From IMG/VR virus record IMGVR_UViG_3300026116_000062, positions 1-42,722 of that record: DNA of 42,722 nt; one strand, 5' to 3'. Below are positions 1-42,722 of this stretch, piece by piece. The stretch's first letter is position 1. Each line of letters starts with the position of its first letter. The stretch is from a virus. The position numbers and the translations under genes were made by a program. The notes under the pieces were generated by a model that saw nothing but the letters and a program-made list of their open reading frames with translations, had not been told where the DNA came from and did no database searches.

Positions 1-46
1 CGCGCGCTGCGAGCGTGCCCGGGTAGGGTTGGTACGTCGTCGTCAT
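1..46 (-). CDS. N-terminal fragment of an unrecognised early phage gene
   Basis: Only the first 15 codons lie in the window (MTTTYQPYPGTLAAR...) and the gene runs off the left edge. Its ATG overlaps the TGA of the upstream gene in an ATGA arrangement, which supports translation as the next member of the leftward operon. Too little sequence is visible to name a function. Confidence 0.55.
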   Translation of the reverse strand, partial: MTTTYQPYPGTLAAR

Positions 47-336
47 TGCGCAGCTCCTGCGAACACGCCGCGCAGCTGCTGAGCGATCTGCGAGCCGATG
101 GAGGTGGCGACGACGTCGGCGGCAACGTGGGCCACGGCCGCGGCGGTCTTGGACGGCTGGCGCATCGCGAGCCACTCGCCCATCCGGCTGTCGTCAGAAC
201 GGGGCCGGCACACGCCCTGCTCCGCAAGACGATCCGTGATCTCGTCGATGGTTTCGATGCTGCCGAATTCGGCGGCTTGGATGAGTGCGCGCGCTTCGAA
301 GGGATCGAGCATTGAGGAGGTGATGTGCATGGGCAT
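43..336 (-). CDS. hypothetical early phage protein (97 aa)
   Basis: A small soluble protein with no recognised domain. Its first half is acidic and helix-prone (DPFEARALIQAAEFGSIETI) and its C-terminal third is rich in alanine and valine. The ATG at 336 has GAGG six bases upstream; further in-frame ATGs lie at 330 and 312. It follows the methyltransferase gene by 17 bases and overlaps the next gene by ATGA, so it belongs to the leftward early operon. Function unknown. Confidence 0.6.
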   Translation of the reverse strand: MPMHITSSMLDPFEARALIQAAEFGSIETIDEITDRLAEQGVCRPRSDDSRMGEWLAMRQPSKTAAAVAHVAADVVATSIGSQIAQQLRGVFAGAAQ

Positions 337-353
337 GGTGGGCCTCGCTGTAG

Positions 354-1244
354 TCAGGCGGGTTGGTCGGCGTCAGCGAACATGTCGGCAGCCTGGTGCA
401 TGGACGAGGCTGCGAGGTTTTTGACGGCTTGATCGAAATAGCTCTTCTTCAGCTCGGTTCCGACGAACTTGCGACCCATTTCGAGGGCGACGTAGCCTTC
501 GCTACCAATGCCCATGAACGGCGACAGAACGACGTCGCCAGGGTTCGACCAGAGCAGCACACCACGGCGGATCACGTCCAGCTGAAGGGGCGCGATGTGG
601 CGCTCGTCGTCATGCTCGCGCGCGCTGCGGTACTGCAACGTGTCGGACGGGTTGATGTCCATCCACACCGGGCTGGCGATGCGCTGCCACAGGTCGACGG
701 GGAACTCGTCGACGGTGTGCGTGATGCGCTCGGATTCGCCCGGCGCGCGCACGGTGATGAGGTAGTCGGGAATGCCCATCCGCGACATGGCACCGTTCTC
801 GCGGATCGACTTGTGCAACAGGCCGATGGCCTTGGTGCGCTGCATCGCCGTCACCGGGTCTTTCCAGATCGTCGCCTTGCTGTGGAAGATGAAGCCATGG
901 CGCTCGAAGGCGCGCAGCAGATCGCCCGGGAAGTCCTTCAGGCCGATATATCCGTCGCGCTCCTTGCTCGCGGGCAAGTCCATGCAATGGAACGAGACCT
1001 CGCGGCCGGGCTTCATCACACGCCGCAACTCCGCGATCAGGTACTCGAAGTGCTCGAAAAACTCCGCGTCCGTGCGCGCGTTTCCCATATCGCGCGGGCT
1101 GTTGGAGTACGTGTACAGGCTCGAGAACGGCGGGCTGAAGATGCTGTAGCCGATCGCGTGATCGGGCAGGCCTTTGATGGCCTCGACGCAATCTCCGTGA
1201 ATGGCCGTGTACCGGTCGGTGACGACTTGGTCGATGCAGTTCAT
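354..1244 (-). CDS. phage DNA methyltransferase (SPPF-type, N4/N6 family)
   Basis: A 296-aa S-adenosylmethionine-dependent DNA methyltransferase acting on an exocyclic amino group. The catalytic motif SPPF is at residues 37-40, followed by SSLYTYSNSPRDMGN. The SAM-binding motif lies near the C-terminus (FMGIGSEGYVALEMGRKF, about 240-258), so the motif order is catalytic before SAM-binding (beta-like permutation). SPPF/SPPY is usual for N4-cytosine enzymes, but N6-adenine activity cannot be excluded. No restriction enzyme is adjacent, so its likely role is protection of phage DNA from host restriction (inference). The ATG overlaps the stop of the helicase gene by 4 bases, implying coupled expression. 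Confidence 0.9.
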   Translation of the reverse strand: MNCIDQVVTDRYTAIHGDCVEAIKGLPDHAIGYSIFSPPFSSLYTYSNSPRDMGNARTDAEFFEHFEYLIAELRRVMKPGREVSFHCMDLPASKERDGYIGLKDFPGDLLRAFERHGFIFHSKATIWKDPVTAMQRTKAIGLLHKSIRENGAMSRMGIPDYLITVRAPGESERITHTVDEFPVDLWQRIASPVWMDINPSDTLQYRSAREHDDERHIAPLQLDVIRRGVLLWSNPGDVVLSPFMGIGSEGYVALEMGRKFVGTELKKSYFDQAVKNLAASSMHQAADMFADADQPA

Positions 1245-2623
1245 GCGGTTTCCAGGAATGAAGGGACGGCGACGCGCCGGCCCGCGTTGTGGGAGTTGGT
1301 GGCGCGCTCCATGCCGCGGACTTCAGCCATCACGGCAGCCTGCGTCTCGGCGCTGAGTTGGTCCGCCATCTCGCCCGCCTCGCGCTCCTTGCGCTTGAGG
1401 TTCGCGACGATGGCGCCTTCGGCCTTGCTGGCGAAAATGTGTACGTGAACATCTCGCTTCTGGCCGAATCGCCAGCAGCGGCGTACCGCCTGGTAGTACG
1501 CCTCGTAGCTGTCCGTCACGCCGACGAAGGCCATGCGAGCGGCGTGCTGCCAGTTGAGGCCCCATCCGCAGATCGAGGGCTTGCTGACGAGTACACGGGT
1601 GCGGCCTGCGGCAAAGTCACCGAGGCGCTTCTCCTTCACGTCGATCTCGTCCGCGCCGCTGATTTGCACCGCGCCGTCAATGGCCTTGGTGAGCGCATCG
1701 CCCTCTGCGTTCAGGTCACACCAGACGACCCACGGCTCGGTGTCAGCATTGACCATCGCGGCGCACTCGCGCACCCGGTCTTCCATTGACGCCTTGCGCG
1801 CCTCGCGGCGCTCGCTCAGGCTCTGTGCCTCGGTGGCGAACAGCATGCCGTTGAGCGGCATCTCGTATTCGACGAGGTGCTCATGGAGGTGCAGCGGCGG
1901 CAGGTTATACGCGCCGTCATCAAACCCAAGATTCGATGGCTTCCGAATCATGGCACCCCAAGACGCAACCCAGCGCCAGAAGATCTCGCGCGCGTGGCCC
2001 TTGAGGCGCCAGACGCTCGTCTCGCCGCCGTCGTGCGTGAAGAACTCCGCAAGCATCTCGGCGCGGGTGCAGATGCCCAGGAATTCGGCGTGAGTTCCGA
2101 GCTCAGTCCAGTCGTTCGGCGCGGGAGTGGCCGTCGCCGGCAGTTTGAACGGCGTGTCCGCGTAGGCGTCGGTCAGAGCGCGAAAAGTCTTGGTGTCGTG
2201 GTGTTTGATGCAGCCGGACTCGTCCAACACCACACCACCGAAGATCGACGGGTCAAACTTATGCAGCCGTTCATAGTTGGCGATGTTGATGCCGCCGATG
2301 AGGTCGGAAGTCTCCCGGCAGACCTTCGTCTCGATGCCGATGGCCGCGGCCTCGCCGGCGAGCTGAGCAGCGACTGCGAGCGGCGTGTGCATCATCACCG
2401 GCCGGCCCGTGTGGCGGTGGACCATGTCCGCCCACACGAGCTCCATACGCATCTTGCCCATGCCGGTGTCGGCGAAGATCGCCGAGCGACCTCGCTTAAG
2501 GGCCCATCGAGTCAGAGCAGCCTGGTGCGGGAACATGTGCACCGGAAGCTTGAAGTCACCAACGATGCCGGTCGGGGCGACGCGCGAGAGCTTGCGGTGG
2601 ATGAAGGCGTCGTAGTCGCTCAT
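1241..2623 (-). CDS. SNF2-like superfamily 2 helicase
   Basis: A 460-aa ATP-dependent DNA translocase/helicase. Walker A is degenerate but keeps its lysine (DTGMGKM, residues 52-58). Walker B is DESG (134-137) instead of DEAH, and motif III reads ATATP. The C-terminal RecA lobe shows GWGLNWQHA and the arginine-finger motif QAVRRCWRFGQ, characteristic of SNF2-type phage helicases. It lies between a 128-aa protein and the methyltransferase with 4-base overlaps on both sides, so all three are translated as one unit. A role in phage replication or recombination is inferred. Replacement of the Walker A threonine by methionine is unusual. Confidence 0.9.
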   Translation of the reverse strand: MSDYDAFIHRKLSRVAPTGIVGDFKLPVHMFPHQAALTRWALKRGRSAIFADTGMGKMRMELVWADMVHRHTGRPVMMHTPLAVAAQLAGEAAAIGIETKVCRETSDLIGGINIANYERLHKFDPSIFGGVVLDESGCIKHHDTKTFRALTDAYADTPFKLPATATPAPNDWTELGTHAEFLGICTRAEMLAEFFTHDGGETSVWRLKGHAREIFWRWVASWGAMIRKPSNLGFDDGAYNLPPLHLHEHLVEYEMPLNGMLFATEAQSLSERREARKASMEDRVRECAAMVNADTEPWVVWCDLNAEGDALTKAIDGAVQISGADEIDVKEKRLGDFAAGRTRVLVSKPSICGWGLNWQHAARMAFVGVTDSYEAYYQAVRRCWRFGQKRDVHVHIFASKAEGAIVANLKRKEREAGEMADQLSAETQAAVMAEVRGMERATNSHNAGRRVAVPSFLETA

Positions 2624-3006
2624 GCGAACAGCACTCCCTGCGGGCCCGCGTCGGCGGGTTGCCTAACGCCCATCGGGCCGACGCCCGGGCTGCGGTAGGC
2701 CGAGGTCTCGCGGGCGGTAGCGTCGGCGCTGGCGCGCTCTGCCTTCAGAACCTGTTGCGAGTTCGGCTCGAGGTGTTGGGGGTCGCGGAAGCCGGACGGC
2801 AGGCGCTTCGATCGGCACAGGCCGTTGGTGCAGCCGCGTTCGTCCCCCAAGCAGGCGCTCGAGTGCATCCAGTGCAGTTGCGGCGAAGTCTGGAAGTGCG
2901 GCCACGGATCACCCGGGAAGCGCTCGCGCTGGCCGATCTTGAGGTCGCACGAGAACAGGCCGGGCAGCATGCGGCCGGAAAGGTGCGGGGCAAAGTCGCG
3001 CTTCAT
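2620..3006 (-). CDS. hypothetical Cys/His-containing phage protein (128 aa)
   Basis: The start at 3006 (MKRDFAPHLSG) was chosen because it overlaps the stop of the upstream gene by 4 bases. The first 75 residues contain scattered Cys and His (SACLGDERGCTNGLCR), suggesting a metal-binding fold; the rest is low complexity and basic. Its stop overlaps the helicase start. Function not recognised. Confidence 0.6.
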   Translation of the reverse strand: MKRDFAPHLSGRMLPGLFSCDLKIGQRERFPGDPWPHFQTSPQLHWMHSSACLGDERGCTNGLCRSKRLPSGFRDPQHLEPNSQQVLKAERASADATARETSAYRSPGVGPMGVRQPADAGPQGVLFA

Positions 3007-3176
3007 GGCTGCTTCTTCCCCGTGGGATCGGGCTGCTGCGCGACCCACTTTTCAGCCGCCCTCACCGCCGCATCGAACAGGCGCCACGAGAACTCGGAGT
3101 TGTCTTCCAGCACCTCCGGCAACGGGGTGATGGGGATGGGCTGCCAGCGCAGCGGCGGGAGGACGGGGGTTGTCAT
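3003..3176 (-). CDS. small hypothetical phage protein (57 aa)
   Basis: Starts MTTPVLPPLRWQPIPITPLP: a proline-rich N-terminus followed by a predicted amphipathic helix (FDAAVRAAEKWVAQQ). It overlaps its neighbours by 4 bases at both ends, which is the main reason to believe it is real. No domain recognised. Confidence 0.6.
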   Translation of the reverse strand: MTTPVLPPLRWQPIPITPLPEVLEDNSEFSWRLFDAAVRAAEKWVAQQPDPTGKKQP

Positions 3177-4150
3177 GGCTGGCACGACTCCGGAAAGCCG
3201 TTGTGCTCGACGCCATCCAGCAGCCGGCCGGCGACCTTCTTTCCGACGCGACGCGCGAGCAGCATGTCGGCGAAGTCGCTGGTCCATTCTCGCTGGGTCT
3301 GGCCGTCCTCGCTCTCGAAGTCGGGCAGCGCGTGCCCGTCGATCTCGTGGCCGTGCTGCGACCAGAGGAACGGCGGCTGTGCGCTGTGTTCGTAGGGAAC
3401 CCACTCGCCCCACTGTTTGAAAAGGAAGGGCGTCTCGCAGGCTTCGCACTGGTCGCGCAGCTCTCGCGCCCAAGCCGCCGGCATCGCACGGGCGCGCGGG
3501 CCGCTCTCGCCCCCGACGATGATCCAGTCCAGCTCCTGCAGCGCATTCGTCCCGTCGTTGATGCGTTCAGGGTTGGCGAACAGGCCCTCGAAGCTGATCG
3601 GGCCGAGCATCGGCTCGATGGACAGGAATCGACGTGCGGCGGGCGTTGCCAGAAGCTTGGGCACGTCGCGGTCGACCTCGGCCTGATTGACGACCGTAGC
3701 GCCGAGCCAGACGTTGTGCCAGGGCCAGGCACGCATGGTCGGCGCGAAACGAACGCCGTCCTCGATCATGCGGGCGGCGTTGCCGATACGCTTGGTCAGA
3801 AGTAGCCAATCGAGGTTCGGCGTCTGGCATATCAAGTCAAACAGATCAGCGCGCCATTCGTCCGACACCTCGTTGTCGAACACGTCGGCGAGGCTCGCGC
3901 AGAACACGCGGCGGCGCCGGCCTTGCTGAGCGAAGAACTCCGCTGATTTGCGCTCCCACTGCTCGGGAATACGCCAGTTGGCGTCGCTCGTGCGACGACG
4001 CGGTGCGCCGGTACCCCACTGGACGTTCAGCGTACGAGCCGGCGTGCTGCGCGCCGCGTAGCAGTCATCGCAGGCCGGCGACACGCGGGTGCAGCCGATC
4101 CACGGATTGAACGTGCTGTCGCACCATTCGATCTTCGTTTCGGCGCTCAT
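3173..4150 (-). CDS. DUF5131 family (phage Gp37/Gp68-like) protein
   Basis: A 325-aa member of the phage Gp37/Gp68 family. The family signature is clear: KIEWCDSTFNPWIGC, then SPACDDCYA, placing cysteines at 10, 20, 27 and 30 in a pattern like a radical-SAM iron-sulfur site. Later come LLLTKR, SIEPMLGP, IVGGESGP and FLFKQWGEW, all typical of the family. The biochemical role is not established; a radical-SAM-like enzyme is an inference from the cysteines. The start at 4150 overlaps the preceding gene's stop; the longer upstream open frame is an artefact of high GC. Confidence 0.88.
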   Translation of the reverse strand: MSAETKIEWCDSTFNPWIGCTRVSPACDDCYAARSTPARTLNVQWGTGAPRRRTSDANWRIPEQWERKSAEFFAQQGRRRRVFCASLADVFDNEVSDEWRADLFDLICQTPNLDWLLLTKRIGNAARMIEDGVRFAPTMRAWPWHNVWLGATVVNQAEVDRDVPKLLATPAARRFLSIEPMLGPISFEGLFANPERINDGTNALQELDWIIVGGESGPRARAMPAAWARELRDQCEACETPFLFKQWGEWVPYEHSAQPPFLWSQHGHEIDGHALPDFESEDGQTQREWTSDFADMLLARRVGKKVAGRLLDGVEHNGFPESCQP

Positions 4151-4572
4151 GCCAGCCCCTTGGCTTCCAGCAGCGCGGACTCGAGCTCGCGGATGCGCGC
4201 CTCGCGCGACGAGCGGATGACGAGATCGCAGCCGACCTGGTGGGCGATCCACTGCAGCGGCGCGATAGAGCGCGTCGCACGCATGAAGGCCACCAGGCGC
4301 CGGGCCCACTGCTGGCCGACGCCGCGCATGAAGCGGCTCATGTACCCGTGCGAGATGTGGATCTCGTCGGCTATCTGCCAGTCCTCCTTGCCCGAGTGCT
4401 TCGAGGCTTCGTTGAGCGCGCCGCTGAAGGTCACGCGCATGAGCACGGCGATCTCGATGACCGCGAGAGGTGATTCGGGGCCCAGCTGAGGGGCTTCGGA
4501 GGGCAGCGATTGCCAGTGCTTTCCAGCACTTGCTTTCACTTTCCATTCGGTTGGTTGAACACTGAGATCCAT
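4147..4572 (-). CDS. HTH-containing phage protein (141 aa)
   Basis: A putative DNA-binding protein. Residues about 64-85 (KEDWQIADEIHISHGYMSRF) look like a helix-turn-helix of the Cro/CI type, followed by a helical region and a C-terminal coiled segment (REARIRELESALLEA). Such proteins are common in early regions of beta- and gammaproteobacterial phages. It is coupled by 4 bases to the DUF5131 gene. A role as an early regulator is an inference. Confidence 0.65.
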   Translation of the reverse strand: MDLSVQPTEWKVKASAGKHWQSLPSEAPQLGPESPLAVIEIAVLMRVTFSGALNEASKHSGKEDWQIADEIHISHGYMSRFMRGVGQQWARRLVAFMRATRSIAPLQWIAHQVGCDLVIRSSREARIRELESALLEAKGLA

Positions 4573-4613
4573 TGACACGGGCGACTCCCATCGCAGTTGA
4601 GGTTGAGGAAAGG

Positions 4614-4904
4614 TCAGGCTTGGCGATGTGCCCGGCGTGCCGCCCCGCCCTTGACGGGGGAGTCGGCCGCACGAACGGCGCGGTTGGCGCCGGGCACATC
4701 GACAAGACGACGAATGACGAAACCCACGATCCCCACTCCGGCCGAGGCCGTGCGCCTGGTCTTCCAGCGCGCTTGCATGTCGATCTCGCGGGAGTACGCG
4801 ACGCTCGCCAAGACCGTGGACGCTCCGACCTCGCACGAGGCCTCGGTGGCCTGGGTGAAGGCGCGGAGAGCGCAGCGGCCGGCGGGGAAGTGATGTCGGC
4901 TCAT
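4614..4904 (-). CDS. hypothetical early protein (96 aa)
   Basis: Begins MSRHHFPAGRCALRAF with GGAAGGG about 8 bases before the ATG. It lies 3 bases after the stop of the upstream micro-gene on the same strand, which favours it over an overlapping plus-strand frame (4714-4893). The N-terminal 60 residues look protein-like; the C-terminus is low complexity and arginine-rich. Function unknown. Confidence is moderate because both frames show the same third-position GC bias. Confidence 0.5.
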   Translation of the reverse strand: MSRHHFPAGRCALRAFTQATEASCEVGASTVLASVAYSREIDMQARWKTRRTASAGVGIVGFVIRRLVDVPGANRAVRAADSPVKGGAARRAHRQA

Positions 4905-4907
4905 GGC

Positions 4908-5015
4908 TCAACCCTTCCGGCGCAGCAGGAGCCAACCAATCGCAGCCCCAACAAGAAGGCCGACGAGTTGCATAGCCCCGCCAACCCAGGCCGCGCAGAT
5001 TTCATGGCACTGCAT
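4908..5015 (-). CDS. micro-protein with one transmembrane segment (35 aa)
   Basis: A 35-codon frame, MQCHEICAAWVGG then a hydrophobic stretch (AMQLVGLLVGAAIGWLLL) and a positive tail RRKG. This is the pattern of a single-pass inner-membrane protein with its C-terminus inside. It is one of three consecutive tiny membrane genes separated by 3 bases each, which suggests it is translated. Function unknown. Confidence 0.5.
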   Translation of the reverse strand: MQCHEICAAWVGGAMQLVGLLVGAAIGWLLLRRKG

Positions 5016-5018
5016 GGC

Positions 5019-5123
5019 TCAACTCCCGATCACGGCCAGCGGCGCGCCGCAGGCGATGACGATGGCGGCAATGACCGCGGCGAAGAACACGGCTGCGATG
5101 ACGGTGGATGCGAGGTTGCGCAT
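5019..5123 (-). CDS. micro-protein with one transmembrane segment (34 aa)
   Basis: A 34-codon frame, MRNLASTVIAAVFFAAVIAA and onwards, almost entirely hydrophobic between residues 5 and 32. A single-pass or signal-anchor membrane peptide is likely. It sits 3 bases from the micro-genes on either side. Function unknown. Confidence 0.5.
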   Translation of the reverse strand: MRNLASTVIAAVFFAAVIAAIVIACGAPLAVIGS

Positions 5124-5126
5124 GGG

Positions 5127-5279
5127 TCAGCCCTCGTCGCGGTGCTGGATGAACCAGAACAACATCACGCCGGCCGCCAAACCCCAGAAGGCCGCGCAGA
5201 CAATCTGCCCGCGGTACGCGCACACGACCATCAATGCGAGGCAGGACGCGGCGGAGACGAAGTAGCTGACCGCACTCAT
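5127..5279 (-). CDS. micro-protein with two transmembrane segments (50 aa)
   Basis: Reads MSAVSYFVSAASCLALMVVC, a short polar hinge (AYRGQ), a second hydrophobic segment (AAFWGLAAGVMLFWFI) and the charged tail QHRDEG. It begins directly after the stop of the 98-aa gene, the first member of the run of three membrane micro-genes. Possible roles (superinfection exclusion, holin-like, host membrane interference) are speculative. Confidence 0.55.
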   Translation of the reverse strand: MSAVSYFVSAASCLALMVVCAYRGQIVCAAFWGLAAGVMLFWFIQHRDEG

Positions 5280-5576
5280 TCAGCAGCCCTCCCCGTTCCA
5301 CATTCCGAGCCGATGGTCGAAGCCGCGCTGCACCAGCAGGCCGGCGGGCGTGGACTTCGGCGCCGGCCGCTTCGCGCGAATCAGCGCCAAGGCCTCGCGA
5401 ACTTCGGCGGCGCTGAACTCCTGGCCGTCGAGGCTGAGGACTGGCTCGGTAAGCGCCTGGAACGGCTGCGCCATCGCAGCGATCTTCAGATCGACCTGAC
5501 GGAGCAGGTCATTGAAGGTATTCGGGGCGCTGGGGGCGCGGGCCGCGAGGTCATCGCGGAAGGCTTCGGATCGCAT
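5280..5576 (-). CDS. hypothetical early protein (98 aa)
   Basis: Begins MRSEAFRDDLAARAPSAPNT. A mostly helical, soluble protein with the segment GQEFSAAEVREALALIRAKR in the middle and a glycine-rich end. It lies between the GIY-YIG-like gene and the micro-membrane genes in the leftward early operon. No domain recognised. Confidence 0.6.
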   Translation of the reverse strand: MRSEAFRDDLAARAPSAPNTFNDLLRQVDLKIAAMAQPFQALTEPVLSLDGQEFSAAEVREALALIRAKRPAPKSTPAGLLVQRGFDHRLGMWNGEGC

Positions 5577-5615
5577 GGTGTCTCCTATCGCGGCTCGGCC
5601 GCAGTGGTTGAGGGG

Positions 5616-5966
5616 TCAGGAGCGGAGCGCGTCTGCCGCGCTGCGCATCGCGCGGATGACGCAGGCCTTGTTCGCGGCATGGAAGGTTTCGCGGCCACTT
5701 GCACGCGCGAATCGGTCAGCCAAGTCACCGCACAACGCCAACTCAGCAGCCAGCGCGGAAGCCTTGCTTCCCAAGCGGGGGCCGAGGTGGAACCAGGTGA
5801 TTGCGTATTCGTACCGAACGCGATGTTGTTGCAGGCGAACGCGAGGCTGGCCGGTAAATCCAACCTTCACCCGGCCGTCAGAAAGCCCAAGTGCGTACAG
5901 CCAGAACTTGCCCTCATGCCCAGTGAATCCGGGCATCAGCGATGGAGATCGGATTCCGCGAGGCAT
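5616..5966 (-). CDS. GIY-YIG-like nuclease fold protein (116 aa)
   Basis: Residues about 20-50 (FWLYALG...GRVKVGFTGQPRVRLQQHR) match the core of the GIY-YIG superfamily in its T5orf172/Mug113-like form, where WLYALG replaces GIY and VKVGFTG replaces YIG, followed by the conserved Arg. Catalysis would need a C-terminal Glu, which may be provided by AAELAL or GRETFH. A nuclease or DNA-binding role is inferred; the domain may be degenerate. It starts 3 bases after the Cro-like gene, in the same operon. Confidence 0.6.
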   Translation of the reverse strand: MPRGIRSPSLMPGFTGHEGKFWLYALGLSDGRVKVGFTGQPRVRLQQHRVRYEYAITWFHLGPRLGSKASALAAELALCGDLADRFARASGRETFHAANKACVIRAMRSAADALRS

Positions 5967-5969
5967 GAC

Positions 5970-6224
5970 TCAGCCCGCCTTCGCTGCGCGCTTGGCGCGG
6001 GCTTGCTTCGGGTGGGCGGCATCGAGTTCGGGCCACAGATCGCGCCAAGACTTCGTGCACACGTCGCGGCGCGTGAGCCGGCCGCCGGTCTCTTTCTCCA
6101 CACGGACCGCCTCCTTCGCACCCATCTCGCGGAGGCCGGCAAGACACTGGTAGAGGTACTGCTCGTTCAGACCCAGTTGCTCTGCGAGCTGCTGGCGTTC
6201 GGGGGGTCGAATTGGTGTAGCCAT
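5970..6224 (-). CDS. Cro/YdaS-like transcriptional regulator (84 aa)
   Basis: A small DNA-binding regulator. Residues 9-50 form a helix-turn-helix (RQQLAEQLGLNEQYLYQCLA) and the C-terminus carries the YdaS/Cro signature: ETGGRLTRRDVCTKSWRDLWPEL. It is the first gene of the leftward operon, opposite the CI-like repressor. Its ATG lies only about 6 bases from the -10 hexamer of the leftward promoter, so the transcript is probably leaderless. By analogy with lambdoid switches it would bind the TAGCGAWTCGCTA operators and oppose the repressor; that is inference. Confidence 0.8.
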   Translation of the reverse strand: MATPIRPPERQQLAEQLGLNEQYLYQCLAGLREMGAKEAVRVEKETGGRLTRRDVCTKSWRDLWPELDAAHPKQARAKRAAKAG

Positions 6225-6229
6225 GCGCC

Positions 6230-6258
6230 ATCATAGCGATTCGCTAGATGCAACGCAA
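6230..6258 (-). promoter_or_regulatory. leftward early promoter
   Basis: On the minus strand, -35 TTGCGT (6258-6253) and -10 TATGAT (6235-6230) are separated by exactly 17 bases. The predicted start of transcription coincides with the ATG of the Cro-like gene. One operator lies in the spacer and touches the -10; another touches the -35. Confidence 0.75.
6234..6246. promoter_or_regulatory. operator 1 of the divergent control region
   Basis: TAGCGATTCGCTA, a perfect 13-bp palindrome around a central T. It occupies the spacer of the leftward promoter and overlaps two bases of its -10. Its centre is 23 bp from operator 2. Confidence 0.8.
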
Positions 6259-6269
6259 GCGATTCGCTT
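6257..6269. promoter_or_regulatory. operator 2 of the divergent control region
   Basis: AAGCGATTCGCTT, a perfect 13-bp palindrome sharing the core AGCGATTCGCT with operator 1. It overlaps two bases of the -35 of the leftward promoter. Confidence 0.8.
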
Positions 6270-6296
6270 TTGCCCAGCCGCTAGCTATCCGATAGA
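6268..6296 (+). promoter_or_regulatory. candidate promoter of the CI-like repressor gene
   Basis: A weak sigma-70-like pair: TTTTGC (6268-6273) and GATAGA (6291-6296), 17 bases apart. Transcription would start about 5 bases before the ATG at 6307, so this mRNA would be nearly leaderless. No clear ribosome binding site is seen there. The match is weak and tentative. Confidence 0.35.
6282..6294. promoter_or_regulatory. degenerate operator 3
   Basis: TAGCTATCCGATA matches operator 1 at 10 of 13 positions. Its centre is 25 bp from operator 2, and it lies just upstream of the CI-like gene. It could be a weak site for autoregulation. Confidence 0.45.
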
Positions 6297-6306
6297 ACCC
6301 GCGCGC

Positions 6307-6879
6307 ATGGAAACGAACGATGAACGGCGCAAGCGCAAGCTGCGCGAGCTGACCAAGTCCTACGACATCACCAACCTAGCTGAGATGGCTGGCTTGAGGG
6401 GGCCTGAGAGCCTCGATCAGATCCTCAAGGGTGTGTTGCTGCCGGTGAAGGCCGATGGGACTCGATCACCCCGCAGCCTAGGCGACGATGCGGCGCGTAA
6501 GATCGAAACGGCACTTGCTCTTCCGCGCGGCTGGTTCGATGAGGACTGGCCATTTCCGCTAGTGGAGCGCTCCAAATGGGACGCGCTTGCGCTAGATCAA
6601 CGCGGATACATACAGCACGCCATCAACCGGGCGCTGGATGAATGCACAGGGGGAAAACCCCTTCCCTACCTTCCTACAAATGCATTACAAGTTGTGTCAT
6701 CGGACGCGCGTGTAGCCCATTCGCCGCCGAGGCCCGCGCCGCTGACTGCGGACGAGGCCAATGCAGTGGGCAGTGTGGAGGGACCAAAGAATGACACCGG
6801 TGACAACGCTGGCAGAGTGGAAGGCAAAGCCAACCGTGGACGTGCTGCGCGCGCTCCTGGAAAAGGCCGAACGGGGTGA
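6307..6879 (+). CDS. CI-like phage repressor lacking a protease domain (190 aa)
   Basis: The likely lysogeny repressor. The first 80 residues form a DNA-binding domain (TNLAEMAGLRGPESLDQILK, then ARKIETALALPRGWFDEDWP, a motif typical of phage CI-like proteins). The C-terminal half is proline-, glycine- and alanine-rich, with no S24/LexA-type serine-lysine protease domain, so RecA-driven self-cleavage is not expected. The start at 6307 gives the conserved N-terminus; an upstream ATG at 6223 would cross the operators. It is divergent from the Cro-like gene and its end overlaps the next gene. Confidence 0.75.
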   Translation: METNDERRKRKLRELTKSYDITNLAEMAGLRGPESLDQILKGVLLPVKADGTRSPRSLGDDAARKIETALALPRGWFDEDWPFPLVERSKWDALALDQRGYIQHAINRALDECTGGKPLPYLPTNALQVVSSDARVAHSPPRPAPLTADEANAVGSVEGPKNDTGDNAGRVEGKANRGRAARAPGKGRTG

Positions 6880-7039
6880 AATCTCGGGTTTGCTGTACGT
6901 CACCAAGGAAGGACGTCGGCGCCCCCAGCGAATCGGCCTCACGGGTGACTATCGCGACGACCCGATCCAGGCCCTGGCCGTTACCGAGAGAGTGCGGCAC
7001 GTCGTGAATGGCATGATTGACGGCAACACGGATAACTAG
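6791..7039 (+). CDS. small protein co-transcribed with the repressor (82 aa)
   Basis: Starts MTPVTTLAEWKAKPTVDVLR, overlapping the repressor's end by 89 bases in another frame, with GGAGGG 9 bases upstream. It contains the segment GLLYVTKEGRRRPQRIGLTG. A soluble alpha/beta protein with no recognised domain. Its place in the repressor operon suggests expression in the lysogen. Confidence 0.6.
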   Translation: MTPVTTLAEWKAKPTVDVLRALLEKAERGEISGLLYVTKEGRRRPQRIGLTGDYRDDPIQALAVTERVRHVVNGMIDGNTDN

Positions 7040-7072
7040 AGCCTCGCAAGGGGCCGCACTGAAGGAGAGAGC

Positions 7073-7666
7073 GTGTCCCTTGTTCCCTGCCCAGAATGCG
7101 GGCACCAGATCAGCACCAAGGCAACGAGCTGTCCGAACTGTGGGGAGCCGATAGTTCTCACCCCACAGCGCTTCGCGCGCGATCTGGTGGGGTCGCAGGC
7201 GACGCCTCGCTGGGGGCGAATTGGTGCCGTCATCGTCTTCGCCGTGATCCCTGTGTTCGCGCTCGTCTTGTGGTCGGCGCCAACTGTCGAGAACTCCCCA
7301 CAGCCCAGCCAAGCCGCATCACTCGCCGCTGCACCCCCGCCGCCCCAGAAGCATTGGTCGGCCAAGGTTGGCAACTCATTCGCCTACAAGCGCGAGTTGT
7401 CCGCAAACGACCAGGCCGCTGGACTCGCAACCGCGCCGATGCTTCTCGTGAACTATCGTGGTCATCACGACAACCGCTACGAGTTCGCGACCACACAGGG
7501 CGGCCCCGACGTAACGCTAGTCACATGTGAGGAACCATGCGAAATCGCCTCACTCATGAGCACAACCGGTCAGCGCTTCGTGCCTGTTGAGAGCGGTTCT
7601 CAGCTATGGGCGTTTGTGGAAGATGCCAAGCACGGCTTCCTAGGCGGAGATCCTCCCGACAAGTAA
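7073..7666 (+). CDS. zinc-ribbon membrane protein (197 aa)
   Basis: The GTG start is supported by GAAGGAGAGA just upstream. The N-terminus is a zinc ribbon (CPECGH and CPNCGE, residues about 5-24), followed by one transmembrane segment (GAVIVFAVIPVFALVLW, about residues 50-66) and a periplasmic domain of some 125 residues. This topology, a cytoplasmic zinc ribbon with an exported domain, recurs in lysogenic-conversion proteins. Last gene of the repressor operon and probably expressed from the prophage; the conversion role is inference. Confidence 0.7.
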   Translation: MSLVPCPECGHQISTKATSCPNCGEPIVLTPQRFARDLVGSQATPRWGRIGAVIVFAVIPVFALVLWSAPTVENSPQPSQAASLAAAPPPPQKHWSAKVGNSFAYKRELSANDQAAGLATAPMLLVNYRGHHDNRYEFATTQGGPDVTLVTCEEPCEIASLMSTTGQRFVPVESGSQLWAFVEDAKHGFLGGDPPDK

Positions 7667-7684
7667 CAACCACCTTCTAAAACG

Positions 7685-7707
7685 AGCCCGCCGCGCGCGG
7701 GCTTTTT
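7685..7707 (+). terminator. intrinsic terminator of the repressor operon
   Basis: Stem AGCCCGC (7685-7691) pairs with GCGGGCT (7697-7703) around a 5-base loop and is followed by TTTT. It separates the repressor operon from the rightward early promoter. Confidence 0.85.
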
Positions 7708-7725
7708 CACGCCCGAAACTTTTTC

Positions 7726-7738
7726 TAGCGATTCGCTT
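7726..7738. promoter_or_regulatory. operator at the rightward early promoter (distal)
   Basis: TAGCGATTCGCTT, the same operator core as in the divergent control region. It overlaps two bases of the -35 of the promoter at 7737. Confidence 0.8.
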
Positions 7739-7765
7739 GACCGAGCGCTAGCGAATCGCTACATT
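7737..7765 (+). promoter_or_regulatory. rightward early promoter
   Basis: -35 TTGACC (7737-7742) and -10 TACATT (7760-7765) with a 17-base spacer. It drives the long operon from 7817 to 22173. Its two operators have exactly the same geometry as those on the leftward promoter. Confidence 0.8.
7749..7761. promoter_or_regulatory. operator at the rightward early promoter (proximal)
   Basis: TAGCGAATCGCTA, a perfect 13-bp palindrome and the complement of operator 1. It lies in the spacer and overlaps two bases of the -10. Its centre is 23 bp from the distal operator. Confidence 0.85.
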
Positions 7766-7816
7766 TCCTCATCGGCTCTGAAACGGCATGTCGCCGGAGC
7801 TGCAAGGGGAAACGTC

Positions 7817-8146
7817 ATGAAGGGCTTCGAGACTCCGGTCGACGTGGACGGCCTCGATTTGGTGTTCGGCGGCAGGATGGCTGCGCTGCTGCCGCCGTAC
7901 GCGCAGATCCCGTCGGAGTTCAAGAACTGGAACCACCCATGGGCCAAATGGCAAGCGGACTGGTTCTACAGCGGCCTGAAGTGCTACCCGGTCGCCAAGG
8001 ATGGCATCGACGTGAACGCCGCCATGCGTCATCTCGGCGCGATCCAGGGCTCCTGGGAGCCGAAGCACGAGCACAAGGTGGCTGGCGTCGCCTACCTCGC
8101 CTCGATGTGGTTCACCTCGCCGAGCGGCGCGAAGGTGGCCGCATGA
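7817..8146 (+). CDS. hypothetical early phage protein (109 aa)
   Basis: First gene of the rightward early operon, with AAGGGGAAA before the ATG. It is rich in aromatic residues (NWNHPWAKWQADWFYSGLKC), with no recognised domain. As the first early product it may act on the host or on transcription; the sequence does not settle this. Confidence 0.65.
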   Translation: MKGFETPVDVDGLDLVFGGRMAALLPPYAQIPSEFKNWNHPWAKWQADWFYSGLKCYPVAKDGIDVNAAMRHLGAIQGSWEPKHEHKVAGVAYLASMWFTSPSGAKVAA

Positions 8147-8394
8147 ACGCCGCCCGCACTGACCGCCGCGCGGCTCACACCGGCTTGCGCGACTTCTCGC
8201 CGATTCAGGTCGGCAAGGTTCTGCCGCCGCCGACGCACTTCGCGCCCGCGCTGCTCGACCCGCCGCGCGTTCAGCCCGACTACGAGGGCCAGGACGACAT
8301 GGGCGAGTACGCGCAGACGCTGCTGCCGCTGCGCCATCGGGAACCGCTGGAAGGCATGCTGGTCGTCGAGTGCCCGGAGGCCCGTCATGTGTGA
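8143..8394 (+). CDS. hypothetical early phage protein (83 aa)
   Basis: Starts MNAARTDRRAAHTGLRDFSP, overlapping the preceding gene by 4 bases. It is proline-rich in the middle (PPPTHFAPALLDPPR) and acidic towards the end. No domain recognised. The start at 8143 is preferred over a longer frame that would overlap the previous gene deeply. Confidence 0.6.
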   Translation: MNAARTDRRAAHTGLRDFSPIQVGKVLPPPTHFAPALLDPPRVQPDYEGQDDMGEYAQTLLPLRHREPLEGMLVVECPEARHV

Positions 8395-8593
8395 ATGCAT
8401 TCAGCGCATCGACGAGCAACTGGTCTCCAAGAACGCCAAGTTGCCCGCTAGCATCAACTTCACGACTGGTGCGGTCGATCCGATCATCCGCCTCGACAAG
8501 ATCGACTGGCGCAAGAAGATCGCCGCGTCGTTAATCGTGCCAACGTTCTGCCCGTTCTGCGGCATCAAGCTGGCCACCGGGAGCGCGGTATGA
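8387..8593 (+). CDS. small zinc-binding-type protein (68 aa)
   Basis: Begins MCECIQRIDEQLVSKNAKLP and ends with a CPFCGIKL zinc-knuckle pair. With the N-terminal CEC motif this could form a single metal site. Proteins of this size and design are common in phage early regions. Function unknown. Confidence 0.65.
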   Translation: MCECIQRIDEQLVSKNAKLPASINFTTGAVDPIIRLDKIDWRKKIAASLIVPTFCPFCGIKLATGSAV

Positions 8594-8853
8594 CCAAGAC
8601 CGCCATCACCATCACGTTCGACGTGGACGCGCTGGAGGGGTACACCGACCAAGCCCTCGCGAAGTTCTGGCACGTCGCGCAGGCGAACCCGGCGCCGTTC
8701 GGTGACGCCGAGGCCTGCGACGTGGCAGAGCGCGTCGGCCGCGAAATCATCCGCCGCTGGCTGATGACGACGCCCTTCGACCTGTGGAACCACCAAGGTC
8801 GTCACGTCGCTGACCGCGCGCGTATGGACGTGTCCGCCGAGGTGTCGCCATGA
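8590..8853 (+). CDS. hypothetical early phage protein (87 aa)
   Basis: Begins MTKTAITITFDVDALEGYTD, suggesting an initial beta strand followed by helices. It overlaps its neighbours by 4 bases on both sides. No recognised domain. Confidence 0.65.
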   Translation: MTKTAITITFDVDALEGYTDQALAKFWHVAQANPAPFGDAEACDVAERVGREIIRRWLMTTPFDLWNHQGRHVADRARMDVSAEVSP

Positions 8854-8954
8854 GCACCGATCCCAAGACCCCGTGGCGCGCCCTGGCGGTGATCGCGGTC
8901 GCCGTCATCGTGTGGCTCATCGTGGGCTACGCCTGCGGTTGGGATCTGCCATGA
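8850..8954 (+). CDS. micro-protein with one transmembrane segment (34 aa)
   Basis: MSTDPKTPWR is followed by a hydrophobic segment (ALAVIAVAVIVWLIVGYACG) and WDLP. It overlaps both neighbouring genes by ATGA junctions, good evidence that this very short frame is translated. A single-pass membrane peptide of unknown function. Confidence 0.6.
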   Translation: MSTDPKTPWRALAVIAVAVIVWLIVGYACGWDLP

Positions 8955-9616
8955 ACGCGGCGCAACGATTCCGGCGAATTGCTGATATTCCGGCTGACGC
9001 GACATGTCGCTGCTGCCCCGCACCGGGCGTGCGTTTGCACTCTCAGATCGTCTATTGCGAGATGCACTATCGCATCCGCCAGATGCGCAATTGCGCCCGC
9101 AGTCGTGCCAAAGCGATTCCTGATTTGCGACTTCTGGAGGCGATGGCTGATTCTCTGATGCGTGCTGGCATGGTTTGCCAGGACTGCGGCAAGACCATGA
9201 CGTGGCTGATCGTTGAGAACAAGCGGGCGGATCAGGTGACCTTGCAGCACTACCGCGACGGCCGGTTTGGTCTCGTCTGCGGGACATGCAACGTCAAGCA
9301 TGGGCATCTACCAGGCGACATGTTTCTGACGCTCCCGCCTGAACACAAGCGCTGCCCGCAGTGCTCAGAAGTTAAGCCGCTCGCCGACTATCCGTCGAAA
9401 GGAAAGCCGCATTTTTCTTGGTGTCGAGCGTGCAAGACGCGCCGCACTTTGGAAGCGCGAAGACGCAATCCGGAACGTGATTTGGCGGTACGGCGCGCCC
9501 GCTATGCCTATCTCAAGTCCATCGGGCAATTGCCGCCGAAGCCATGCCAATCCAAGGCAGCAAAAGCAGCGCGCAAGGCTCTACGCGAAGCAGCCACCCA
9601 GGAGCGAGCCCAGTGA
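8951..9616 (+). CDS. HNH-like zinc-binding protein (221 aa)
   Basis: Contains four cysteine pairs: CRCC near the N-terminus, CQDC, CGTC and CPQC/CRAC further on. The central stretch VTLQHYRDGRFGLVCGTCNVKHG has the LQH...CN..H arrangement of phage HNH-type endonucleases, with zinc ribbons flanking it. The C-terminus is a basic tail. A nuclease or DNA-binding role is inferred. The start at 8951 was chosen for the ATGA overlap with the micro-gene; a longer frame from 8873 is unlikely. Confidence 0.65.
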   Translation: MNAAQRFRRIADIPADATCRCCPAPGVRLHSQIVYCEMHYRIRQMRNCARSRAKAIPDLRLLEAMADSLMRAGMVCQDCGKTMTWLIVENKRADQVTLQHYRDGRFGLVCGTCNVKHGHLPGDMFLTLPPEHKRCPQCSEVKPLADYPSKGKPHFSWCRACKTRRTLEARRRNPERDLAVRRARYAYLKSIGQLPPKPCQSKAAKAARKALREAATQERAQ

Positions 9617-9927
9617 ACCCGCAACTTCTGTCCGATGTCGTACATGCCGCAACTCGCCTGCAGTCGGTCGGGATGCTGCACAACGCCGCGCTGCGCGACT
9701 GGCGTGCCGGTGATCCCGTCGAGCCGCTCAAACGGGAGGCCGCCGCCATCGCCGTGCTGACCGAGTCGCTCGCGTTCGCCGTGGGCCGCTTGCAGGCCAG
9801 CGTCGCGTCGAGCGTCGCCCGGCCGCGTCTCGACCAGCACATCACCCTGCCCGCCCGCGCCACGCGGCCCGAAGCGGAGCGGTTCGACATCCATCTTCCA
9901 GACAGCGAAGGAGCTACCTGTGACTGA
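9613..9927 (+). CDS. hypothetical early phage protein (104 aa)
   Basis: GTG start overlapping the previous stop (GTGA). Mostly helical (LLSDVVHAATRLQSVGMLHN; REAAAIAVLTESLAFAVGRL), then a disordered, charged end. No recognised domain. Confidence 0.6.
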   Translation: MNPQLLSDVVHAATRLQSVGMLHNAALRDWRAGDPVEPLKREAAAIAVLTESLAFAVGRLQASVASSVARPRLDQHITLPARATRPEAERFDIHLPDSEGATCD

Positions 9928-10171
9928 CGCCAAGGCCCGCAAGGGCACCCCGCCGCCCGCCGCTGCCTCGGCGCCGGCCAGCGATGCCATCGCCTCGGCC
10001 GCCGACACGCTGACCGTGCGCGACCAGATCGCCATGCGTGCGCCCACGGCGCCGGCGTGGTGGACGAACGCCTACATGGCCCGCACCGGCTCCCACTCCA
10101 TTGACGCGCAAGCGCTGGCGACCTGGGCCTACGAGTACGCCGACGCGGCGATGGTGGAGCGCGCCAAGTGA
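9920..10171 (+). CDS. hypothetical early phage protein (83 aa)
   Basis: GTG start within the end of the preceding gene. An alanine/proline-rich N-terminus is followed by a helical half (AWWTNAYMARTGSHSIDAQA). The end WAYEYADAAMVERAK resembles that of the next gene (YAWADAMLKARAK), hinting that the two share a short C-terminal module. Function unknown. Confidence 0.6.
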   Translation: MTDAKARKGTPPPAAASAPASDAIASAADTLTVRDQIAMRAPTAPAWWTNAYMARTGSHSIDAQALATWAYEYADAAMVERAK

Positions 10172-10407
10172 ACCCGAAGGCTGTCCCCCATGGCGGCCCG
10201 GCGTTCCCGGTTCCCGGCCTTCAGCATGACGAGGCGTTCAACGGCCTTTCCATACGCGACTACTTCGCTGCGAAGGCACTGCAGCAGACCATCGGCCGGT
10301 GTTACGCCATCGTGCCCGATGAGGCTCCGATGGAGGATGTCCGAGAAGCCGTGTGCGATGCCGCGTATGCCTGGGCCGACGCCATGCTGAAGGCGAGGGC
10401 CAAGTGA
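10168..10407 (+). CDS. conserved-type phage protein with GLSIRDYFAAKAL motif (79 aa)
   Basis: GTG start, GTGA overlap with the previous gene. The motif NGLSIRDYFAAKALQQ, followed by AYAWADAMLKAR, is a pattern found in many small phage early proteins of unknown function. Soluble and helical. Confidence 0.65.
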   Translation: MNPKAVPHGGPAFPVPGLQHDEAFNGLSIRDYFAAKALQQTIGRCYAIVPDEAPMEDVREAVCDAAYAWADAMLKARAK

Positions 10408-10547
10408 CCCCGACCGCCGCCCAGCGCGCCGCGTACCACGAGGCCGCGCGCTCCCACAGCACCTCGGCTCTCGTGGCATGGCTCATCACCCTGGCCGCGG
10501 CGCTCGTCGCTGCTGCCGTCCAGGCCTGCGCGCGGGGTCACGCGTGA
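10404..10547 (+). CDS. small membrane protein (47 aa)
   Basis: GTG start in a GTGA overlap. VTPTAAQRAAYHEAARSHS is followed by one hydrophobic segment (ALVAWLITLAAALVAAAVQA). Single-pass membrane peptide, function unknown. It belongs to the same class of coupled micro-genes as the one at 8850. Confidence 0.55.
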   Translation: MTPTAAQRAAYHEAARSHSTSALVAWLITLAAALVAAAVQACARGHA

Positions 10548-10873
10548 ACACCGGCCCGTCCTGCGTCTGCCACGCCGTCCCGGGCACTTGCAACCAGGGC
10601 AGGCGCTGTCCGCTGCGTGAAACCGAGCTGGCAAGCGAAGTCTCGCCGCTCTACGCGGAATGCCGTGCCCCGAAAGGAAAACGAATGCAGTTCTATCGCC
10701 AGTCGTCGTCCGCCCTCACCGGCCGCGCGCCGCGCTCCATGTCCGCCGCGTTCGGCTGCTCCATGAACGATCCCGTTCACCCGATGCCTGCCGAGTCGGC
10801 CGGCTTGCTCGACCCGTTCGGCCGCGCCGCGCGCGCCATCGGCACCTTCATCGCGGGCCTTTTCGGCCGCTGA
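10544..10873 (+). CDS. hypothetical protein with N-terminal Cys cluster (109 aa)
   Basis: GTG start overlapping the previous stop. The first 25 residues hold CVCHAVPGTCNQGRRC, a possible metal site; the C-terminus is hydrophobic and glycine-rich (AARAIGTFIAGLFGR), possibly an amphipathic membrane helix. An alternative start at 10685 (MQFYRQSSSAL) has GAAAGGAAAA just upstream and would give a 62-aa protein without the cysteines. The two halves may be separate genes fused by loss of a stop, or one frame with an internal start. Confidence 0.45.
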   Translation: MNTGPSCVCHAVPGTCNQGRRCPLRETELASEVSPLYAECRAPKGKRMQFYRQSSSALTGRAPRSMSAAFGCSMNDPVHPMPAESAGLLDPFGRAARAIGTFIAGLFGR

Positions 10874-10897
10874 TCTTCAACTCCAAGGGGAATGTCC

Positions 10898-11722
10898 ATG
10901 AACCAACAACGCACCGCCGACGCGCAAGACGTCACGGCGCTGGAACTCGTCGATCGCCATGACGGGCAGGTCGGCGCACCACGGTCGTCGGCCGTCGTCG
11001 ACGCCGTACAGACCAGCCCCGCTGTGCTGCTTCACATGGCGGTACAGCAAGGCGCCGACCTCGACCGCCTGGAGCGGCTGATGGCACTGCAAGAGCGCTG
11101 GGAAGCCAACGAGGCCCGCAAGGCGTTCCACACCGCCATGGCGGCGTTCCACGCCGAGCCGATCACCATCGGCAAGGACAAGCACGTCGACTACACCAGC
11201 AAGTCCGGAATCCGTACGCAGTACGACCATGCGACGCTCGGCAACATCGTCAAGGTCGTCGTTCCGCGCCTCGGCATGCATGACCTCAGCCACTCCTGGG
11301 AGCCGGCTCGCACCGAGGGCGGTCGTGTGACCGTCACGTGCCGCGTGACCCACAAGGCCGGCCACACTGAGAGCGTCACGCTCGACGCTCCCCTCGACGA
11401 CAGCGGCGGCAAGAACAACATCCAGGCGCTCGGCTCGGCAATCACCTACCTGCAGCGCTACACGCTGATCGCCATCCTCGGCCTCGCGACTGAAGACCAG
11501 GACGACGATGGCGCCGCGGCCGGCATGAACGTCGCCATCGCCAGCGAGAAGATTCTCGACGGCCTGCTGTCGAAGCTCGACGCCGCCAAGACCGACGCCG
11601 ACTGCTTGGCGCTCTGGCGCATCGGCCGCGATTCGCTCGAGGCCACGCAAAACATCGAGGGCGTCAACGAACTGCGGCAGCGGGTGGCGGAGAAGCGCAC
11701 CTCGCTGAAGGTGCCAGCGTGA
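10898..11722 (+). CDS. erf: ERF-family single-strand annealing protein
   Basis: A recombination protein that anneals complementary single strands in phage homologous recombination. The ERF core is visible (ARKAFHTAMAAFHAE; KDKHVDYTSKSGIRTQYDHA; LGMHDLSHSWEP; NIQALGSAITYLQRYTLIAILGL). AAGGGG lies 7 bases before the ATG at 10898, so this start is preferred over 10892. The C-terminus couples by GTGA to the YqaJ-type nuclease gene, its expected partner. Confidence 0.9.
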   Translation: MNQQRTADAQDVTALELVDRHDGQVGAPRSSAVVDAVQTSPAVLLHMAVQQGADLDRLERLMALQERWEANEARKAFHTAMAAFHAEPITIGKDKHVDYTSKSGIRTQYDHATLGNIVKVVVPRLGMHDLSHSWEPARTEGGRVTVTCRVTHKAGHTESVTLDAPLDDSGGKNNIQALGSAITYLQRYTLIAILGLATEDQDDDGAAAGMNVAIASEKILDGLLSKLDAAKTDADCLALWRIGRDSLEATQNIEGVNELRQRVAEKRTSLKVPA

Positions 11723-12543
11723 GCGACATCGTCATCATTGATGTCGAGCAGCGCACCTTGCCGTGGTTTCAGGCGCGGGCTGGCGTGATCTCCGCATCCA
11801 ACTTCCACCTGCTGCGCGAGTCGGCGAAGCTCAAGACGGGCAAGAACCGCGGCGACTACAACGGCAAAGCCAAGGCCTTGGCGTTCAAGCTCGCCATCGA
11901 GCGCATCAGCGGCTTGCCGCTGGAGGTCGATGACGGATTCGAGGTGTGGCAGGCCAAGCGCGGCAACGTTCTGGAGCCTTACGCGAAGCTGCGCCACGAG
12001 CGCAAGTGCGACATCCTCGTCGAGACCGCCGGCTTCATCAAGACGAGCGATGGGAAGTTCGGCGCCAGCGCAGATGGGTTCACCGACCGCGCCGGGCTGC
12101 GTCGCGGCTGCGAATACAAGTGCTTCCTGAATCCCGAGAAGCTCTCGGACATCCTGCTTTTCGGCAGTACCGACGAGGTCATCGACCAGTGCGATGGCGG
12201 CATGTGGCTCACGAACCTGCCGGCGTGGGACTTCGGCCTTTACTGCCCCGCGCTTGATGTCATCGGCTTGGACTTCACGCTGATCCCGATCCAGCGCAAC
12301 GAAGCCCGCATCGAGGCTCTGGAGGCCGATCTCGTTGCCTTCGACCATCTGGTCGAGGACTGCGTGACGCGCTTGCGCCAGCGCGCCGGCCTGAACTACA
12401 CGCCGCCATGGACTGATGCGGAGCCCGTCGAGGCTGCCATCGCCATCAACCGCGAACTGAGCGCCGTGGCGCCCACCCTCGCACCCCGCCCCGCTGCTCC
12501 GCGCGCCGCCCCGGCTGCCGTGGCGTTGCCCGACTTCTTCTGA
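11719..12543 (+). CDS. YqaJ-type (lambda exonuclease-like) recombination nuclease
   Basis: A 274-aa exonuclease of the PD-(D/E)xK superfamily that resects double-strand ends for the annealing protein. The YqaJ domain begins with QRTLPWFQARAGVISASNFH. Catalytic motifs are GASADG (residues 115-120, Asp119) and CEYKC (Glu132 and Lys134); CECGM-like sequence follows at CDGGMWLT. The C-terminus is an alanine/proline linker ending in ALPDFF, possibly an SSB-tail-like or partner-binding tip. GTG start overlapping the ERF stop. Confidence 0.88.
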   Translation: MSDIVIIDVEQRTLPWFQARAGVISASNFHLLRESAKLKTGKNRGDYNGKAKALAFKLAIERISGLPLEVDDGFEVWQAKRGNVLEPYAKLRHERKCDILVETAGFIKTSDGKFGASADGFTDRAGLRRGCEYKCFLNPEKLSDILLFGSTDEVIDQCDGGMWLTNLPAWDFGLYCPALDVIGLDFTLIPIQRNEARIEALEADLVAFDHLVEDCVTRLRQRAGLNYTPPWTDAEPVEAAIAINRELSAVAPTLAPRPAAPRAAPAAVALPDFF

Positions 12544-12558
12544 CAGAACGGAGAGCCC

Positions 12559-13899
12559 ATGTACGACCAACTCTACGAGACCGACGCGCAGACCCAACCC
12601 GGGGTCGCCGTCCAGCCGGCGGCGCCTGTCGCCCCTGCCGCGGCCGTCATGACCATCAAGGGCGCCGTCCTGGCCCAGTTCAAGGCCACGGAGCCGGTCC
12701 TGCGCACCCTGGTCGCCCGCTACGAGAAGGTCGCGATCGACTGCTCGACGCCCAAGGGCCTGAGCGCGGCGAAGGAAGCCCGCCACGACATGCGCGAGAA
12801 CGGCCGCTTCGTCGTCCAGCGTGCCGAGAAGGCGATCAAGGACGAGGTCAACGGCCTGAAGGCGGTCATCGCGAGCGAGGCTGACAGGCTCATCGCCATC
12901 GTGCACCCGACCGAGACGCTGTACGACGATGCCATCAAGGCCCGCGAGGCCGAACTCGCCGCCGAGAAGGCCGAGCGCGAGGCCAAGGAAGCCGCCAGGG
13001 TGGCCGCGCATCGTGCCAACCTCACGAAACTGGCCAGCTACGCCACCACGGCCCAGGGCCGCACGTCGTCGCAGATCCTGACGATCATCAACGGCGTGGC
13101 AGGCATCGAGATCGACCCGGCCGCGTGGGAAGAGTTCGCCGCCGGCGCCGAGCAGCAGAAGGCCGACACGCTCGAAGCCCTGCAGGCGCTGTTCGACCGC
13201 ACGAAGTCCGACGAGGACGAAGCCGCCCGCCGCGAGGCCGAGCGCATCGAAAACGAGCGCAAGGCCGCCGAGCTGGCCGAGCAGCAGCGCATCCTCGCCG
13301 AGAAGCAGGCCGAGCTCGACCGCCAACTTGCCGAGATCGCCGCCACCAAGAAGGCCGAGGCCGACCGGATCGCCGCCGAAGCGAAGGCCGCGGAAGACGC
13401 CGCGCGCGCACAAGCCGAGGCCATCGACCGTCAGGCGGCCGAGGACGAGGCCAACGCTCGCGCCCAGGAAGTCGCTGCCGCAGCCATCGCCCAGGCCGCC
13501 GCCGACGAAGCCACGCCGCACGACCACGCCGAAGCGCCGCAAGAGGTCAGCGACGACGCGCTGTCCGCCATGCCGCAGATCGCCGAGTCCATCCCCGCAG
13601 TCGCCGCGCCTGCCGCCGTCGACATGGACGACGTCGCAGCCAAGCCCTGGGCGATGCCGGTGCCGATCGCCGACCGTCCCGCCCCGGTCGCCGACGAGGC
13701 GGCCACGCTGAACCTGACCGCGATCAACGACCGCTTCGGCGGCGTCCTGAGCGTCACGGCCGCTGGCCTCGCGCTGCTGGGCATCGAGCCGGCCGCGCAG
13801 GTCAAGGCCTCAAAGCTCTATCGCGAATCGCAGTTCATCGCCCTGTGCGATGCGCTGGTCGAGCGCATCGGCGAAGTCGTCGCTGCCATCGAAGGCTGA
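12559..13899 (+). CDS. long coiled-coil Ala/Glu-rich phage protein (446 aa)
   Basis: Found between recombination genes in many phages and often loosely annotated as TolA-like or DUF1351-like. An N-terminal globular part (LAQFKATEPVLRTLVARYEK) is followed by a long charged coiled coil (about residues 110-320, rich in A, E, K and R repeats), an acidic/proline linker, and a C-terminal folded domain (LTAINDRFGGVLSVTAAGLA; ALLGIEPAAQVKASKLY). A role in the recombination or replication complex is inferred from position. The TolA label reflects composition, not homology. Confidence 0.65.
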   Translation: MYDQLYETDAQTQPGVAVQPAAPVAPAAAVMTIKGAVLAQFKATEPVLRTLVARYEKVAIDCSTPKGLSAAKEARHDMRENGRFVVQRAEKAIKDEVNGLKAVIASEADRLIAIVHPTETLYDDAIKAREAELAAEKAEREAKEAARVAAHRANLTKLASYATTAQGRTSSQILTIINGVAGIEIDPAAWEEFAAGAEQQKADTLEALQALFDRTKSDEDEAARREAERIENERKAAELAEQQRILAEKQAELDRQLAEIAATKKAEADRIAAEAKAAEDAARAQAEAIDRQAAEDEANARAQEVAAAAIAQAAADEATPHDHAEAPQEVSDDALSAMPQIAESIPAVAAPAAVDMDDVAAKPWAMPVPIADRPAPVADEAATLNLTAINDRFGGVLSVTAAGLALLGIEPAAQVKASKLYRESQFIALCDALVERIGEVVAAIEG

Positions 13900-13906
13900 G
13901 GCCCAC

Positions 13907-14146
13907 ATGATCGAACTCAAGCCCGTCAAGTCCAGCAACATCGCGGCCACCGGTTACGACGCCGCCAGTCAGACCCTCGCGGTCAAGTTCAACGGCAGCG
14001 AGAAGGTGCATCACTATCTCCACGTCCCCGCGGACACCATCGCCGCCATGGACGAGGCGCCGAGCGTCGGCTCGTTCTTCGCCAAGAACGTCCGCGACAA
14101 GTTCCACCACGAGGTCGTCGACGGCAGCGTCGAGTCGGCCACCTGA
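13907..14146 (+). CDS. KTSC domain protein (79 aa)
   Basis: A single KTSC domain, known also as a C-terminal extension of some lysyl-tRNA synthetases. Diagnostic features are SSNIAATGYDAASQTLAVKF, HHYLHVPADTIAAM and SVGSFFAKNVRDKFHHEVV. Phage copies occur next to recombination genes; the molecular role is not established. It begins 7 bases after the coiled-coil gene. Confidence 0.85.
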   Translation: MIELKPVKSSNIAATGYDAASQTLAVKFNGSEKVHHYLHVPADTIAAMDEAPSVGSFFAKNVRDKFHHEVVDGSVESAT

Positions 14147-14276
14147 ACCAGTTTCGGCGGCGCCCGGCCGGCGGTCGCCGCGCGGGCTCAGTCCTCCCCT
14201 CCGAGCCATCGCAGCGTTTCCCGGCCCTCCACAGGGCGTCGCCACCTTTCTCACCAACCCGCCTGAAAGGCAACCA

Positions 14277-14705
14277 ATGACCACCGACACCAAGACCAAG
14301 GCCATCCAGTTCGCGGTCGTCGCCGCACTCACCATCGGCGCGCCGTTCGAGGGCGGCACTTTCGCCGGCGTCATCACCCTGAAGGACGGCACGCACGTCG
14401 CGGTGGCGCTGCTGGCCGACAAGCCTGGAAATCGCCTGGAATGGAGCGATGCCAAGGCGTGGGCTGAAGGCCTCGACGCCAGCCTGCCCACGCGGCCGGT
14501 CGCGGCGCTGCTCTACGCCAACGCCAAGGCGCAGTTCGAGCCCGACTGGTACTGGACGGCCGACACGGTCGATGCCGACACCGGCCGCAAGTCCGACGCC
14601 TCCTACGCCTGGAGCTGCAACTTCAACTACGGCTACCAGTACAACGTCCACAAGAGCTACGAAGGCCTGGCCGTGGCCGTCCGCTTGATTCCCTTGACGG
14701 CTTGA
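14277..14705 (+). CDS. DGR-type variable protein 1 (DUF1566/Lcl-like fold, 142 aa)
   Basis: A DUF1566/Lcl-like, C-type-lectin-fold protein of the kind used as targets by diversity-generating retroelements. Conserved core residues include LEWSDAKAWAEGL, LPTRPVAALLYANAK and DWYWTADTV. The last 29 codons before the tail (residues 108-136: SYAWSCNFNYGYQYN...GLAVAVR) match the usual DGR variable-region layout. The 130 bases upstream hold no gene. It forms a tandem pair with 14758. In DGR phages such proteins usually bind ligands; here the ligand is unknown and an early, non-structural location is unusual. Confidence 0.75.
   Translation: MTTDTKTKAIQFAVVAALTIGAPFEGGTFAGVITLKDGTHVAVALLADKPGNRLEWSDAKAWAEGLDASLPTRPVAALLYANAKAQFEPDWYWTADTVDADTGRKSDASYAWSCNFNYGYQYNVHKSYEGLAVAVRLIPLTA
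14598..14684 (+). repeat. variable region copy VR1
   Basis: An 87-base segment homologous to 15112-15198. The two copies differ at 13 bases in 9 of 29 codons, all in codon positions 1 or 2, with every third base identical. Twelve of the differences have A in one copy; the thirteenth is T versus C, compatible with an A template. The final 21 bases contain no adenine and do not differ. Confidence 0.85.
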
Positions 14706-14757
14706 TCCTTCGATCCTTCAAGTCGTCGCCCTGACCCCACCCCACAACGGAGAGACC

Positions 14758-15207
14758 ATGTCCGACCTCACCCTGGAGGCCTTGAAGGCCGACTACGAAT
14801 CGCTGGGCGCGCGCATCGCCGCCTACGAAGCGAACCGCCCGCGCGTGCTCAGCCTGCCGGAGGTCAACGTGGAGCTGCGCACCGGCGAACGTTACGCCGG
14901 CGCCGTGCTCAACGAAGACGGCTCGGCCAAGCACCATCTGGTGCTGCTGCCCGCGCGCCCGACCGGACGCATGACCTGGGCGGACGCCGGCACCTGGGCC
15001 AAGGAATCCGGCGGGGAACTGCCGACTCGTCAGGAGGCCGCGCTCCTGTTCGCCAACTGCAAGCCGCACCTCACGGACGACTGGCACTGGACGAGCGAAG
15101 AGCACGAGAACGCCTCCTACGCCTGGGGCTGCGACTTCCGCAACGGCACCCAGTACGGCACCCTCAAGAGCTACGGAGGCCTGGCCGTGGCCGTCCGCAG
15201 GTTCTGA
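14758..15207 (+). CDS. DGR-type variable protein 2 (DUF1566/Lcl-like fold, 149 aa)
   Basis: Paralogue of the preceding gene, with a different N-terminal helix (LEALKADYESLGARIAAYEA) and the same fold markers: MTWADAGTWAKES, LPTRQEAALLFANCK, DDWHWTSEE. Its last codons (residues 119-147: SYAWGCDFRNGTQYG...GLAVAVR) are a second variable region. The SD-like CGGAGAG lies just before the ATG. Outside the variable region the two proteins are clearly diverged, while the 87-base repeat is nearly identical apart from non-synonymous changes: the expected result of two targets overwritten from one template. Confidence 0.75.
   Translation: MSDLTLEALKADYESLGARIAAYEANRPRVLSLPEVNVELRTGERYAGAVLNEDGSAKHHLVLLPARPTGRMTWADAGTWAKESGGELPTRQEAALLFANCKPHLTDDWHWTSEEHENASYAWGCDFRNGTQYGTLKSYGGLAVAVRRF
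15112..15198 (+). repeat. variable region copy VR2
   Basis: Second copy of the 87-base repeat described at 14598-14684. Both copies are followed within about 25 bases by the shared 11-mer CTTCGATCCTT (14708-14718 and 15217-15227), which may belong to the homing initiation site or be a leftover of duplication. Confidence 0.85.
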
Positions 15208-15244
15208 CCTTCGGTACTTCGATCCTTAGAACTGAGCCCCACTA

Positions 15245-15520
15245 ATGGCCCTGCATACCGAATTGCCCATCCACCGAACTGGCCGACGCCTCCTGGCGTT
15301 GGCGGTGAAGGTGCAAGTGCAGATGCCTCGCACTGTGAAGCGAATTCTGGGCGACCAGATCATGCAGCACTGCGTGGACATGCTCGCGCTGATGGCCCTG
15401 GCGAACGCGTCGACGGTCAGGAGCAAGGCGAGCATTGACGCGCGGGCGAGAAGGCGAGACACTTCAGCCGTCGCCGCACATTCGGCGACCGGGTTTGGCG
15501 ACCTGATTGGAGCGGTGAAG
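15245..15520 (+). pseudogene. avd: truncated Avd-like (four-helix bundle) DGR accessory gene
   Basis: Residues 1-56 resemble the four-helix-bundle accessory proteins (Avd/bAvd) of diversity-generating retroelements: MALHTELPIHRTGRRLLALA, QMPRTVKRILGDQI, DMLALMALANAS. After about base 15412 the similarity stops, and the frame runs on without a stop through a terminator and the next gene to 16270. The second half of the bundle is therefore missing. Intact family members are usually about 110-130 residues. Its place, 38 bases after the second variable gene, is where Avd normally sits. A small intact relative is not excluded, but the lack of a stop argues for a remnant. Confidence 0.6.
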
Positions 15521-15551
15521 AGCCGCCACGTTTCCGTGCTGCGGCTTTTTT
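15521..15551 (+). terminator. intrinsic terminator after the DGR remnant
   Basis: Stem AGCCGC (15521-15526) with GCGGCT (15541-15546), extended by CACG/CGTG around a TTTC loop, followed by TTTTT. It separates the DGR cassette from the structured RNA and HNH-type gene. Confidence 0.8.
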
Positions 15552-15574
15552 CACGCCTGTGCATGCCCCTCTAT

Positions 15575-15690
15575 GGGCGGCCCGGGCGGGAGAGCCGCGA
15601 GGCTCTGCCGGTGCTCCACCGGTTCGCCAACCCGCCCGGTGCTGCCCACCCGTTTGGCGACGGGGGCAGTTCGAACACCGAACTGGAGCA
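15575..15690 (+). ncRNA. structured RNA resembling C4 antisense RNA
   Basis: Outer pairing GGGCGGC (15575-15581) with GCTGCCC (15641-15647). Inner stem GGGCGGG (15584-15590) with CCCGCCC (15631-15637) encloses a hairpin AGAGCC-GCGA-GGCTCT (15591-15606) and a hairpin CCGG-TGCTCCA-CCGG (15608-15622), giving a three-way junction. Next come hairpin CCCG...CGGG (15649-15664) and perfect hairpin CAGTTCG-AACAC-CGAACTG (15667-15685). TCGCCAA (15624-15630) is complementary to TTGGCGA (15654-15660), and loop TGCTCCA (15612-15618) to TGGAGCA (15684-15690), which contains the GGAG of the next gene. This architecture recalls the C4 antisense RNA of phages P1 and P7; family assignment is inference. Confidence 0.65.
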
Positions 15691-15695
15691 TGGCA

Positions 15696-16148
15696 ATGAG
15701 CAACCCCAACGGGAACGTGAAGCACGGCGGCCACGGCACGCTGACCTATGCGCGTTGGAAGTCGATGATGCAGCGCTGCACCGACACCAACGCGGACAAC
15801 TTCAAGCACTACGGCGCGCGCGGCGTGACGGTGTGCGAACGGTGGCACGACTTCGCGTCGTTCCTCACGGACATGGGGCCCTGCCCCGACAAGTCCATGA
15901 CGCTCGACCGGCTCAAGAACGAGCTTGGCTACGAGCCGGGCAATTGCCGCTGGGCAACCAAGGCGCAGCAGAACGCGAACCGCTCGCACTGCGTCAGGCT
16001 GACCCACGATGGCAAGACTCTCAACCTTGCCGATTGGGCGCCCATCGTGGGCCTGTCCGCCAACGTGCTGGCGCTGCGCCTGAAGCGTGGATGGTCGGCC
16101 GAGAAAACTCTGACGACGCCGAAGTTCGGCGGCCGAGTTTCTCGCTAG
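15696..16148 (+). CDS. HNH/AP2-type homing-endonuclease-like protein (150 aa)
   Basis: Free-standing phage protein with the pattern TYARWKSMMQRC...HYGARGVTVCERW, then MTLDRLKNELGYEPGNCRWA (the DR..N..GY...NCRW motif of phage HNH/AP2-like endonucleases), and a C-terminal DNA-binding-type segment (WAPIVGLSANVLALRLKRGW, HTH-like as in NUMOD/AP2 modules). GGAG at 15685-15688 is 7 bases from the ATG at 15696; the ATG at 15690 is too close. That GGAG pairs with the loop of the upstream structured RNA, so translation is probably RNA-controlled. Homing activity is inferred. Confidence 0.7.
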   Translation: MSNPNGNVKHGGHGTLTYARWKSMMQRCTDTNADNFKHYGARGVTVCERWHDFASFLTDMGPCPDKSMTLDRLKNELGYEPGNCRWATKAQQNANRSHCVRLTHDGKTLNLADWAPIVGLSANVLALRLKRGWSAEKTLTTPKFGGRVSR

Positions 16149-16272
16149 CCGCGGGTTTGCTGCGGCAGGCCACACACAGCCACGCCGATCGCGCGCGTCT
16201 GGCCAACGCTGTCCGCCGGCGTGGTCACTGCGTGAGCGGCGACCTCACCAAGACTTTCAGGAGGGCATGAAG
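16149..16272. other. short intergenic stretch with no visible feature
   Basis: A 124-base gap between the HNH-type gene and the next gene. Only the AGGAGGG ribosome binding site at 16259-16265 stands out; no promoter or terminator could be recognised. Confidence 0.4.
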
Positions 16273-16569
16273 ATGAACCACCGAACCGCCACGTCCTACT
16301 ACGCCCGCCAGTCCGCGACCGCACAACGCGAGCTCGGAGCCGTGCGCGCCGAAGCGCAGCTGCTGCGTGACCTGCTCTCCGAAACCGACAGCCGCCTGCG
16401 CCAGGCGTGGGACGCCGGGAAGCTCCCGGCCGGAATCCTCCCGGACGACCTCATCGAGCGCACGCGTGCGGCGCTGTCCGGCGATCAGTCCTCACGGCAG
16501 ATGACCGTCTCCGAGATCGCCGGCGAAGCGGTGCGCGAACTCGCCAAGCTCAACGGCCATCGGTGCTAG
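16273..16569 (+). CDS. hypothetical phage protein (98 aa)
   Basis: AGGAGGG ends 7 bases before this ATG; the ATG at 16267 is only 1 base from it and is less likely. A helical protein with a probable coiled coil (YYARQSATAQRELGAVRAEA) and a second helix pair at the end. No recognised domain. Confidence 0.6.
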   Translation: MNHRTATSYYARQSATAQRELGAVRAEAQLLRDLLSETDSRLRQAWDAGKLPAGILPDDLIERTRAALSGDQSSRQMTVSEIAGEAVRELAKLNGHRC

Positions 16570-16609
16570 TCCCCGCCTGATCCCGCAACTACCTACTGAG
16601 GATGAAGAG

Positions 16610-16810
16610 ATGATGACTGAGAAAGAAGCCAAGGCCGTGCGAGAAGTGATCCTCTCGCTCTATTCGATGTTCCATCGCTGCGGACTTCGAGCCTCGGAGA
16701 TTACGGCGACTGATCGGAAACGCGGACTAAAGGGCGGTCAACTGTGCGATGACTGCATCGAGATGACCGACGCCCACATGCGCCAATTCTCGGAACTCAA
16801 GAAGGACTGA
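16610..16810 (+). CDS. small hypothetical phage protein (66 aa)
   Basis: MMTEKEAKAVREVILSLYSM begins a helical protein with three cysteines (RCGL, CDDC), perhaps one metal site. The start could be either of two adjacent ATGs (16610 or 16613). No recognised domain. Confidence 0.55.
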   Translation: MMTEKEAKAVREVILSLYSMFHRCGLRASEITATDRKRGLKGGQLCDDCIEMTDAHMRQFSELKKD

Positions 16811-16814
16811 CCCC

Positions 16815-17162
16815 ATGACCACCACACACGCGGCCATCGAGCCCGAGACCAACCCGAAGCACACGCCAAGCGCAAAGCTGTTCGCTGTCAGCGCGAATTG
16901 GGACTACGAAGGCGGCACTGCGATCGCGGTCTTTGACTCGGAGGAGTCTGCCAAGGCGTTCGCCTTCGACTGCGAGTCACATCGACAGTCGCGTCCGGTG
17001 CCGCCCCAGGAAATCGAAGACACCCCTGGCAACGATGCCGAGTGGTATCAGTGGGGCACGGAGCAGAAGGCGTGGCTGGAGAGCCATCCGGCCGGGCGTG
17101 ATGCGGACTCGTTCAGCGTCTACGAACTGCCCTACTTCAAAGCCACCGGAGAACAAACATGA
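16815..17162 (+). CDS. hypothetical phage protein (115 aa)
   Basis: After a disordered start comes a compact alpha/beta region (AKLFAVSANWDYEGGTAIAV, then DSEESAKAFAFDCESH) and an aromatic, acidic end. It overlaps the next gene by ATGA. No recognised domain. The opening AAIEPE is shared with the next gene (residues 7-12), suggesting an old duplication of the N-terminal end. Confidence 0.6.
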   Translation: MTTTHAAIEPETNPKHTPSAKLFAVSANWDYEGGTAIAVFDSEESAKAFAFDCESHRQSRPVPPQEIEDTPGNDAEWYQWGTEQKAWLESHPAGRDADSFSVYELPYFKATGEQT

Positions 17163-18454
17163 CCGGCAAGACCCTTGCGGCCATCGAGCCCGAGCTGCCT
17201 TTCACCGAGCAGCAAACCACGGACATCGCGAACTGCCTCCTGTCCATCGGCTGGAAATGCGATGGTGACGCACAGTGGACGCGTCTGATGCACTCGGCCA
17301 ATACCCTGCGCGCAGCAATTGCCGCCCACGTCGCGAAGGCTCCTGCAGCCGGAGAAGTGGCGGGGCTGGTGGATTCGATCATCCGCGACCTTTCCGAGCT
17401 GCCCGACTACACGAGTCCCGACGAGTGGCCGGACGCGCTGCTGGCCACGCCTGACGAACTGCGCGTCGTTCTTGAGCGGCACCTCGCTTCCCTGGCATCC
17501 ACCCCGGTGGGTGAGGTGGCCGGGCACCACCCTGTCAGCGCCGAGAAGGCTGTGGAGGTTGACGCGCTGATTGGCCTTCGTGAACTGCCCCCGATCCGAC
17601 TCACGATCCAAGAGGTTGAGGCGTTGAACGAACGAGCGGCGGGCCGAGGAATCATCGTCCAGGCGCATGTGCGCGAACTGCTGAGGGAATCGCTCGCCGC
17701 ATCCCCCGCACCCGCAGGGGGTCAGGTGGCGCAAGGGGCGGTGGCGCGAGAGCGGTGCGACGAATGCTCGACGCCAGCGCACTGCAAGTCATTCGCCTAC
17801 GAGAACTGCGCCTATCCCAAGGTTGGTCAGCCTCCCGCCCCAGCATCGCCCGCAGAGCCGAGCGAGGCTTTCGGCCGATGGTACGCCCGGCGCATCGTGG
17901 AGGACTCCGATCCGCCTTGCGCTGGCGATGCGCTTGAGGGCTGGAACGCCGCCCTCGCCACCGCCACCACCGCTGATCCGGTGGCGACTCCCTCCGCGCC
18001 AGCTGTGCAGGCTGATGCCGCCCAAGGATGGGAAGGCGCCGAAGAGTGGATGCCGCTTGCGTGGGAACTGTGCGCCGAAGAGAACGGCGAGGAATCCTGC
18101 AATGAACTGGTGTGGGAGGGCGGCCCGATCCCTGAACCGTGGGGCGACCGCTGGCTGAAGTACGAGGACGAGGCCAAAGCGCTGATCGCGCTGGTGCGCA
18201 AGTGCGTTGCGATGGCCGACCCATCCGCGACAGCGCAGGCCCTGCAGGCGGGGCAAGCCGATGCGCTGGCTGACCTGTGGGAGCAGTCGGCAGCCGACGT
18301 CGCCGCTGCGGCTTCGTGGAACGAGTACCAGAAGGGACTGGCTGAAGGGCTGCGCCAGGCCGCACGAGACCTTCGCGCCACCCAGCAACCCACACCCCAA
18401 CAGGAGGCCGACATCGCCGCTTCTCCTGCTGGCGAGGAAGGGGTGGGGTCGTGA
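17159..18454 (+). CDS. large mosaic hypothetical phage protein (431 aa)
   Basis: A modular protein with alanine/proline linkers between short folded pieces: an N-terminal helical region (FTEQQTTDIANCLLSIGWKC), a middle part with CDECSTPAHCKSFAYENC (possible zinc site), an FGRWYARRIVEDSDP segment, and a C-terminal helical part (LWEQSAADVAAAASWNEYQK). This mosaic build, with repeated GEVAG linkers, is typical of large variable early phage proteins (Ea22-like in style). No function can be assigned. Confidence 0.55.
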   Translation: MTGKTLAAIEPELPFTEQQTTDIANCLLSIGWKCDGDAQWTRLMHSANTLRAAIAAHVAKAPAAGEVAGLVDSIIRDLSELPDYTSPDEWPDALLATPDELRVVLERHLASLASTPVGEVAGHHPVSAEKAVEVDALIGLRELPPIRLTIQEVEALNERAAGRGIIVQAHVRELLRESLAASPAPAGGQVAQGAVARERCDECSTPAHCKSFAYENCAYPKVGQPPAPASPAEPSEAFGRWYARRIVEDSDPPCAGDALEGWNAALATATTADPVATPSAPAVQADAAQGWEGAEEWMPLAWELCAEENGEESCNELVWEGGPIPEPWGDRWLKYEDEAKALIALVRKCVAMADPSATAQALQAGQADALADLWEQSAADVAAAASWNEYQKGLAEGLRQAARDLRATQQPTPQQEADIAASPAGEEGVGS

Positions 18455-19194
18455 GCCGCGTTGTCTCCTGGTTCTCGTGCGGGGCTGCATCCGCCGTCGC
18501 TACGAAGCTGGCGAAGGCTCAATTTTCCGACCGCGAGTTCATCATCGCGCGATGCGTCATTGACGAGGAGCACGAGGACAACGACCGGTTCGCCAGTGAC
18601 TGCGAATTGTGGTTCGGCCAGGAGATCGTCAACCTCACCAGCGCTAAGCACGGCAGCAGCATCGAAGCGCTGTTCGACCGTCGCAAGGGCATGAGCTTCA
18701 TCCACGGCGCACCTTGCACGATGCTGCTGAAAAAGGAAGTCCGAGAAGACTTTCAACGCCCGACCGACACGCACGTTTTCGGCTATTGCGCCGAGGAGCA
18801 AGCCCGCTGGGATTCATTCTTGGACGCGAACAACATCCAGGCTGTGGCGCCACTGATCGAGCGAGGTCTTGAGCACCGCGATGCACTCGCGATGGTGGAG
18901 CGGGCCGGCATCAAGCTGCCGACGATGTACCTGCTGAACTACCACCACAACAACTGCAAGGGCTGCGTCAAATCCAAGGGCGCCGGCTACTGGAACAAGG
19001 TGCGCACGGACTTCCCCGTCGTGTTTCACCGACGCGCAGAGCAGTCTCGCCGCCTTGGCGTTCGACTGGTCGAGGTGGATGGAGAGCGCATCTTCCTTGA
19101 CGAGCTACCGGCAGGCATCGGCCGCTACCAAGACGAACCCGAGATTCAGTGCGGCATCTTTTGCGAGATGGCGCAGAAGGAGTACACCGCATGA
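18451..19194 (+). CDS. phage PAPS reductase-like (ATP-PPase fold) protein
   Basis: A 247-aa protein of the adenine nucleotide alpha-hydrolase/PAPS reductase family. The PP-loop at residues 6-16 reads SWFSCGAASAV, replacing the canonical SGGKDS; this is the usual phage variant. Near 168-182 lies CKGCVKSKGAGYWNKV, a conserved cysteine pair of the phage subfamily. Not a true assimilatory PAPS reductase by context. Suggested roles include nucleotide or DNA modification (a relation to DndC-type enzymes is only by fold). GTG start overlapping the previous gene's stop. Confidence 0.82.
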   Translation: MSRVVSWFSCGAASAVATKLAKAQFSDREFIIARCVIDEEHEDNDRFASDCELWFGQEIVNLTSAKHGSSIEALFDRRKGMSFIHGAPCTMLLKKEVREDFQRPTDTHVFGYCAEEQARWDSFLDANNIQAVAPLIERGLEHRDALAMVERAGIKLPTMYLLNYHHNNCKGCVKSKGAGYWNKVRTDFPVVFHRRAEQSRRLGVRLVEVDGERIFLDELPAGIGRYQDEPEIQCGIFCEMAQKEYTA

Positions 19195-19517
19195 AGACCA
19201 TGAACGACGCCACCTGCGTCATCACCCTGTACCTGTCCGGCCCCATAGAGGACGCCAAGCGCTGGCTGCGCGCCGAGTGCCTGCGCCAGGGCCTGTGCGT
19301 GACCATCGAGCCCACGACGTTCATCTACACGGGCGGCGAGGAAACAGGCTACCGCGTGGGGTTGCTGAACTACCCGCGTTTCCCGTGCTCGCCGCAAGAC
19401 CTCCAAGCGCGCGCCGAGTTCATCGCCCTGGGCCTGCTGGACGCGACATCCCAGCACTCGGCGCTGATGGTGACGCCGGCTGTCACGTACTGGTTCACGA
19501 AGCGCGAGGCAGCATGA
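19191..19517 (+). CDS. hypothetical phage protein (108 aa)
   Basis: Begins MKTMNDATCVITLYLSGPIE. An alpha/beta protein (RWLRAECLRQGLCVTIEPTT; YTGGEETGYRVGLLNYPRFP). It is coupled to the PAPS-reductase-like gene by ATGA and follows it directly, so the two may act together. No recognised domain. Confidence 0.6.
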   Translation: MKTMNDATCVITLYLSGPIEDAKRWLRAECLRQGLCVTIEPTTFIYTGGEETGYRVGLLNYPRFPCSPQDLQARAEFIALGLLDATSQHSALMVTPAVTYWFTKREAA

Positions 19518-20224
19518 CCACTGACACCCACATCGAGGCGATGCGACTGGCTGATGGCGAAACCACGCTGTACGTGCTCAAGCGCGCCATGCAGACGCTG
19601 TGCGACAACATCAAGCGCAGACAAGGTGCAGAGCAAGTCCGCGAAGGAATTCAGCGCGCGATGCTTGACCTGCAAACCGTCCACATGGCACTCCATAGCG
19701 CGGCCACCGGATGCCCTCTCGATCCGTCGAATCCGAGCGCATCTAGCACTCGTGGGGACGAAGCAAAGGGTGAGGCGGTGCGCTACTGCGTGAACTGCGA
19801 TTCGCCTATGCCCAAGGGCTGCGAGGGCACGTTCACCGGCGACGAGCACTGCCCGCTGTCGAACTCCGACGCGCCGACGTCGGACATGCCGCCCATGTCG
19901 CCTGATGGCGATGGCCCGCTCTACGCCCCCGCCCAGGAAGCGGCAGACGAGCGTGACCGGCTGAGGGTGGAGAACGAACAGCTTCGCGCCAAGCTCCAAG
20001 AGCAAGCCCTGCAATACCTCAGCGACAACGGGCAATGGATTGAGCAGGTGGAAGCGCTGAGGAAGGAGCGGGACGACGCGCGCGATGTCGCAACAGGCAA
20101 GGTCAAGCACGTCTTCAACGGCCTGTGCCCCGACGAAATCGAAGGGCCATTCGTCCGTGACGCCGCATGCCCTGCATGCCGGATGCTCGGCGCTGCCCTG
20201 CTGGACGACGGGGGGACGAAGTGA
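19514..20224 (+). CDS. Cys-containing coiled-coil phage protein (236 aa)
   Basis: N-terminal helical region, then CVNCDSPMPKGCEGTFTGDE...C, probably a small zinc site, a coiled coil (DERDRLRVENEQLRAKLQEQ) around residues 137-175, and a C-terminal CPACRML. A mosaic early phage protein with no named function. It is coupled by ATGA to 19191 and by GTGA to the next gene. Confidence 0.55.
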   Translation: MTTDTHIEAMRLADGETTLYVLKRAMQTLCDNIKRRQGAEQVREGIQRAMLDLQTVHMALHSAATGCPLDPSNPSASSTRGDEAKGEAVRYCVNCDSPMPKGCEGTFTGDEHCPLSNSDAPTSDMPPMSPDGDGPLYAPAQEAADERDRLRVENEQLRAKLQEQALQYLSDNGQWIEQVEALRKERDDARDVATGKVKHVFNGLCPDEIEGPFVRDAACPACRMLGAALLDDGGTK

Positions 20225-20445
20225 GCAAGCTGACACCATGGTTCCATGGTGAGGTGAAGCCGGCGCGCAAGGGCGTGTATCAACGCAACTTTGGGCGTCG
20301 CCACTTCTATGCTTACTGGAGCGGGAGCAAGTGGCACATGAGCTGTCGAACGCCAGCGATTGCAGATTGCCAGCATTGGATCAGCGGCACTCAGAATCTT
20401 CCCTGGCGCGGCCTGGCCTCTGACCCTTCAAAGGAATCAACGTGA
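20221..20445 (+). CDS. hypothetical phage protein (74 aa)
   Basis: GTG start (VSKLTPWFHGEVKPARKGVY). A basic, aromatic-rich sequence (NFGRRHFYAYWSGSKWHMSC) of the kind seen in small beta-rich phage proteins. No recognised domain. It overlaps its neighbours by 4 bases. Confidence 0.6.
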   Translation: MSKLTPWFHGEVKPARKGVYQRNFGRRHFYAYWSGSKWHMSCRTPAIADCQHWISGTQNLPWRGLASDPSKEST

Positions 20446-20876
20446 CCAACCAAGCAACAAGGCTTGCCGAAGCAAAGAACCTCTTCCGCAAAGCCATGCA
20501 CCTCGCAGCCCACTCCAGCGTCAAGCATAGAGACGAGGTGGTCAAAGCTACTGCGGCGGTCGATGCTGCAATCGAAGCCCTGGCCCAGCCTGCGGGGAGC
20601 GAGGATGCGGCATGGGACGTGCGCTGGTTCAAGATCAACCGTCGCCGAGTGGGTAAGTCCGCGCAGTCGAAAGACCTCATGCGCTACCCGACGCTCGCGG
20701 ATGCAGAGCGCGCGCTGCCCCTGTTCCGCGCTGACTATCCCAACTGGCAGGTTGACATCTTCGAAGTCGCACAACGCCGAATCGACTCGGCTCGCGCTTC
20801 ATCGACTACTGGGGAGGGGAAGGACGCCATCGGCCAACAGGAGCGCGGTAGCGCGGAGAAGGGGGAGAACCCGTGA
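20442..20876 (+). CDS. hypothetical phage protein (144 aa)
   Basis: GTG start. An N-terminal helix (LAEAKNLFRKAMHLAAHSSV) and a central region WDVRWFKINRRRVGKSAQSK...DYPNWQVDIFEVA, then a disordered tail. No recognised domain. It lies immediately before the excisionase. Confidence 0.55.
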   Translation: MTNQATRLAEAKNLFRKAMHLAAHSSVKHRDEVVKATAAVDAAIEALAQPAGSEDAAWDVRWFKINRRRVGKSAQSKDLMRYPTLADAERALPLFRADYPNWQVDIFEVAQRRIDSARASSTTGEGKDAIGQQERGSAEKGENP

Positions 20877-21091
20877 AGATCACCCTCACCGAATGGGCCG
20901 CGCGCCGCTACGACCCGCCGCCCAGCGCCTGGGTGCTGCGCCGCTGGGCGCGCGACGGCGAGCTGCACCCGATGCCCGAACTCGTGGGCAAGGCCTACTA
21001 CATCGACGAGAACGCGCGCCGCCTCACGAGCGCCGCGGTCGACGCCCCACGGCTATCCCTGGTCGACCGGCTGAAGGCGAGCGCGTCGTGA
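20873..21091 (+). CDS. xis: excisionase-type DNA-binding protein (72 aa)
   Basis: GTG start. The sequence KITLTEWAARRYDPPPSAWV...LRRWARDGELHP...GKAYYIDENARRL is the winged-helix signature of phage excisionases. It binds the attP arms and steers integrase towards excision. It overlaps the integrase gene by 4 bases (GTGA), the usual arrangement, so the two are co-expressed from the rightward early promoter. Confidence 0.85.
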   Translation: MKITLTEWAARRYDPPPSAWVLRRWARDGELHPMPELVGKAYYIDENARRLTSAAVDAPRLSLVDRLKASAS

Positions 21092-22173
21092 GCGCTGCGC
21101 GTCGCTCGCGCCGCAAGCAGGACTGGCCGCGCGGCCTGTACGAGCCGCGGCCGGGCTACTTCGTCTGGCGCCATCCGGACGGCCGAACGTTCCCGCTCGG
21201 TCGCGTTCCGCTGGCCGACGCGCGCAACGAAGCGCTCGCCGCCAATGCCCATGTCGCCGAGACCGCGCCATCGCTCGTCGAGCGCCTGACGGGCGAGGAC
21301 AAGACCTTCGGCGACGTCATCGACGCCATGCCCGCGCCAGAGAATGCCAACAGCGCGAAGTCCGCGCGCTCGCTGGACAAGCGCATCCGCGAGGCCCTGG
21401 GCGACACACTGTGCACACGGCTGTCCGTGCGCGACTGCTCCGACCTAATCGACGCCGCGCTGGTCGAAGGCAAGGCCCGCACCGCCGAGGCATTGCGCTC
21501 GCGCCTATGCGTGCTGTGCGCCAAGGCGATGGCCAAGGGGTGGATGGACTCGAACCCGGCCGAGGCCACCGAGCGGCCCCAGGTCATCGTGCAGCGCTCG
21601 CGCCTGACGCTGGATCTGTTCGAGCAGATCTACGCGAAGGCGCCCGAGGTGTGCGAGTGGCTGCAGGCTGCGATGCGTCTGGCCATCGTCACCGGACAGG
21701 ACCGCAGCACCATCTGCGCGATGGAGCGCAGCCACGTCACCGACGAGTACCTGACCGTCTGGCGAACGAAGACGCGCGCCACGAACCAACCCGTGGACAT
21801 CCCGCTCGCGCTACGCCTTGACGCGCTCGGCTGGTCGCTCTCCGACCTGGTCAAGCCGCGAACCGGTGTGCTCTCGCATTTCCTCGTGCACCACGTTCGG
21901 CCGTGGGGCAATGCGCCGGCGGGCGCGGCGATCCACGTCAATGCGCTGTCGCGCGCCTTCACCGAGGCCCGCAAGATCGCAGAGATCCCGGACGTGATGC
22001 CTGACGGCAAGGGGGCGCCGACGTTCCACGAGATCCGCTCGCTGTCCAAGCGCCTCTACCTCAAGCAGGGCGGCGTCGACACCAAGGCACTGCTGGGCCA
22101 CGCGACCGACAGTTCGGCCAATCTCTACGCCGATCCACGCGGCGTCGAGCACATTCGCGTCCGGGTTGCTTGA
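21088..22173 (+). CDS. int: tyrosine site-specific integrase
   Basis: A 361-aa phage integrase with an N-terminal arm-binding region (RGLYEPRPGYFVWRHPDGRT, the Arm-DNA-bind form) and a core-binding domain. Catalytic residues: Arg206 (GQDRSTICAME), the lysine of WRTKTR, His314 and Arg317 (FHEIRSLSKRLY), His338 (LLGHAT) and the nucleophile Tyr347 (ANLYADP). The GTG start overlaps the excisionase stop. No genes lie on the plus strand for 248 bases afterwards, the expected place of attP. Confidence 0.93.
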   Translation: MSAARRSRRKQDWPRGLYEPRPGYFVWRHPDGRTFPLGRVPLADARNEALAANAHVAETAPSLVERLTGEDKTFGDVIDAMPAPENANSAKSARSLDKRIREALGDTLCTRLSVRDCSDLIDAALVEGKARTAEALRSRLCVLCAKAMAKGWMDSNPAEATERPQVIVQRSRLTLDLFEQIYAKAPEVCEWLQAAMRLAIVTGQDRSTICAMERSHVTDEYLTVWRTKTRATNQPVDIPLALRLDALGWSLSDLVKPRTGVLSHFLVHHVRPWGNAPAGAAIHVNALSRAFTEARKIAEIPDVMPDGKGAPTFHEIRSLSKRLYLKQGGVDTKALLGHATDSSANLYADPRGVEHIRVRVA

Positions 22174-22421
22174 CAGGCCCGGCGCCCTTGTCAAATGACC
22201 GGCAAGTGAACACCAAGTGAACTTACCGGGCGCGGGGTGTGTTCCCGAGGCAGACCATCAAAACTCGTATTTTCTCAATGGATTCAACGTGTTAGGTGTT
22301 TTTCAGGGGTCGCCATCCGGGGCTAAAAATAGCAAATCGCGTTGTTATGAATCAACGGGTTAGCAAACGCATTTGAACAGGTGACGCACCCAGTGAGCCC
22401 GCCACTTGCCACGATTCGGCC
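22174..22421. other. probable attP region downstream of integrase
   Basis: This stretch has lower GC than its surroundings and no gene. It holds tandem repeats next to int and two imperfect copies of WATCAACGKGTTAG (near 22272 and 22350), plus TAGCAAA twice (22330 and about 22362). Together these look like integrase/excisionase arm sites around an AT-richer core (near 22262-22300). The exact core cannot be set without the host junction. Confidence 0.5.
22203..22222 (+). repeat. tandem arm-type repeat CAAGTGAAC
   Basis: CAAGTGAAC occurs at 22203-22211 and 22214-22222, 11 bp apart, about one helical turn. Position right after int suggests integrase arm-type or excisionase binding sites. Confidence 0.55.
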
Positions 22422-22748
22422 ATGCCCACCTTCCAACTCGCCACCCAGGACGACCTGCGCGCCATCACCACCAAGAACCTGGAGGCGATCGGCGCGCTCC
22501 CGCACCTGTACATCCCGGCCGACGCGGTCAACATCCAGCTGCCGCCGCTCAGCATCCCCACTCAAGGCGTCGAGCTAATGAGGGTGTGGGGCGTGGCCGC
22601 CATGCCCAGCCTGGCCGACTACGCCAGGTTGTACCCGGGCGCGCTGGTGGCGCCGGCGAGCTTGGGGCAGTTCGTCGATCGCGGCGAGCTGATCTTCAAC
22701 GGCGCGGAGTCGGCGGAGGCCTTCCTGCCGGGCCAGCACATCGGGTAG
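22422..22748 (+). CDS. orphan hypothetical phage protein (108 aa)
   Basis: Begins MPTFQLATQDDLRAITTKNL. A soluble protein with hydrophobic, proline-rich central strands (LYIPADAVNIQLPPLSIPTQ). It stands alone between attP and the tRNA genes with its own upstream region. No recognised domain. Such genes next to attP can be cargo (morons), but nothing in the sequence proves that. Confidence 0.6.
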   Translation: MPTFQLATQDDLRAITTKNLEAIGALPHLYIPADAVNIQLPPLSIPTQGVELMRVWGVAAMPSLADYARLYPGALVAPASLGQFVDRGELIFNGAESAEAFLPGQHIG

Positions 22749-22787
22749 AGCGCGTGGCTTGGCGAATCGATCCGCATCGGCGGTGAC

Positions 22788-22879
22788 TGGCGGATGATCG
22801 AGGGATCGAACCTCGGCGCCGGCTCTCGCCAGCGGTCACGGCTTAGCAAGCCGGCCTCTTGCCACTCGAGCAATCATCC
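22788..22879 (-). tRNA. tRNA-Ser (anticodon GCT)
   Basis: Acceptor GGATGAT pairs with ATCATCC and the encoded 3' end is GCCA. The anticodon loop is TTGCTAA, the variable arm is long as expected for serine, and the T-loop is TTCGATC. Reads AGC/AGU. Confidence 0.9.
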
Positions 22880-22880
22880 G

Positions 22881-22966
22881 TGGCGGGTAGTGAAGGAATC
22901 GAACCATCGCCCATCTCTGGACGCCGCTGCTTTCGAAACAGTTTTGAGCCCTGCTCGGCACTACCC
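22881..22966 (-). tRNA. tRNA-Ser (probable anticodon CGA), slightly irregular
   Basis: Acceptor GGGTAGT pairs with ACTACCC and CCA is encoded. The loop TTCGAAA gives anticodon CGA, and the variable arm is long. The anticodon stem has an A-C mismatch and a T-G pair, the T stem has a T-T mismatch and the D-loop is short, so it may be a diverging phage copy. Confidence 0.7.
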
Positions 22967-22976
22967 GGAAACTGAC

Positions 22977-23051
22977 TGGCGGGCCATCTTGGATTCGAAC
23001 CAAGAACGCGCGGCTTTGGAGGCCGGCAGGATGCCGTTTCAACAACGACCC
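22977..23051 (-). tRNA. tRNA-Trp (anticodon CCA), D-arm irregular
   Basis: Acceptor GGGTCGT pairs with ATGGCCC (two G-T pairs) and CCA is encoded. The anticodon loop is CTCCAAA and the T arm is perfect (CTTGG/CCAAG). The D stem pairs poorly, only about two base pairs. Confidence 0.75.
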
Positions 23052-23059
23052 GCGGAAAC

Positions 23060-23143
23060 TGGTGGGGCGTCTAGGAATCGAACCTAGCCTGCCGAAGCGC
23101 CGGGGTTACAGCCCGGCCCGTGTCCATGACGGTATAACGCCCC
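23060..23143 (-). tRNA. tRNA-Tyr (anticodon GTA)
   Basis: Acceptor GGGGCGT pairs with ACGCCCC, discriminator A, CCA encoded. The anticodon stem CCGGG/CCCGG is perfect around CTGTAAC, with the long variable arm usual for bacterial tyrosine tRNA. Confidence 0.92.
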
Positions 23144-23188
23144 GAGGGCGTCAATAGCGTGAGGATTCCAGGCGGGATCGCCAACTGT

Positions 23189-23263
23189 TGGCAGGGGCGC
23201 TCGGGATCGAACCGAGACCGGCGGAGTCAAAGTCCGCTGTGCGAGCCACTACACCACACCCCG
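23189..23263 (-). tRNA. tRNA-Gln (anticodon TTG)
   Basis: Anticodon stem GCGGA/TCCGC with loop CTTTGAC. The acceptor pairs from position 2, leaving positions 1 and 72 as C and T unpaired; a weak 1-72 pair is typical of glutamine tRNAs. Discriminator G and CCA encoded. Confidence 0.88.
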
Positions 23264-23315
23264 ATTGGGTGCGGCGCTGTCGCGGAAGCGAGGTGGCTGC
23301 GTTCATGATGGGCGA

Positions 23316-23344
23316 ATGGTAAAGACTCTTTACTGTTTGCGCAA
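23316..23344 (-). promoter_or_regulatory. promoter of the minus-strand tRNA cluster, with palindrome in spacer
   Basis: On the minus strand -35 TTGCGC (23344-23339) and -10 TACCAT (23321-23316) are 17 bases apart, about 50 bases upstream of tRNA-Gln. The spacer and part of the -10 contain the palindrome GTAAAGACTCTTTAC (23319-23333), a possible operator. Confidence 0.6.
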
Positions 23345-23455
23345 GCGCTCTTCTCGCGCTACGCTCCCGGCCGTTGGGTTCGCTCGCGAATGCTGGCATG
23401 ACTACAGGCTTAGTTCGTCATGTCGATTCTTGTCGCGGGCGTGCTCGACCCCGAC

Positions 23456-23530
23456 GCGGCTTTGGCCTAGTGGCTGGGCTCCAGCCTTCCAAGCTGGCAA
23501 GGCTGGGTTCGATTCCCGCAGGCCGCTCCA
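23456..23530 (+). tRNA. tRNA-Gly (anticodon TCC)
   Basis: Acceptor GCGGCTT pairs with AGGCCGC, discriminator T, CCA encoded. Anticodon stem CCAGC/GCTGG with loop CTTCCAA. It is the only tRNA here on the plus strand. Confidence 0.92.
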
Positions 23531-23535
23531 GACGC

Positions 23536-23573
23536 AAAAAAGCGCCCCGCCCAGCCGTGAGGCCAGACGGGGC
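23536..23573 (-). terminator. minus-strand intrinsic terminator at the end of the late operon
   Basis: On the minus strand GCCCCG pairs with CGGGGC (23568-23573 and 23544-23549), with further partial pairing inside, and is followed by GCTTTTTT. It ends transcripts arriving from the late genes before they reach the tRNA-Gly. Confidence 0.7.
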
Positions 23574-23592
23574 ACAAGCTCCTTGCAAATTG

Positions 23593-23621
23593 TTGACAAA
23601 GTACACTGTTCGGTGTACTTT
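23593..23621 (+). promoter_or_regulatory. near-consensus promoter enclosing a palindrome, no downstream ORF
   Basis: -35 TTGACA (23593-23598) is consensus and -10 is TACTTT (23616-23621), with a 17-base spacer. Arms AAGTACAC (23599-23606) and GTGTACTT (23613-23620) form a perfect inverted repeat filling the spacer. No plausible coding sequence follows; the next 110 bases are rich in palindromes. Confidence 0.65.
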
Positions 23622-23627
23622 CGCGCA

Positions 23628-23735
23628 TCGTGCGTCGAAACCAGGACACGCGGGGTTCCCCGGGATGCGCATCCCAGGTGGTTGACGTTGAACCCCTCGA
23701 CAAGCGAAGAACGGGCCCCGCGAGGCCCGTTCGTA
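23628..23735 (+). ncRNA. candidate small RNA from the palindromic promoter
   Basis: A putative transcript of about 105 bases starting near 23628. It would contain the self-complementary CGGGGTTCCCCG (23651-23662) and GGGATGCGCATCCC (23662-23675) and end at the hairpin AACGGGCC/GGCCCGTT (23710-23731). No function is known. It could equally be an untranslated region or a regulatory target. Confidence 0.3.
23710..23731. terminator. hairpin downstream of the last late gene
   Basis: AACGGGCC pairs with GGCCCGTT around a 6-base loop. No long T-run follows on either strand, so it may be a weak terminator or an RNA-stabilising hairpin. Confidence 0.5.
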
Positions 23736-23752
23736 TTGGTGGATCGCGTTCC

Positions 23753-24082
23753 CTACGCCGCGCGCAGGCGCCCAGTGAGCCACTCGGCGAAGCGCCGGAT
23801 CTTGGCGCCCAGGCCCATGCGGATCAGCGCCGATCGCAGCACCGAGATCGCCGTGTAGACGCAGCCACCCCAGAAGTTGCTCGCCGCCGTCATGTGGCCG
23901 CCAGGGCTCATGAGCGGGATCAGGAAGGGGTTGCTGACGTAGTTCAGCGAGAAGCCGATCACCACGTTCGTCCATGCCTCGATGATGGCCGCGGTCGGGT
24001 CCGTCCCGCTGCGCACAGCCCACCAGGTGAAGCTGGCGGTGATGGCGATCGAGACCAGCCCGAGGGCTTCAAGCGTGCTCAC
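23753..24082 (-). CDS. putative membrane protein at the end of the late operon (109 aa)
   Basis: GTG start overlapping the previous gene by 14 bases. Hydrophobic segments at about residues 3-25 (LEALGLVSIAITASFTWWAV), 33-60 (IEAWTNVVIGFSLNYVSNPF) and 70-90 suggest two or three membrane passes, with a basic C-terminus (KIRRFAEWLTGRLRAA). Proteins of this build are found in phages as small membrane proteins. A holin-like role is possible, but it is separated from the endolysin by several genes. Confidence 0.6.
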   Translation of the reverse strand: MSTLEALGLVSIAITASFTWWAVRSGTDPTAAIIEAWTNVVIGFSLNYVSNPFLIPLMSPGGHMTAASNFWGGCVYTAISVLRSALIRMGLGAKIRRFAEWLTGRLRAA

Positions 24083-24503
24083 GGCTGTCCTCGATGGTGT
24101 AGTGCCTCGGCGACTTGTCCGCGTGCTTGTCGATGATCGCGGCGGCGCGGTCGTTCGCTTCGGCATAGAACGGCACCGAGCGCGGCGGCCGGTCATCGGT
24201 GCACATGCCCTGCATCTGCGCGTCACGGAGGACGGCGAGCGAGCACATGGCCTTCGTGACGTGCGACAGGCCAGAGTCGGGGTCGATGTCCTCGCCCTCC
24301 CACCACGCGATGAGGTGGCGCATGGTGGCGTCGAAGTAGACCGAAGCCCGTACACCGACCGCCCGGTAATTGTGTCTGCCGTACTTGGCGGCTCCTTCGG
24401 CCATGCCGACGCCCATCTCGACGACGACCGGAAGCGGAACGACGGACAGCGCAGCCCTGCGGGTGCCGATGATGTCCTTGGGGTTGCTGGCCTTCTCGGT
24501 CAT
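24069..24503 (-). CDS. dATP/dGTP diphosphohydrolase-like protein (DUF5664/MazZ family)
   Basis: Shows the all-alpha core KYGRHNYRAVGVRASVYFDA...MRHLIAWWEGEDIDPDSGLSHV, the hallmark of the family that includes MazZ, an enzyme of the 2-aminoadenine (Z-genome) phages. Family members hydrolyse dATP/dGTP-type nucleotides to the monophosphate. The wider family occurs in many phages without Z DNA, so modified bases cannot be concluded. The ATG overlaps the HNH-like gene's stop. No PurZ or DatZ homologue is seen in the window. Confidence 0.78.
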   Translation of the reverse strand: MTEKASNPKDIIGTRRAALSVVPLPVVVEMGVGMAEGAAKYGRHNYRAVGVRASVYFDATMRHLIAWWEGEDIDPDSGLSHVTKAMCSLAVLRDAQMQGMCTDDRPPRSVPFYAEANDRAAAIIDKHADKSPRHYTIEDSREHA

Positions 24504-24949
24504 GCTGCGCTCTCTTCGGTTGCTGCCTTGCGGCTCGCGCGCTTGATCGCGCGCCGGATGTTGCGACAGTTCTCCGAGAACGGAACCCAGCGGACGTTTC
24601 CGAACCGGTAGCCGAACTGCGAGTCGATGCGATCAATCGAAGGGCAGATGCGGCGCGGCCTGTCAGCGGCGAGCCACTCGTCAAAGAGGCGGTTGAAGTC
24701 TGGATCAGCGAGCGACCAGCGGTAGAAGTCGGCGCGCTCCAGCAGTTCCTTGCCCGCGTACAGGTGGTGCTTGCGCGCCTGGACTCCGGTCACGCGGGAC
24801 TGCATGTTGCGATAGGCGCGCATGAGGAAACCTTGCTTGGTCGTCCTCTCGTATTTCTGACACGCACGCTTATGAGCTGGGGTGAGATTGCCGGGCCACT
24901 TGGATGTCGTGGCAGCCGCCGGCGCGGCAATAGAATGGGCGTCAGCCAT
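24500..24949 (-). CDS. HNH/AP2-type homing-endonuclease-like protein (149 aa)
   Basis: Shares with the gene at 15696 the motif SIDRIDSQFGYRFGNVRWV (DRI...GY...N.RW). The middle part has FLMRAYRNMQSRVTGVQ and SLADPDFNRLFDEWL, as in free-standing phage HNH-type endonucleases. The C-terminus is basic and helical. Preceded by a promoter containing a palindrome (25024-25052). Homing activity is inferred. Confidence 0.7.
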   Translation of the reverse strand: MADAHSIAAPAAATTSKWPGNLTPAHKRACQKYERTTKQGFLMRAYRNMQSRVTGVQARKHHLYAGKELLERADFYRWSLADPDFNRLFDEWLAADRPRRICPSIDRIDSQFGYRFGNVRWVPFSENCRNIRRAIKRASRKAATEESAA

Positions 24950-25023
24950 GGGCCGAACCTCCGTAACAGGTTGGGTTTGTGGTCAGCCCTGTCCGGCGTT
25001 GGCGCGCCTGGCAGGGCGCCTCA

Positions 25024-25052
25024 AATATACTGATTATCAGTACAGTAGTCAC
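25024..25052 (-). promoter_or_regulatory. leftward promoter with palindromic operator-like site
   Basis: On the minus strand -10 TATATT (25029-25024) lies 17 bases from a weak -35 GTGACT (25052-25047). The spacer contains the perfect palindrome TACTGATTATCAGTA (25028-25042) in a short AT-rich island. It could drive the three genes 24949-23753 independently of the late operon. Confidence 0.5.
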
Positions 25053-26282
25053 CTACACGGTGAAAACTTCTCGGTCTGCGGCGACGCCGGCTCCTGCTGC
25101 CTTGTCCAGACGCGAGCGGATTTCCTGTATCGGAAGCACGCGCCGGCCCACCTCGCCGAAGCGGCGGCTGCGCAGGACGATGGTGATCGACTTGCGATTG
25201 CGGTAGCCCGAGTCATGGGCCCACCGATCCAGGCTCGCGAGGTGGTTGAACGACTCGACGAAGATGCCCGGGTGCTCCTTCAGCACCATCCCATGGTGGA
25301 CGTGGCCGACGTCGACGTAGTGGAACTCGGTCTCGCCGTAGTCCTTGCGGAAATCGTTGGTCATGACGTGCGCGAGTTGCTGCGGCTTGCACTTGTCGCT
25401 GTGGTGGGTCATGACGAGCGTGTTGCCCATCCGGTAGGCGATGAACACGCTGTCGTTGTTCAGGACGTGCACGCGGTCGGTGTGCCCGTAGGCCACCCGG
25501 AGCAGCTCGGCCATCCAGATGTCGTTGGTCCTGCTGTGGTTGCCCTGGTTGACGATCACGTCGACGTGGCGGGCTTTTGTGAGTGCCTTCTCCACGATGT
25601 ACCGCATCACGCGGCTGTAGACCTTGATCATCTTGGGGAACCGCGAGTCGAAGTCGAGCGCGTGGCCGCTGGCCTCTGTCGTCGCCGCGAAGTTCTCGTA
25701 GTGGGTCATGTCGCCCAGGTCGTTGATGACCAGGCGCTCGCAGTTCGGCAGCTCGTCGATGAGGATGCCGATGGCCCCACAGAGCTCGGCCTCGGCGATC
25801 TTCAAATCGAACGACTCCCCGATCTCGGACGCGTGAGCCAGCAGGCCCAGGTGCCCGTCGCCGATCTGAATCCACGGAATCACGTCCGACTGCCAGTCCA
25901 GCGGCCACGGCTGCACAGCCATCGGCGGCACCTCGGCGACGAACGCTGCCACCATCTCGCGCACGAGCTCGGCTTGGCGCTCGGTGTCCTGCGCGCTCTT
26001 GACCCACTGACCCGCCGCCCTGCCGTCATTGTCGTAGAACGTCGAGACGCCCTTGACCACGTAGCCGTCTGGCACGGTTCGGGTCATGTCGTGCGCTGGG
26101 CTGTGCCCCATCCGCGCCGCCTTCTTGCGCAGCAGCAACATCGAGCCGTCGATCGCGTTCTTGGCGACGCCGAGCTCGCGCGCTGCGGAACGGATGCTGC
26201 CGTGCTTCTCGATGGCTTCGATGTACTCCAGCTGCCTGACGGTGGCCCAGGTGCGCAGCTCCTTGAAGTCGTCTACGGTCAT
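25053..26282 (-). CDS. calcineurin-like metallophosphoesterase with N-terminal HTH (409 aa)
   Basis: Residues 1-50 are a helix-turn-helix region (ATVRQLEYIEAIEKHGSIRS, then AARELGVAKNAIDGSM). The C-terminal two thirds is a metallophosphoesterase with the ordered metal motifs GDGHLG (about 143), GDMTH (about 190), GNHS (about 245), THHSD (about 290) and GHVHHG (about 326). It may act on DNA ends or nucleotides; the substrate is unknown. An HTH fused to a phosphoesterase is known in phages and suggests action at DNA. The start at 26282 overlaps the upstream zinc protein gene. Confidence 0.82.
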   Translation of the reverse strand: MTVDDFKELRTWATVRQLEYIEAIEKHGSIRSAARELGVAKNAIDGSMLLLRKKAARMGHSPAHDMTRTVPDGYVVKGVSTFYDNDGRAAGQWVKSAQDTERQAELVREMVAAFVAEVPPMAVQPWPLDWQSDVIPWIQIGDGHLGLLAHASEIGESFDLKIAEAELCGAIGILIDELPNCERLVINDLGDMTHYENFAATTEASGHALDFDSRFPKMIKVYSRVMRYIVEKALTKARHVDVIVNQGNHSRTNDIWMAELLRVAYGHTDRVHVLNNDSVFIAYRMGNTLVMTHHSDKCKPQQLAHVMTNDFRKDYGETEFHYVDVGHVHHGMVLKEHPGIFVESFNHLASLDRWAHDSGYRNRKSITIVLRSRRFGEVGRRVLPIQEIRSRLDKAAGAGVAADREVFTV

Positions 26283-26491
26283 TGGCGGCCTTTGTGCTCG
26301 CCGCACCGCTCGGTGGGCTCGGTGATGGGGAACGTCGTGGCGATGCCTTCATCGTCGGCGACGACTTTGGGCGGGTAGCGGCGGCAGTAGCCGGCGCTGG
26401 CGTCGTCGTTGGCGTCCCAGTGGTCGCAGTTAGAGCAGGTGCCACGCGCGACCGCGAGGACGTCTGCGATCGGCGTAGCTTTGCGCTTCAT
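26279..26491 (-). CDS. small zinc-binding-type protein (70 aa)
   Basis: Contains CSNCDHWD, then YCRRYPP and RCGEH: four cysteines spaced as in small phage zinc proteins. It lies between the spanin genes and the metallophosphoesterase with 4-base overlaps on both sides. Function unknown. Confidence 0.7.
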   Translation of the reverse strand: MKRKATPIADVLAVARGTCSNCDHWDANDDASAGYCRRYPPKVVADDEGIATTFPITEPTERCGEHKGRQ

Positions 26492-26994
26492 GGCTTCACT
26501 GCGGAAAGGCTGTCATAGGCACGCTCGCAGGCGAGGCCGGCGATTCGGTTGGCGTCTGCCTCGGCAGCCACCCTGCCCGCAAAGTCGTCAGTTGCTCCGA
26601 GCACTTGGGCGAGCACCCCGATCGGGTCGCCTGCCTCGCCTCCGGCGGCAGCGGTGGGATGGCCGGGCCCGCGGTTGGACTCGACAAAGGCATTGAGCCG
26701 CACCCGGAAAGCATCACGCTCAGAAGCAGCGCGAGCAGCAGCAGCACTGGCAGCGCCAGCTTGAAGTTGGGCGTCACGGACGATTCCTTGCTGTTCGGTC
26801 ACCCGGCGCTGCGTCTCCGCGTCGTCGGCGGCCTTCTGTTCCGCAGTGGCTGCGGCGACCTCGGCCCTGACCTTCTGCGCACCGACCTCGCGCTCGCTGT
26901 GTACGAACCACGCGAACGCGCCGAGCAGCGCCAGTACGGCCAGGCCGATCCCGATGGCCTTGACGGCCACCGTCGACAGCCCGAACGGCATCAC
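26488..26994 (-). CDS. Rz: i-spanin, Rz-like (168 aa)
   Basis: Inner-membrane spanin subunit that helps fuse inner and outer membranes at lysis. A transmembrane segment covers about residues 10-30 (VKAIGIGLAVLALLGAFAWF) and is followed by a long periplasmic coiled coil rich in A, E, Q and R (about 32-105), then a variable end. DUF2514-like in style. It could start at GTG 26994 or ATG 26991. Its partner Rz1 is embedded in a different frame. Confidence 0.82.
   Translation of the reverse strand: MMPFGLSTVAVKAIGIGLAVLALLGAFAWFVHSEREVGAQKVRAEVAAATAEQKAADDAETQRRVTEQQGIVRDAQLQAGAASAAAARAASERDAFRVRLNAFVESNRGPGHPTAAAGGEAGDPIGVLAQVLGATDDFAGRVAAEADANRIAGLACERAYDSLSAVKP
26496..26777 (-). CDS. Rz1: o-spanin lipoprotein, Rz1-like (93 aa)
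   Basis: Entirely inside Rz in another frame. A signal peptide (KLALPVLLLLALLLSVM) ends in the lipobox LSGC with Cys26 as the lipidation site, and the mature part is rich in proline (AGPAIPPLPPEA), typical for Rz1. It would be anchored in the outer membrane and bind Rz through the periplasm. The nested gene architecture is the classical embedded type. Confidence 0.8.
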   Translation of the reverse strand: MTPNFKLALPVLLLLALLLSVMLSGCGSMPLSSPTAGPAIPPLPPEARQATRSGCSPKCSEQLTTLRAGWLPRQTPTESPASPASVPMTAFPQ

Positions 26995-27248
26995 TTGCCC
27001 GCCGTCGCCGAGGTCAGGGCCGCGGCGGCGTGCGCCAGCGCGAGATCGGTCGTCTGCTTGCGCTCCGTGGCGATCAGGACCTCGTCGGCCGCGGCCTTGG
27101 CGGCGGCGGCCAGGAGCGCGGAGGCGGCCTTGATCTCGTCGATGCGCAGCGTGGGGGACTTTTGGCGGGTCAGCCAGCCGTGGGTGGCGATGCCCGAGAT
27201 AAACAGGGCGATGGCGCCGGCGGCGTAGGCGATGATTTCGAGGGTCAT
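26991..27248 (-). CDS. small membrane protein of the lysis region (85 aa)
   Basis: Begins MTLEIIAYAAGAIALFISGI: a single N-terminal transmembrane segment, followed by an alanine-rich helix (ASALLAAAAKAAADEVLIAT). It lies directly upstream of Rz with a TGA/GTGATG junction. A holin-like or spanin-assisting role is possible but unproven. Confidence 0.6.
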   Translation of the reverse strand: MTLEIIAYAAGAIALFISGIATHGWLTRQKSPTLRIDEIKAASALLAAAAKAAADEVLIATERKQTTDLALAHAAAALTSATAGK

Positions 27249-27265
27249 GGTGGTTCTCCTGGCTG

Positions 27266-27502
27266 TCAGACGGGGTGATGAGCCGAATGCGCGGCCGGAG
27301 CGGGGTCGTTGTATTCCTCGACGATCACGCGCTTCTGGCTCCAGATTCCGACATGTGCCATCTGGCACGGGTAGGCCAAGTCCACCGGCGGCTCGGTGGG
27401 GCTGTTGACCCACTCGCCCTCGGCGTTCTTGACTTGGGTGATGACGCGAACCTTGTCGTGCATGTTCGTGTCGGCGTTTTCGATGCGGATGGACTTGGTC
27501 AA
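27266..27502 (-). CDS. hypothetical phage protein (78 aa)
   Basis: Begins MTKSIRIENADTNMHDKVRV. A small, probably beta-rich soluble protein (VITQVKNAEGEWVNSPTEPP), ending in a His-rich tail (AAHSAHHPV). Its family looks like a conserved small phage protein, but no function can be named. Confidence 0.6.
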   Translation of the reverse strand: MTKSIRIENADTNMHDKVRVITQVKNAEGEWVNSPTEPPVDLAYPCQMAHVGIWSQKRVIVEEYNDPAPAAHSAHHPV

Positions 27503-27546
27503 TTGGGTTCTCCTTTGAGGCGCAGAGGGGGCCGCTCCGGCCCGTG

Positions 27547-27801
27547 TCAGTTGGTGGGGGCGTCAGCCTTCATGAGCGACTTCGCCCCGATGGCGCCGCC
27601 GAATCCGAGGCCGGCGGCCGTCAGGTGGTCCAGGTAGGAGCCACAGTCCGCCATGGTCAACGTGACGTGCTGGAAGCCAGCCATGTAGGCGACGACGGCG
27701 TGATAGCCGGCCACTGCGACCAAGGCCGTGACGCGGAGCGGGCAGAAGGTGACGCCGTCGGGTTCCGTCAGCGTCTGGATGATGCGATCGCGGATGCTCA
27801 T
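27547..27801 (-). CDS. holin candidate (84 aa, two hydrophobic segments)
   Basis: Two hydrophobic segments: LRVTALVAVAGYHAVVAYMA at about 22-42 and LTAAGLGFGGAIGAKSLM at about 59-76. Short polar ends and a location directly downstream of the endolysin gene fit a class II-like holin. Other small membrane proteins at 26991 and 28672 are competing candidates. Confidence 0.55.
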   Translation of the reverse strand: MSIRDRIIQTLTEPDGVTFCPLRVTALVAVAGYHAVVAYMAGFQHVTLTMADCGSYLDHLTAAGLGFGGAIGAKSLMKADAPTN

Positions 27802-27803
27802 GG

Positions 27804-28424
27804 TCAGCTCGCAAGGGCGGCAAGCGCCTGTTGGGTGTACTGCCTGCGCAAGGTCGCCTGCAGCATCGCCCGGCCGTTGACCGCGCGCGTGACGGCATCG
27901 AAATCGCCGGCGTCCGCCAGGACGTTGCACTTGGCGTTGTGCCAGTACCAGGCCGCGGTGAGGCATGCGTCTGCCGGCTGCGCAACGAGGTCGGGGCTTC
28001 CGGCGTAGTCACGCGCCAAGCCGGTAGCGGCGTTGCGATAGGCATCGCGGCCCGTGATCTGCAGCAGCCCGCGCCCGCGGTATTTGAAGCCGTCACCGCT
28101 CGCCTCGTCGCCGTTGCCCAGGCGATTCGCATACACCCGGCTGCCCAGCTTTGCCGGGTTCTTGGCGTAGAACGTGGCCTCGCCGGGCCCAGTGAAGTGC
28201 GACGGAAACACCGCGTAGATACGGTCCGGCGACGAGTAGAAGAGGTTCTCTTCCAGGTGCACGAGCAGAGAGCTCTCGACCATGCACTGCCCCAGGAACG
28301 CCGCGGCTCGCGAGGGGGTGCTGATGTCGAAGCGCGCGAACGCAGCGGCCAGCGGCGCGGCGAATGCACTGGCCTGCGTCGGCCCGATGCCGGCTGCGAT
28401 GAGCGATGCTGGGGTGATGTTCAC
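27804..28424 (-). CDS. GH19-type endolysin (206 aa)
   Basis: A phage lysozyme of glycoside hydrolase family 19. Key features are RAAAFLGQCMVESSLLVHLE (catalytic Glu in the VES segment), ENLFYSS, RIYAVFPSHF, and the substrate-binding GDGFKYRGRGLLQITGRDAY. Cleaves peptidoglycan glycan strands in the periplasm. No signal peptide is visible, so holin-dependent release is expected. GTG start overlapping the upstream gene by 4 bases. Confidence 0.9.
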   Translation of the reverse strand: MNITPASLIAAGIGPTQASAFAAPLAAAFARFDISTPSRAAAFLGQCMVESSLLVHLEENLFYSSPDRIYAVFPSHFTGPGEATFYAKNPAKLGSRVYANRLGNGDEASGDGFKYRGRGLLQITGRDAYRNAATGLARDYAGSPDLVAQPADACLTAAWYWHNAKCNVLADAGDFDAVTRAVNGRAMLQATLRRQYTQQALAALAS

Positions 28425-28663
28425 GGCAGGAAGTCCAGTTGCGCCTCGGCGGCGTAGTGCTCGCGACAGTTGGCGATAGCCTCGTCGAGCGTGAGCGGCT
28501 CCCACGGCTTGGGATGCGTGGTAGTCCGCGCGCGGCCGTTCTCGTAGACGATGCCGCTCTTGCCCTGCGGCGCCGGCGCGGGAGGCGGGGCTGGCTTGGC
28601 AGGCGTGACCTTCTCGCCCCACGGCTTAAAGGGCGGCGGGTTCGGATCGTCGGTTGTGCGCAT
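28421..28663 (-). CDS. small proline-rich phage protein (80 aa)
   Basis: Begins MRTTDDPNPPPFKPWGEKVT, with a proline/alanine linker (PAKPAPPPAPAPQGK) and a helical end (LTLDEAIANCREHYAAEAQL). It sits between the endolysin and a small membrane protein. No recognised domain. Confidence 0.6.
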   Translation of the reverse strand: MRTTDDPNPPPFKPWGEKVTPAKPAPPPAPAPQGKSGIVYENGRARTTTHPKPWEPLTLDEAIANCREHYAAEAQLDFLP

Positions 28664-28671
28664 GACGTACC

Positions 28672-28854
28672 TCAGTCGGCCGGTGGCCGCTTGTGCTTCA
28701 GGAGCATGTAGGCCTTGATCAGCGTGTAGCCGATGGTCAGGACCAGCGCGATCGCCTGGAGCGGGCTCATGGCCGGCCCGATCAGCCATGCGACCCCGTT
28801 GCCGGTCCACGAGAGGACAAGGGGCCAGCCGGAGGTGGGATGGTCATGCGTCAT
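28672..28854 (-). CDS. small membrane protein, possible holin (60 aa)
   Basis: Two hydrophobic stretches, WPLVLSWTGNGVAWLIGPAM (about 10-29) and LQAIALVLTIGYTLIKAYML (about 32-51), ending KHKRPPAD. Its ATG overlaps the tailspike's stop. A holin or antiholin role fits position and topology but is not proven. Confidence 0.55.
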   Translation of the reverse strand: MTHDHPTSGWPLVLSWTGNGVAWLIGPAMSPLQAIALVLTIGYTLIKAYMLLKHKRPPAD

Positions 28855-31295
28855 CAGATCGTCACTCCAAATCCGCGCCACGTGCCAGGAGTTCCCGCCG
28901 ACACGCAGACCCAGCCGGCCACCTGACCGGCGGCATTGGTGGGGCTGGTGTTCCAGCATTTGTCGCCCTGCTTCCAGGTGCCGACCGCCGGCGCCGCAGT
29001 TCCGAAGCTGTCCACCGGGCCGCTTCCCATGCTCGGGATCTGCGCGTTTCGGAGCGTCGCGATGTTGGCGTCGACTGGCGCGGTGAATCCACCGACGAAC
29101 AGGTTGTCGACGCAAATGCCGCCCTGGATGGGGTAGTCCGAATGGATCGCGCGATCGAAGGCCGAGCCGCCGTTGTTGACCAGGTCGTTGCCGCTGACGT
29201 CCCAACTTGTGGGCATCGTCGGGTTGGAGAACGAGACCATGCGTGCGTTGCTGTACGACGCGATGGCGTTGGACGTCAGCCGGTTGTCCTTGATCTTGTA
29301 GTTCTTGGCGATGGCGAGAACGAACTTCTGCAGGTCTGCGGTGTCGCAGTCCGTCATGTCGCAGTCGGTGATCGTGACGTTGGTTCCCTGGAACCACACG
29401 GGGCCGCCGTAGCCGGCAATGCCTGACACCAGCGTCACGCCCTGCAGCGTCAGGCTGCCGACACCCGTCGACCCGGCGTCCTGGTAGATCGCACGGCGGT
29501 ACGCGCCCGTCGAGTTTTGCGTGTTTCCGCACCCGATGACATTGCCGCCGCGGACTTGCGTGTCGACGTTGCCGGTGCTGGTGTTGCGGATAAAGCCGCG
29601 CACGCATTGGTAGGCCTCGGTGTTCGAGACAACGATCTGCCCCGAGACGTTCGCGCCGAACTCGATTCCGCTGCGAACGACGTCGAACTCGCAGTCAGTG
29701 ACCTTGAGCGGGTTGACCGTCTCGCTCGTCAGCACGACGACCGCGCCGCTGACGGTCGTTCCCGCGTTGTCGTGGAGCACGACGCTGCCAGTCCCGCCGC
29801 CCGACACGATGTAGGTGACGAGGTCGGCGCCGGCCGCGCCAGCACCGCGCACCGTCACCATGCCGCCGGCGTTGTTGCCGTTGCGCAGCGTCGAGCCGTT
29901 GGCCAGCGTCAGCGTGTTGGTGCCCGACGTGATGCTGCCGGTGGTCTGGAATCCCGCCCCGATGCAAGCGCCGGCCGTGCTCTGGAACAGGCAGTGGTCG
30001 AACTCGGAGTCGCTGTGGGTGTTCCAGGCGTTCTGGAAGAAGACGACGGGGGCATTGGCGAGGGCGTCGTTGATCGTCGCCGACTTGAACGCGAGGTTGC
30101 GCCAGATGTTGTTGCCGCTGCCGCCGTTCAGCGACGCGCCCGCGCTGTCGAAGTTGTCAGCGACGACGTTCAGGAGCGGCGCGGAGATGTTGGCCTGCAC
30201 GAGGATCGCGCCGCCGATCGTGTTGCCGAACTCGCCCTCGACCACGGTGCCGCTGTACATGCTGACCTGGCCGAAGGCGGTGTAGACCCCCTTGGGGATG
30301 TACGCCTTCGCGCACCCGGTCGAACTCGGCAGGCTCGCGCCGTACGAACCGACGTTGGCCGCGCCCTTGAACGCTGCAAAGAAGCGCTGCAGCGACAGCG
30401 TGTTGTCCCGATTGGCGACCTCCGCCGACGAGACCGTCGTGCTCGCGTTCGCTGCCAGTACGAGGCTGTTCGTGCCGGCGCCTGACGTGATCGTCGTCGC
30501 CAGGACAGCGCCGGCCGGGCCCGCGCCGCGAACGAAGATCGTGTCTCCGTTGGAGAATCCGGGCACGGTGGTTCCGGGTGGCGGCAGAGTGATCGAAAGC
30601 GCGTTCGATCCCGACGTCATGCTGCCGGCCGCGTAGACCGCATCGCCCATTGCCCCGAACCACTGAGGCAGAACTCGGTCACATCCGATGAACTGGACGT
30701 AGCCCGACACGTTCAGGCAGTAGGCCGACGCCGGGGCCTCGAATCCGTTTGCGAAGATGACCGTTCCAGAGCTGACGATCCGCGCGCCAGCCTGCATCAC
30801 CACATGCGAAGCGAATGTCTGATTGCCTGGCAGCGAGTACGTCCCCGCCGGGAACAGCAGCGGCTTGCCTGCCACTGCCGCCGCGGCGTCGGCCGAACTC
30901 ACCGAGTTGTAGTCGTTGACGCTCAGCGTCTCGGCGAACTTCGTGGCGACCGTGCGCGGCGCGGCGCCGGTGCCGGCTTGCAGCAGGCCGACCAGCGTCG
31001 CGCCGGCGCTGGTGGCGAAGTTGGCGACCGCCGCGCCGATCGCGTCGTACCACTTCACGCCGGCGGCCTGAGTGCTGTCAGCGACCAGCTGCAGCGTGTC
31101 GGCACCGACAGGCAGTCGCACGTCTCCGCTGACGCCGCGCGCGATCAGGTCGCCCTTGGCCGTCGTCGGCGTATAGAGCGCAGCAATGGCGGCCGTCGTC
31201 ATCTTGACGTTGCCACCGGACTGCACACCTCGCACCAGCTCCGCGCCAGTCAGCGGCGCTGCGGCGGCTTCCTGCGAGGTCTTCAAGTCAGCCAT
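28854..31295 (-). CDS. tailspike, right-handed beta-helix (813 aa)
   Basis: The N-terminal anchor is LTGAELVRGVQSGGNVKMTT, shared with the second spike at 31620. The body has many short turns rich in N, G, T and V, as in beta-helix (pectate lyase-like) proteins, from about residue 110 to 780 (TLSVNDYNSVSSADAAAAVA near its start). Such spikes bind or degrade host surface polysaccharide. The C-terminal end (WNTSPTNAAGQVAGWVCVSA) is a small domain common on phage fibres. Confidence 0.75.
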   Translation of the reverse strand: MADLKTSQEAAAAPLTGAELVRGVQSGGNVKMTTAAIAALYTPTTAKGDLIARGVSGDVRLPVGADTLQLVADSTQAAGVKWYDAIGAAVANFATSAGATLVGLLQAGTGAAPRTVATKFAETLSVNDYNSVSSADAAAAVAGKPLLFPAGTYSLPGNQTFASHVVMQAGARIVSSGTVIFANGFEAPASAYCLNVSGYVQFIGCDRVLPQWFGAMGDAVYAAGSMTSGSNALSITLPPPGTTVPGFSNGDTIFVRGAGPAGAVLATTITSGAGTNSLVLAANASTTVSSAEVANRDNTLSLQRFFAAFKGAANVGSYGASLPSSTGCAKAYIPKGVYTAFGQVSMYSGTVVEGEFGNTIGGAILVQANISAPLLNVVADNFDSAGASLNGGSGNNIWRNLAFKSATINDALANAPVVFFQNAWNTHSDSEFDHCLFQSTAGACIGAGFQTTGSITSGTNTLTLANGSTLRNGNNAGGMVTVRGAGAAGADLVTYIVSGGGTGSVVLHDNAGTTVSGAVVVLTSETVNPLKVTDCEFDVVRSGIEFGANVSGQIVVSNTEAYQCVRGFIRNTSTGNVDTQVRGGNVIGCGNTQNSTGAYRRAIYQDAGSTGVGSLTLQGVTLVSGIAGYGGPVWFQGTNVTITDCDMTDCDTADLQKFVLAIAKNYKIKDNRLTSNAIASYSNARMVSFSNPTMPTSWDVSGNDLVNNGGSAFDRAIHSDYPIQGGICVDNLFVGGFTAPVDANIATLRNAQIPSMGSGPVDSFGTAAPAVGTWKQGDKCWNTSPTNAAGQVAGWVCVSAGTPGTWRGFGVTI

Positions 31296-31298
31296 GTG

Positions 31299-31607
31299 TC
31301 ATTGCCTCTTTTCAATGGATGCGTCTTCACGCAGCTCGAGACCACCGTCCTCGCGCAGCTCGTAGGTCGGATGGAACAGCGACTGCAGCGCAGTCAGCAG
31401 CTGGGTTGGGTCGGTGGGGTCGTAGATCAGGCCGGCCGCGACGATGACGTTGCGGATCTCGTCGACCATCGACTGAAACCACCAAGCGCCCGGCCGCGTC
31501 GGATGCACACCCGTTGCAAGGTCACCATCCGTGGGGTATCCGGTTGAGAAGCGCGCCGGCGGCGCCCAGGTCGACGGCGCCGCGTCGGACTTCCAGATTT
31601 GGTCCAT
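31299..31607 (-). CDS. small tailspike-associated protein with ELRED repeats (102 aa)
   Basis: The central module GAWWFQSMVDEIRNVIVAAG...LLTALQSLF is shared with 33197 and 33515. The C-terminus has two copies of ELRED (YELREDGGLELREDASIE). It stands right before the 813-aa spike. A connector, chaperone or adaptor for the spike is an inference from this fixed pairing. Confidence 0.65.
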   Translation of the reverse strand: MDQIWKSDAAPSTWAPPARFSTGYPTDGDLATGVHPTRPGAWWFQSMVDEIRNVIVAAGLIYDPTDPTQLLTALQSLFHPTYELREDGGLELREDASIEKRQ

Positions 31608-31619
31608 GGCCGGGCCCGC

Positions 31620-33197
31620 TTACTTTGCGACCCAGCCGGACGTCGTCGCCGTTCCCGTCTCCTTGACGTAGAGCGTCGTGCCGGTGCCGCCCGCCGTGTT
31701 AAGGTAGAGCGTCCCAGGGCTGGCGCTGACGACACCGGCCGGAGAGCCGGATCCAGACAGCAGCGTCATGGACCCGTTGATCTGGTAGCCGACGAGCGTG
31801 TTCATCGCGCGCCACGACGTCTGCACGCCGTTGGCGATGTCGATGTCGTGGATGAAGACGGTGGACGCAATGCCGGTGTTGCTGGTCAGCGCGGTGACGT
31901 TGCCCGAGACGCCGGAGGCGTGGGGATACCGACCGTACTTGCCGGTCAACCAATTCTTGATGTTGTTGTCTTTGATGAAGACGTTGGTCGCATCGTCGGC
32001 GACGATGATCCCGTACTGCATCAGGGCGGTCGTGTTCGTGTCAACGATGGTGTTTTGAGCAACGGTGACGTTGGCGATGTTCGACGCGACCTGCGATCCG
32101 CCGATGTTGATGCCGCAGATCCAGAGCGTCGTCGCCTGGCCAGGGTTGATGATGACGTTGCCGACGACCTCGGCGTTCGTGCAATTGGCGCCGACGCTGA
32201 TCGCGCCGCAGTCCAGAGTGTTGAAGACGTTGCCTTCGATCACCAGGCCGTTGACGTACGTCAGGCCGATCGTGTTGGCCGGGACCGATCCCGAGGAAAT
32301 GCCGAACTCACCGGCCTTGTCGACGGTGTTGCCGACGATGGTGACGTTCCCGCACGTCTGGGGGGCGCCCGGGTTGCTGAAGACGAACGAGTAGACGCTC
32401 TCGCAGACGTTGCCCAGGATGTCCACGTCGAAGCAGCCTGCCAGGGAGATCGAATCGAGCCCCTGCATGTAGAACGTGTTGTTCGTGAGCTTGATGCGCC
32501 GATAGGCCCCGCCGTTGCTGAACGCGATGGCCTGGCGGCGGTACCCATCCGAGTTGTTCGGGTTGCCGCCGCAGTTGAAGAAGCCGCACCCGTCTACCGT
32601 GAAGTCGTTCGCGCTCGTCGACAGGAGGATGCAAATGCCCTCGCAGTTCTGGAATCGGACGTTGCGAAAGGCGACGTTAGTCGAGTTGAAGACCGTCGTG
32701 ATCTGGCGCCGGCCGGTTCCGATGTTTCCCTTGTTCCCGTCGAGCACCAGGTCGCGGATGGTCACCCGGTCTTTGCCTGAGATGCTGAAGAACTGCGCGC
32801 CGCTGGAGTACGTGCCTGGCGCAACCAGGAGGGTCGTGAGCGGCCCAGCGCCAAACACGGTGACGTTCGACTGCAGACCGACCTGCGCGGAAAGTACCGT
32901 GGTGCCGGGAGGCGCGTAGATGTGCTTGCCGGTGGCCGCTGCCCGTTGCCAGGCGACCGTGTCGTCGGTCACGCCGTCCATGACAGCGCCGAAGTCGGCG
33001 ATGCTCACGGCCAGGTCGGTCAGCTTGCCGGGGATCGTGCGCGAGATGGCGCCAGTCCCGGCCTGCGTGAAGCTCAGGGTGCTGGCGATTTGCAGCGCCG
33101 TCGCCTTGGCATTGCCGCCAGCCTGAACGATGCGAACGAGCTCGGTACCGTCGAGTGGTTGCGCCGAGATCTCGTCGGACGTGCGGGTGTTGCCCAT
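31620..33197 (-). CDS. tailspike, right-handed beta-helix (525 aa)
   Basis: Shares the N-terminal anchor with the first spike (LDGTELVRIVQAGGNAKATA). The pectate-lyase-like entry motif VSIADFGAVMDGVTDDTVAW lies at about residues 70-90, followed by a beta-helix rich in N, V, T and G with repeated turn residues. The C-terminal region (about 440-525) is a distinct domain. Depolymerase activity is possible; catalytic residues cannot be identified by eye. Confidence 0.78.
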   Translation of the reverse strand: MGNTRTSDEISAQPLDGTELVRIVQAGGNAKATALQIASTLSFTQAGTGAISRTIPGKLTDLAVSIADFGAVMDGVTDDTVAWQRAAATGKHIYAPPGTTVLSAQVGLQSNVTVFGAGPLTTLLVAPGTYSSGAQFFSISGKDRVTIRDLVLDGNKGNIGTGRRQITTVFNSTNVAFRNVRFQNCEGICILLSTSANDFTVDGCGFFNCGGNPNNSDGYRRQAIAFSNGGAYRRIKLTNNTFYMQGLDSISLAGCFDVDILGNVCESVYSFVFSNPGAPQTCGNVTIVGNTVDKAGEFGISSGSVPANTIGLTYVNGLVIEGNVFNTLDCGAISVGANCTNAEVVGNVIINPGQATTLWICGINIGGSQVASNIANVTVAQNTIVDTNTTALMQYGIIVADDATNVFIKDNNIKNWLTGKYGRYPHASGVSGNVTALTSNTGIASTVFIHDIDIANGVQTSWRAMNTLVGYQINGSMTLLSGSGSPAGVVSASPGTLYLNTAGGTGTTLYVKETGTATTSGWVAK

Positions 33198-33511
33198 TAC
33201 TCTCGTTCCTCGTAGGAATAGTCTTCGCGCAGCTCGATCGAGAAGTCCTCGCGCAACTCAAAGGCGGGATCGAGCCCCGCGAGCAGCCGGAGGGCTTGCG
33301 CGAACTGCGTCAAGTTCGTGGGGTCGGGCGTCAGGCCAGCGGCAACGACGACGTTCCGAATCGACTCGGTGACGTGGTAGAACCAGAAGGCCCCGGGCGT
33401 GGTGAACGCGAAGTCCGCGAGGGCGGCCGACCCTTGTGCTGAGCCGGTCGCGCCCGGGAATGGCGCTGCCGGCGGGACGCTTGAGACGCCCGCCTGATAC
33501 ACGCGATCCAT
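33197..33511 (-). CDS. small tailspike-associated protein with ELRED repeats (104 aa)
   Basis: Paralogue of 31299: GAFWFYHVTESIRNVVVAAG...QFAQALRLLAG, and a C-terminus with FELREDFSIELREDYSYEER. Its stop overlaps the start of the 525-aa spike by one base. Probably the partner of that spike. Confidence 0.65.
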   Translation of the reverse strand: MDRVYQAGVSSVPPAAPFPGATGSAQGSAALADFAFTTPGAFWFYHVTESIRNVVVAAGLTPDPTNLTQFAQALRLLAGLDPAFELREDFSIELREDYSYEERE

Positions 33512-33514
33512 GGG

Positions 33515-33763
33515 TCAGCCGCCGCCGGACAGGCGCAGGTTGGTGATGGACCGCAAGAGCTGTCCGTTGTCGTACGGGCTGGGCGCGACGCCGCCGACCG
33601 CGATGGCGTTGCGCATCTCTTCGCCCACCATGTAGAACCAGTACGGGCCCGGCGTGGTGGCGGGCGTAGTGGTCGTGGCGGGCGCGGGAAAGCCAGTCAC
33701 TGCGGTGGCTGGCAGCTTTGGCGGGGTGCCGGCCGCACCGGACTCATAGGCGCGCGGCTCCAT
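33515..33763 (-). CDS. small tail-fibre-region protein (82 aa)
   Basis: Third copy of the module: GPYWFYMVGEEMRNAIAVGG...QLLRSITNLRLSGGG, without the ELRED tail. The N-terminal half is proline- and threonine-rich. It lies between the fibre protein 33765 and the next paralogue. Confidence 0.6.
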   Translation of the reverse strand: MEPRAYESGAAGTPPKLPATAVTGFPAPATTTTPATTPGPYWFYMVGEEMRNAIAVGGVAPSPYDNGQLLRSITNLRLSGGG

Positions 33764-33764
33764 C

Positions 33765-34556
33765 TCACCACCGCCCGAGCACGTCGACCATCAGGGTGAC
33801 GTTGCGCGCGCCGCCGCCGTTCTGGCCGAGGACGACGTTGCACCCGCTCAGTGAATTGGAGATGACTGAGGCGACCAGGAAGTTGCTCGCAGAGCCAGCA
33901 TTGAGCGTCGAGTCGTAGACGACCGCGCGCGGCTTATAGCTGGTCGCAGGGAATGGTGCTGGATAGGCCACCGTCACCAGCGTGTTGGCCGCGCTCGCAA
34001 CAGGGATCTCCATCCACTGCCGGCGGAATCCATCCGGCGTGTCCTGGTAGCCGTTGACGCCCACGAGTTGGCTGGCGAACTCCGAATGCTGCACGAACGA
34101 CGGCGCGCCCGTGATCTGGCTCCACGGGTACGTGCCAGGCTGCAGGACCGACCACCCAGCCGCCGGCGCGGTGAGTGTCCCGGTGTCTGGGTTGACGGTG
34201 TTGTTCTCGGCCGTCGACTTCCAGAACGCGCCGTAAATTCCCGACGCGAGGATCGCCCCCTTCGGGTAGCCGCCGATTTCCGCCGAGTAGACCGAGTCGT
34301 AGGCGAAGATCCCGCCAGCCTGAATCCAACGGATGTTGGACGTCACCTGGTTCATCAGCCCGTTGAAGTACTCGCCCAGCGGCGCGGTGCCGCCTGCGCC
34401 CGGCGCAAGGAACGTCTCAGGCGGCGAGCCCAGGTCGAGGCCGAAGGAGCCCGGGATCGACGAGTTGTAGTTCGTCGGCACCTGCTGGATGTACGCCGGC
34501 GACGCGGCGCTCGCGAACGCGATCGGGAACTTCGCGGGGAGTTGGGTGCTGTCCAT
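33765..34556 (-). CDS. tail fibre protein (263 aa)
   Basis: Contains a fibre-tip-like organisation: N-terminal attachment part (LGEYFNGLMNQVTSNIRWIQ), AEIGGYPKGAILASGIYGAF with a glycine-rich turn, and a C-terminal beta-rich domain (NVTLMVDVLGRW). YPKGAI is a motif common in phage tail-fibre and collar proteins. The gene follows the DUF2612 baseplate protein, the usual place of the first fibre gene. Confidence 0.65.
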   Translation of the reverse strand: MDSTQLPAKFPIAFASAASPAYIQQVPTNYNSSIPGSFGLDLGSPPETFLAPGAGGTAPLGEYFNGLMNQVTSNIRWIQAGGIFAYDSVYSAEIGGYPKGAILASGIYGAFWKSTAENNTVNPDTGTLTAPAAGWSVLQPGTYPWSQITGAPSFVQHSEFASQLVGVNGYQDTPDGFRRQWMEIPVASAANTLVTVAYPAPFPATSYKPRAVVYDSTLNAGSASNFLVASVISNSLSGCNVVLGQNGGGARNVTLMVDVLGRW

Positions 34557-34568
34557 GGAGACTTTCGA

Positions 34569-35222
34569 TCAGGGATGGACGACGGACATCAGCACGCCAG
34601 ACGGGCTCGCGAAGGCGCCCGACTGCTGCAGGATGGCGAGGTCAAGCGTCGAGGGAACGAAGCTGAAGACGTAGGCCGCGGTCATGCTCCCGAGGTCGGA
34701 GACGTAGACCGTCCCCTGCCCTGCGAACATCTGCATCAGAGCCGCGTTCATGCTCGGGATCGAGCGGTCGGAGATGTTCGAGAACGCCTTGACCAGGATC
34801 AGCCGGCGGTAGTCGTTGTCCTGCAGGCTGTAGTTCGGCGTCAGCGTGTTGAGCGTGTTCCACGGCGCCTGGCGCCAGCCGTACCACTGCCCCGCGCCTG
34901 GTTCGCCCCAGCCCAGCAGCTGGCCAGACTGGCCGCCCGGGATGTACAGCGTTCGCTTGACGCCAACGATGCGACCCCACACGTCCAGGCCGTAGCCCGC
35001 GGCGGTGTCGATGTCGAGGATCGACGACAAGAACAGGTCGCTCAGTCCGTCGGCGTTGATGGCGTCGGAGAACGACGAGATCAGCGACAGGATGCGCGGG
35101 CTGTTCGCGTACTGCGTCAGGATCGTCTGCGGCCACACCGGGGCGACGCGCGGATAGATCTCCGAAGCCACTGGCATGGCGACCGTCGAATCAACGGTCG
35201 GGTCGAGGTAGCCGATCACCAT
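34569..35222 (-). CDS. DUF2612 baseplate protein (217 aa)
   Basis: The sequence ILTQYANSPRILSLISSFSD...ILDIDTAAGYGLDVWGRIVG fits the DUF2612 family, a structural component next to baseplate protein J in myophages. The centre is LLGWGEPGAGQWYGW, followed by LQDNDYRRLILVKAFSNISD. Role in baseplate-to-fibre attachment is inferred from position. Confidence 0.8.
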   Translation of the reverse strand: MVIGYLDPTVDSTVAMPVASEIYPRVAPVWPQTILTQYANSPRILSLISSFSDAINADGLSDLFLSSILDIDTAAGYGLDVWGRIVGVKRTLYIPGGQSGQLLGWGEPGAGQWYGWRQAPWNTLNTLTPNYSLQDNDYRRLILVKAFSNISDRSIPSMNAALMQMFAGQGTVYVSDLGSMTAAYVFSFVPSTLDLAILQQSGAFASPSGVLMSVVHP

Positions 35223-35225
35223 GGG

Positions 35226-36635
35226 TCAGGAGAAGGTGACGGCGATGTCGGACAGCGCGAGCGTCGGGATCTGGTCCATGCGCATCAGCACCGAGTTCTG
35301 GTTGGCCGCGTCGATGCCCAGCAGGATCGAGTAGATCTGCGCCCACGCGCCGAGCGAGGCGATGCCGGCATAGAAGCGGCTGGCGAAGATCGGCAGCGCG
35401 ATGCGCGCGCGAGTGCCGCCGTCGGCGCCCGTGAAGGCCTTTTGCACAGCGGCTCGGATCAGCGCCGTTGCGTTGGAAGGCACGTTGCCGTTGCTCTGCA
35501 TGGCGACGGCGAACTTCACGGGCGTCGCGTTCGGGATCTCGAACGTCACCGCGTAGCTGGGGAAGGTCGTCCCGTAGGCTGGGTTCGTGTCCTGAACCGA
35601 GACAGTCGTGTTGCCGTTGTAGTTGCAGCCGGGGTTCTTCTTCCTGAGGATCGCCGTGCCCACATCGCTCGCCGCGCCCCCGTAGGCGGCGACGTAGATC
35701 GAGTTCGCAGCCAGGCGCACGCCGCCGACGGCCGACGTCATCGCAGCGCTGGACAGCGTCTGCGAGATGTTCAGGTGGTACGTCCCCGCGCCGCCAGGCG
35801 TGCCGCTGACCTGCTCGGTGATGGCGGTGCCGCTGACGACGCCCAGGGCGTTGAGCATCTGGCCGCCAGCGATCGTGCCGGTCACGCTGCTGGCGGTCAG
35901 CAGGTTGCCGGACACGGCGCCGGTGAACGATGCGCCGCTTAGCGTGCCGAGCGGGTTCTCGAGCGCGTATCCGTCCAGCACGCCGGGCACCGCGAGCACC
36001 GCGGCCAGCACGGCTCCGGTCTGGCCGGTCGCGTTGAGCGCCACCGACTGCTGACGGCGCAGCTCGAACGCCGCGGCGGTCTCGGCGTCGTTGCCCACCA
36101 CGCCATCGGTGGCGTTGGTGATGCGATCCCATCCGGGGATGGCCTGATAGATCGTCGTCAGCGACCCGGCCAGGCAAATCGTCGGGCCCGTCGTCGCGCA
36201 GGCGAACGTGAGCGTGACCGTTCCGCCGGCGATGACGCCCGACTCGGTAGCCAGGTACAGGTTGCCCGCGCTGTCCGAAGCCTGCGCGTTGACCGGGATG
36301 AAGGTGCCATCCAGGCCAGTGCACTGGCACGAGACGACGGTGGCCGCGGCGGGGATGCGGGTCAGGAAGTAGATCCGCGCCACTGCGTCCTGGAAGCGCC
36401 CCGCGTTGAGCGCTGGGTCGAACCCGTTCGCGATCTCGAGGAACGCATCGTTGGCCGCGCCGATGATGGCCGCCTCGGACATGGCGATCTGGCCTTGCGG
36501 CGTCACCAGCGACGGGTTCAGGTTGCCCCCAAAGGCCGCCTGAAGATCCGAGAGCCGACCCGCGAGCAGCGCGGACTCGGCTGGGATCACGATGCCGTTC
36601 GGGCCGATCGTGATGGAGGGGACGTTGGTCGTCAT
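35226..36635 (-). CDS. baseplate J-like protein (469 aa)
   Basis: A wedge protein of the contractile baseplate. The N-terminus has GIVIPAESALLAGRLSDLQA and the conserved segment ATVVSCQCTGLDGTFIPVNA, typical of the J/gp6-like fold, followed by WDRITNATDGVVGNDAETAA. The start at 36635 (MTTNVPSITIGPNG) has AGGG upstream; an in-frame ATG at 36653 would start within a hairpin. Confidence 0.85.
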   Translation of the reverse strand: MTTNVPSITIGPNGIVIPAESALLAGRLSDLQAAFGGNLNPSLVTPQGQIAMSEAAIIGAANDAFLEIANGFDPALNAGRFQDAVARIYFLTRIPAAATVVSCQCTGLDGTFIPVNAQASDSAGNLYLATESGVIAGGTVTLTFACATTGPTICLAGSLTTIYQAIPGWDRITNATDGVVGNDAETAAAFELRRQQSVALNATGQTGAVLAAVLAVPGVLDGYALENPLGTLSGASFTGAVSGNLLTASSVTGTIAGGQMLNALGVVSGTAITEQVSGTPGGAGTYHLNISQTLSSAAMTSAVGGVRLAANSIYVAAYGGAASDVGTAILRKKNPGCNYNGNTTVSVQDTNPAYGTTFPSYAVTFEIPNATPVKFAVAMQSNGNVPSNATALIRAAVQKAFTGADGGTRARIALPIFASRFYAGIASLGAWAQIYSILLGIDAANQNSVLMRMDQIPTLALSDIAVTFS

Positions 36636-36651
36636 GTCGGCCCTGGAATGC

Positions 36652-36673
36652 AAAAGCCGCCCGGAGGCGGCTT
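36652..36673 (-). terminator. terminator-like hairpin inside the baseplate operon
   Basis: On the minus strand AAGCCGCC-TCCG-GGCGGCTT is followed by TTG, giving a short T-run (four A on the plus strand, 36652-36655, partly within the stem). It lies between the 80-aa ORF and baseplate J and could be a partial terminator or attenuator. Confidence 0.5.
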
Positions 36674-36701
36674 GTCGCTGGGTGGTCGGCTCAGGGCTTG
36701 G

Positions 36702-36944
36702 TTACTTGCCTTCAGGGCGCTTGTCCAGGCCCGCAGCGGCGAGCATGGCAGCCACGTCTTCGATGTGCAGGCAGTCGACCATGCATGCGTAGTCCGCGGC
36801 CGGCTGCACGACGGCGATGTTGCCGTTGCAGTAGTCGTTGCCCGGCACGGCACTGTGCAGGACGCCGAATGAGACGACTTTGCCACCGTCCAGCTTGACG
36901 ACCTTGTCGCCGTTCTTGGCCTCGCGGCCGTTCCGATAGTGCAT
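36702..36944 (-). CDS. small protein inserted between gp25-like and baseplate J genes (80 aa)
   Basis: Begins MHYRNGREAKNGDKVVKLDG, with AGAAGGAGAG upstream. It has a KOW/SH3-like beta start (GDKVVKLDGGKVVSFGVLHS) and two cysteine-containing segments. It lies between two structural genes that are usually adjacent and is followed by a terminator-like hairpin, suggesting a moron-type insertion. Function unknown. Confidence 0.65.
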   Translation of the reverse strand: MHYRNGREAKNGDKVVKLDGGKVVSFGVLHSAVPGNDYCNGNIAVVQPAADYACMVDCLHIEDVAAMLAAAGLDKRPEGK

Positions 36945-36961
36945 GTGAGCTCTCCTTCTGG

Positions 36962-37315
36962 TTAAAAACTTGCTGCAGAGACGGTGCCGCTCGCGTCCGT
37001 GATCTGGATCTGGCCGCCGACCTTGCGGGAGCTCGAGGTCGTCAGGAACGCCTTGGCCGCAACGACCCCGGGCACCAGGCGCGCGGCGGCGACCAGCTGC
37101 GCCTTCGTGTATTCGATGGGAGTGGACTTGCCCAGGATCTCGCCCAGGTAGGGGATGCCGCGGGTCGTGTCGAAGTAGACCTCGCCCAGTTGCGTCAGGC
37201 ACTCCGACGCCGCGTCCTGTGTCAGCGCGTAGGGCGCGCCGGCCAAGGCGATGTTCCCGTTCGCATCGGTGGTCAGATCCCACGTGGCGCGGTCAAGGTA
37301 GAGCGTGTCGGCCAT
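36962..37315 (-). CDS. gp25-like baseplate wedge protein (117 aa)
   Basis: Begins MADTLYLDRATWDLTTDANG. The pattern SECLTQLGEVYFDTTRGIPY and YLGEILGK matches the gp25/lysozyme-fold wedge proteins (DUF2634-like branch). A structural part of the contractile baseplate, located where gp25 is expected, upstream of protein J. Confidence 0.8.
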   Translation of the reverse strand: MADTLYLDRATWDLTTDANGNIALAGAPYALTQDAASECLTQLGEVYFDTTRGIPYLGEILGKSTPIEYTKAQLVAAARLVPGVVAAKAFLTTSSSRKVGGQIQITDASGTVSAASF

Positions 37316-38061
37316 CAGATCACCGTTCCGGTGTGGCCCGATGCGGTCATCGTGCCGTGGTCGTGCGTGTGGGTCGGGCCGAGGTTCTTGCCGGCGACCG
37401 TCAGAGTCGTGGAGACATTCACGGTAGGCGCGTCGACCTCGGTTGCCGAGACAGTTCCACTGGCGTCGATGTCTCCGGTTGCCGTAACCGTGGGCGTGTC
37501 CAGCAGGATCCCGGCCGATGCGATCAGAGAGATCGACGGCGCCGTCAGGGTGATTGACGGCGCGTCAAGCTTGATCGCCGTCGGCGACGTGATCTGGATG
37601 CCCGCCGCGAAGAACTGCACGAATTGCGACGGCACGCCGTTCAGCAACCCGCCGAGGTAGAGACCATCGGCCATGTCGAACTGCCGCGAGCTTCCCGGAT
37701 TCGCTTGTCCCTTGTTCGCGATGGCGCTCGAGCTGTCGCGATCGGCGAAGACCGCGACACCGAGATCTCCAACGACCGGGTCAAGGATGATCGCGTTCGC
37801 CCCACCCTGCATCCGCATGTAGGGGCACTTGTAGATCGTGCCGTGCGGCACCGCCTGCCCGATGCCGTCCACCTGGTTGACCAGCGGCTGAATGTCGACC
37901 GTTCCGCTCGGCTCGAGGCTGCCGTCATTCGTGACGCCCATCACCTTGACCAGCTTGGCGGTCGCGGTGCCGCTCAGGAGCGCGCGCACCAGGAACGAGA
38001 CCGCATTGAACTCCGACGACGCCGACGCGGGCCGCTGGTTGGAGTTGTACCCGCTAGACAT
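37315..38061 (-). CDS. baseplate spike protein (Gp138/gpV-like, 248 aa)
   Basis: The N-terminal OB-fold part (LVKVMGVTNDGSLEPSGTVD; VPHGTIYKCPYMRMQGGANA; DPVVGDLGVAVFADRD) fits the Gp138 N-terminal domain of membrane-piercing spikes. A beta-prism-like stem with repeated T, A, S, I and V turns follows (about 150-220), ending in THTHDHG, a histidine pattern that can bind metal at the tip. Pierces the outer membrane during injection. Confidence 0.85.
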   Translation of the reverse strand: MSSGYNSNQRPASASSEFNAVSFLVRALLSGTATAKLVKVMGVTNDGSLEPSGTVDIQPLVNQVDGIGQAVPHGTIYKCPYMRMQGGANAIILDPVVGDLGVAVFADRDSSSAIANKGQANPGSSRQFDMADGLYLGGLLNGVPSQFVQFFAAGIQITSPTAIKLDAPSITLTAPSISLIASAGILLDTPTVTATGDIDASGTVSATEVDAPTVNVSTTLTVAGKNLGPTHTHDHGTMTASGHTGTVI

Positions 38062-38923
38062 TCAGGGCCGCCCCACTGAAGTGGGTGAACCACGCGCCGC
38101 CCGGGTCCTCGCTCGCGAGCTCGTGCGACAGGTTGAACACCTGCCACGTGCCGTTTGCGACCTCGAGACTGCTCTGCACTTGCACCTTGCCGCCGGGCCG
38201 GAGCAGCGGGTTGAACTCAGTCGTGACCTCGATGCCGTAGACGCCCGTCGAGTAGTTAGGGTAGCCGATCATCCCGGTGTCGGGCGAGATCAGCGGGATC
38301 TGCGCGCCGCGCGCGCCGCCCACCGGGAAGATCGCGAGCGTCTTGTCGTCGATCACGTAGTCGAAGACCGCGCGACCAGCGTCCGCGCACTTGCGGATCT
38401 GCTCGAGCGGCGAGCCGGGAAAGTACGGCGTGGACAGCTGCATCGAAACGCCGTTGTTCTCGAAGTCCAGGCCGGCCAGGTGGGCCAGGTTCTGCATCAC
38501 AACCGCCGCGTCTGCCGTGCCGGTGTAGCTGGTCGGCGGAACGGTCTGAACCGCGGCAAACGCTCCAGCCTGGGCGAGCACCATCAGCGCCGAGTCGGGC
38601 GCGGTGTTGAGCATGATCTGGCCGATCATGACTTGGCCCTGGAAGACCGTCGCCATGCCGTTGACGTCATCGCCGGCCGACACGATGACCGTGTTCTTGC
38701 GCACAGCCATGGTCGCCTGGTTCAGCGACGACAGCTGGTTGAGCAGCGATGGCGTCAGGCCCTCGATGCGCAGCTGAGCCTCGCCCATGCCGGGGCCGAA
38801 GACCTTGTCGATCCGAGCGTGAACGCGCAGGCCCGAGCAGGTGACGGTGTTGGTGCCGGACTCTCCGAACGACCCCGTTCCCAGCTGAAACGTGATGTCT
38901 ATCTTGCGCTTGAGGAAGCTCAC
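38054..38923 (-). CDS. baseplate hub protein (gpD/late-control-like, 289 aa)
   Basis: A tail hub protein that connects the tail tube to the spike. GTG start (SFLKRKIDITFQLGTGSFGE). Recognisable segments are SSLNQATMAVRKNTVIVSAG, GQVMIGQIMLNTAP, and SPLEQIRKCADAGRAVFDYV with IDDKTLAIFPVGGARG, as in gpD-like proteins. It overlaps the spike gene by 8 bases and the upstream plug gene by 4. Confidence 0.8.
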   Translation of the reverse strand: MSFLKRKIDITFQLGTGSFGESGTNTVTCSGLRVHARIDKVFGPGMGEAQLRIEGLTPSLLNQLSSLNQATMAVRKNTVIVSAGDDVNGMATVFQGQVMIGQIMLNTAPDSALMVLAQAGAFAAVQTVPPTSYTGTADAAVVMQNLAHLAGLDFENNGVSMQLSTPYFPGSPLEQIRKCADAGRAVFDYVIDDKTLAIFPVGGARGAQIPLISPDTGMIGYPNYSTGVYGIEVTTEFNPLLRPGGKVQVQSSLEVANGTWQVFNLSHELASEDPGGAWFTHFSGAALNV

Positions 38924-39219
38924 AGGTCGCCTGCCTCGAGGTAGAACAGCAGGAAGCGCGAGCCCAAGCCGGGGGCGGACGGATCCGCCGTGCCCTGCGT
39001 GTCCGAGAACATCAGGTCGCCGACGAAGCCGAGGTAGGCGTCGATCACGATGCGCGTGAGGTTGCGGCACGCCACGCCGCCGATGACCAGAGCGTCGTTG
39101 ACGTACAGGTCGCAGAACAGCCCCGTCGATCGCGTCTTGAGGTCGATTCGGCACGACTGGCCGCCGAGCGTGATCGTCAGGGTTTGCGAGACGACGTCGA
39201 TGATGGGGACAATCTGCAT
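38920..39219 (-). CDS. baseplate plug-type protein (99 aa)
   Basis: Begins MQIVPIIDVVSQTLTITLGG. The pattern LGGQSCRIDLKTRSTGLFCD...GGVACRNLTRIVID is typical of the small beta-rich baseplate plug family (DUF6983-like) found between the hub and the Dit-like protein in myophages. The start at 39219 follows the upstream gene's stop within a few bases. Confidence 0.75.
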   Translation of the reverse strand: MQIVPIIDVVSQTLTITLGGQSCRIDLKTRSTGLFCDLYVNDALVIGGVACRNLTRIVIDAYLGFVGDLMFSDTQGTADPSAPGLGSRFLLFYLEAGDL

Positions 39220-39220
39220 C

Positions 39221-39892
39221 TCAGCCACCCGTCGGAGCGCCAACAGCTGCGGCCGGGGCCAGGGCCTTGCGCACCGGCGCCGTCTGCGCCGAGGTCGGCG
39301 TCACCGGCTGCTTCGTACCGGCGTTGACCGGGTCAGCGCTCGCCGTCGCCTTGGGGCTGGTGATTGCCGCCACGGGGGCGACTGCGGCGCCGCCGGCGGT
39401 CGTGGTGAACACCGGCGCGGACGCCTGGCGGATCTCCTCGAACATCACTTCGACGGTCAGCAGAGTGACACCCTGCCGCGCCGATCGCTGGATGCTGTAG
39501 CCGATGATGTTCGCGTTCAGGTACGACTTCTCGGGCATGACGATGTCGTACAGATTCAGCGACTGCTTTGCCGTTTCCAGCGCATCCAGGAATGCCGCGC
39601 GCTCGCTCTCGTTGCCGCCCTTGGTCATGAGCACGCGCGACTCGAGCGGCGCCTGCACCTTGTTGTAGGACTGGAAGGCGCCCTTCTCCTGCGGCGCGTT
39701 CGTGACGCGCGCGGAGGCCTTGAGCTCGACGCGGACGATCGAGTCGGCCTCGATGGCGATCGCTCCGTCCAGGTAGATCCCCCATGCCGGCACGCGCGAC
39801 GACGGCTGGATCGCCGGCGAGTCGGAAGTCAGCAGCGTTTCAGCCGGCGGCTCCGATACAGGATCGAGAAGCGCGGGGACCCCGGCGGCCAT
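39221..39892 (-). CDS. phage tail/baseplate protein (223 aa)
   Basis: The N-terminal part WGIYLDGAIAIEADSIVRVE and the region SYNKVQAPLESRVLMTKGGN match a conserved family (DUF6046-like) found between tape measure and baseplate genes, with a predicted LysM/Dit-like role in joining tail tip and baseplate. The C-terminal 60 residues are alanine-, proline- and threonine-rich and probably disordered. The ATG overlaps the tape-measure stop by one base. Confidence 0.7.
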   Translation of the reverse strand: MAAGVPALLDPVSEPPAETLLTSDSPAIQPSSRVPAWGIYLDGAIAIEADSIVRVELKASARVTNAPQEKGAFQSYNKVQAPLESRVLMTKGGNESERAAFLDALETAKQSLNLYDIVMPEKSYLNANIIGYSIQRSARQGVTLLTVEVMFEEIRQASAPVFTTTAGGAAVAPVAAITSPKATASADPVNAGTKQPVTPTSAQTAPVRKALAPAAAVGAPTGG

Positions 39893-41547
39893 CAGGACAC
39901 TCCGCGGCTGGCCTGTGAGGCCAGGGAGAAGTTGCGCAGCTCGCGGGTTGATTCCTGAGCCACTCCACGGGGGTCGGTGCTCTTGATGTTGAAGTGCGCC
40001 TCAATGTGCGTGGTCGAAGCACCCGCGCCGGCGCGCTGCATCGAGAGCGCCATGCCGGCGTTGATCTGCTCCGTGCTGATCCGCCCTGCCCCGACCTCTT
40101 GCGTGGTCATCGCGGCAATGAGGCCGCGCAGCTGGTTCGCATCGTTCAGGTTCAGGTGCGCGTTGGCATCCACGCCAAGGGCGCGCGCCACCGCGGCGAC
40201 ATACCCGTTGGTGTCGTTGTGGTCGCTCGCCGGCGCCCAGGTACTGACGATGCCGCGGACGGTGTCGTTGCCGCGCGCCGCGTAGCGCTGAAGCTGGTCG
40301 TCCATCGCGGCGATGCCCTCGGCCATGGAGCCGAAGGCGGCGAACCGGCCCGCGCGCGTGGCGCCCGCCTGGCCGGCGAAGTTCAGGTTGCCGGGGTTGT
40401 TGTTGCGGATCCCGACCGGCGAGCCAGTTGCACCGGCCGCGGCCCGCTGGACGTGCACCGGCGCGTTGTAGTCGTTCTTGTCGAACAGGCTGTAAGCCTT
40501 GTCCGCGAGCCAGTCAGACAGCCCCATCTTGCTCAGGGCGGTCCCGATAAGCCAACCACCCGACAGCGCTGCGCCCAACAGGCCCAGCCGGCCCAGCAGC
40601 GCGCCGACCGCGCCGCCCATCGTCGCCAGGTTGCCGCTGAACTGCGCTGCGAACGACGCGATGCTGTAGCCCTTGAGAAGCAGGATAGCCGACCCCAGGC
40701 CGCCCATCAGGCCGATGGACACTGGAACGTGATCCTCCATCCAGAGGAGCATGTCCTTGAGACCGCCGAGCACTCCGTTCAGGAGCGGACTGAACTCCGT
40801 CGACACCTTGCGGCCGAAGCCGGTCAGCGTCTCGGTCAGATTCGTCCAGGCCTCGTTGCGGTCGACCGCCGACTTGCGATCGGCCTCGGTCTCGATGTTC
40901 ATCGCCCGCTGGGTCTTGAGCATCTCCTCGAGCGCGCGATCTGTCTGCACGAGGATGGTCAAGCCCTCCTCGCTGAAGCCGGCCATCTGTCCCAGGCGCT
41001 GCGCGTCGGGGCCGCTGAGCTTGCGCATGGCGTCGCGCATCATCAGCAGGCGCTGCGTGTAGCTGGTCGACTTGTCCATGACCTTGGACAGGTCAAGGCC
41101 TGCGCGCACCAGCGGGCTGAAAGAGCCGGAGCCGCCGTTGAGCTTGAAGTCCTCCATCATGGCGTTGACGCCACGAAACAGGCTGTCAGCATCGCTCGTC
41201 TGGCCGCCCAGCCGACGCGCCACGCCTTCCCAGGCGGACAGCTCTTCGGTCGTGACGCTCAGGTTCTTGGCCAGGCGCCCGACCGCGACGTCGCTGGCCG
41301 TGATGTAGGCAAGGAACTCCTTGCCGGCCACGGCAGCGACGACCGCGGCGGTGATCTCGAGGATCCCGTCGCGCACTTTCTTGTACGACTCGGCGGTCTT
41401 CTTGGCCGCGCCGTCGATGTCCTTCTGCGCCTTGTCGGCTGCCTTGGCCGTCTTCTCCAGCGAGTCCTTGGCCTCCTTCTGACCCTTGGTGACGCCCGAG
41501 GCGTCAAGGCCGATCTTGATGAGGAGGCTGTCGATGAAGTTGGGCAT
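39892..41547 (-). CDS. tail tape measure protein with C-terminal muralytic-like domain (551 aa)
   Basis: Sets tail length. The N-terminal coiled coil (GVTKGQKEAKDSLEKTAKAA), hydrophobic segments near 278-300 and 318-340 (SIGLMGGLGSAILLLKGYSI; LGAALSGGWLIGTALSKM) and a C-terminal domain at about 376-485 beginning GIRNNNPGNLNF are visible. NNNPGN is typical of structural transglycosylase-like domains in tape measure proteins that locally cut peptidoglycan. At 551 residues it is rather short for a myovirus, implying a short tail. Confidence 0.88.
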   Translation of the reverse strand: MPNFIDSLLIKIGLDASGVTKGQKEAKDSLEKTAKAADKAQKDIDGAAKKTAESYKKVRDGILEITAAVVAAVAGKEFLAYITASDVAVGRLAKNLSVTTEELSAWEGVARRLGGQTSDADSLFRGVNAMMEDFKLNGGSGSFSPLVRAGLDLSKVMDKSTSYTQRLLMMRDAMRKLSGPDAQRLGQMAGFSEEGLTILVQTDRALEEMLKTQRAMNIETEADRKSAVDRNEAWTNLTETLTGFGRKVSTEFSPLLNGVLGGLKDMLLWMEDHVPVSIGLMGGLGSAILLLKGYSIASFAAQFSGNLATMGGAVGALLGRLGLLGAALSGGWLIGTALSKMGLSDWLADKAYSLFDKNDYNAPVHVQRAAAGATGSPVGIRNNNPGNLNFAGQAGATRAGRFAAFGSMAEGIAAMDDQLQRYAARGNDTVRGIVSTWAPASDHNDTNGYVAAVARALGVDANAHLNLNDANQLRGLIAAMTTQEVGAGRISTEQINAGMALSMQRAGAGASTTHIEAHFNIKSTDPRGVAQESTRELRNFSLASQASRGVS

Positions 41548-41550
41548 GGA

Positions 41551-42158
41551 TCAGTCCCGCGCCTTGGCGGCGAGCTCTTCGTTCCGGCGCTGCACCGTCA
41601 TGACTTCGAGGAAGTCGAACAGGTCGCGCGAGCCGTAGACCGTCTGGAGTTCATGCAGCGTCGCCAGCCGCAGCGGGCTCGCGATGACGGCCGAGATCGT
41701 CAGGGGCACGTTCACGCACTGGGCGAAGCGGATGCCGTCGGCGCCGCCGAGACCGAAGTCGTCGATTTCGAGAGCTCGGCGCGTGCGAAAAAACCGGTGT
41801 GCACCTCGAACACCTCCTTGCGGAGCTGGAGACGCGTGGCGACCTCTTCGATGTCGTCGGGCATCAGCCCGCGAACGATGCCGGCGCTGGAGACAACGGA
41901 CACGCAGCCCATCATCTCGTCCAGCAGGGGCTTGGCGGTCGCGTAGTCCGCGCCGGCCAGGGCCTTGAAGCCCAGGATGGCGATGCCAGCCAGCGACTCG
42001 GGAATGCCGTCGGGCACCTCGACGCCGCCCTTGGCGATGGCCATGAGCGCGCGGATGGCCCAGTCTTCAGCCGCCGCCGCGGACATCTCGGTCACGCGGA
42101 AGGTCTTGCCCTTGTCGCGCCCCTCGGCCGCGATGGTGATGTCGGCGTGGTTGCGCAT
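41551..42158 (-). CDS. tail assembly chaperone, -1 frameshift product (about 202 aa)
   Basis: After codon 124 a -1 slip on T_TTT_TTC (41793-41787) continues as RTRRALEIDDFGLGGADGIR and ends at the TGA at 41551-41553, just ahead of the tape measure ATG. The extension (FAQCVNVPLTISAVIASPLR; DLFDFLEVMTVQRRNEELAA) reads as a well-formed protein with no start codon of its own. By analogy with phage E/E' or G/GT proteins, the long form binds the tape measure while the short form coats tail components. Frameshifting is inferred from the sequence. Confidence 0.8.
41712..42158 (-). CDS. tail assembly chaperone, zero-frame product (148 aa)
   Basis: Begins MRNHADITIAAEGRDKGKTF (ATG overlaps the tube stop as TAATG). 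A mainly helical protein (DWAIRALMAIAKGGVEVPDG; ALAGADYATAKPLLDEMMGC) ends soon after the slippery site with SKSTTSVSAAPTASASPSA, a low-complexity end expected for the unshifted form. Position between tail tube and tape measure is the classical chaperone locus. Confidence 0.8.
   Translation of the reverse strand: MRNHADITIAAEGRDKGKTFRVTEMSAAAAEDWAIRALMAIAKGGVEVPDGIPESLAGIAILGFKALAGADYATAKPLLDEMMGCVSVVSSAGIVRGLMPDDIEEVATRLQLRKEVFEVHTGFFARAELSKSTTSVSAAPTASASPSA
41787..41793 (-). promoter_or_regulatory. programmed -1 frameshift slippery site
   Basis: Minus-strand heptamer T_TTT_TTC, in zero frame at codons 123-124 of the chaperone gene. It fits the X_XXY_YYZ rule, and the -1 frame stays open for 78 codons to the tape measure start. 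Confidence 0.85.
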
Positions 42159-42595
42159 TACTGCGGCGCCCCCACGACGCGCTCCCACTCGATGGTGAAC
42201 TTGCGGCCCTGCAGCACCTTCTTGGCGTCGGGCATCTGGTTGTATTCCTTGAGCGTACCGTTGCTCATCGTCCAGACCTTGCCGTTGACGCCCAGCGAGC
42301 GCAGGGTGATCTGGCCATCGGCGCGGAACGTCTCCTGCGCCTGGAGCTCGGCGTTGATCCAGGTGTCGAGCAGCTCGCACGACGGGGAGTCGGGCAGCAG
42401 CGCGAAGGTCTGCGATCGCATGGTCGGGACGAAGCCAGCGGTCTTGCGGCCGTCGGCGCCCATCACCGTCTCGGCGTGGGTGGCCATCGCCATGTCGAAG
42501 ATGTCTTCGGCCATGAAGCCTTCGAGCTGGATGGGGGTGTCGTACAGGCCGGCGACGGTCAGCGTGACGATCGCGTTTGCCGAGGTGATGCTCAT
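42158..42595 (-). CDS. tail tube protein (DUF3277-like, 145 aa)
   Basis: Begins MSITSANAIVTLTVAGLYDT. The pattern PIQLEGFMAEDIFDMAMATH...TETVMGADGRKTAGFVP is characteristic of the DUF3277 tube proteins of myophages, with SQTFALLPDSPSCELLDTWI and a C-terminal beta region. It forms the inner tube of the contractile tail. The start at 42595 has GGAG 6 bases upstream and was preferred over ATG 42613. Confidence 0.85.
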   Translation of the reverse strand: MSITSANAIVTLTVAGLYDTPIQLEGFMAEDIFDMAMATHAETVMGADGRKTAGFVPTMRSQTFALLPDSPSCELLDTWINAELQAQETFRADGQITLRSLGVNGKVWTMSNGTLKEYNQMPDAKKVLQGRKFTIEWERVVGAPQ

Positions 42596-42612
42596 GCGAG
42601 GCTCCAAATGCA

Positions 42613-42640
42613 CACGGCCACCCGGGTGTGGTGGCCGTTG
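42613..42640. other. hairpin between sheath and tube genes
   Basis: ACGGCCAC and GTGGCCGT form an 8-bp stem around a 9-base loop in the gap between sheath stop and tube start. No T-run follows, so it is not a classical terminator. It may slow polymerase or protect the tube mRNA. Confidence 0.45.
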
Positions 42641-42658
42641 AGGCGTTGAGGTGGCGGG

Positions 42659-42722
42659 TTACTGGACTTCGACCGACGCGAGCGTGATCTGGTTGACCGA
42701 GCCGCCGTCCATGTACCAGAGG
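42659..42722 (-). CDS. tail sheath protein, C-terminal end only
   Basis: Only the last 20 residues are in the window (LWYMDGGSVNQITLASVEVQ), and the gene continues past the right edge. The motif LWYMDGGS...I.LAS is the C-terminal end of DUF3383-type contractile sheath proteins, and the tube gene follows as expected. Confidence 0.65.
   Translation of the reverse strand, partial: LWYMDGGSVNQITLASVEVQ

Follow-up and report, generated by a model that had tools for sequence, protein, structure and literature searches.

The window analysed here, an IMG/VR virus contig taken as the whole record of 42,722 bp (66% G+C), very likely carries a recently killed and replaced DGR of a temperate phage, a reading to which a probability of about 0.85 is assigned. 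Comparison with relatives shows an ancestor of the order VP1-VP2-Avd-TR-RT, in which the reverse transcriptase (RT) copied the template repeat (TR) with adenine errors into the variable repeats (VR1 and VR2) of two tandem target genes. A replacement then removed the TR together with about 90% of the RT and the second half of the accessory gene Avd. Two stumps remain, the start of Avd and the last 38 codons of the RT, and between them a C4/isrK-like antisense-RNA module and an HNH-type gene now stand. The reading is supported by Burkholderia phage Magia and by many contigs, in which the cassette is still intact. The window cassette is dead in cis and, as the core is lost, VR1 and VR2 are probably frozen as last written. 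Related phages have also repeatedly lost the engine, and a nuclease gene often occupies the vacated site.

Tandem target genes and their variable repeats

Two tandem open reading frames on the plus strand, VP1 (14277-14705, 142 aa) and VP2 (14758-15207, 149 aa), are each closed by an 87-nt repeat, VR1 at 14598-14684 and VR2 at 15112-15198, of which VR1 was aligned with the TRs of relatives. The coordinates of the two repeats given in a sequence-only reading of this DNA were reproduced, as were the 13 differences between them, which fall at the first (seven) and second (six) codon positions and never at the third, an outcome with a probability of 0.005. The same holds for the presence of adenine in one copy at 12 of the 13 differences, the exception being T/C at 14647, and for the identity of the final 21 nt; adenine-specific differences and an invariant 3' end, as in a functional DGR, are therefore present. 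Upstream of the repeats the two genes are as clearly diverged as had been claimed, with 37% of the residues common to the two proteins and 40% of the third positions differing. VR1 is identical in a contig (L125/L134) with 2 mismatches to the window in 14,781 bp, an identity which is uninformative on activity because the contig is so close to the window.

VP1 is a Lcl_C/DUF1566-like C-type lectin, 58% identical to VP1 of the nearest intact relative, locus L064, and both targets match the Pfam family PF07603 (Lcl_C) with scores below the curated cut-off (E 0.0076 for VP1 and 0.0009 for VP2). An AlphaFold2 model of VP2, fed by an alignment of 27 VP2 proteins (pLDDT 95.6), has a C-type lectin domain preceded by a helix at the N-terminus; its top Foldseek match is the C-terminal domain of Legionella Lcl (8q4e, E 1.6e-5), further C-type lectins match as well, and VIA-align gives Z scores of 12.9 to 8q4e and 14.1 to Bd2740 (8oks). 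VP2 is thus predicted by the model to be a C-type lectin with a C-terminal VR, as in Lcl_C/DUF1566 targets, its Pfam score notwithstanding, and the homologous gene of Burkholderia phage Magia is annotated as lectin-fold and a possible DGR target. The two genes lie among early genes, with an Erf-like annealing protein and an exonuclease before them and an integrase after them; since these are not tail genes, a receptor-binding role of VP1 and VP2 is not to be assumed. A PAPS reductase-like gene (phrog_424, 18451-19194) lies between the dead DGR and the integrase.

The template, the stumps of the core and the insert

The search for a TR slid along both strands of the 42,722-bp record, which is incomplete and devoid of head genes, and tolerated mismatches at template adenines alone; it found none. 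No RVT_1 match was found in the record, and neither TR nor RT occurs in the 3.7 kb further upstream contributed by L125/L134. The sequence-only reading had reported neither TR nor RT in the window, which is right for the TR and for any RVT_1 match; a remnant of the RT nevertheless exists at 16154-16267, having escaped the Pfam model because it is too short. Also absent from that reading were the C4/isrK RNAs, the HNH-type gene at the core site and the recurrence of core loss.

Relatives supplied real templates for comparison. A search with a degenerate VR pattern retrieved many viral contigs with the order VP1-VP2-Avd-TR-RT, among them L064, which aligns with the window at 68% over 1.1 kb. The proposed diversification of both genes from one TR is borne out by the matching TRs of such relatives, which the sequence-only reading had not seen and in which adenines stand where VR1 and VR2 differ: the L064 TR has 22 adenines, and 12 of the 13 differences coincide with one of them (hypergeometric P about 4e-8), while all 13 coincide with one of the 26 adenines of the L080 TR (P about 1e-8). 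In the variable half, a template inferred from VR1 and VR2 alone agrees with the L064 TR at 57 of 60 bases, as counted by eye on the printed sequences. The IMH halves of the window and L064 differ, so that the window's own TR was a relative of that of L064 and not the same TR. A scan of genome contigs for the window's own IMH half gave no match, and the nucleotides of the window had nothing beyond short matches in phage records. Searching viral contigs with a single VP2 protein also gave no matches, and the VR-core pattern and the VP2 alignment succeeded instead.

A translated comparison of the window with L064 reveals two islands beyond the targets, the start of Avd and the last 38 codons of the RT, which are separated in the window by about 740 bp; these have replaced the TR, the remainder of Avd and about 90% of the RT. 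The Avd remnant (15245-15436, plus strand) comprises the first 57-64 codons or so, the second half being gone; it matches phrog_3206 ('Avd protein of DGR', E 2.1e-6) and is 70% identical to the L064 Avd over 64 residues, in keeping with the earlier suggestion that it marks the former cassette. The NCBIfam model DivGenRetAVD matches below its cut-off (E 0.0027), and DNA homology to the L064 Avd stops at 15412. The RT remnant (16154-16270, plus strand, including the stop) is 82% identical in amino acids and 78% in nucleotides to the RT 3' end of L064, which is likewise placed after Avd; 35 codons are open and the changes are chiefly at third positions, a bias of RT tails that fits purifying selection and recent loss equally. 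A functional DGR would need a whole Avd and a DGR-type RT, of which the window holds the first half and the last 38 codons, respectively. The stumps stand in syntenic order beside the VR-bearing targets, as in L064 and Magia, and the persistence of the RT end downstream of the HNH-type gene indicates that the core was physically replaced. Of the two states offered earlier, a defective system or one working in trans, the RT tail beyond the HNH-type gene favours the former. A single frame of 341 codons (15245-16270) begins with Avd, crosses the insert without interruption and closes with the stop of the RT; it is judged accidental because it is out of frame with the HNH-type gene.

The insert begins with three RNA matches on the plus strand, namely c4-a1b1, the target leader of C4 antisense RNA (15457-15509, RF03163, 45.6 bits, E 1.7e-10, gathering score 46.7), an isrK-like RNA with an intrinsic terminator at its end (15470-15551, RF01394, 47.2 bits, gathering score 50) and a C4 antisense RNA matched over the entire model (15569-15653, RF01695, 51.8 bits, exceeding the gathering score of 45). 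The first two are slightly under their cut-offs; the C4 RNA with its leader upstream is in the order of a C4 locus. No downstream antirepressor follows, the next gene being the HNH-type gene (15690-16148, plus strand, 152 aa, starting at 15690 or 15696), which occupies the DGR-core site and belongs to the phrog_3377 family ('HNH endonuclease', E 2.2e-48 for the ORF 15573-16148). Its product has no Pfam or NCBIfam HNH match; homologues 52% and 51% identical occur at the same place in L174 and L339, and the HNH proteins of L143, L150 and L321 match the HNH_3 model. The C4/isrK leader may control the HNH-type gene, by analogy with isrK-orf45-anrP. Since duplex energies of the C4 RNA with its supposed target stretches were no better than those of shuffled sequence, pairing is claimed no further than the Rfam matches and a shared TCGCCAA complement go. 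The exact C4 pattern retrieved no further viral contig.

Core loss in related cassettes

Scans with the VP2 alignment yielded 56 loci in genomes and 80 in viral contigs, amounting to 120 distinct loci. In 83 of them the RT body spans 250 or more aligned residues and was taken as intact. The RT-less class comprises 20 loci, in which the targets form a tandem pair and no such RT is present even though the DNA continues for 2.2 kb or more; the remaining 17 are cut short, single-target or otherwise unclassifiable. An HNH gene stands at the core site in 8 of the 20 RT-less tandem cassettes (L143, L150, L174, L300, L315, L321, L339 and L346). This compares with none of 119 intact loci having such a gene between the targets and the RT end (Fisher P 4e-8) and 6 of 119 having one within 1.5 kb downstream (P 8e-5). 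Both P values are indicative, since some of the HNH queries were taken from these very loci and part of the 119 had been selected for an RT tail.

The RT tail is kept in 8 of the 20 RT-less cassettes; a tail-based scan had suggested that it is always kept upon RT loss, a notion dropped after the target-based survey. Where tails survive (L143, L150, L174, L190, L196, L204, L205, L267, L315, L321, L346 and the window), the right breakpoint is confined to a stretch that begins about 55 codons ahead of the motif NSYFG and ends just beyond it, and never lies earlier in the RT. Candidate causes of this clustering at the RT 3' end are a hotspot, a nuclease site or selection. The left edge of the core loss varies among loci.

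Several RNAs accompany these cassettes. A second core-less DGR has isrK and C4 before an HNH gene of the HNH_3 type, with a small ORF between (L321:5050-5232), and an sRNA-Xcc1 match (RF02221, 54.1 bits) lies between the VP2 and HNH genes of an RT-less cassette (L346:3811-3898). RT-15 RNA (RF03018) is found between Avd and the TR site at L174:6812-7003, L140:6740-6894 and, below the gathering score, L339:5323-5485; it forms a structured leader in DGRs of this type and persists in L174, where TR and RT are gone.

As to the agent of the replacement, a likely candidate is the HNH gene itself or a relative, which would cut DGR-bearing DNA much as free-standing homing endonucleases act in T4-like phages. 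The core would then be converted away if the copy used for repair had no DGR but was bounded by VP2/Avd on one side and the RT tail on the other. Such a homing-type removal and plain deletion are given roughly even odds. A plain illegitimate deletion, in which homing plays no part and the C4/HNH block is a later or chance arrival, falls just short of an even chance: 12 of the 20 RT-less cassettes carry no HNH gene, including L190, in which the core deletion left an in-frame Avd::RT-end fusion (L190:6338-6826), and L322, in which VP2 is fused in frame to the last RT residues (L322:692-775), so that plain deletion also occurs and HNH genes are possibly later occupants. It accounts less well for the enrichment of HNH genes at the core site and for the same two boundaries in L143 and L150, whose losses were probably separate. 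The broader proposal that HNH endonucleases home into temperate-phage DGR cores and repeatedly freeze cassettes, sometimes under C4/isrK antisense-RNA control, is tentative, the balance lying somewhat against it.

The age of the losses was approached through the VR pairs. Third-position differences number 3 of 172 in RT-less and 9 of 799 in intact loci (Fisher P 0.45), and further pairs read by hand agree, except for L301, in which an insertion breaks the register. Such pristine pairs in RT-less loci imply that the losses are recent or that rewriting continues in trans. L143 (Paraburkholderia silviterrae) and L150 (P. antibiotica) have related HNH genes (76% nucleotide identity) at the same boundaries, after the VP2 stop and before ANSYFG of the RT. 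Their third positions differ by 46% in the HNH genes and 55% in the VP2 genes, and neither VR pair has a third-position change, whereas a shared ancestral loss predicts about 12 per pair; a shared old loss is hence very unlikely, and the data fit either independent losses at one and the same site or a conversion templated by a donor.

Continued rewriting of both VRs by an RT and TR in the missing part of the phage, in the host or in a co-resident prophage is unlikely. In its favour, VR pairs are equally clean in cassettes with and without an RT, the window record lacks head genes, and the L205 record, a candidate for activity in trans, has an RVT_1 match (G030:C1:8944-9480) far from a cassette that lost its TR and RT. 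The other 19 of 20 RT-less viral records have no RVT_1 match, TR and RT are missing from the window record and from the additional upstream DNA, and the single genome scan for the window's IMH half was empty. Moreover, in the three lysogens L143, L150 and L174 the host genome has no match to the DGR RT apart from the retained tail, which argues against rewriting in trans in the L143 and L150 strains.

An assembly chimera, in which the metagenome assembler joined an unrelated C4/HNH stretch into a DGR, is highly improbable: the junctions are indeed covered by a single assembly, the second contig (L125/L134) ending inside VP2 at window position 14781, but further records and isolate genomes show this arrangement too (L143, L150, L174 and L321) and the stumps stand in the expected order. 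That no DGR was ever involved, and that paralogous lectin genes merely diverged under positive selection or gene conversion, can practically be dismissed, for although tandem paralogues may exchange DNA, the adenine-only logic fits the TRs of relatives, no third position changes in the VRs as against 40% upstream, and Avd and RT stumps exist.

Comparison with known systems

DGRs are usually catalogued by their RT, and cassettes without one are therefore easily missed by RT-based searches. The present set places 20 tandem-target cassettes without an intact RT beside 83 loci with one, the VRs of the former preserving the last written state. Such before-and-after pairs bear on the worth of hypermutation to a phage, on the frequency of its loss and on homing endonucleases as agents. 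If homing into DGR cores is true, gain and loss of the DGR at this site would be a fast turnover by competing mobile elements. No paper describing HNH genes that replace DGR cores was found in the literature covered, which was incomplete.

The antirepressor locus c4-ant of P1/P7 is controlled by C4 antisense RNA. Another C4/IsrK antisense-RNA antirepressor locus is isrK-orf45-anrP of Gifsy-1 (PMC4825925). The window has the same order of leader, isrK-like terminator, C4 RNA and gene; unlike in the antirepressor loci, the downstream gene is HNH-type and the regulation is putative.

The free-standing seg/mob endonucleases of T4-like phages carry out intronless homing, in which repair co-converts the flanks and leads to marker exclusion (PMC2988022). 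The likeness lies in a phage nuclease gene standing between conserved flanks in place of DNA that relatives have; the putative excluded marker in the window differs in being a retroelement core, and its cleavage is hypothetical.

A further parallel is the DGR of Burkholderia phage Magia, together with related DGRs that lie in early regions and have a tandem pair of lectin targets; they share the VP1-VP2-Avd order, and their targets, Avd start and RT end are homologous to those of the window. Magia and L064 retain the RT, whereas in the window most of the RT is gone, as are the TR and half of Avd.
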